Shown here: positions 1 to 29,568 of the stretch, one piece after another
How the letters are laid out: each line of letters starts with the position of its first letter
Numbering within the stretch: position 1 is the first letter of the stretch
Origin: a virus
Virus record (IMG/VR): IMGVR_UViG_3300046003_009097
Location: 1-29,568 of that record
Length of the DNA stretch: 29,568 nt
Strand: one strand, 5' to 3'
Program-made: the position numbers and the translations under genes
The notes under the pieces: model-generated
Seen by the model: only the letters and a program-made list of their open reading frames with translations
What the model was told of the DNA's origin: nothing
The model's database searches: none

Positions 1-504
1 ATGACAACTTCTCATACCTCACCCGTCCAGATCGAGCAGGCCATGCCGCTTGCCGAAATGAGCGTAGCGCAGATTGCCGCGCTGCCTGCGGCGCAATTGC
101 AAGAAGCGCATGGCAACCTGCTCAGCCTGCAATCGATGGTCAAGGCGGTCCTGGACCGCATGCACACCGCACTCGACCAACGCTACGCAGATCAGGCCCA
201 AGCGGCACGCCTTGTCAATGGCCGCGACTTCGGCGTCTGCCACCTGACTGACGGTGCATTGCGCATCACCGTCGATCTGCCCAAAAAGGTGGCATGGGAC
301 CAGGTGCAGTTGTCGGCCACCGCCGCACGCATCGCTGCTGCCGGCGACAAGGTCGCGGACTACATCGACACCGACTACTCGATTCCCGAGAGCCGCTTCA
401 ACAACTGGCCGCCAGCGCTCAAGGAGCAGTTCGTGCAGGCCCGCACCACCAAACCCGGAAAACCGAGCTACCGGCTCGCCCTCGTACAGGAGAACCACGA
501 ATGA
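1..504 (+). CDS. Phage protein of unknown function (167 aa)
   Basis: I do not recognise this protein. An ATG is the first codon of the window, so the true start could lie upstream. Residues about 30-70 look helical and may form a short coiled coil. The rest is a mixed soluble domain ending in a basic tail (TTKPGKPSYRL). There is no signal peptide or membrane segment. It heads a run of overlapping early genes: its TGA overlaps the next ATG (ATGA at 501-504). By context it belongs to the early recombination and replication block upstream of the antirepressor-like gene and the AAA ATPase. The reading frame is well supported by the gene packing; the function is not. Confidence 0.75.
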   Translation: MTTSHTSPVQIEQAMPLAEMSVAQIAALPAAQLQEAHGNLLSLQSMVKAVLDRMHTALDQRYADQAQAARLVNGRDFGVCHLTDGALRITVDLPKKVAWDQVQLSATAARIAAAGDKVADYIDTDYSIPESRFNNWPPALKEQFVQARTTKPGKPSYRLALVQENHE

Positions 505-791
505 AAACCCCAACCTTGCACCAAGCCCTGCAAGCCAAGCTCGGCTCCTACGCCGGCGAGCACTTGGTCACCACGCTGCGTTACCAGGACCAGTACGGCA
601 ACAGCGTCGAAAAACCGCTGCTCGACGCCACCCTGGACGAAGTGGCGTTCTCCATCCAGACCCTGAGTGCCGAGGGCAGCGCGATTCACCGCCGCCGCAG
701 CGCGCTGGACAGTCTCTACACCCTTGCCCGTGATCGTGGCTGCCTTGGTGCAGACACCGTCGGCGCGATCGCGACGGAGGTGACGAAATGA
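501..791 (+). CDS. Small phage protein of unknown function (96 aa)
   Basis: This is a 96-residue soluble protein I cannot assign. The open frame extends further upstream (from 294), but the ATG at 501 forms a 4-nt ATGA overlap with the preceding gene, and its own stop forms the same overlap with the next gene at 788. That pattern of translational coupling fixes both ends. The first half contains an acidic stretch (DATLDEVAF) and the middle is rich in arginine and serine (HRRRSALDSL), which suggests a compact helical protein. Its role can only be guessed from its place in the early operon. Confidence 0.75.
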   Translation: MKTPTLHQALQAKLGSYAGEHLVTTLRYQDQYGNSVEKPLLDATLDEVAFSIQTLSAEGSAIHRRRSALDSLYTLARDRGCLGADTVGAIATEVTK

Positions 792-1537
792 ACCAACTCG
801 TCGCCTTCAATTTTGAGTCCAGCAATGTGCGCGTCTGCATGGGGGGCAACGGCGAACCGATGTTTGTCGCAGCCGACGTGTTGTCTACCCTGAGCCTCGA
901 TCGCAAAGCGCTGGAGCGCCTTGACGATGACGAAAAGGGTGTGAATTCAATTCACACCCCTGGCGGTCCGCAGGACATGACGGTGGTCAACGAGTCCGGC
1001 CTCTACAACCTGGTGCTGGGCAGCCGCAAGCCCGAGGCCAAGCGGTTCAAACGCTGGATCACCCATGAAGTGCTGCCGTCGATCCGCAAAACTGGGTCGT
1101 ATGCGTCAGCAGGGGCGGTCGCCGCGTTGCCAGCGCCGACGCAGGACCGCGTCATCGCTATCTTGGCCATCGGCGAGGCGATCGCTCGGGTGCCCGGCGT
1201 GAAACCTGGCATCGCGATGGCCGCAACCCTGACCGTGATCTACGAGAACACCGGTCTGGCGGTCGAGTCCTTGCGCAAGGTGCTACCAGCAGCCAACGAG
1301 CCGATCTGCAGTCTGAACCCGACCCAGGTGGGTGAGCGCATTGGCATGTCGGCACGCGCCATCAACGCGCGGCTGCAGTCCTTGGGCTTTCAGTTCAAGA
1401 ACGACCGCGACGAGTGGGAGTTGACTGACGCGGGCCAGCAGTGGGCCGAAGCCCTGCCTTTCTCGCGCAACGGGCACTCCGGTTACCAGATCCTCTGGAA
1501 CCCGGTCGTGACCGAACAGATCCGTGAGGTGGCGTGA
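788..1537 (+). CDS. Bro-N domain antirepressor-like protein
   Basis: Residues about 1-108 match the Bro-N (BRO family, N-terminal) domain of phage antirepressors: an opening strand NQLVAFNFESSNVRV, then FVAADVLSTLSLDRKALERLDDDEKG, then the typical VVNESGLYNLVLGSRKPEAKRFKRWITHEVLPSIRKTGSY block. Bro-N proteins bind DNA and many act as antirepressors or regulators in phages. The C-terminal part (about 175-249) has a KilAC-like look, with NPTQVGERIGMSARAINARLQSLGFQ resembling a winged helix. The start overlaps the previous gene by ATGA. A 23-bp perfect palindrome lies inside the coding sequence at 937-959 and encodes the KGVNSIHTP segment, where relatives normally vary. The domain call is firm; the regulatory target is unknown. 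Confidence 0.85.
   Translation: MNQLVAFNFESSNVRVCMGGNGEPMFVAADVLSTLSLDRKALERLDDDEKGVNSIHTPGGPQDMTVVNESGLYNLVLGSRKPEAKRFKRWITHEVLPSIRKTGSYASAGAVAALPAPTQDRVIAILAIGEAIARVPGVKPGIAMAATLTVIYENTGLAVESLRKVLPAANEPICSLNPTQVGERIGMSARAINARLQSLGFQFKNDRDEWELTDAGQQWAEALPFSRNGHSGYQILWNPVVTEQIREVA
937..959. repeat. 23-bp perfect palindrome inside the Bro-N gene
   Basis: The left arm GGGTGTGAATT (937-947) and right arm AATTCACACCC (949-959) are exact reverse complements separated by one base (C948). It could be an operator for a dimeric DNA-binding protein, possibly the Bro protein itself, or form a hairpin in the mRNA. It is directly visible in the sequence; a function is inference. Confidence 0.9.
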
Positions 1538-2361
1538 TGGCACTGCCAATCATCTCTGCCGAAGAACGGCTCAAGGAACGCCATAGCGCCAAGGTTGCAT
1601 TGGTCGGCCCCGCAGGTGTCGGCAAGACCTCCCAACTCAAAACGCTGCCATCGGACACCACGCTGTTCGTCGACCTCGAGGCCGGTGACCTGTCGGTGCG
1701 GGACTGGGCCGGGGACACGGTACGTCCGCGCACCTGGCCCGAGTTTCGGGATCTGGTGGTGTTCCTGGCCGGACCCATGCCGACCGCCAGCGCCGATCAG
1801 GCGTTCTCGCAAGCCCACTTCGAGCACGTCTGCAGCAAGTTCGGTGACCCGGCGCAACTGGCCAAGTACGACACCTACTTTGTCGACAGCCTGACCGTGC
1901 TCTCACGCCTGTGCTTTGCCTGGTGCAAAACCCAGCCGCAAGCCTTCAGCGAGAAAACCGGCAAGCCTGACAACCGGGGCGCGTATGGCCAGTTGGGCCA
2001 GGAAATGATCACGGCGCTCACGCACCTGCAGCATGTCCGGGACAAGCACGTCATCTACGTCGCCATCCTCGAAGAAAAGACCGACGACTTCAACCGGCGC
2101 TTCTACCAGTTGCAACTGGAAGGCAGCAAGACCGCGCTGGAGTTGCCCGGTGTGCTCGACGAAGTCGTGACGCTGGCCATCCTGAAAGCCGACGACGGCA
2201 CCAACTACCGGGGCTTTGTCACTCGCGCTGACAACCCGTTTGGCTATCCATCCAAGGACCGCAGCGGTCGGTTGGACGCCATCGAGGAGCCCGACCTCGG
2301 AAAACTCATCGCCAAGTGCCTGGGACAGGACGCGCCCGCACAGCAGAACCCATCAATTTAA
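1537..2361 (+). CDS. AAA_24-type ATPase, Sak4-like recombinase
   Basis: This 274-residue P-loop ATPase has Walker A GPAGVGKT at residues 24-31 and a Walker B-like strand TYFVDSL around residue 112-118. The family (AAA_24, the phage nucleotide-binding proteins) includes Sak4, a RecA-fold single-strand annealing recombinase that works with a phage SSB. The next gene here encodes an SSB-like protein, which supports that reading. I chose the ATG at 1537, which shares one base with the preceding stop (TGATG); a GTG one codon earlier (1534) is possible. Other AAA_24 proteins exist, so the recombinase role is inference from fold and neighbours. Confidence 0.82.
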   Translation: MALPIISAEERLKERHSAKVALVGPAGVGKTSQLKTLPSDTTLFVDLEAGDLSVRDWAGDTVRPRTWPEFRDLVVFLAGPMPTASADQAFSQAHFEHVCSKFGDPAQLAKYDTYFVDSLTVLSRLCFAWCKTQPQAFSEKTGKPDNRGAYGQLGQEMITALTHLQHVRDKHVIYVAILEEKTDDFNRRFYQLQLEGSKTALELPGVLDEVVTLAILKADDGTNYRGFVTRADNPFGYPSKDRSGRLDAIEEPDLGKLIAKCLGQDAPAQQNPSI

Positions 2362-2370
2362 GGAAACGCC

Positions 2371-3015
2371 ATGAACGCCAATAACTCCAGCAACTGGAAC
2401 GATTTCAACGACGCCGAAGCCCAACACGGTGCCTTCGATCTGATTCCCAAGGGAACCATCGTGCCTCTGCGCATGACCATCAAACCCGGTGGTCATGACG
2501 ACCACAGCCAAGGCTGGACTGGCGGCTACGCCACTGAGTCCTTTGAGACCGGTGCGGTGTACCTGGCCTGTGAGTTCGTGGTCACTGGCGGGCCCTTTGT
2601 CAAACGCAAGATGTGGTCAAACATTGGACTGCATTCCAAGAAAGGGCCGACCTGGGGCCAGATGGGTCGCAGCTTCATCCGTGCTGCGCTCAACAGCTCG
2701 CGCAACGTTCATCCGCAGGACAACACACCGCAGGCAGCCGTTGCACGCCGGATCGACAGCTTTACCGATCTGGACGGCATCGAGTTCATCGCCCGGGTTG
2801 ATGTGGAGAAGGACGCCAAGGGTGAAGACCGAAACGTGGTGAAGCTCGCGATCGAGCCGGACCACAAGGATTACGCAGCCTTGATGGGCGGCGTCCCCAA
2901 AGGCTCAACCGGTGGCGGCAATCCCGGCGCGCCAGCACTGGCCGCACCCGCCTTCGCCGCACCGACGCGTGCTGCCCAACCCTCTGCGACGGGCAAGCCA
3001 TCGTGGGCGCAGTGA
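2371..3015 (+). CDS. Single-strand DNA-binding-like phage protein
   Basis: This 214-residue protein has a beta-rich N-terminal domain (about 15-165) followed by a flexible Gly/Pro/Ala linker and a short tail ending SWAQ. The layout (OB-like core then disordered tail) and its position directly after the Sak4-like ATPase match the phage SSB-like proteins that partner such recombinases. Conserved-looking segments are IPKGTIVPLRM and KKGPTWGQMGRSFIRAAL. AAGGA at 2361-2365 lies five bases before the ATG at 2371. It would bind single-stranded DNA during replication and recombination. No catalytic motif is present, and the SSB assignment is based on architecture and context. Confidence 0.65.
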   Translation: MNANNSSNWNDFNDAEAQHGAFDLIPKGTIVPLRMTIKPGGHDDHSQGWTGGYATESFETGAVYLACEFVVTGGPFVKRKMWSNIGLHSKKGPTWGQMGRSFIRAALNSSRNVHPQDNTPQAAVARRIDSFTDLDGIEFIARVDVEKDAKGEDRNVVKLAIEPDHKDYAALMGGVPKGSTGGGNPGAPALAAPAFAAPTRAAQPSATGKPSWAQ

Positions 3016-3027
3016 TGAAAGCCCACC

Positions 3028-3531
3028 ATGAAATGCTGGGTCTGCTCACGCCAAGCCCGCGGGAGTGGGCACACCGACAACCGCTATCGCGTCGGCGACC
3101 CCCGTCGCTATCCAGTGGACTGGGTGTTCTGCTCACGCCGCTGCCAGAACGCGTTTCACCAGTGTTACGGGTCGTGGACCCGAGCGCTGGAGAAGGGGAT
3201 TCCACCGGAGGCCGCCATGGTTGATGTCACGCCTTTGGAAAAGGAATCCATGCGCAAGTGCCTGAAGTTCTTCGGCGAGGCGGCCAGTGCCATCGGTTTC
3301 GACAAGCCCCTCGGGGCTTATTCGGAAGCCGAGGCACTGTCCGTAATCGAGGCCATCGTCACCGCCTATGTGGATGAGATGGCCGCGCAGCATGAGCGCA
3401 CCAAGTATCCGCCGGTGCGCATGCCCGGTGCGACGCCAGTCAACGATCCGATCCGTGAGTCGGCACCTGCAGTGGCAGCCAATCCCTTCGCGGACATGGA
3501 AGACGACCTGCCTTGGGAGACAAAGCCATGA
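3028..3531 (+). CDS. Zinc-finger phage protein, DUF6511-like
   Basis: The N-terminus has a CWVC pair (residues 3-6) and a second pair CSRRC (about 35-39), forming a likely four-cysteine zinc site. The following helical region (about 65-120, DVTPLEKESMRKCLKFFGEAA and VIEAIVTAYVDEM) resembles the DUF6511 phage family. The last 15 residues, NPFADMEDDLPWETKP, are acidic with hydrophobic residues and resemble the acidic tip of SSB proteins that recruits repair and replication partners. It sits between the SSB-like gene and the Cas4-like nuclease. The stop overlaps the next start by ATGA (3528-3531). A structural or recruitment role in the recombination complex is inference; no enzyme motif is seen. 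Confidence 0.7.
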   Translation: MKCWVCSRQARGSGHTDNRYRVGDPRRYPVDWVFCSRRCQNAFHQCYGSWTRALEKGIPPEAAMVDVTPLEKESMRKCLKFFGEAASAIGFDKPLGAYSEAEALSVIEAIVTAYVDEMAAQHERTKYPPVRMPGATPVNDPIRESAPAVAANPFADMEDDLPWETKP

Positions 3532-4265
3532 TCGATTTCAATTCTTCGGCAAGTCTGTCGGGCCGGCTACAGGAACTGTTCGACCAAGCGCTGGAGGTCG
3601 AGCGGGACGCAACCCCACCCCGCGAGTACCTCGGCGCATCGCGTTTGGGCGCGGCCTGCGAACGGCAACTGCAGTACGAGTATGCCAAGGCACCGGTCGA
3701 TCATGGCAAAGGATTCTCGGGTCGCTTGCTGCGCATCTTCGAGCGTGGACACCGAACCGAGGACATGGCAATTCGCTGGCTGCGCATGGCCGGCTTCAAT
3801 CTCAAAACTGAGGATGGCAATGGTCAACAGTTCGGCTTTTCGGTGGCCGGCGGCCGCCTGCGTGGCCACGTCGATGGCGTACTGATCGCTGGCCCTGACG
3901 GTTTTGCTTACCCGTCTCTTTGGGAAAACAAATGCCTCGGGGCCAAGTCCTGGCGCGACGTGGAGAAAAAGAAGCTCGCGGTCTCCAAACCCGTCTATGC
4001 CGCGCAGATCGCGCTGTACCAGAGCTACCTCGAGTTGCACCAGAACCCGGCGCTGTTCACTGCCGTGAACGCCGACACGATGGAGATTTACGCCGAGCTG
4101 ATCCCGTTTGACGCCGGACTGGCGCAACGCATGTCGGATCGCGCGGCCCGGGTGATCACGGCCAGTGAGGCCGGAGATCTGTTGCCGCGCTCGTTCACCG
4201 ATTCCACCCATTTCGAATGCAAGTTCTGCGCGTGGGCAGATCGTTGCTGGAGGACTACCCCATGA
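3528..4265 (+). CDS. PD-(D/E)XK exonuclease, Cas4/RecB-like, with Fe-S-type cysteines
   Basis: The 245-residue product has the nuclease core: GHVDG with Asp116, then WENK with Glu133 and Lys135, then AAQIALYQSYL, which fits the Q-x3-Y element of RecB-type nucleases. One cysteine near the N-terminus (Cys44) and three at the C-terminus (Cys231, Cys234, Cys240; C-X2-C-X5-C) match the iron-sulfur staple of Cas4 and AddB-like nucleases. It probably resects DNA ends to feed the Sak4-like recombinase encoded just upstream. I chose the ATG at 3528 because it gives the ATGA overlap used throughout this operon; a TTG at 3513 is the alternative. No cas1 or CRISPR array is present, so this is a phage recombination nuclease rather than an adaptation protein. 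Confidence 0.85.
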   Translation: MIDFNSSASLSGRLQELFDQALEVERDATPPREYLGASRLGAACERQLQYEYAKAPVDHGKGFSGRLLRIFERGHRTEDMAIRWLRMAGFNLKTEDGNGQQFGFSVAGGRLRGHVDGVLIAGPDGFAYPSLWENKCLGAKSWRDVEKKKLAVSKPVYAAQIALYQSYLELHQNPALFTAVNADTMEIYAELIPFDAGLAQRMSDRAARVITASEAGDLLPRSFTDSTHFECKFCAWADRCWRTTP

Positions 4266-4513
4266 AAACCACATCACCCCGGCCCAAGGTCGTCAGGGAA
4301 CCCTTCGTCGATGCCCGCGAAGCGGCCTACACCATGAATCTTCCGATGTACTACATGACCAACGCCCGGCAGCGCACCAAACTGCGAATTCCGCACTACC
4401 GCATCGGTCGGATGGTGCGTTTCAAGCTCTCGGAGCTTGCCGAGTGGCAGCGACTGCACGGCAGCACCACCCCCGCTGAAGTCACAGCAGGAAGCGCGGT
4501 GTCCGATGAGTGA
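4262..4513 (+). CDS. Small helix-turn-helix protein (excisionase/MerR-like fold)
   Basis: This 83-residue protein carries a single winged-helix type motif: DAREAAYTMNLPMYYMTNAR, then HYRIGRMVRFKLSELAEWQ, the pattern of excisionase and helix_turn_helix_17 proteins (recognition helix, then RxGRxVRF and a final helix). It probably binds DNA, as a regulator or architectural protein. The open frame starts at 4217, but the ATG at 4262 overlaps the previous stop by ATGA and begins the sensible protein. The fold call is good; whether it acts in excision or transcription cannot be told, since no integrase is visible nearby. Confidence 0.75.
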   Translation: MKTTSPRPKVVREPFVDAREAAYTMNLPMYYMTNARQRTKLRIPHYRIGRMVRFKLSELAEWQRLHGSTTPAEVTAGSAVSDE

Positions 4514-6815
4514 GCAAGGAGACATGAATCCGCTGGACTTCAATGATTGCGCAGTGCCGGTCGAAATGGATCGGGGTGCCGAGCGCGATGAGACTCGTGC
4601 TGCCTTGCTGGCGCGGCTCGAATCGGTGCTGTTCACGATCTATCCAACCGGCAAGGTTCGGCGCGGGAAGTTCCATATCGGCGACATCCTGGGCAGCCCA
4701 GGCGACAGCTTGGAGATCGTTCTCGAAGGCGAAAAAGCCGGTCTTTGGACAGACCGTGCGACCGGCGATGGTGGCGATATCTTCGATCTGATTGCGCGGC
4801 ACATGTCTGCCGACGTGCACGCTGATTTCGCGCGTGTGTTGCAGTACGCCAGCGATCTGGCCGGTCGCGCCAGTCCCGCGCCGGTGCGCAAGACCAAACG
4901 CGAAGCGCCCGTTGATGACCTTGGCCCAGCCACCGCCAAATGGGATTACCTGGACGCCAGAGGTACCTTGATCGCGGTGGTCTACCGCTACGACCCAACG
5001 GGCCAGCGCAAGGAGTTCAGGCCCTGGGATGCCAAGCGCCGAAAAATGGCTCCACCGGATCCACGCCCCCTATATAACCAGCCAGGCATCGCCGTTGCAG
5101 ATCAAGTCGTGCTGGTCGAAGGTGAAAAGTGCGCCCAAGTCTTGAACAATCTGGGCGTCTGCGCCACGACCGCCATGCACGGTGCCAACGCGCCGGTCGA
5201 CAAAACGGACTGGTCACCACTGGCAGGCAAGGTGGTCCTGATCTGGCCTGACCGGGACAAGCCGGGATGGGAATACGCCGACCGTGCGTCGCAGGCCATC
5301 TTGGCGGCCGGAGCAGTGTCGTGCGCCATTCTTTACCCACCAGCAGAAAAGCCAGAGGGTTGGGATGCGGCTGATGCCTTCACTGATGGGTTTGACGTGC
5401 AAGGCTTCCTGCTGGCAGGTGACCGGGTCCCGGTGGCCTTGCAGTCGGATGCGCCAATCGAGGACGATCTGGTAGCGGGGCTGGATTGGACCACCGAAGA
5501 TGGCTTGGCCACCGCGTTCACACGACGCTATGGCGAGGACTGGCGCTACTGCGCCCAATGGGGCAAGTGGCTGGTGTGGACCGGCATTCGCTGGAATCCG
5601 GACCAGCTTCTGTACATCCAGCATCTGTCACGCAACATCTGCCGGGCGGCATCTTTCAAAGCTGATTCGCCGCGTCTGCGCGCCCGACTGGCCAGCTCTT
5701 CCACCATCAGTGCAGTAGAGCGCATTGCACGCAGTGACCCGAAACATGCGTCCTTGGCGGAGCAGTGGGATGCCGATGTCTGGCTGTTGAACACCCCTGG
5801 TGGCGTCGTCAATCTGCACAGTGGGCTCATCCGACCTCACGACAGGGGGGACAAGATGACCAAGGTGTCCACGGCTGTCCCGCAAGGCGACTGCCCGATC
5901 TGGCGCGCATTCCTATCGGACGTGACCGGTGGCGATGCCGAGCTGATGGTCTACCTGCAGCGCATGGTGGGTTACTGCCTGACGGGTGTCACCAGCGAGC
6001 ACGCGCTGTTCTTTCTGTACGGCACCGGGGCCAACGGCAAGTCGGTGTTCGTCAACGTGATCGCCACGATCCTGGGCGATTACGCCGCCAATGCCCCCAT
6101 GGACACGTTCATGGAAACCCGCTCCGATCGACATCCCACCGATCTGGCCGGATTGCGTGGCGCGCGCTTTGTCGCATCGATCGAAACCGAGCAGGGCCGG
6201 CGCTGGAACGAATCCAAGATCAAGACCATCACCGGTGGCGACAAGGTGTCTGCGCGCTTCATGCGCCAGGACTTCTTTGAGTACACACCGCATTTCAAGC
6301 TGGTGATCGCGGGCAACCACAAGCCGTCTATCCGCAATGTCGACGAAGCGATGAAGCGGCGTCTGCACTTGATTCCATTCACGGTGACCATTCCACCGGA
6401 ACGCCGTGACGGAAAGCTTACCGAGAAGCTCTTGCAGGAGCGTGACGGCATCTTGGCCTGGGCCTTGGAGGGGTGTTTGCTGTGGCAGCAGTCCGGCCTG
6501 AAGCAGCCGCAAAGCGTGATGGACGCCACGGAAGAGTATTTCGAGGCCGAGGACGCGATGGGCCGGTGGATCGAGGACCGGTGTGTCCTGAACGCCAACG
6601 CCAAGGCACTGACATTCGAGATTTTCAACGACTGGAAGCAATGGGCCGAGGCCAATGGCGAGTTTGCCGGAGCCATGCGCCGGTTTTCTGATGCATTGCT
6701 GGCACGCCGTTTTGAGAAATGGCGCAACGGCTCTGGCATGCGCGGTTTTGTTGGCATTGGCTTGAAACAGCCCTCCAACTTTCCGCATGCGTCCTACCCC
6801 TACAACGACAACTGA
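4506..6815 (+). CDS. Toprim primase / SF3 helicase fusion (P4-type)
   Basis: The 769-residue product combines a primase-like N-terminal half with a superfamily 3 helicase. The toprim signature is VLVEGEK near residue 201 and WPDRD near 247-251. The helicase has Walker A GTGANGKS at 506-513, an acidic Walker B-like ASIETE near 557-562, and the sensor strand LVIAGNHKP near 599-607, then MKRRLHLIPF with the likely arginine finger. Such proteins prime and unwind phage or plasmid DNA at the origin as hexamers. The D5_N-like region lies between the halves. I chose the ATG at 4506, which overlaps the previous gene by 8 nt with AGGAAG about 11 bases upstream; ATG 4524 has AAGGAG only two bases away and is less likely. 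It is the main replication enzyme of the window. Confidence 0.9.
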   Translation: MSEQGDMNPLDFNDCAVPVEMDRGAERDETRAALLARLESVLFTIYPTGKVRRGKFHIGDILGSPGDSLEIVLEGEKAGLWTDRATGDGGDIFDLIARHMSADVHADFARVLQYASDLAGRASPAPVRKTKREAPVDDLGPATAKWDYLDARGTLIAVVYRYDPTGQRKEFRPWDAKRRKMAPPDPRPLYNQPGIAVADQVVLVEGEKCAQVLNNLGVCATTAMHGANAPVDKTDWSPLAGKVVLIWPDRDKPGWEYADRASQAILAAGAVSCAILYPPAEKPEGWDAADAFTDGFDVQGFLLAGDRVPVALQSDAPIEDDLVAGLDWTTEDGLATAFTRRYGEDWRYCAQWGKWLVWTGIRWNPDQLLYIQHLSRNICRAASFKADSPRLRARLASSSTISAVERIARSDPKHASLAEQWDADVWLLNTPGGVVNLHSGLIRPHDRGDKMTKVSTAVPQGDCPIWRAFLSDVTGGDAELMVYLQRMVGYCLTGVTSEHALFFLYGTGANGKSVFVNVIATILGDYAANAPMDTFMETRSDRHPTDLAGLRGARFVASIETEQGRRWNESKIKTITGGDKVSARFMRQDFFEYTPHFKLVIAGNHKPSIRNVDEAMKRRLHLIPFTVTIPPERRDGKLTEKLLQERDGILAWALEGCLLWQQSGLKQPQSVMDATEEYFEAEDAMGRWIEDRCVLNANAKALTFEIFNDWKQWAEANGEFAGAMRRFSDALLARRFEKWRNGSGMRGFVGIGLKQPSNFPHASYPYNDN

Positions 6816-6825
6816 GGCCATTGCC

Positions 6826-7455
6826 ATGACACAAAAATCCAATTTCAGCCACGGCCTGACGCAGATGACAACCGATAACGTTAACTTACTACACGTGCGC
6901 GCGGGCGCACCTATAGAGGAGTTACGTTCTGCGCTGTCGGCTGCGTCAGACCACGTCGAGAACGTCCTCGGTCAATCGAATTCGAGCGGCAGTGGTCTGA
7001 CTGTTTTGGCGATTGATCTGGGCACCACGACCGGTTGGGCGCTCCGTGCGCGTGACCAGCAGATCGCCCACGGCTTCATCAGCCTCAAACCCCAACGCTT
7101 TGAAGGCGGGGGCATGCGCTTCCTGCGTTTCAAGCGATGGCTGTGCGAACTCAAAGACATGGCCACGGACATCCATACCGTGTACTTTGAGGAGGTGCGC
7201 CGGCACGCTGGGGTGGACGCAGCCCATGTCTACGGCGGCTTGATGGCCACGCTCACCAGCTGGTGCGAGCACCACAAGGTTCCGTACCAAGGTGTGCCGG
7301 TCGGCACGATCAAGAAGCACGCAACCGGCAAAGGCAACGCCAGCAAGGACGACGTAATTGCGGCCATGCGGGCCTTGGGTCATCCCGTGGCCGACGACAA
7401 CGAAGCCGACGCCCTGGCCATCCTGCACTGGGCCATCGACACGCAGGAGGTGTGA
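6826..7455 (+). CDS. RuvC-like Holliday junction resolvase with extra N-terminal segment
   Basis: The core from about residue 58 is a RuvC/RNase H fold: AIDLGTTTGWA with Asp64, VYFEEV with Glu122 or Glu123, and VADDNEADALAILHW with Asp190/191 and Asp195. These would be the metal-binding acidic residues that cut branched DNA in recombination or before packaging. The first 57 residues are not part of this fold. Residues about 20-48 (LLHVRAGAPIEELRSALSAAS) resemble the short DUF3077 family, and their codons (TTA, CTA, ATA) are unlike the neighbours. GAGG lies about eight bases before the ATG at 6826; the ATG at 6865 is another start. The resolvase call is good, and the fusion is an inference. 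Confidence 0.82.
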   Translation: MTQKSNFSHGLTQMTTDNVNLLHVRAGAPIEELRSALSAASDHVENVLGQSNSSGSGLTVLAIDLGTTTGWALRARDQQIAHGFISLKPQRFEGGGMRFLRFKRWLCELKDMATDIHTVYFEEVRRHAGVDAAHVYGGLMATLTSWCEHHKVPYQGVPVGTIKKHATGKGNASKDDVIAAMRALGHPVADDNEADALAILHWAIDTQEV

Positions 7456-7456
7456 C

Positions 7457-7666
7457 GTGAAAGTACCCGCACAACACTACCGCTGCCCCTTGGGGCGATT
7501 GCAGCCTCAGATCACAGACCTGGATGCAGTCAAACGATCTGGCTGGCTCGAGCAACACATCCTCGTGGTCAACGCCGAGGACGCCCGACTGGACTTCTTT
7601 GAGCGCGCGCTGGTGCAGCGCATTGGCGAGCGGCTGTACGGCAAGGCGGGGGTCAAGCATGGCTAG
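7457..7666 (+). CDS. Small phage protein of unknown function (69 aa), GTG start
   Basis: This 69-residue protein lies between the resolvase and the DUF6362-like gene. The GTG at 7457 is chosen because a strong AGGAGG (7445-7450) lies six bases upstream and it follows the previous stop by one base; the open frame itself extends upstream within the resolvase gene. The sequence begins VKVPAQHYRCPLGRL and ends in a basic helix (ERALVQRIGERLYGKAG). It has no recognised domain. Its stop overlaps the next ATG by 8 nt. Confidence 0.65.
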   Translation: MKVPAQHYRCPLGRLQPQITDLDAVKRSGWLEQHILVVNAEDARLDFFERALVQRIGERLYGKAGVKHG

Positions 7667-8063
7667 GACAGAACTACTCTGGACACCCGACGCAGTGGCA
7701 GACCGCTTCACCGAGGCAGCAGTCACCGCACGACGCCTGCCACCCGTGAGGGTGCAGGGCTACTTCAACTGCTGGCCCGCCTTTGCACGCAATGCGTGGG
7801 AAGCCTTCTCGGCAGACGAGCCTGTGCATCGTTCCTTCCCGCCCAGTCCCGAGGACGTCGACCGGATGCTGGAGGTGATGCGTTGGGTCCGATGGCTTGA
7901 GGTTGAGCAGCGCCATCTGGTATGGATGCGGGCCAAGAACTATGACTGGAAATCCATATGTCGACGGTTCGCATGCGATCGCAGTACCGCTTGGCGGCGC
8001 TGGCAACGTGCACTGCAGACGATTGCCGACCATCTCAATGAGGTAGTGGTGTCGGTTGTGTGA
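7659..8063 (+). CDS. DUF6362-like protein with sigma-like helix-turn-helix
   Basis: The 134-residue product starts WTPDAVADRFTEAAVTARRLPPVRVQGY, which fits the phage DUF6362 family. The C-terminal part (about 85-128) reads as a helix-turn-helix: QRHLVWMRAKNYDWKSICRRFACDRSTAWRRWQRAL, similar to sigma-70 region 4-like modules. It may bind DNA or regulate late genes; the family function is not known to me. The ATG at 7659 overlaps the upstream gene. It is the last gene of the early block and is followed by the 342-bp non-coding region, so any regulator or packaging site there is within its reach. Confidence 0.75.
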   Translation: MARTELLWTPDAVADRFTEAAVTARRLPPVRVQGYFNCWPAFARNAWEAFSADEPVHRSFPPSPEDVDRMLEVMRWVRWLEVEQRHLVWMRAKNYDWKSICRRFACDRSTAWRRWQRALQTIADHLNEVVVSVV

Positions 8064-8277
8064 TTTGGCGTAAATGTGCGGAGATGGTCGTGCCAGTGCG
8101 CGAACATGCGGTGCAAACGCACTAACAGCACTGCAACACTTTGCATGATTTCACCTATATTCACGGCTATGGTTGCGAAAGGTATGAGATCTGAGAAGGT
8201 TTCCCAGAAAAAGATGGGTCCTTCCTGGCCAAAATGCCATGCGGGGGGAGCGAGCGCAAGAGTCCCCTAGCGACAGA

Positions 8278-8314
8278 GTGCAAACCCAGGTTTGCAGGGT
8301 TTGCAGGGTTGCAC
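8278..8314. repeat. Palindrome and tandem TTTGCAGGG repeats
   Basis: TGCAAACC (8279-8286) and GGTTTGCA (8289-8296) form an 8-bp perfect inverted repeat with a 2-nt spacer. It is followed by two head-to-tail copies of TTTGCAGGG (8291-8299, 8300-8308) and by TTGCAC (8309-8314), which pairs with GTGCAA at 8278-8283. Iterated half-sites like these usually bind a protein such as a repressor or terminase small subunit. Confidence 0.8.
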
Positions 8315-8353
8315 CCCATACTGCCTCGCAACGCCCATCCCGTTCCCCCTTTG

Positions 8354-8392
8354 ACCCGCCCACGGTTTGACTGTCGGCGGGTTTTCTATTTT
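8354..8392 (+). terminator. Rho-independent terminator before the methyltransferase genes
   Basis: ACCCGCC (8354-8360) pairs with GGCGGGT (8376-8382) across a 15-nt loop, followed by TTTCTATTTT. It would end transcription from the early operon or the non-coding region. The long loop and interrupted T tract make it moderate in strength. Confidence 0.6.
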
Positions 8393-8397
8393 GAGGA
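8393..8397 (+). promoter_or_regulatory. Ribosome-binding site that fixes the TTG start at 8406
   Basis: GAGGA lies eight bases before TTG 8406. The next upstream in-frame start codon (TTG 8367) falls in the terminator loop and has no ribosome site, so 8406 is the likely start. Confidence 0.6.
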
Positions 8398-8405
8398 TTT
8401 CCTTT

Positions 8406-9824
8406 TTGAAAACGCTCAACGTCGAGTACCGAAAGGTCGAGGCGCTCATTCCGTACGCCCGTAATCCTCGCACGCACAGTGAAGCGCAAGTGGCCAAGAT
8501 TGCCGCCAGCATCGTCGAGTTTGGCTGGACCAATCCGGTGCTGGTCGACGGTGAGAACGGCGTCATTGCTGGCCATGGTCGACTGGCAGCCGCACGCAAG
8601 CTCGGATTGGACGCCGTGCCGGTCATTGAGCTGGCACACCTGTCTCCAAACCAAAAGCGCGCTTATGTGATTTCTGACAATCGCTTGGCACTGGAGGCGG
8701 GTTGGGATGAGGAAATGCTGGCGCTGGAGTTGGCGGACCTGACAGAGGCCGGATTCGATCTGGCCTTGACGGGATTTGATGATGTCGAACTTGACACCCT
8801 GTTCGGTGCCCCGAACGCAGCTGATGCAGCCGACACAGACAGCGAGGGTGCCGATGCGGATGGAGACGACGTGGCCGACGAGGTGCCCGAGGCACCAGTC
8901 ATTGCTGTCTCCCAACCCGGAGATGTTTGGGCTTTGGGCCAGCATCGCTTGATCTGTGGTGATGCAGCCGACCAGTCCGTGATCGCCAGTCTGATGCAGG
9001 GTGACCAAGCGCAGCTGTGTTTCACCTCACCGCCCTACGGAAACCAGCGGGACTATGCCAGCGGTGGCATCACCGATTGGGATGGTCTGATGCGTGGCGT
9101 GTTCGCCAAATTGCCCGTCACCGACGACGCGCAGGTCTTGGTCAATCTTGGTTTGATCCATCGCGACAACGAAGTCGTTCCGTACTGGGACGCATGGCTT
9201 GGCTGGATGCGCAGCCAAGAGTGGCGGCGCTTTGCCTGGTATGTTTGGGACCAGGGTCCTGGCATGCCCGGCGACTGGTCCGGACGTTTGGCTCCGAGTT
9301 TTGAGTTCGTTTTCCATTTCAACCGCCAAAGCCGCACACCCAACAAGATCGTTCCTTGCAAGCACGCCGGGCAGGAATCCCATTTGCGTGCCGACGGGAC
9401 GTCCACTGCCATGCGCAGCAAGGAGGGTGAGGTCGGAGGCTGGGCGCACAAAGGTCAGCCCACACAGGACAACAAGATTCCTGACTCGGTGATTCGGGTG
9501 ATGCGCCACAAGGGCAAGATCGGCCAGGACATTGACCACCCGGCCGTGTTCCCGGTCGCGCTGCCGGAATTCATTCTCCAGGCCTATTCCAACACCGGGG
9601 ACCTTGTGTACGAGCCCTTTGGTGGCAGCGGCACCACGATCCTGGCCGCACAGCGTTCGGGTCGCCAGTGCCGATCGGTCGAGATTGCGCCTGAGTACGT
9701 GGACGTCGCGATCAAACGTTTTCAGCAGAATTTCCCCGGTGTGCCCGTCAAGCTGGTGTCCACCGGTCAAACCTTCGAGGCCGTGGTCGCCGAGCGCTCG
9801 GAAAGCACGGAGGTGGCGCAATGA
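8406..9824 (+). CDS. ParB-like nuclease/DNA-binding domain fused to DNA methyltransferase (SPPY type)
   Basis: The 472-residue protein has an N-terminal ParB-like domain (about 1-115: LIPYARNPRTHSEAQVAKIAAS, GHGRL at 56-60, then DNRLALEAGWDEE), an acidic linker (about 140-165), and a C-terminal DNA methyltransferase. Its catalytic motif is SPPY at 208-211 and the S-adenosylmethionine site is FGGSGTT at 405-411, the order of beta-class N4-cytosine/N6-adenine enzymes. SPPY is commonest in N4-cytosine enzymes. No restriction enzyme is adjacent, so this is an orphan methyltransferase, probably shielding phage DNA from host restriction. It starts at TTG 8406 and overlaps the second fusion by ATGA at 9821-9824. 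Confidence 0.88.
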   Translation: MKTLNVEYRKVEALIPYARNPRTHSEAQVAKIAASIVEFGWTNPVLVDGENGVIAGHGRLAAARKLGLDAVPVIELAHLSPNQKRAYVISDNRLALEAGWDEEMLALELADLTEAGFDLALTGFDDVELDTLFGAPNAADAADTDSEGADADGDDVADEVPEAPVIAVSQPGDVWALGQHRLICGDAADQSVIASLMQGDQAQLCFTSPPYGNQRDYASGGITDWDGLMRGVFAKLPVTDDAQVLVNLGLIHRDNEVVPYWDAWLGWMRSQEWRRFAWYVWDQGPGMPGDWSGRLAPSFEFVFHFNRQSRTPNKIVPCKHAGQESHLRADGTSTAMRSKEGEVGGWAHKGQPTQDNKIPDSVIRVMRHKGKIGQDIDHPAVFPVALPEFILQAYSNTGDLVYEPFGGSGTTILAAQRSGRQCRSVEIAPEYVDVAIKRFQQNFPGVPVKLVSTGQTFEAVVAERSESTEVAQ

Positions 9825-11092
9825 CGACCTCCTGGCTGGCAGACAAGATCCAGCAATGGCCCACAGCCAAACTGATCCCCTACGCCCGCAATGCCCGAAC
9901 CCACTCGGAAAGCCAAGTGGCGCAGATCGCGGCGTCCATTGCCGAGTTCGGATTTACCAACCCCATCCTGACAGGTGCCGACGGCGTGATCGTAGCGGGC
10001 CATGGCAGGTTGGCTGCTGCCCAAAAGCTCGCCATGGCGACGGTGCCGGTCGTGGTCTTGGAGCATTTGAGCCCCACGCAACGCCGCGCCTTGGTCATTG
10101 CGGACAACCGGATTGCCGAGAACGCAGGCTGGGACGACGCCATGCTGCGCCTGGAAATGGAAGCACTGCAGCTTGACGACTTTGACATGTCGCTCACCGG
10201 CTTCGATGCCGATGCACTGGCCGAGTTGATGGCCGGAGGCGACGGTGCAGATGCAGGCAACACCGATGAGGATGCGGTGCCAGAAGTCAGCGACACATCA
10301 ATCTCGCGTACCGGCGACGTTTGGTTGCTCGGTAGCCATCGGCTGTTGTGTGGAGACTCCACGCTGGAGGAGAGTTACGTGCAGTTGTTGCAAGGGGAAG
10401 ACGTGGACATGGTGTTCACGGACCCACCCTACAACGTCAACTACGCCAACACCGCCAAGGACAAGATGCGCGGCAAGAACCGTGCGATCCTGAACGATAA
10501 CCTGGGCGATGGGTTCTATGACTTCCTGCTGGCCGCGCTGACGCCCACGATCGCCAATTGCAAGGGTGCCATTTACGTGGCGATGTCCTCCAGCGAGCTG
10601 GATGTGCTCCAGTCAGCCTTTCGTGAGGCCGGTGGCAAGTGGTCGACGTTTGTCATCTGGGCCAAGAACACCTTCACCATGGGGCGCTCGGACTACCAGC
10701 GCCAGTACGAGCCCATTCTTTACGGCTGGGCCGAAGGTGGCAAGCACCATTGGTGCGGCGACAGGGATCAGAGCGACGTGTGGCAGATCAAGAAGCCCCA
10801 CAAGAACGATTTGCACCCGACCATGAAGCCGGTCGAACTGGTGGAGCGCGGAATCCGCAACTCCAGTCGGCCCGGCAACTCGGTCATGGATCCCTTTGGC
10901 GGCTCCGGCACCACCTTGATCGCCGCAGAAAAGACGGGTCGTGTGGCCCGAATGATCGAGATGGACCCCAAGTACGTCGACGTCATCGTGCGCCGCTGGC
11001 AGGACTGGACCGGCAAAAAAGCCACCCGGGAGTCTGACGGGGTGGCGTTCGATGCTCAGGCTGCCAGCTGCTCTTCGGCGATTTCGCAGTGA
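9821..11092 (+). CDS. Second ParB-like domain fused to DNA methyltransferase (DPPY type)
   Basis: The 423-residue product repeats the layout of the preceding gene: ParB-like domain (LIPYARNARTHSESQVAQIAAS, GHGRL at 60-64), acidic linker, then a methyltransferase with DPPY at 201-204 and FGGSGTT at 359-365. The ParB halves of the two genes are clearly paralogous, while the methyltransferase halves differ in catalytic motif and target region. DPPY is typical of N6-adenine enzymes. The WAKNTFTMGRSDYQRQYEPILYGW region is the usual beta-class segment. Its last 37 bases overlap, tail to tail, the minus-strand gene ending at 11056. It is probably coupled to the first methyltransferase and serves the same DNA-modification role at another sequence. 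Confidence 0.88.
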   Translation: MTTSWLADKIQQWPTAKLIPYARNARTHSESQVAQIAASIAEFGFTNPILTGADGVIVAGHGRLAAAQKLAMATVPVVVLEHLSPTQRRALVIADNRIAENAGWDDAMLRLEMEALQLDDFDMSLTGFDADALAELMAGGDGADAGNTDEDAVPEVSDTSISRTGDVWLLGSHRLLCGDSTLEESYVQLLQGEDVDMVFTDPPYNVNYANTAKDKMRGKNRAILNDNLGDGFYDFLLAALTPTIANCKGAIYVAMSSSELDVLQSAFREAGGKWSTFVIWAKNTFTMGRSDYQRQYEPILYGWAEGGKHHWCGDRDQSDVWQIKKPHKNDLHPTMKPVELVERGIRNSSRPGNSVMDPFGGSGTTLIAAEKTGRVARMIEMDPKYVDVIVRRWQDWTGKKATRESDGVAFDAQAASCSSAISQ

Positions 11093-11424
11093 ATCACAAA
11101 TCCTGTGAGGTAAGGCAGGCCGCGCGGGATGCCGTATTCCTTGCTGGTGTGGCGTCCGATGCTCCAGCTCATCCACTTTTGGGTGGCTGCTTGCACCGCT
11201 TGCTCCAGGCCCTTGCCAAGATACAGATGGTTTTGCACTTCGTCCGCAAAGTGGCGTCCGTGGCGGCTGTCCAGAAACGCGCGGACTGCGTCGGGAGCGC
11301 AGCCAGTGATCTCTGCAATGGCAGGCAATGTGACCGCCCATGCTGCTGGTGCTTTCTCCTGCATCGTGCCCCAAAAGCCCCAGTCTTCGTTCTGGGTGGC
11401 GGGGATGTTGGTGTTGGTGCTCAT
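11056..11424 (-). CDS. Small accessory protein of unknown function (122 aa)
   Basis: The product begins MSTNTNIPATQNEDWGFWGTM and ends PRGLPYLTGFVIHCEIAEEQLAA. A central helical part (AIAEITGCAPDAVRAFLDSRHGRHFADEV) resembles small proteins carried on beta-proteobacterial mobile elements, but I cannot assign a function. The open frame runs to 11511, yet the ATG at 11424 is preferred: AAGGA lies seven bases upstream on the minus strand and the repeated leader element ends 39 nt before it. It is convergent with and overlaps the second methyltransferase gene by 37 bp. It is the last gene of the minus-strand island. Confidence 0.7.
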   Translation of the reverse strand: MSTNTNIPATQNEDWGFWGTMQEKAPAAWAVTLPAIAEITGCAPDAVRAFLDSRHGRHFADEVQNHLYLGKGLEQAVQAATQKWMSWSIGRHTSKEYGIPRGLPYLTGFVIHCEIAEEQLAA

Positions 11425-11463
11425 GTTTTGGTCCTTGATGGTGATTGTTGCGACACCCGTAGT

Positions 11464-11510
11464 AACGCGCTGATCAACTGAGAAGCCAAGTTGTTCTTGG
11501 CATCTTTTCA
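11464..11510 (-). repeat. Leader repeat R1
   Basis: On the minus strand this carries CTTGGCTT (complement of 11483-11490), ten bases, then CAGCGCGTT (complement of 11464-11472), 39 nt before the start at 11424. Upstream on the same strand, the complement of TGGCATCTTTTCAATCT (11498-11514) is shared with R2. GCCAAG-AACAA-CTTGGC can form a 6-bp hairpin. See R2 and R3. Confidence 0.85.
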
Positions 11511-11523
11511 ATCTATTTTTGGG

Positions 11524-11883
11524 TCATCCGAGGCGAGCGACGTACCGGGCGTAGTCGCCACCCTCGGGGTTGACGTACAGGTAAGGGCGACCCGGTGCTG
11601 TGACCTCAACGCAGAGATAACCGTCCCCGGTGCCGCCACCTTTTCCGCGCAGCCAGTCGCGTGACTTCAGCAGGGTGCGAGCAAAGGCATCGAACTCGTC
11701 TGGGGTCAGTTCCCGCGTTTCGGTGACATAGATTTTGGTTTGTCCGTTGCCACCTACTTCGCTGAGGTCGGCAGGCTTGCGGGCAAAGGGCAGTCGCACG
11801 CTCAACTCTTCGACTTGGATGGCGGCTCCGCCAAACTGAAGGGTGCGAGGGGTGCGTTCGATGGTAATGGTCATGGTGCTCAT
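11524..11883 (-). CDS. Small accessory protein of unknown function (119 aa)
   Basis: The product opens MSTMTITIERTPRTLQFGGAA, followed by strands and the segment KIYVTETRELTPDEFDAFARTLLKSRDWL, then a glycine-rich loop and a C-terminal part ending YARYVARLG. It is soluble and has no recognised catalytic motif. The open frame reaches 11916, but the ATG at 11883 has AAGGA about nine bases upstream, and the leader repeat R2 ends 45 nt before it. A second in-frame ATG lies three codons on (11874). It lies in the minus-strand cargo island, probably transcribed from its own leader. The role is unknown. Confidence 0.7.
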   Translation of the reverse strand: MSTMTITIERTPRTLQFGGAAIQVEELSVRLPFARKPADLSEVGGNGQTKIYVTETRELTPDEFDAFARTLLKSRDWLRGKGGGTGDGYLCVEVTAPGRPYLYVNPEGGDYARYVARLG

Positions 11884-11928
11884 GGTGAGTTTTCCTTGCT
11901 GTTCGTCGTCAATCACGACACCTGCATG

Positions 11929-11977
11929 AACGCGCTGTTCCGAACAGAAGCCAAGCTATTTCTGGCATCTTTTCGAT
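11929..11977 (-). repeat. Leader repeat R2
   Basis: On the minus strand: CTTGGCTT (complement of 11948-11955), ten bases, CAGCGCGTT (complement of 11929-11937), 45 nt before the start at 11883. The ten-base spacer contains part of CTGTTC-G-GAACAG, a perfect short palindrome. CAGAA and TTCTG can pair around the conserved AGCTTGGC loop. Similarity with R1 runs for about 50 bases. Confidence 0.85.
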
Positions 11978-11986
11978 CTTTCTGAA

Positions 11987-12574
11987 TCAGGCAATGCGGT
12001 AAATGCGCTCGCCGCCCAGGGCCTTGTCGGACCCGATGGTGAGCCCCAGTTTTTTCTTGAAGGCTCCGGCAAACGTGCCCCGCACCGTGTGTGCCTGCCA
12101 GCCCGTGGCCTCGCAAATTTGGCGCACCGTCGCGCCTTCGGGACGCTTGAGCATCTGGACCACGGTGGCTTGCTTGCTGTTTTCCCGGGTGCGGGTTTTG
12201 ACCTGGGTGGGTGAGGGATCGAACGCTGGATCGATCGGAGTTTGGTCTTGCGGGGCCTGTGCCTCCTTGGCCCACTGTGCCTCGTGTTGCGCCACGGCGG
12301 CATCCATCTCCGGGTCTGCGACCAAGGGCGCCACTGGAGCCAAGGTCGCAACTGTAGGCCGTGGGCGACCCAGTGCGTCGTAGCCTTCGGCCGCGACAAA
12401 CCAGTGGGTGCCACCGCCAGTGGTGACCAGTGCGCGGTTAAAAAGCGCGTCGAGCACCTTTTTACGGGCTCCGCCCTTGACGCTTTCGGGGAACCATTCG
12501 ATGCGCCCGTCGTTGTGGTCCAGCGCGTGTTGCAGGACCTGGGTTTGGGTTGCGGTGAGTTGAATCGTGGTCAT
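11987..12574 (-). CDS. DUF3489 family protein
   Basis: The 195-residue product has an N-terminal module (about 1-70: QLTATQTQVLQHAL, GRIEWFPESVKGGARKKVLDAL) resembling a winged helix, a Pro/Ala/Asp-rich linker, and a C-terminal winged-helix block (about 128-195: RENSKQATVVQMLKRPEGAT, ICEATGWQAHTVRGTFAGAF) that is the DUF3489 signature. The family is common on plasmids, integrative elements and phages of proteobacteria and is probably DNA-binding. The ATG at 12574 is chosen over the longer frame because AAGGA lies seven bases upstream. There is no leader repeat here; it follows the 79-residue gene by 47 nt and is probably co-transcribed with it. Confidence 0.85.
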   Translation of the reverse strand: MTTIQLTATQTQVLQHALDHNDGRIEWFPESVKGGARKKVLDALFNRALVTTGGGTHWFVAAEGYDALGRPRPTVATLAPVAPLVADPEMDAAVAQHEAQWAKEAQAPQDQTPIDPAFDPSPTQVKTRTRENSKQATVVQMLKRPEGATVRQICEATGWQAHTVRGTFAGAFKKKLGLTIGSDKALGGERIYRIA

Positions 12575-12621
12575 TTGATTTTCCTTAGGTTTGTTGATGG
12601 TGTGTTGCTCGGTGGTGGTTT

Positions 12622-12861
12622 TCAGTCTTCCCAGACTTGCGCGCCGTCCAGGGTGATCCAAAGGCGTGCGTCGTCGAAGGTGGCCATCTCGCGCACCTCC
12701 AATCCGGTCTTGCGGTTGATGCCCGCTTTGTGCGTGTAGCAGTAGGTCTGGCCGTCGTGCTCGACCAGGCTGGGTCCGGTTTGGTCAAAGTTCACTTGGA
12801 TGCTCATCTCTCCGCGTGTGCGGTGGTTGGTGTCTGTTACTAGGGCGTTGATGGTTCTCAT
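12622..12861 (-). CDS. Small accessory protein of unknown function (79 aa)
   Basis: The product begins MRTINALVTDTNHRTRGEMS and contains a Q-T-Y-C-Y-T-H-K segment, a possible metal or small-domain feature, then REMATFDDARLWITLDG. I do not recognise it. Two starts are possible: ATG 12861, placed 38 nt after leader repeat R3 (the other repeats lie 39 and 45 nt before their starts), and ATG 12807, with GGAG close upstream, which would drop the first 18 residues. Leader spacing favours 12861. It is the first gene of the minus-strand island and is divergent from the terminase small subunit gene. Confidence 0.65.
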   Translation of the reverse strand: MRTINALVTDTNHRTRGEMSIQVNFDQTGPSLVEHDGQTYCYTHKAGINRKTGLEVREMATFDDARLWITLDGAQVWED

Positions 12862-12899
12862 TTGCTTGGCTTTCGTTGGTGTGTTGCGATGTCTCTATG

Positions 12900-12937
12900 A
12901 ACGCGCTGTTCCAGATGCAAGCCAAGCTAAATCTGCA
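12900..12937 (-). repeat. Leader repeat R3 in the divergent promoter region
   Basis: On the minus strand: CTTGGCTT (complement of 12919-12926), ten bases, CAGCGCGTT (complement of 12900-12908), 38 nt before ATG 12861. CAGAT and ATCTG can pair around the conserved AGCTTGGC, where R2 has CAGAA and TTCTG, so one base pair has changed on both sides. It also lies just upstream of the late operon on the other strand. Confidence 0.85.
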
Positions 12938-12966
12938 AAAAGACAAACAAATGTTTGAAAAATCCA

Positions 12967-13524
12967 ATGGGAATCTCGATTCGTGCCTATTCCCGCCACA
13001 GGGGGGTCACCGACACCGCTGTGCACAAGGCCATTCGTACCGGTCGCATCACGCCGGAAGCTGACGGAACCCTCAATGCCGACCGGGCGGACGCAGACTG
13101 GGCACGCAATACCGACTCGCCCAAGAAGGGCACGAGTCAACGCGCTGAAAACGTCGTGGTGCGGGACACTCAGGCGGAGCAGACTGCTGCGCTGCCTGGC
13201 AGTTCTGGAGTTTCGATTCCAATGGGATCTGGTGGTACGTCACTCTTACAGGCCCGCACTGTCAATGAGGTGGTCAAGGCGCAAACCAACAAGGTGCGCC
13301 TGGCCCGTCTCAAGGGAGAACTGGTCGATCGGCCGCAGGCCATTGCCCACGTTTTCAAGTTGGCAAGATCGGAGAGGGACGCCTGGCTGAACTGGCCAGC
13401 GCGCATCTCAGCGCAAATGGCAGGAAAGTTGGGTGTGGATCCACATGCCATGCACGTCGCGTTGGAGGCAGCTCTGCGTGAGCATTTACAAGAGCTGGGC
13501 GACTTGCGGCCTCGTGTGGATTGA
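12967..13524 (+). CDS. Terminase small subunit, Nu1-like
   Basis: The N-terminus (about 1-55) is a winged-helix DNA-recognition module: ISIRAYSRHRGVTDTAVHKAIRTGRIT then DADWARNTD, as in Nu1-type small terminases. A low-complexity linker follows, then the assembly domain (about 95-180: VNEVVKAQTNKVRLARLKGELVDR, AWLNWPARISAQMAGKLGVDPHAMHVALEAAL). It would bind the packaging site and dock the large subunit encoded 15 bases downstream. I chose ATG 12967; TTG 12955 is the only longer choice. Neither has a clear ribosome site, which is unusual for the first late gene. The gene is divergent from the minus-strand island. Confidence 0.85.
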   Translation: MGISIRAYSRHRGVTDTAVHKAIRTGRITPEADGTLNADRADADWARNTDSPKKGTSQRAENVVVRDTQAEQTAALPGSSGVSIPMGSGGTSLLQARTVNEVVKAQTNKVRLARLKGELVDRPQAIAHVFKLARSERDAWLNWPARISAQMAGKLGVDPHAMHVALEAALREHLQELGDLRPRVD

Positions 13525-13539
13525 AACAGGGCACAGAAC

Positions 13540-15507
13540 ATGGAAGATTACGAAGGTGCCCAAGAGATTGAACGCGCGTGGCGGGAAGGCCTGACACCGG
13601 ATCCGCTGCTGTCGGTATCAGAGTGGTCAGATCGCCACCGCATGCTGTCGAGCAAAGCGTCCGCTGAGCCTGGCCGCTGGCGCACCAGCCGCACCCCGTA
13701 TTTGAAGGCCATCATGGACTGCCTGTCGCCGACCTCAGCGGTTGAGCGGGTGGTTTTCATGAAGGCAGCGCAGTTGGGTGCGACTGAAATAGGTTCGAAC
13801 TGGATTGGCTACGTCATCCATCACGCGCCCGGTCCGATGATGGCAGTGTGGCCCACGGTGGACATGGCCAAGCGCAACTCGAAGCAGCGCATCGACCCAT
13901 TGATCGAGGAGTCAGAAGCCCTCTCGGCGCTGATCGCGCCAGCGCGTTCGCGCGACTCGGGCAACACCATCTTGGCGAAGGAGTTTCGAGGTGGTGTGCT
14001 GGTGATGACAGGGGCCAACAGTGCGGTGGGGCTTCGCTCCATGCCGGTGCGCTACCTGTTTTTGGACGAGGTGGATGGATATCCCTTGGACGTCGAGGGC
14101 GAGGGGGACGCGATTTCGCTGGCCGAGGCCCGCACTCGCACCTTTGCGCGCAGGAAGATTTTTATCGTCTCCACTCCCACGATCTCAGGCGTGAGTGCGA
14201 TTGAGCGGGAATACGAGGCGTCCGACCAGCGCCGCTACTTCGTGCCATGCCCGCACTGTGCCCACCGGCAGTGGTTGCGGTTTGAGCAGTTGCGCTGGGA
14301 CAAGGGGATGCCCGAGACCGCAGCCTACATCTGCGAGTCCTGCGATACGGCAATCGTTGAGCATCACAAGACCTGGATGCTCGAGCACGGTGAGTGGCGA
14401 TCCATGGTTGCGGAACACGGTACCAAGACCGCAGGCTTTCACCTGTCGAGCCTGTACAGCCCGGTGGGCTGGCGCAGTTGGCGCGAGATTGCTCTGGCGT
14501 GGGAGAGCGCGGTGAGCAAAAAATCTGGCTCGGCGGCGGCCATCAAGACCTTCAAGAACACCGAATTGGGCGAAACCTGGGTCGAAGAAGGCGAAGCACC
14601 CGACTGGCAGCGGCTCATTGAGCGGCGGGAAGACTACCGAATGGGGACGGTGCCCCTTGGCGGACTGCTGTTGGTCGGTGGCGCTGACGTGCAAAAGGAC
14701 CGGATCGAAGCATCGGTCTGGGCGTTCGGGCGAGGTAAGGAAGCCTGGCTGGTGGAACACCGTGTCCTGATGGGCGATACGGCTCGTGACACGGTGTGGA
14801 AGCAGTTGGCAGACATGCTGAGCGAGACCTGGACGCACGAGTCAGGTGCGTCGCTCCCTTTGGTCCGATTTGCCCTGGACACCGGTTTTGCCACCCAAGA
14901 GGCTTATGCCTTTGTGCGTTCTTGCCGCGATCCTCGGGTAATGGCCGTCAAAGGGGTGGCGCGCGGTGCTGCCTTGATTGCCACACCTACAGCAGTCGAT
15001 ATTTCTCAAGGTGGCAAAAAGCTCAGACGCGGCATCAAGGTGTTCTCGGTCACGGTGGGCATTGCCAAGCTGGAGTTCTACAACAACCTGCGCAAAACAG
15101 CCGATGTTCTGGAGGACGGAGTCACGATGGCGTACCCCGCAGGGTTCGTGCATTTGCCTAAGGTGGATGCGGAGTTTGTCCAGCAGCTGTGTGCAGAGCA
15201 GCTTGTGACCCGGCGGGATCGCAATGGCTTTGCCATCCGCGAGTGGCAAAAAATGCGTGAGCGCAACGAGGCGCTGGATTGCTATGTGTATGCCCGGGCC
15301 GCCGCGTCGGCCGCAGGTCTTGATCGTTTCGAGGAGCGTCACTGGCGCGAACTCAAACGACAACTCGGGATTGAGCTGCCACCGGATGCGCCGCCGCCGA
15401 TGCAACTATTCAACCCCTCAGAGGCCACCGACAGCGGTGGCCTTTCTGTTTCTGGTGTCAAGAAATCAGTTCGGCGCGTGATCAAAAGCCGTTGGCTGTC
15501 CTCGTGA
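13540..15507 (+). CDS. Terminase large subunit, lambda GpA-like
   Basis: This 655-residue packaging motor has an N-terminal ATPase and a C-terminal nuclease. Visible motifs: a Walker A-like KAAQLGATE at 75-83, Walker B FLDE ending Asp176-Glu177, a zinc-ribbon-like CPHC (237-240) and CESC (265-268), and nuclease acids in ADVQKDRIEA, ALDTGFATQ and LDCYVYARAAA. It cuts concatemeric phage DNA at the packaging site and pumps it into proheads through the portal. Length is close to lambda GpA (641). It follows the small subunit by 15 bases. The C-terminal 30 residues (from SEATDSGG on) are encoded across a hairpin with a T-rich tail (15423-15453) and look like an unconserved extension. Confidence 0.93.
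   Translation: MEDYEGAQEIERAWREGLTPDPLLSVSEWSDRHRMLSSKASAEPGRWRTSRTPYLKAIMDCLSPTSAVERVVFMKAAQLGATEIGSNWIGYVIHHAPGPMMAVWPTVDMAKRNSKQRIDPLIEESEALSALIAPARSRDSGNTILAKEFRGGVLVMTGANSAVGLRSMPVRYLFLDEVDGYPLDVEGEGDAISLAEARTRTFARRKIFIVSTPTISGVSAIEREYEASDQRRYFVPCPHCAHRQWLRFEQLRWDKGMPETAAYICESCDTAIVEHHKTWMLEHGEWRSMVAEHGTKTAGFHLSSLYSPVGWRSWREIALAWESAVSKKSGSAAAIKTFKNTELGETWVEEGEAPDWQRLIERREDYRMGTVPLGGLLLVGGADVQKDRIEASVWAFGRGKEAWLVEHRVLMGDTARDTVWKQLADMLSETWTHESGASLPLVRFALDTGFATQEAYAFVRSCRDPRVMAVKGVARGAALIATPTAVDISQGGKKLRRGIKVFSVTVGIAKLEFYNNLRKTADVLEDGVTMAYPAGFVHLPKVDAEFVQQLCAEQLVTRRDRNGFAIREWQKMRERNEALDCYVYARAAASAAGLDRFEERHWRELKRQLGIELPPDAPPPMQLFNPSEATDSGGLSVSGVKKSVRRVIKSRWLSS
15423..15453 (+). terminator. 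Terminator-like hairpin inside the 3' end of the terminase gene
   Basis: GGCCACCG (15423-15430) and CGGTGGCC (15435-15442) form a perfect 8-bp stem with an ACAG loop, followed by TTTCTGTTTCT. It lies 55-65 bases before the stop codon of the terminase gene, so it could attenuate transcription into the head genes. The interrupted T tract weakens the case. Confidence 0.5.
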
Positions 15508-15550
15508 GCCCTGTTGGCGCTCGTATTTTTAACGTGAAGGAGATTTTTCC

Positions 15551-16060
15551 ATGAGTTTGCAAATTCGCATCGAGTCACTGGTTCTGCGCCTGGCCACAGA
15601 ATTCAAGACAATTTACGGCCAGGTCGGTACGCTGACCAATTTATCGACCATCGATAAGACCAACCTTGTATCGGCCATCAACGAGCTGCGCACGCAGATT
15701 GCCACGGTCGCGGGCCTCACGCCAATCGACGACGCCAACCCAGCGGCGACCTCGACCACGTTCTCGGCCTCGAAGATCACAGGCCTGCTCGATGCCCTTA
15801 AAGCGGACCTGTTGGGCGGTGCAGATGCAGCCTTCGATACCTTGAAGGAACTGCAGGACGCGATCCTTACTGACCAGACCGGAGCCGCCGCACTGCTGGC
15901 GGCCGTGAACGCTCGGGTGCGCTTCGATGCTGCGCAATCGTTGACGGCCCTGGAGCAAACGCAGGCCCGCCAGAACATCGGCGCGGTTGCGGTCGATGCG
16001 ATTGGCGATCCAGAAACCGACCTCGTCATGATTTTTGAGACCGCCCTCATTGGCGTTTAA
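15551..16060 (+). CDS. Fibre-like phage structural protein (169 aa)
   Basis: The product contains motifs seen in phage tail and head fibres: NLSTIDKTNLVSAINELRTQI (the repeated AINEL element), a DAFDTLKEL-type coiled segment, and FDAAQSLTALEQTQARQNIGA, which recurs in fibre shafts. It is probably a trimeric, elongated virion protein. AAGGAG lies eight bases before ATG 15551. It sits between the large terminase and gpW, where lambda has no gene, and is followed 16 bases later by a second fibre-tip-like gene. Whether it decorates the head or the tail is unknown. Confidence 0.7.
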   Translation: MSLQIRIESLVLRLATEFKTIYGQVGTLTNLSTIDKTNLVSAINELRTQIATVAGLTPIDDANPAATSTTFSASKITGLLDALKADLLGGADAAFDTLKELQDAILTDQTGAAALLAAVNARVRFDAAQSLTALEQTQARQNIGAVAVDAIGDPETDLVMIFETALIGV

Positions 16061-16076
16061 CCTCTAGGTCCGATGG

Positions 16077-16469
16077 ATGACTCTGGCCCGCAACATCGCC
16101 GATCTCGCCACGGCCATCGGCCGTGAGATCAAGTCCCGCATCACCGCTGATCATCCGGGCGTCGCCCGCGCCTGGGTGTCCTTCGGCTCTGTTGGCAACA
16201 CCATAGTGATCCGAGCCTCCTTCAACGTTCAGAGCGTCACCCGGGTTGCAACTGGCAAGTACCGGGTGACGTTCGCGACTCCGATGTTTGATGCCGACTA
16301 CTGCTGGACAGCGTTCGCGCGCAACGCTGGGAATCAGTCGGCGCTGAAGTTTGCCGCTGCCCGCGTTACGGCTGAGGCCAAGACCGCCGACTATGTCGAG
16401 GTGATTTGCGCCACACAGGCCGGGACGCTCTCGGACACCACTGAACTCAACCTGACGGTATTTCGCTAA
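16077..16469 (+). CDS. Fibre tip-like phage structural protein (130 aa)
   Basis: From about residue 32 the sequence matches the small C-terminal domain found at the end of many phage fibres: AWVSFGSVGNTIVIRASFNVQSVTR, then GKYRVTFATPMFDADYCWT, and a closing strand TELNLTVFR. The N-terminal 30 residues form a helix that could join to the product of the preceding gene. It thus looks like the tip module of a two-gene fibre. The ATG at 16077 is the only sensible start. The location between terminase and gpW is unusual; a head fibre or a moved tail-fibre cassette are both possible. Confidence 0.7.
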   Translation: MTLARNIADLATAIGREIKSRITADHPGVARAWVSFGSVGNTIVIRASFNVQSVTRVATGKYRVTFATPMFDADYCWTAFARNAGNQSALKFAAARVTAEAKTADYVEVICATQAGTLSDTTELNLTVFR

Positions 16470-16479
16470 CTGCACACCC

Positions 16480-16701
16480 ATGGCCTACACAGAAACTCAA
16501 CTCCAAGCGCTGGAAATTGCGCTGACCAAGGGCGAGCGGCGCGTCACCTTTGGTGACAAGACCGTCGAGTACCGATCGATTGAAGAACTGCGCATGGCCA
16601 TTGGTGATGTGAAGCGGGGTCTCTTTGAGCAGGCGACTCAGACGGGTCTGTGGCCTCGCGCTCCCCGCCAGATCCGGATGACAACTTCAAAAGGAAGCTG
16701 A
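16480..16701 (+). CDS. Head-tail joining protein, gpW-like
   Basis: This 73-residue protein fits the lambda gpW family in size, sequence style (YTETQLQALEIALTKGERRVTFGDKTVEYRSIEELRMAI) and place, directly before the portal gene. gpW stabilises packaged DNA in the head and forms part of the head-tail connector. The two-helix, beta-hairpin pattern is visible: helix 4-18, hairpin RRVTFGDKTVEYRS, helix from residue 33. Its TGA shares one base with the portal ATG (TGATG), which implies coupled translation. Confidence 0.88.
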   Translation: MAYTETQLQALEIALTKGERRVTFGDKTVEYRSIEELRMAIGDVKRGLFEQATQTGLWPRAPRQIRMTTSKGS

Positions 16702-18215
16702 TGAGCTGGCTTGGCAACATTCGCCGAAAATTGTTCGGTGGTACGCCCACTTATGACGGTGTGGGCGGTGGCAGACGGGCGCTGGCCTGGTCGGTCGGTA
16801 ACCCTGGTGCGGTGGCCGCACTGCTGTACTCCCAAAACGAGCTGCGCGCCAAGAGCCGGGACCTGGTGCGTCGCAATGCCTGGGCCAATGCGGCACTGGA
16901 GTCCTACGTGGCCAACGCAGTCGGGACCGGTATCAAACCGCAGTCGATGGTCAAGGACGCAGTGGTGCGTGAATCCATCCAGAGTCTGTGGCGCGATTGG
17001 ACGGTGCAAGCGGACGCTGCAGGGTTGACTGATTTCTACGGTGTGCAGGCCTTGGCCTGTCGCTCCATGCTCGAAGGTGGCGAATCTTTGGTGCGTTTGC
17101 GCTATCGTCGCCCCGAAGATGGCCTGCCGGTGGCGCTGCAGGTCCAGGTTCTGGAAGCTGAGCATCTGCCGGTGACCATGAACACCATCGCAGAAAACGG
17201 CAATTTGATTCGCGCCGGTATTGAGTTTGACCGCTTGGGTCGGCGCGTGGCCTACCACCTCTACCGCACGCATCCAGAAGATGGGGCACTGGCACCGATG
17301 TCCAGCAGCGGCAGCATGGACACCGTACGGATCGATGCAGCAGAGATCTTGCACCTGTTTCGGCCTCTGCGCCCAGGTCAAATACGGGGTGAACCCTGGC
17401 TGGCGCGTGCGCTGGTCAAACTCAACGAGCTCGACCAGTACGACGATGCCGAGCTGGTGCGCAAGAAGACGGCGGCGATGTTCGCCGGTTTCATCACGCG
17501 CTTGGCACCTGAAGACAATTTGATGGGTGAAGGCCTCTCTGACCCCAATGGGGTGGCCCTGGCTGGACTGGAGCCGGGCACCATGCAGATCCTGGAGCCC
17601 GGTGAGGATGTGAAATTTTCTCAACCTGCCGATGTGGGCGCGTCCTATGCAGAGTTCCTGCGCATGCAGTTCCGCGCAGTAGCCGCTGCGATGGGCGTCA
17701 CCTACGAGCAACTCACCGGCGACCTGACCCAGGTCAACTACTCCTCCATCCGGGCGGGCCTCTTGGAGTTTCGCCGCCGGGTTGAAGCGGTGCAACACGG
17801 CGTGCTGGTCCACCAGTTGTGCCGACCCATTTGGCAGGCGTTCATTGATCAGGCAGTGCTTGAAGGTGCCTTGACGCTTCCCGGCTATGGTCTGAAAGCT
17901 GCACCCGCACGTCGGGAATACTTGTCCGTGAAGTGGATTCCCCAGGGTTGGCAGTGGGTGGACCCGCAGAAAGAATTCAAAGCGATGGTGACTGCCATTC
18001 GGGCCGGACTGCTGTCGCGCTCCGAGGCCATTGCGTCCTTCGGCTACGACGCTGAAGACGTTGACCGTGAGATTGCTGCGGACAACGCCCGGGCCGATGC
18101 GTTGGGTCTGGTGTTTGAGTCCGATCCCCGGCATGACCAGGTGCCAGCAGCGCCAGGTGGTCAACCAGCCGGTCAATCCGAGCCACTGCCCGAACTCCTT
18201 CCACAGGAAAACTGA
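16701..18215 (+). CDS. Portal protein, lambda GpB family
   Basis: The 504-residue product has the portal family pattern: an N-terminal region SWLGNIRRKLFGGTP, a conserved RDLVRRNAWANAALESYVANAVGTGIKPQS, the stretch LVRLRYRRPEDGLPVALQVQVLEAEHLP, and MGVTYEQLTGDLTQVNYSSIRAGLLEFRRR, which is highly typical of lambda-type portals. It forms the dodecameric ring through which DNA enters. The ATG at 16701 overlaps the gpW stop by one base and has AAGGA six bases upstream, so the longer frame from 16650 is rejected. Downstream is the S49 protease, as in lambda. Confidence 0.93.
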   Translation: MSWLGNIRRKLFGGTPTYDGVGGGRRALAWSVGNPGAVAALLYSQNELRAKSRDLVRRNAWANAALESYVANAVGTGIKPQSMVKDAVVRESIQSLWRDWTVQADAAGLTDFYGVQALACRSMLEGGESLVRLRYRRPEDGLPVALQVQVLEAEHLPVTMNTIAENGNLIRAGIEFDRLGRRVAYHLYRTHPEDGALAPMSSSGSMDTVRIDAAEILHLFRPLRPGQIRGEPWLARALVKLNELDQYDDAELVRKKTAAMFAGFITRLAPEDNLMGEGLSDPNGVALAGLEPGTMQILEPGEDVKFSQPADVGASYAEFLRMQFRAVAAAMGVTYEQLTGDLTQVNYSSIRAGLLEFRRRVEAVQHGVLVHQLCRPIWQAFIDQAVLEGALTLPGYGLKAAPARREYLSVKWIPQGWQWVDPQKEFKAMVTAIRAGLLSRSEAIASFGYDAEDVDREIAADNARADALGLVFESDPRHDQVPAAPGGQPAGQSEPLPELLPQEN

Positions 18216-18217
18216 CC

Positions 18218-19507
18218 ATGTTGTTACCGCACTTGGCGTCCCGTCTCTACGGGGCGCCGCTCTTACTTGCCCGCTCCAAACTCGAGGTCATCCTTTCGGT
18301 CTTGGGCGACCGAGTCGGCTGGCCTGAGCCCCAGGCCTCTTTTGCTGTGCCATCGCCTCGCGCTGGCGCACTGGGCTCAGCAGGCATTGCTGTGATTCCT
18401 GTTATGGGCTCCTTGGTGCGCCGCACTGCGGGGTTGGACCCTGCGTCCGGCTTTACCTCTTATGCGGAGTTGGCAAGGATGCTGGAGTCCGCACTGGCCG
18501 ACCCCAGTGTGGAAGGTATCTTGCTCGATGTGGACTCCCCCGGTGGCGAGGCCGGTGGGGTGTTTGAGCTCGGGGAAATGGTTCGAGCAGCAGACGCAGT
18601 CAAGCCGGTCTGGGCGATTGCCTCCGACTCCGCGTACTCGGCCGCGTACGCCATTGCCTGCGGTGCCTCACGTCTGACGGTGACCCGTACCGGCGGGGTG
18701 GGTTCCATTGGTGTGATCGCCATGCATGTGGACCAGTCCGCGCGCGACGCGCAGCAGGGGTACCGGTTTACGGCCATCACGGCGGGCGAACAAAAGAACG
18801 ACTTTACGCCGCACGCGCCGCTGGACGTCCAAGCCCACGCGCGCCTGCAGACGGAGGTGGACCGGCTCTACGGCATGTTTGTGGGACATGTTGCAAGCAT
18901 GCGGGGCATAGATGCCCAAGCGGTCCGGGCCACCGAGGCAGGAACGTATTTCGCTGAAGACGCTGTTGCCGCAGGACTTGCCGATGCCGTGGGAAGCCTT
19001 GACGGGGTGATCGCTGACTTTTCTGCATTTCTGTCAACGCGGCGTGCGCGCGTGCGATCGCCTCCTGCATCCAAGCACTCCATGGCCTCAGTAGCGCCAG
19101 CAGCACCTTTAACCCATTCAAACCAGGAAAAATTCCAGATGCAAAACACACCCAATCCAGCGGTTCCACAGCAGCCATCCGAGGCAGTGCCTGCCAACGA
19201 TAAACCGATTGATACCGAGGCGACCGATTCTGAAACCCAGCAGGCTGCTGTGGACACGGCAGTCGCAGCCACCCGAGCCGACGCATTGGCCATTGTTGAA
19301 ATGTGCCAACTGGCCGGTCATTCCGACCGCGCGGCTACCTACCTTTCGCAGGCCACCCCCGTTGCCCAAGTGCGACGCGCCTTGCTGGACGCGCGTGCCC
19401 AGAGCACCGAGATCACGTCGCTGATCAACCCCGACGCCAAGCCTGCACAGGCCCGCGATGAGAACAACCCGCTGATGCAAGCGGTCAAGAAACTAACCGC
19501 CAAATAA
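18218..19507 (+). CDS. Prohead protease, S49 (GpC-like), with scaffold C-terminus
   Basis: The first 275 residues are a S49 (SppA-type) peptidase: LLDVDSPGGEAGG, DSAYSAAYAIACGASRLTV with catalytic Ser141, VGSIGVIAMHVD, and AGEQKND with Lys193 as the general base. The 52-residue Ser-Lys spacing equals that of Bacillus SppA (Ser147, Lys199). Like lambda GpC it would process the prohead. From about residue 290 the protein is low-complexity and acidic, then helical, as in scaffolds; a nested start at 19139 may make this part alone. AGGA lies about nine bases before ATG 18218. The next genes, decoration protein and major capsid, keep lambda order. Confidence 0.92.
   Translation: MLLPHLASRLYGAPLLLARSKLEVILSVLGDRVGWPEPQASFAVPSPRAGALGSAGIAVIPVMGSLVRRTAGLDPASGFTSYAELARMLESALADPSVEGILLDVDSPGGEAGGVFELGEMVRAADAVKPVWAIASDSAYSAAYAIACGASRLTVTRTGGVGSIGVIAMHVDQSARDAQQGYRFTAITAGEQKNDFTPHAPLDVQAHARLQTEVDRLYGMFVGHVASMRGIDAQAVRATEAGTYFAEDAVAAGLADAVGSLDGVIADFSAFLSTRRARVRSPPASKHSMASVAPAAPLTHSNQEKFQMQNTPNPAVPQQPSEAVPANDKPIDTEATDSETQQAAVDTAVAATRADALAIVEMCQLAGHSDRAATYLSQATPVAQVRRALLDARAQSTEITSLINPDAKPAQARDENNPLMQAVKKLTAK
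19125..19128 (+). promoter_or_regulatory. Internal ribosome-binding site for nested scaffold
   Basis: AGGA at 19125-19128, in an A-rich context, lies 10 bases before in-frame ATG 19139, inside the protease gene. It would allow separate production of the C-terminal scaffold. Confidence 0.5.
19139..19507 (+). CDS. Nested scaffold protein, Nu3-like (in-frame with the protease)
   Basis: An in-frame ATG at 19139, preceded by AGGAAAAA, would give a 122-residue protein: MQNTPNPAVPQQPSEAVPAN, an acidic linker, then a helix (AAVDTAVAATRADALAIVEM) and a basic C-terminus ending NPLMQAVKKLTAK. In lambda the scaffold Nu3 is made in the same way from the C gene. The size and helical, acidic character fit a scaffold that binds capsid protein. 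This is inference by analogy: the internal start is plausible but not proven. Confidence 0.55.
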   Translation: MQNTPNPAVPQQPSEAVPANDKPIDTEATDSETQQAAVDTAVAATRADALAIVEMCQLAGHSDRAATYLSQATPVAQVRRALLDARAQSTEITSLINPDAKPAQARDENNPLMQAVKKLTAK

Positions 19508-19524
19508 CCGCAAAGGACTAAACC

Positions 19525-19914
19525 ATGACTACCAGCTATCCACCCGTCACCAAAGCCAAAAACCTCGGTGACCTCCTCAAATTTGAAGCGCCAAACCTCT
19601 ACTCGCGTGAACGCACCACTGTCGCTTCCGGTCAAAACCTGGAGCTCGGTGCTGTGGTGGGAACCATCACAGCGTCGGGAAAAACTACACGCTTTGATCC
19701 GGGCGCGACCGACGGATCCCAAGTCGCCTCTGGCGTCTTGCTCGAAGACTGCGATGCCAGCCTGATCGACCGGGATGACGCACTCGCGGTCGTGCGCCAC
19801 GCCATCGTCGCTGACAGCACCCTGGTGTGGCCCGTAGAGATCAATCCAGCAGATAAAGCCGCAGCCATCGCCTCGCTCAAAGCCATGGGCGTCCTCATTC
19901 GCCAATCGGCCTGA
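19525..19914 (+). CDS. Head decoration protein, gpD-like
   Basis: The 129-residue product fits the lambda gpD family (110 residues in lambda): an N-terminal TSYPPVTKAKNLGDLLKFEAP strand-exchange arm, then NLELGAVVGTITASGKTTRF, SGVLLEDCDAS, AVVRHAIVADS and a C-terminal helix AAAIASLKAMGVLI. gpD trimers cap the three-fold sites of the expanded capsid and hold it against DNA pressure. It lies 17 bases after the protease and 24 bases before the capsid gene, as in lambda. Confidence 0.9.
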   Translation: MTTSYPPVTKAKNLGDLLKFEAPNLYSRERTTVASGQNLELGAVVGTITASGKTTRFDPGATDGSQVASGVLLEDCDASLIDRDDALAVVRHAIVADSTLVWPVEINPADKAAAIASLKAMGVLIRQSA

Positions 19915-19938
19915 ACTCCAAAACTCCAAGGAATCGCC

Positions 19939-20949
19939 ATGAACAATCCCTTTCTCAACCCCGCGTTTTCGATGGCCAGCCTGACTTCTGCCATCAATAT
20001 CCTGCCCAATCGCTACGGGCGACTGGAGCAGTTGGGTCTTTTCCCGGTCAAGCCGGTGCGTACGCGCCAGATTGTGGTCGAGGAGTACGCAGGTCGATTG
20101 AACCTGCTGCAAACCAAGCCACCAGGCTCGCCTGGGACGGTCGGTGAGCGCGGCAAGCGCAAGCTGCGCTCGTTCATCATCCCGCACATTCCCCACGACG
20201 ATGTGGTGCTACCCGAAGAAGTCCAGGGCATCCGTGCCTTCGGGTCCGAGACCGAAATGGAGGCCGTTGCAGGCGTCATGGCGCGCCATCTGGAGACCAT
20301 GCGCAACAAGCACGCCATCACCTTGGAGCATCTGCGCATGGGTGCCTTGAAGGGGCAGATTCTGGACGCCGATGGCAGCACCATCTACGACCTGTTCAAT
20401 GAGTTTGAAATCACCCAGCAGTCCGTGAACTTTGAGATCGCCGCACCAACTTCCGGCTTTGACGTGCGTGGTGCGTGCACAGAAGTGACGGCTGCCATGG
20501 AAGAAGCCTTGAGCGGCGAGTACATGACCGGCGTCCATGTTCTGTGTTCGCAGGAGTTTTTCAAAGCCTTGACCGCCCACAAGGACGTGAAGTCGGCCTA
20601 TGCCAATTGGCAGCAGGGCATCATGCTGATCAACGACGTGCGCGCGGGGTTCACGCTTGGTGGTGTCACCTTTGAGGAATACCGTGGCAAGGCGATTGAT
20701 GCCAACGGTGCCGTGCGCCGCTTTATTGCCCCTGGTGAGGCCCATGCCTTCCCCTTGGGCACGGTGGACACCTTTGGGACCTACTTTTCTCCTGCCGACT
20801 TCAACGAAACGGTCAACACGCTGGGTCAAAGCCTGTACGCCAAGCAAGAGCCTCGCAAATTCGAGCGCGGTACCGACTTGCACACCCAGAGCAATCCGCT
20901 GCCCATGTGCCATCGCCCAGGCGTGCTGGTCAAGTTGACCATGGCGTAA
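19939..20949 (+). CDS. Major capsid protein, gpE-like
   Basis: The 336-residue protein matches the lambda E major capsid family in length and motifs: NPAFSMASLTSAINILPNRYGRL, QIVVEEYAGRLNLL, RSFIIPHIPHDDVVLPEEVQGIRAFG, KHAITLEHLRMGALKGQILD, and the final LHTQSNPLPMCHRPGVLVKL. It folds as an HK97-type shell subunit. AAGGA lies nine bases before ATG 19939. The stop TAA shares a base with the next ATG (TAATG at 20947-20951), so the connector gene is translationally coupled. Confidence 0.93.
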   Translation: MNNPFLNPAFSMASLTSAINILPNRYGRLEQLGLFPVKPVRTRQIVVEEYAGRLNLLQTKPPGSPGTVGERGKRKLRSFIIPHIPHDDVVLPEEVQGIRAFGSETEMEAVAGVMARHLETMRNKHAITLEHLRMGALKGQILDADGSTIYDLFNEFEITQQSVNFEIAAPTSGFDVRGACTEVTAAMEEALSGEYMTGVHVLCSQEFFKALTAHKDVKSAYANWQQGIMLINDVRAGFTLGGVTFEEYRGKAIDANGAVRRFIAPGEAHAFPLGTVDTFGTYFSPADFNETVNTLGQSLYAKQEPRKFERGTDLHTQSNPLPMCHRPGVLVKLTMA

Positions 20950-21233
20950 TGCTCAGCGTTGAGTTTCTCTACGCTGCCGCCGCCAATGCTGGAATGCTCA
21001 AGACGGCCTTATTCGGAACGACGGAGGTCATGGTTGACTTCCGTGCACCCGATGAGGACGTGCTCAGCGGTCTGGGCGTCAGTCGGGACTATGCCATCCG
21101 GTATCCACTGACATGGCTCCCGTCCTTGGCGGCGGGCAACACACTGGATATCTCTGGCCAGAGCTATCGCGTGCGCGAAATAACAGCGATAGGCGATGGC
21201 TCGGAGCGACGGGCATCCCTAAGCAGGCTGTAG
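20949..21233 (+). CDS. Head-tail connector, FII-like
   Basis: This 94-residue protein lies between the major capsid gene and the tail genes, the place of lambda FII, which forms the joining ring for the tail. It contains GTTEVMVDFRAPDEDVLSGLGVSR and a closing LDISGQSYRVREITAIGDGSERRASLSRL, which resemble the FII/attachment family beta barrel. The longer frame from 20907 is rejected because the ATG at 20949 overlaps the capsid stop. Sequence support is moderate and context support is good. Confidence 0.75.
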   Translation: MLSVEFLYAAAANAGMLKTALFGTTEVMVDFRAPDEDVLSGLGVSRDYAIRYPLTWLPSLAAGNTLDISGQSYRVREITAIGDGSERRASLSRL

Positions 21234-21242
21234 GTCTGAATT

Positions 21243-21878
21243 TCACGCGCCGATTTTGATCCAGCCGTTCCACAACAGCCGGTCGATAGCGTTGTTGGCT
21301 GCCTGGCGGTCAAAGCGCTCAGGATCAAAGTCCAGTCCGGCCCATTCCCGGGTCGCTTTGGTTTCCTCACCATAGGGGTCGTTCTCCAAGGACTCCAGGA
21401 AGTCCTGGTATTGACCCACACCACCGGCGTCCTCGGGTGGACAGGCCCTGGCTCCGGCTTCGACCCAGACAGTGCGGGATTGGCTGGTCTTTTCATCCAG
21501 GTGTTCGATGCTTTCTACCGTGATTCGGTGGTGCCAACTGTCGCCGAAGTCGTACAGGTAGGTGCAGGTGTCCCCGACGCCCAGCACCTGGTTGAGTCGA
21601 AATTTTTTCTCGATGTAGACGGGGTGGTCCTCATCCATGAATTCAGGGTCAGGCGTGCCGTATTTGCGCTCCCGGATTTCGAACTCGTGCAGGTGCGAGT
21701 CGGACCAGCCCATGGCGGCTTGCAAAACGTGGTGAAACGCGTCCAGTCGTGCGCGGCCATCGATGTGGATGCGCCGCCAGATGGTTGGACTTGTTTCCTC
21801 CAGTTCGACCAGGAGCGTGTAGTGGGTCGGTGACGACTGGCTATGGCGGTGTGCTTTTTTGGGTGGTGTGGTGGCCAT
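21243..21878 (-). CDS. PRiA4b ORF-3-like protein (moron-like insertion)
   Basis: The 211-residue product belongs to the plasmid pRiA4b ORF-3 family: TLLVELEETSPTIWRRIHIDGRARLDAFHHVLQAAMGWSDSHLHEF, YLYDFGDSWHHRITVE, and the closing PPEDAGGVGQYQDFLESLENDP with FDPERFD. The family is found on plasmids, mobile elements and chromosomes; its function is unknown to me. It is read against the late operon, between the FII-like connector and the tail completion gene, with only nine bases between the two stop codons. That position and orientation mark it as a moron, probably transcribed independently from the 56-bp gap at 21879-21934. It is not needed for virion assembly as far as can be told. Confidence 0.9.
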   Translation of the reverse strand: MATTPPKKAHRHSQSSPTHYTLLVELEETSPTIWRRIHIDGRARLDAFHHVLQAAMGWSDSHLHEFEIRERKYGTPDPEFMDEDHPVYIEKKFRLNQVLGVGDTCTYLYDFGDSWHHRITVESIEHLDEKTSQSRTVWVEAGARACPPEDAGGVGQYQDFLESLENDPYGEETKATREWAGLDFDPERFDRQAANNAIDRLLWNGWIKIGA

Positions 21879-21934
21879 GGTTCTTTTCAGTCGTTCTTTT
21901 CAACTCTCCATTTTACGAATCGAGGCAATTTCTC

Positions 21935-22378
21935 ATGAACGAATCTCTTCGCGAACGCATTATTCAGGCGGTGATGGCCTTGCTGGCCCCGATTGCGCTG
22001 GCCAATGGTGTCACCTTGATTCGCTCGCCACCCAACGGGCTCAGCCGTGAGCAGTCCCCCGCACTGCTGATCTTTCCGGAATCGGACACGGTGTCCCCGC
22101 GTGTCAACGACCGCGTGGAGCGCCAACTGGTGCTTCGCATCGTGGCGCTTTCGCGTGAAGCCGTAGGCAAAGCACCCGAGACGATCGCCGACGGTCTGCT
22201 GGTTGCAGCCCACGCGGCTCTGTTTGCCAATGCCAATTTGAGCGGGCTGTGCGTGGGTTTGAGAGAACTGGACTGTGAGTGGGATGTCGAGGATGCCGAC
22301 GCGCTGATTGCCTCGCTTCCCGCGCGCTACCAGTTCAGCTACCGAACCATGGCCCATGACCTTTCACTGATTGGATGA
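21935..22378 (+). CDS. Tail completion/terminator-like protein (147 aa)
   Basis: The product opens MNESLRERIIQAVMALLAPIA and has strands such as PALLIFPESDTVSPRVNDRVERQLVLRIVALSRE, ending YQFSYRTMAHDLSLIG. Its size, mixed alpha/beta pattern, and place between the connector and the tail tube suggest a tail terminator or completion protein like lambda gpU, which ends tail-tube growth. GAGG lies some nine bases before ATG 21935; the longer upstream frame overlaps the divergent moron gene and is rejected. The stop overlaps the next ATG (ATGA at 22375-22378). The exact role is inferred from position. Confidence 0.65.
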   Translation: MNESLRERIIQAVMALLAPIALANGVTLIRSPPNGLSREQSPALLIFPESDTVSPRVNDRVERQLVLRIVALSREAVGKAPETIADGLLVAAHAALFANANLSGLCVGLRELDCEWDVEDADALIASLPARYQFSYRTMAHDLSLIG

Positions 22379-22599
22379 CCACGATGCCACAACTTGTTCT
22401 TTTGAAACTGCACACCCACGCAGGCAAAACCTTCCAGGTAGGTGAACGACTTGAGGTCGATGCACCAACGTTTGAGTGGCTGCTGGCACAGGGCATCGCC
22501 CGACCAGAGCCCTCGACCGAGAAATTCGTCTCCAGCACTGAGACAGCCGCAGTCAATCCGTCCCACCCCTCCAAACCTATTAAGGAACCCAAGCCATGA
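22375..22599 (+). CDS. Small phage protein, DUF7210-like (74 aa)
   Basis: This small protein reads LVLLKLHTHAGKTFQVGERLEVDAPTFEWLLAQGIARPE, a pattern seen in short phage proteins encoded next to the tail tube (DUF7210-like, from memory). The last third is a Ser/Pro/Lys-rich tail. The ATG at 22375 overlaps the previous stop, and its own stop overlaps the tail tube ATG (22596-22599). ATG 22384 is an alternative start. The function is unknown. Confidence 0.65.
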   Translation: MTTMPQLVLLKLHTHAGKTFQVGERLEVDAPTFEWLLAQGIARPEPSTEKFVSSTETAAVNPSHPSKPIKEPKP

Positions 22600-23348
22600 G
22601 CACCTATGCATCCTTCCAAGGCCGTGTCTACCTCGGCAAACGCGACGCCAACGGCGAGCCCATTGAAGTCCGGTCTCCCGGCAATGTGGCCGAACTCAAA
22701 CTCTCCCTCAAAACCGATGTGCTGGAGCACTACGAGAGCCAGACCGGCCAGCGCACGCTGGATCACCGCATGGTCAAGCAAAAGTCTGCCACGGTCAAAC
22801 TGACTATTGAGGAATTCACCAAAGAAAACCTTGCCCTGGCGCTGTACGGCAACTTCGTGACGGGTGCTGCGGGCACCGTATCCGGGGAGCCCCTGGGCGG
22901 GGTGGCCCCCGTCATTGGTGACCGCTATTTTCTGGCCCATCCCAAGGTCTCGACCCTTGTCGTCACGGATTCGACCGCCACACCGGCAACCCTGGCGCTG
23001 GGCACGAACTACACCGCCGAGACTGATTTCGGTGCCATCCAGTTTCTGGAGGTCACCGGCTTTACGGCCCCGTTCAAGGCCAGCTATGGCTTTGGTGTGG
23101 CCACCGAGATCGGTATTTTCACGCAGCCGCTGCCGGAGCGCTACTTGCGTCTGGAAGGGCTCAATACCGCGCAGGGCAACGCCAAGGTGCTGGTCGAGTT
23201 GTACCGCGTGGCCTTCGATCCCTTGAAGGAAATCTCGTTTATCTCGGATGACTACAACAAGTTTGAGATGGAAGGCTCGCTGTTGGCCGATGCCACCAAG
23301 CCATTCGACGCAGCGCTGGGCCAATTCGGTCGAATCATTCAGTTGTAG
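22596..23348 (+). CDS. Tail tube protein
   Basis: The 250-residue product has the pattern of siphophage tail tube proteins: an opening strand GRVYLGKRDANGEPIEVRSPGNVAELKLSLKTDVLEHYES, KQKSATVKLTIEEFTKENLALALYGN, and the closing ELYRVAFDPLKEISFISDDYNKFEMEGSLLAD. These proteins stack as hexameric rings to form the tail. It is directly followed by the G and G-T chaperone genes and the tape measure, the usual order. A gpV-like role is well supported by context. Confidence 0.85.
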   Translation: MSTYASFQGRVYLGKRDANGEPIEVRSPGNVAELKLSLKTDVLEHYESQTGQRTLDHRMVKQKSATVKLTIEEFTKENLALALYGNFVTGAAGTVSGEPLGGVAPVIGDRYFLAHPKVSTLVVTDSTATPATLALGTNYTAETDFGAIQFLEVTGFTAPFKASYGFGVATEIGIFTQPLPERYLRLEGLNTAQGNAKVLVELYRVAFDPLKEISFISDDYNKFEMEGSLLADATKPFDAALGQFGRIIQL

Positions 23349-23368
23349 CCAGAAAAAGGGAAATCACC

Positions 23369-23785
23369 ATGACCGATTTGGAAAAACTCATCCCGCAGGC
23401 CCTTGAATTGACTGTGAATGGCGAGAAGTTGGCCATCAAACCGCTCAAGGTTGGCCAGATGCCCGCCTTTTTGCGAGCGATTTCGCCAGTAATGCAGCAC
23501 TTAAGCCGCACCGAGATCGATTGGCTCACCCTGTTTGGCGAGCGTGGCGACGATCTGCTGTCCGCGATCGCCATTGCGGTGGGCAAGCCGCGCCAGTGGG
23601 TCGATGATCTGGCCGCCGACGAGGCCATTTTGTTGGCAGCCAAGGTGATCGAGGTGAATGCCGATTTTTTTACCCGGACGGTGATGCCCAAGCTGGACGG
23701 TCTGTTCACGCAGGCCAAAAACCTCTCGCCGGTCCCGGCCGCGCCGACAGGCCCGGTGTCTGGTTCGGGCCTATCCAGCGCCTGA
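23369..23785 (+). CDS. Tail assembly chaperone, gpG-like
   Basis: The 138-residue zero-frame product has the body TVNGEKLAIKPLKVGQMPAFLRAISPVMQ, then IDWLTLFGERGDDLLSAIAIAVGKPRQWVDDLAADEAILLAAKVIEVNADFF, typical of the G-type chaperone located between tube and tape measure genes, and a Pro/Ser-rich C-terminal linker. It binds the tape measure during tail assembly. A heptamer T TTT TTT at 23665-23671, in the correct phase, would allow a -1 shift into the T frame. It follows the tail tube stop by 20 bases, with AAAGGGAAA as ribosome site. Confidence 0.85.
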   Translation: MTDLEKLIPQALELTVNGEKLAIKPLKVGQMPAFLRAISPVMQHLSRTEIDWLTLFGERGDDLLSAIAIAVGKPRQWVDDLAADEAILLAAKVIEVNADFFTRTVMPKLDGLFTQAKNLSPVPAAPTGPVSGSGLSSA

Positions 23786-23982
23786 TCGCCCACGGCCATC
23801 GTCTACCCGACATTCTTGACTACACCTTGGCGCAAACGCGCGGCTTTCTCGATGCCATCAACCGGCAGGATGCGGCCTGTGACGCGCGTTTGCTGTCCCT
23901 GATCGCGGTCGGAACCCGGGGTGACGCCAAAAACCTCGACCAGGCCCTGGACCGACTCATCGAACACGCGCAAGGCACATGA
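23369..23982 (+). CDS. G-T tail assembly chaperone made by -1 frameshift
   Basis: Immediately past the G gene the minus-one frame is open to the TGA at 23980-23982. It reads IQRLIAHGHRLPDILDYTLAQTRGFLDAINRQDA and LLSLIAVGTRGDAKNLDQAL, which matches the T-type extension of tail chaperones. It has no ATG or GTG of its own, so it must be reached by frameshift, giving a product of about 204 residues. The heptamer T TTT TTT (23665-23671) allows perfect re-pairing; C AAA AAC (23716-23722), nearer the end of G, is the other candidate. The frame ends with an ATGA overlap to the next gene at 23979. Lambda uses the same strategy. Confidence 0.8.
23665..23671 (+). other. Candidate -1 slippery site, T TTT TTT
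   Basis: Seven T, positioned so that zero-frame codons are GAT TTT TTT ACC. A -1 shift gives TTT TTT TAC with full re-pairing and enters the T frame. It falls at codons 100-101 of G, upstream of the usual place near the end of G, so it is a candidate only. Confidence 0.5.
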
Positions 23983-24623
23983 AAATCTCCGTCCGCATCG
24001 ATAGCGCCCTGGCGCAGGCACAACTGCGCCGCTGGGGTGGCGAATACCGCGACAAGGTCAAAAAAGCGGTGGCACGCGCCATGCGCAGCGAGGCCACCGA
24101 GATCAAGGCGGCGGTTCGCTCCCAAGTGGCCTCTCAAATGGCGGTGGTCAAAAGCTCCTTCCTCAAAGGTTTCAACGCCAAGGTGCTGGACCAAGACCCG
24201 AATCGCTTGCCTGCGCTCTATGTGGGCTCGCGCATTCCGTGGTCAGGCATGCACGAGCGCGGTGGCTCCATCTCGGCCAAGATGCTGATTCCCTTGCATG
24301 GGCGGGTTGGGCGCAAGAAGTTCAGGGCGCAAATTGCTGAACTCATGCGCGGTGGTAATGCTTATTTCATCAAGAACGCCAAGGGAAATGTCGTGCTGAT
24401 GGCAGAGAACATCAAAGAGCACGATCGCCCACTGGCCGGATTCAAGCGCCGATATCGAAAAGCCGACGGTGTCAAACGTCTCAAACGCGGTGCGGACATT
24501 CCCATAGCCGTCCTTGTGCCCCGCGTGGTGCTCAAGAAACGGCTCGATATCGAACGACTGGTTGCAGGGCGCATTCCCCGCTTGGCGGCCCAAATTGAAA
24601 AACAGATCCAAACGATGGATTGA
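23979..24623 (+). CDS. Minor tail protein, gpZ-position, DUF6441-like
   Basis: The 214-residue basic protein begins MKISVRIDSALAQAQLRRWGGEYRDKVKKAVARAMRSEATEIKAAVRSQVA, has LYVGSRIPWSGMHERGGSISAKMLIPLHGRVGRKKF in the middle, and ends with IERLVAGRIPRLAAQIEKQIQTMD. It resembles the DUF6441 phage tail family. Lambda has a tail protein of similar length (gpZ, 192) but encoded before the tube; here the gene lies between chaperones and tape measure, so equivalence is tentative. It starts by ATGA overlap with the T frame. The following 35-nt gap contains a 10-codon open frame that ends three bases before the tape measure start. Confidence 0.72.
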   Translation: MKISVRIDSALAQAQLRRWGGEYRDKVKKAVARAMRSEATEIKAAVRSQVASQMAVVKSSFLKGFNAKVLDQDPNRLPALYVGSRIPWSGMHERGGSISAKMLIPLHGRVGRKKFRAQIAELMRGGNAYFIKNAKGNVVLMAENIKEHDRPLAGFKRRYRKADGVKRLKRGADIPIAVLVPRVVLKKRLDIERLVAGRIPRLAAQIEKQIQTMD

Positions 24624-24658
24624 TGCTTTGCATTGTTTGTCCCCAATTCTTCTGATTC

Positions 24659-27600
24659 ATGGCCACCAACCGCATTTCCGTTCTCGTAGCCTTAGACGGC
24701 GCTGACGACGGGCTCAAACGCGCCTTGAATTCAGCCCAGCAGAGCCTGGGTGATCTGGCCACGAATGCCAAAACCGCTGGACAGAAGGCCGCAGCCGGTC
24801 TGGCCGAGGTCAAGGCCGGGATGTCCGCGTTTGGCGACCAAGTCAACTCTGCCAAGTCCCAACTGCTGGCCTTTTTGTCCATCAACTGGGCGGCAGGCAA
24901 GGTGCAAGAGATCGTCCAAATCGCCGACGCGTGGAACATGATGTCGGCCAGGCTGAAGCTGGCCACCATCGGCCACAACGAATTCGCCACGGCACAAAAG
25001 GCACTGTTCGACATTGCCCAGCGCATTGGTGTGCCCATTCAGGAAACGACCACGCTGTACGGCAAACTACAGCAGGCCGTGCGCATGTTGGGTGGTGAGC
25101 AGAAGGATGCGCTGACCATCACCGAGAGTATTTCGCAGGCCTTGCGACTCTCCGGTGCGTCAGCCACAGAAGCCCAGTCCTCGCTCCTGCAGTTTGGCCA
25201 GGCCCTGGCCTCAGGCGTGTTGCGCGGCGAAGAATTCAACTCCGTTGTCGAAAATAGCCCCCGCTTGGCGCAGGCCCTGGCCGACGGTTTGAATGTGCCT
25301 ATTGGTCGCCTGCGCAAACTCGCCGAAGAGGGTCGACTTACCGCTGACGTGGTGGTCAATGCATTGCTGAGCCAAAAGGACAAGCTCGCAGCCGAGTACA
25401 CCCAATTGCCCCAAACGGTAAGCCAAGCTTTTCAACGCATGCAAAACGCCTTCGGCCAATGGGTTGCCCAAGTCGATGCGTCAACCGGCATTACCAAGAA
25501 GCTGGCAGACGCGATGACGTGGCTCGCCACCAATCTGCAAACGGTGATGCAGTGGCTTAAAACCATCGCTGAAGTGGGCTTGTCGGTCCTGATCTACCGT
25601 TTGATTCCGGCGCTGATCACCGCGTGGCAGACCGCAGGTGCAGCAGCCGTGACGGCCGCCACCGCCATCTCGGCGGCCTGGGCCACGGCCAACCTGTCGG
25701 TCACAGCAGCTGTGCAGAGTGTGGGCTTGCTCAAAACCGCCTTCGCCGTGCTCGGTGCCTTTGTTGTCGGCTGGGAGATTGGCACCTGGTTGTCCGAGAA
25801 ATTCGAGATCGTCCGCAAGGCGGGCATCTTCATGGTCGAGATCCTGGTCAAGGCCATCGAGCAGTTGCAGTACCGGTGGGAAGCGTTTGCCGCCATCTTC
25901 ACCAACGACACGATCAATGCCGCCACCAAGCGGCATGAAGCACGGTTGGCGGAGATGAATCAGATCTTTGCGCAGATGTACGCCGATGCCATCAAGGGCT
26001 CTGACGCCGCCAAAGGCGCGATGACGACGGTTGCCAACACGGCAGAGGAAATTGCCAAGCGGTTAGAGGCCGTGCGTCAAGGCACCCAGGAAGCCGTTGG
26101 TCGTGGTGTTGAAGCGGTCCATGCAGCGGTCGAGAAACTCAAAGCGCGTCTGGGCGAGGTGGAGCAGGCAGTCTCCAAAGCCAACGGGGTCGTGACGGAT
26201 GCAACTGCCAAAATGGCCGAGGCCTACAAGGGACTCACCGGCGTGGTGGAGGCCAACCTGCAAAAGCAGGTGGATGCCGTCAAGGCACGATACCAGCAGG
26301 AACAAACGGCGCTGGATTTGTCCAAGGCTTCTGAGGCAGCGCAGATCGCCAAATCGACGCTGTTGTTAACCGATGCATTGACCCAGCAGACCACGCTGCG
26401 CCGCCAGGCCACCACCGACACCCTGAAACTCATCGATGACGAGTCTGCGGCCCGCATAGCGGCTGCCGCGCGTCAGGGTTTGACCGAGGCCGAGCGCAGT
26501 GCCAACGTCACCCGGGTAGAAAACGAGATTCTGGCCACCAAACGCCAGACGATGACGCAGGCGGCCGCCGAGTACACAGCGCACATCAACGCTTTGAACG
26601 CTGAAGCTAACCGGCACTTGGCGGAAATCCAGCGCATCGAAGAGGCCAAACGTCAGCTCACCATGACGACGGAGGAGCGCATTCGCGATATCCGTCGCCA
26701 GGGTATGACCGAATTTGAGGCCACGGAGGACCGCAAACGCCAGGTTGTCGAGTTGCAAACCAAGGCGCGCGAGGCACTGGCCAACGGTGAGTTTGAGCAG
26801 GCGCGCCAATTCGCGCAAAAGGCGATGGACCTGGCCGCCCAGGTGGCCAGCACCCAGACCTCGGAGGCCAAAAAGGCGGAAGAAGCCAAGAAGCAATCCG
26901 AGCAAGCGCACTCCCAGGTTGTTGCGTTGGAAGCGCAGGCGCGCGAGGCCTCCCGCAAGCAGGAATACGCCACGGCTGAAAACCTCATGCGCCAGGCAGA
27001 GCAGTTGCGCGCGGAACTGGCCCAAAAAACCAAAGAGTCGGACGCAGCCATTACTCAGGGCAAGGAAGGCGTCAACCGGTCCATTCAGGATATCCGCGAG
27101 TCGGAGGACATCCTCAACAAGACACTTGACGCCCAAGCCCAGGCCCACCAAAAGGCGGCCCAGGCAGCGGTGTCTGCCCGTGAGCAGATCAAGCAGACGC
27201 TAACCGATACCGAAGCCCAAATTGACCAGATCACGAACAAGCTCAAAGATGGTCTGAAGGTCACGCTGGATGCCGACACCAGCCGCTTTGATAAGGCCAT
27301 CGCTGATCTGGACAAAGCCCTGGCCGAGAAGGAGCGGCTCCTTCCCATCAAGGCCGATCTGGAACAGGCGCAAAAGCAGTTGCAGGATTTCGAGCAGTTG
27401 CTCAAAGAAGGCAAAACCTTGCCTGTGGGTGCCGATGTGACCCAGGCCAAACAGGCCTTGGACAAGCTGACCGCCTACGCCAAAGAAAACTCGCTGCTGG
27501 AGTTGCGGGTCACCACTGAAAAGGCCCAGGCATCCATCACCAATGTTGAGGGAATGATCAAAGCGCTGGACCGCATCCGCACGGAGTCCCAACACAGTGT

Positions 27601-28675
27601 GAGCACCAATGCAGACGCGGCACGAGGCCAGATTCAGAGTCTCAATGGCATGAATACGTCCAGTACGCACACCATCTATGTGACCAAGGTCGAAACCAAC
27701 GCCACGGGCGGGCTGGTTGGGTCCGGTGTGAGCTACTTTGCACAGGGTGGCACGGTGTCACCACCTGTGGGGGCTGCATTTGCCCGCATGACGGGTGGCT
27801 CGGTGCCGGGCTCCGGTGATCAGGACACGGTGCCACGCACGCTGGACGCAGGCGCGTTTGTGCTGCGCAAGGCTGCGGTACGCAAATACGGCGGCAATGT
27901 GCTCTCGAAACTTGCCAATGGTGTCGCACGTTTTGCCACTGGTGGTTCGGTTACACCAACGGGTCCGGCCCCCATCAAGCACAACCGCGATGCATTCGAG
28001 GCGCAAAAGATGATCGAGCTGGGCTTGCAAGGCATGCGCGAGTACACCTCGTGGCTCAGAGGCCACTATGGGGCGTCGCTGAGCATCGACATGGAGTGGC
28101 AAACCATGAAGTATTACGGCCAGCAGGCAGCGACCGACCGCCAGACGCTCGAATCACTGCCCAATCGGGCGCAGCTCACCGCGAATGAAAAGCAAAAGCT
28201 GGACGCCGTCAAACAGACCTGGCGCAACGCCATGGCGCAGCCACTGGTGTATGGCAAGGATCTGGAGCGCGACCTGATGGACTACATGGAGCAACACCAG
28301 GGTGAGTTCTTCCGGGGCGGTGGGGTGGCCAAGTCCGACAGTGTTCCCGCCATGCTGACACCCGGCGAGTACGTGGTTAATCGCACAGCGGTATCCAAAT
28401 TTGGCGCTGGCTTCTTTGAGTCACTGAACAACCTCTCAATGCCAGCACAGGCACTGGCCAAGGGTGTACAGGGATTCGCTACAGGTGGTCTGGTCAGTGG
28501 TGCTCTGACTAGAGGCAGCATGGATCGGCCAGTGCTCGACGCAGCAGCCGGTCCCACGCGCACGGTGCGGGTGGAACTTGCCGCCAACGGTCGCAAGGTG
28601 AGTGCCCAGATCGACGAGCGTGACGAAGGTCGCTTGTTGCAGTTGCTGCAAAGCGCCCAAATGCGCGCGGCCTGA
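24659..28675 (+). CDS. Tape measure protein
   Basis: The 1338-residue protein sets tail length. Residues about 1-235 fit the tape measure N-terminal domain (AWNMMSARLKLATIG, LFDIAQRIGVPIQETTTLYGKLQQAVR, LASGVLRGEEFNSVVENSPRLAQALAD). About 300-385 has hydrophobic, membrane-like segments (VGLSVLIYRLIPALITAW, AFAVLGAFVVGWEIGTWL), possibly for inner membrane passage at DNA entry. From 450 to 990 it is a long coiled coil rich in Ala, Gln, Lys and Glu. The C-terminal part has Gly-rich FATGG motifs and two copies of a repeat (DAGAFVLRKAAVRKYG and TPGEYVVNRTAVSKFG). No ribosome site is visible before ATG 24659. Confidence 0.93.
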   Translation: MATNRISVLVALDGADDGLKRALNSAQQSLGDLATNAKTAGQKAAAGLAEVKAGMSAFGDQVNSAKSQLLAFLSINWAAGKVQEIVQIADAWNMMSARLKLATIGHNEFATAQKALFDIAQRIGVPIQETTTLYGKLQQAVRMLGGEQKDALTITESISQALRLSGASATEAQSSLLQFGQALASGVLRGEEFNSVVENSPRLAQALADGLNVPIGRLRKLAEEGRLTADVVVNALLSQKDKLAAEYTQLPQTVSQAFQRMQNAFGQWVAQVDASTGITKKLADAMTWLATNLQTVMQWLKTIAEVGLSVLIYRLIPALITAWQTAGAAAVTAATAISAAWATANLSVTAAVQSVGLLKTAFAVLGAFVVGWEIGTWLSEKFEIVRKAGIFMVEILVKAIEQLQYRWEAFAAIFTNDTINAATKRHEARLAEMNQIFAQMYADAIKGSDAAKGAMTTVANTAEEIAKRLEAVRQGTQEAVGRGVEAVHAAVEKLKARLGEVEQAVSKANGVVTDATAKMAEAYKGLTGVVEANLQKQVDAVKARYQQEQTALDLSKASEAAQIAKSTLLLTDALTQQTTLRRQATTDTLKLIDDESAARIAAAARQGLTEAERSANVTRVENEILATKRQTMTQAAAEYTAHINALNAEANRHLAEIQRIEEAKRQLTMTTEERIRDIRRQGMTEFEATEDRKRQVVELQTKAREALANGEFEQARQFAQKAMDLAAQVASTQTSEAKKAEEAKKQSEQAHSQVVALEAQAREASRKQEYATAENLMRQAEQLRAELAQKTKESDAAITQGKEGVNRSIQDIRESEDILNKTLDAQAQAHQKAAQAAVSAREQIKQTLTDTEAQIDQITNKLKDGLKVTLDADTSRFDKAIADLDKALAEKERLLPIKADLEQAQKQLQDFEQLLKEGKTLPVGADVTQAKQALDKLTAYAKENSLLELRVTTEKAQASITNVEGMIKALDRIRTESQHSVSTNADAARGQIQSLNGMNTSSTHTIYVTKVETNATGGLVGSGVSYFAQGGTVSPPVGAAFARMTGGSVPGSGDQDTVPRTLDAGAFVLRKAAVRKYGGNVLSKLANGVARFATGGSVTPTGPAPIKHNRDAFEAQKMIELGLQGMREYTSWLRGHYGASLSIDMEWQTMKYYGQQAATDRQTLESLPNRAQLTANEKQKLDAVKQTWRNAMAQPLVYGKDLERDLMDYMEQHQGEFFRGGGVAKSDSVPAMLTPGEYVVNRTAVSKFGAGFFESLNNLSMPAQALAKGVQGFATGGLVSGALTRGSMDRPVLDAAAGPTRTVRVELAANGRKVSAQIDERDEGRLLQLLQSAQMRAA
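27796..28496 (+). repeat. Duplicated segment in the tape measure C-terminus
   Basis: Two related segments are encoded at about 27796-27956 (VPRTLDAGAFVLRKAAVRKYG, then FATGG) and 28317-28496 (VPAMLTPGEYVVNRTAVSKFG, then FATGG). They share VP-x3-(D/T)-x-G-x-(F/Y)-V-(L/V)-x3-AV-x-K-(Y/F)-G, about 45 residues each when linkers are included. They are separated by a helical insert. This is a protein-level repeat. Confidence 0.75.
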
Positions 28676-28724
28676 TTGCATTTCCAAATCATTCCTCACT
28701 TTCAATTCAACCGGTTTTTTCACC

Positions 28725-29132
28725 ATGCTACTGACCAACCTGGCGGACGGGGTATCCCTGTCCCTGCCTGACGATCTCCTGTGGAGTGATGAACACAGCT
28801 GGAGCCCCGCTGTGTCCTCTGTGTCCTATCTGCTGAACGGCGCACTGCTGGTGCAGTCTGCCTTGCGTCAGGCGGGGCGTCCGATCACCCTGGTGGGAGC
28901 GGTGGACATGGCGTGGATCACGCGTGCCGTGGTGGGCCAGTTGCATGACTGGGCGGGCGCACCACTGTCTGCGAATGCCGGTCGCTTTACTTTGACGCTG
29001 GCCGATGGTCGAGCCTTGAGCGTTGCCTTTCGCCATGGTGAGACGGCCATCGAGTCCGAACCTGTGACGGGGTTTCCCGCAAGGTTGGACTCTGACTTTT
29101 ATCGCATCACCGTGCGGCTGATGCAACTCTGA
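28725..29132 (+). CDS. Distal tail protein of unknown function (135 aa)
   Basis: The product begins MLLTNLADGVSLSLPDDLLWSDEHSW, then SPAVSSVSYLLNGALLVQSALRQ and GRPITLVGAVDMAWI, and ends RLDSDFYRITVRLMQL. It is mostly beta and has no enzyme motif. Its position right after the tape measure and before another tail protein suggests a distal tail or baseplate component. The frame extends upstream into the tape measure gene, but ATG 28725 gives the natural start. It has no ribosome site: the 49-base gap is pyrimidine-rich. Confidence 0.7.
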   Translation: MLLTNLADGVSLSLPDDLLWSDEHSWSPAVSSVSYLLNGALLVQSALRQAGRPITLVGAVDMAWITRAVVGQLHDWAGAPLSANAGRFTLTLADGRALSVAFRHGETAIESEPVTGFPARLDSDFYRITVRLMQL

Positions 29133-29151
29133 AATTCTGGAGAAAAGAAAA

Positions 29152-29568
29152 ATGGCAATTCTGACGGGTGACATCAAGTTGGTCGCATCCCAAGTGATGC
29201 TTGATGTACCGGAGGGTGGCGGCGCGCCCACCTCCAAGGTCATTTTGGACGCGACCAGCAACGCGATCTTTCCGGACATCTCCGAGTTGGATCGCTCGGG
29301 TGGCCGGGTCAATCTGCGCAAAGTGCATGTGAGCGTGCAGACCCTCGACACCGATACCTATCTGGGCTGCAATGTCATCGTGGCCGATCCGCCCAGTGAC
29401 CCGAACGTGAGCGTGACGCTGTTCAGCACCAAGGAGATCTTTGACCGGCGTGACTCGGCCAAGAAGCGCGTCGAGGCTTATCTGGCCCCTGGCCCAGCCT
29501 GGAGCGGTTTCCTTTTTGAGAACCACATCATCGGCCAGCGCTCCATCCAGCTTTTTCAGATGCCCAAT
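29152..29568 (+). CDS. Tail-tip protein, cut by the window end
   Basis: An ATG at 29152, after GGAGA, opens a frame with no stop before the window end. The visible 139 residues begin MAILTGDIKLVASQVMLDVPEGGG, contain KVILDATSNAIFPDISELDRSGGRVNLRKVHVSVQT, and end LFENHIIGQRSIQLFQMPN. It is beta-rich and follows the other distal tail gene by 19 bases. It is probably a minor tail or tail-tip protein; the C-terminus is missing. Confidence 0.75.
   Translation, partial: MAILTGDIKLVASQVMLDVPEGGGAPTSKVILDATSNAIFPDISELDRSGGRVNLRKVHVSVQTLDTDTYLGCNVIVADPPSDPNVSVTLFSTKEIFDRRDSAKKRVEAYLAPGPAWSGFLFENHIIGQRSIQLFQMPN

Follow-up and report, generated by a model that had tools for sequence, protein, structure and literature searches.

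The window analysed here, a 29,568-base virus record from IMG/VR, contains a gap of 342 bp between the gene for a DUF6362 protein and the gene for MT1, a ParB-DNA methyltransferase fusion, and a cluster of TTTGCA/TGCAAA half-sites is located inside this gap. Among 81 DUF6362 loci, the window included, the distance from DUF6362 to the next methylase gene could be measured in 68, and fell between 307 and 385 bp in 55 of them. The features of the region are as follows.

7524-8063, plus strand: gene for the DUF6362 protein (Pfam DUF6362, E 2e-40), proposed to be a Q21-like late antiterminator
8133-8173, plus strand: promoter-like element consisting of GCAACA (8133-8138), a TATATT -10 (8156-8161) and a TATGGT -10-like pause element (8168-8173)
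8216-8225, plus strand: predicted cosQ (GGGTCCTTCC), the same motif being present at the right ends of the lambda and N15 records
8239-8257, plus strand: predicted cosN, with the top-strand cut placed between 8243 and 8244 (ATGCG/GGGGG) from the spacing and from the homologous position, which is the RcKemmy record end
8244-8254, plus strand: 11-base 5' cohesive end GGGGGAGCGAG, predicted by homology with RcKemmy
8268-8276, plus strand: conserved spacer TAGCGACAG, which separates cosN from the repeats (TAGCG conserved in at least 95% of 115 distinct rows)
8278-8315, plus strand: predicted cosB, with an inverted half-site (8279-8286) and direct half-sites (8289-8296, 8298-8305 and 8307-8314), the class of which follows the TerS tree and helix residues
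8353-8394, plus strand: intrinsic terminator-like hairpin with an 8-bp stem, a 15-nt loop and a T tract, just before MT1
8406-9824, plus strand: MT1, the first gene right of cos
9821-11092, plus strand: MT2, a second ParB-DNA methyltransferase
12955-13524, plus strand: terminase small subunit, TerS (phrog_57, E 1.3e-32; model and fold matches)
13540-15507, plus strand: terminase large subunit, TerL, of lambda gpA type (PF05876, PF20454)

The best PHROG match of the DUF6362 protein was to a family of unknown function, and a weaker match was found to a transcription-regulator family (E 1.5e-6). The AT skew is strongly negative over 11001-13000, and several ORFs on the minus strand were detected between MT2 and TerS; minus-strand genes lie likewise between cos and the terminase genes in the phages AcaML1 and RcKemmy. 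In three relatives (L002, L003 and L004), MT1 right of cos seems to be lost save for its short start, and a homolog of MT2 (91-92% identical) is found about 450-500 bp after DUF6362. As RNA, the segment 8100-8400 was predicted to fold more stably than 100 shuffles (z -3.15), partly via the palindromes and the terminator, and no Rfam family was detected within the window at the gathering threshold.

A preliminary description of this DNA had recorded half-sites at 8112, 8140, 8279, 8291 and 8300, the palindrome TGCAAACC-CA-GGTTTGCA (8279-8296), a tandem pair of TTTGCAGGG (8291 and 8300) and TTGCAC at 8309, and all of these were confirmed. The GGGTCC motif and the run of G that it had reported are also present, at slightly shifted positions (8216 instead of 8217, and 8243-8248 instead of 8241-8246). 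The whole window carries 23 TTTGCA/TGCAAA half-sites. When 23 sites were placed uniformly at random 2000 times, no placement brought five within 214 bp and 10 brought three within 30 bp; the clustering is beyond chance. TTTGCAGGG occurs in the window at 8291 and 8300 only, and its complement nowhere. The array had been drawn over 8101-8314, but only the block 8278-8314 is conserved among relatives, the half-sites at 8112 and 8140 lying outside the conserved feature. For 117 distinct stretches of 150 bp left of cosQ (window included), any half-site was found in eight, and half-sites at the places of 8112 and 8140 in the window alone. These two half-sites, not being kept in relatives, were rejected as members of the array; the one at 8140 falls inside the spacer of the promoter-like element.

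Relatives of the DUF6362 protein were collected from viral contigs (80 kept of 130), and those of MT1 from both viral contigs (80 kept of 444) and bacterial genomes (80 kept of 170). The titles of the bacterial MT1 relatives, as judged by eye, were mainly of beta- and gammaproteobacteria; a few were of MAGs under other labels. The set of 158 sequences examined consisted of the window, AcaML1 and the MT1-anchored loci L083-L158 and L270-L349, and was kept apart from four other viral MT1 relatives (L022, L055, L058 and L081). With a pattern allowing mismatches and a range of spacings, the core GGGTCCTTCC-N13-ATGCGGGGG was detected in 144 of the 158; a strict pattern identified a single core in each of 128 loci out of 159 and nothing in the other 31, and the laxer pattern was used for the counts. 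Among the 14 sequences without a detected core, L103, L104, L120, L143, L155 and L341 begin no more than 225 bp to the left of MT1, and the other eight seem to be real absences or to lie beyond the pattern. The first base of cosQ was 28 nt from the cut in all 143 parsed sequences, AcaML1 being the one unparsed.

With the rows aligned on the cut, the consensus of 115 distinct rows was GGGtCCTTCCt..ccaaa...C.ATGCG, the cut, and then GGgGGcgcgAGCGCg.c..T....TAGCGtCaG (capitals, at least 95%), in which the conservation of cosQ and ATGCG is partly by construction because the rows were found with that pattern. The TAGCG sequence, the spacing and the repeats were not fixed by the search pattern. The 7-bp cosQ sequence GGGTCCT, located at 8216, was the commonest form in these rows, which had been found with this pattern, mismatches allowed. 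The preliminary description took GGGTCC and the G-run as a clue to cos, and they were read correctly, since they correspond to the predicted cosQ and cosN. The four half-sites of cosB begin 35 bp right of the predicted cut, and the direct repeats are spaced at steps of 9 bp, leaving no room for an IHF site between them. The sequence GGGYCCT occurs three times on the plus strand of the window and never on the minus strand; cosN is found behind the 8216 copy only, and a second cos in the window was rejected.

Ends of contigs cluster weakly at the cut: some 27 contigs have an end no more than 300 bp from it, and in three of these the end is at most 5 bp away. Only the three at the cut were checked as true contig ends, and the count is suggestive but weak as a sign of physical ends because contigs also break in repeats and shared sequence. 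A nucleotide search of phages with the cos region of the window gave five records at chance level (E 7), and a search with the cos region of a relative gave AcaML1 at E 5e-3, the rest of 198 records having E of at least about 0.7 among the matches listed. A cosQ-cosN pair at 29-nt spacing was noted in 27 other viral contigs (L350-L376), with a match to gpA-type TerL on the right in 16 of the 27 and, in some, with other types of repeat behind the pair, such as GGTTGTCAC, GTGCGCA and GGTTGACG; these contigs served as an additional control.

The repeats right of the cut belonged to the classes TTTGCA (57 loci), GTTACC (51), TTCGCA (35) and GTTTCC (1, AcaML1) without any ambiguous locus (n=144). 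For 94 of these labelled loci, which carry all six proteins with long enough matches (L150 and L333 are outside), changes of class were counted on protein trees. Two changes were required on the TerS tree, the minimum for three classes, against 7 on MT2, 9 on MT1, 11 on TerL, 22 on RuvC and 23 on DUF6362, and shuffling of the labels on the TerS tree (200 times) never gave fewer than 35. The trees made of TerS without the helix, or of its C-terminal part alone, required three changes, and the agreement of class with TerS is thus not resting on the letters of the helix alone. Both MT1 and MT2 separate the repeats from TerS, and linkage by itself would predict fewer changes for these two than for TerS; the opposite was observed. 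Co-variation strongly supports the half-sites of cosB as the predicted TerS-binding part, in line with the early suggestion of terminase small-subunit sites next to cos. In close relatives, for which the preliminary description had asked about conservation, the right-hand repeats either persist or give way, all at once and along with the TerS helix, to those of another class.

The putative recognition helix of TerS corresponds to residues 20-28 in the model, and the residues associated with the class of the window are D20, T21, H24 and R28. Of 115 rows matching TerS, 111 were labelled, and in these GVSxxAVxKAIxxGRI, the helix, is near-invariant except for the residues that follow the class. 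Residues 21, 24 and 28 were T (44/44), H (44/44) and R (43/44) in the TTTGCA class, A (30/30), R (30/30) and A (28/30) in the TTCGCA class, and V, K and D (35/35 each, with one gapped row) in the GTTACC class, while residue 20 was D in TTTGCA (44/44) and TTCGCA (29/30) and H in GTTACC (35/35). These residues of the predicted helix agree with the repeat class almost without exception.

Of 28 loci in a more distant set, 11 had the core (at most four substitutions), and the code was readable in those 11 only. Across the more distant phages as a whole, residues 20/21/24 were D-M-R with TTCGCA in L403, L404, L405, L407 and L408; E-S-R with TGCGCA in L406 and L369; H-T-Q with GTTGCC in L383 and L384, of which the core itself is weak; and H-T-G or H-T-A with GTTTCC in L401, RcKemmy and AcaML1. 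D-T-R was found in L381 and L382 with TTCGCA beside TTTGCA copies, and because of these copies the fit of the two loci is not perfect. As judged from the sequences, L406 is a natural joint change of helix and repeats when set against its five near relatives. Where testable, that is where the core was found, the more distant phages appear to fit the code, L381 and L382 imperfectly. A wider natural series of TerS helix/repeat pairs was not found in the literature searched.

The structure model of TerS, mostly poor beyond residue 55, was compared with known folds over residues 5-55. The top three matches of a second look were 7lw0, 7lxs and 7lwr (Z 7.5-7.8), from a study of viral DNA packaging, and gpNu1 (1j9i) was found at rank 12 (Z 5.6, 49 residues, rmsd 2.0), with MerR-type regulators and excisionases ranking between the packaging entries and gpNu1. 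Since Z stays below 8 and such other proteins match in between, the fold alone says only that TerS has a winged HTH. The winged-HTH DNA-binding N-terminus of gpNu1-like TerS is, in this model, present in the TerS of the window.

The gene directly right of cos is not terS in the window but MT1, and the preliminary description had doubted a cos for the reason that the terminase genes lie more than 4 kb away. This doubt was removed by the related loci, in which such a distance is the usual layout: the core was separated from the TerL match by 4.5-6.5 kb in 105 of 108, and by 8.0, 11.7 and 11.7 kb in the remaining three. RcKemmy, the ends of which were read from sequencing, has a similar gene order at shorter range. 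The distance between the predicted cos and the terminase genes is thus a trait of the family, and the adjoining of terS to cos is a usual layout, not a requirement for function.

The half-site cluster is very probably the cosB part of a lambda-type cos, at which the packaging enzyme would recognise and cut the genome. In the proposed mechanism, TerS would bind the half-sites through its recognition helix (residues 20-28) and anchor TerL, which would then nick cosN in a staggered manner to give the 11-base 5' end. The right-hand side with cosB, MT1, MT2, TerS and TerL would enter the capsid first, and cosQ of the next cos would act as the stop signal. The specificity of packaging would reside in the pair of TerS helix and cosB repeats, changed together, as in lambda.

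The preliminary description had also offered repressor operators and replication iterons, and neither is supported by the tree analysis, in which the class follows TerS and not DUF6362 or the ParB-methylase genes. The proposal that the repeats are operators of a regulator, either DUF6362 or a Cro-like repressor, with cos features that are coincidental or separate, could draw on an HTH linked to the repeats with faint similarity to lambda Cro (E 1.3), on the promoter-like element about 100 bp left of the repeats and on the HTH of DUF6362, which is weakly of the sigma-region-4 type. Against the two changes of class on the TerS tree, however, stand 23 on the DUF6362 tree, and the repeats come after the proposed start, immediately to the right of cosN, making this proposal very unlikely.

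It is still harder to see in the repeats a set of replication iterons, or a partition site on which the ParB-like MT1 and MT2 would act, even though ParB-like domains are encoded immediately right of them and clustered direct repeats are typical of iterons: MT1 and MT2 needed 9 and 7 changes of class against two for TerS, and the repeats are just right of a cosN of which the homologous position is the real genome end of RcKemmy. A pac site of headful packaging, at which TerS binds and one cut starts a series without cohesive ends, needs the same protein and the same repeats, and a pac cut could equally leave three contigs starting or ending within 5 bp of the cut. Under such packaging, however, cosQ, the termination signal of lambda, would be conserved at fixed spacing without use; TerL is of gpA type; and an 11-base 5' overhang is listed for RcKemmy at the same place in the part of PMC8601537 used here. 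A pac site is highly improbable.

In the Q layout of lambdoid phages, the regulator gene lies upstream of a promoter, a second -10-like element is found at the start, and a terminator follows about 200 nt on. In the window, GCAACA is followed after 17 nt by TATATT and after 6 nt more by TATGGT, all left of cosQ. A promoter motif of such type was detected in 87 of 128 distinct sequences and in 0 of 384 shuffles, a weak control because the motif was defined after seeing the data; the 41 sequences lacking it include some with a different promoter-like type. A hairpin with T tract before the methylase was found in 117 of the 128 and in 29 of 384 shuffles. A simple scan, limited to loops of 3-8 nt for terminators, detected neither a sigma-70 promoter nor the terminator at 8353.

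The Q reading was drawn from this layout before the fold of DUF6362 was searched. With VIA-align, the best four matches of the predicted DUF6362 structure were all Q21 (Z 8.5-8.8 over 105-113 residues, model residues 52-179 being aligned), although Z near 8 can reflect a common arrangement, and the next match other than Q21 had Z 7.7. Foldseek gave weak matches with sigma factors first, none of E below 0.001. The Pfam Q families PF06530, PF03589 and PF06323 (PMC7171158) did not match DUF6362 at E up to 1, with filters that drop most weak matches, and no paper on DUF6362 was found in the literature searched. Q families, their promoter-proximal sigma-dependent pause and their action on terminators are described in the sections of PMC7171158 used here. 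The window may resemble the Q21 system in two ways, the predicted core fold of DUF6362 and the place of its gene, which directly precedes a promoter-like element with a second -10-like element and a terminator; it differs in that cos lies inside the proposed leader and in the lack of a Pfam Q sequence match.

When the promoter was classified in the same manner as the repeats, 88 loci required 4 changes of class on the DUF6362 tree, 5 on RuvC, 10 on TerS, 11 on TerL and 12 each on MT1 and MT2; ten of 140 loci, the window among them, were unclassified, and the 88-locus trees are those of its relatives. The promoter class thus appears to mirror the repeat class, which fits recombination at cos and is also explained by linkage to the adjacent DUF6362. 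The same 340 bp would then serve as a late leader governed by DUF6362, with the promoter and its -10-like pause element, then cos, and then the terminator. As the late promoter would sit some 80 bp inside the right virion end and face outwards, the late genes could be reached only after the ends are joined. We consider the odds about even that a Q-type late leader of about 340 bp, governed by DUF6362, surrounds cos.

The combined proposal, which we hold as evenly poised between right and wrong, is that a large family of proteobacterial phages carries a cos nested in a Q-type late leader, with DUF6362 as a further Q family and a promoter firing across the cohesive-end junction, together with a swappable code of cosB and TerS helix. 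For residues 20/21/24, this code would read D-T-H for TTTGCA, D-A/T/M-R for TTCGCA, E-S-R for TGCGCA, H-V-K for GTTACC, H-T-A/G for GTTTCC and H-T-Q for GTTGCC.

Packaging specificity is known in genetic detail for a few coliphages (lambda, 21 and N15 in the literature consulted). In the present family, TerS helices and cosB repeats form matched natural pairs that recombination seems to have reassorted; a protein-DNA code may be read from this series and then tested by substitutions. The cos signature (GGGTCCTTCC, 13-14 nt, ATGCGGGGG) could help to find the genome ends of those uncultured phages and prophages that carry gpA-type terminases, and to orient their contigs. DUF6362, a Pfam domain of unknown function, would gain the role of late antiterminator, if the proposal is true. 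The lambda-type cos itself is known; new would be a displaced cos with four packed half-sites for TerS, and several natural specificities.

In comparison with known cos systems, the first base of GGGTCC is 30 nt from the right end of the lambda record and, in the window, 28 nt from the predicted cut. For N15, whose record carries the 12-base end twice, the distance to the record end is 42 nt, again giving 30 nt. The overhang is 12 bases in lambda and N15, and 11 are predicted for the window. The cosQ of lambda-type cos is described as 7 bp long and highly conserved in the passages of PMC4669245 cited here. The cosB of lambda-type cos includes an IHF site, which is absent in N15; that of the window, with four packed half-sites, one inverted and the direct ones at 9-bp steps, is unlike both lambda and N15. 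The terS gene is 190 bases from the left end in lambda and 88 in N15, whereas it is 4.7 kb from cos in the window, with other genes in between. For lambda and 21, packaging specificity was assigned to the TerS recognition helix and the R sites, with involvement of TerS residues 20 and 24 in recognition (PMC4669245, the part cited here), and because these two residues are known, the principle of helix/repeat specificity is not new.

The Acidithiobacillus phage AcaML1 resembles the window in having the core and GGTTTCC repeats in a gap of 294 bp, between gp22 and gp23, with two methylases next. It differs in that cos is immediately followed on the right by gp23, the TerS homolog, which is the lambda arrangement. 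A DUF6362 match was not found in the stretch of AcaML1 fetched (L082, JX507079.1). The record calls gp33 TerS while similarity points to gp23; the segments concerned are 5375-5908 and 11132-11593. For the phage RcOceanus (L380, MW677520.1 36600-37609), an 11-base overhang is listed in the portion of PMC8601537 cited; its linear record is not opened at cos, and the cut lies inside the last few hundred bases.

RcKemmy belongs to the RcC cluster of Rhodobacter phages, for which Table 3 of PMC8601537 lists an 11-base 5' overhang, the ends having been determined, according to the part of that paper used here, from sequencing reads stopping at one base. Its linear record closes with AGGTTCTTCC-N13-TATGCG, an end that is 28 nt from where cosQ starts, and opens with GGGGGCGGAAGCGCG, after which come GGTTTCCAC repeats. 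The order of genes is a ParB-like gene first, TerS about 2 kb in, then TerL, and a DUF6362 protein last (Pfam DUF6362, E 8.7e-21). RcKemmy differs from the window in its cosQ (AGGTTCTTCC), in its GGTTTCC repeats and in a first gene annotated as ParB-like only, and its TerS is 40% identical to that of the window. It agrees with the window in the 28-nt spacing, the end at TATGCG/GGGGG and the three spaced repeats. By analogy, RcKemmy is the decisive comparison for reading the locus as cos, the cut and the overhang being published for a relative.
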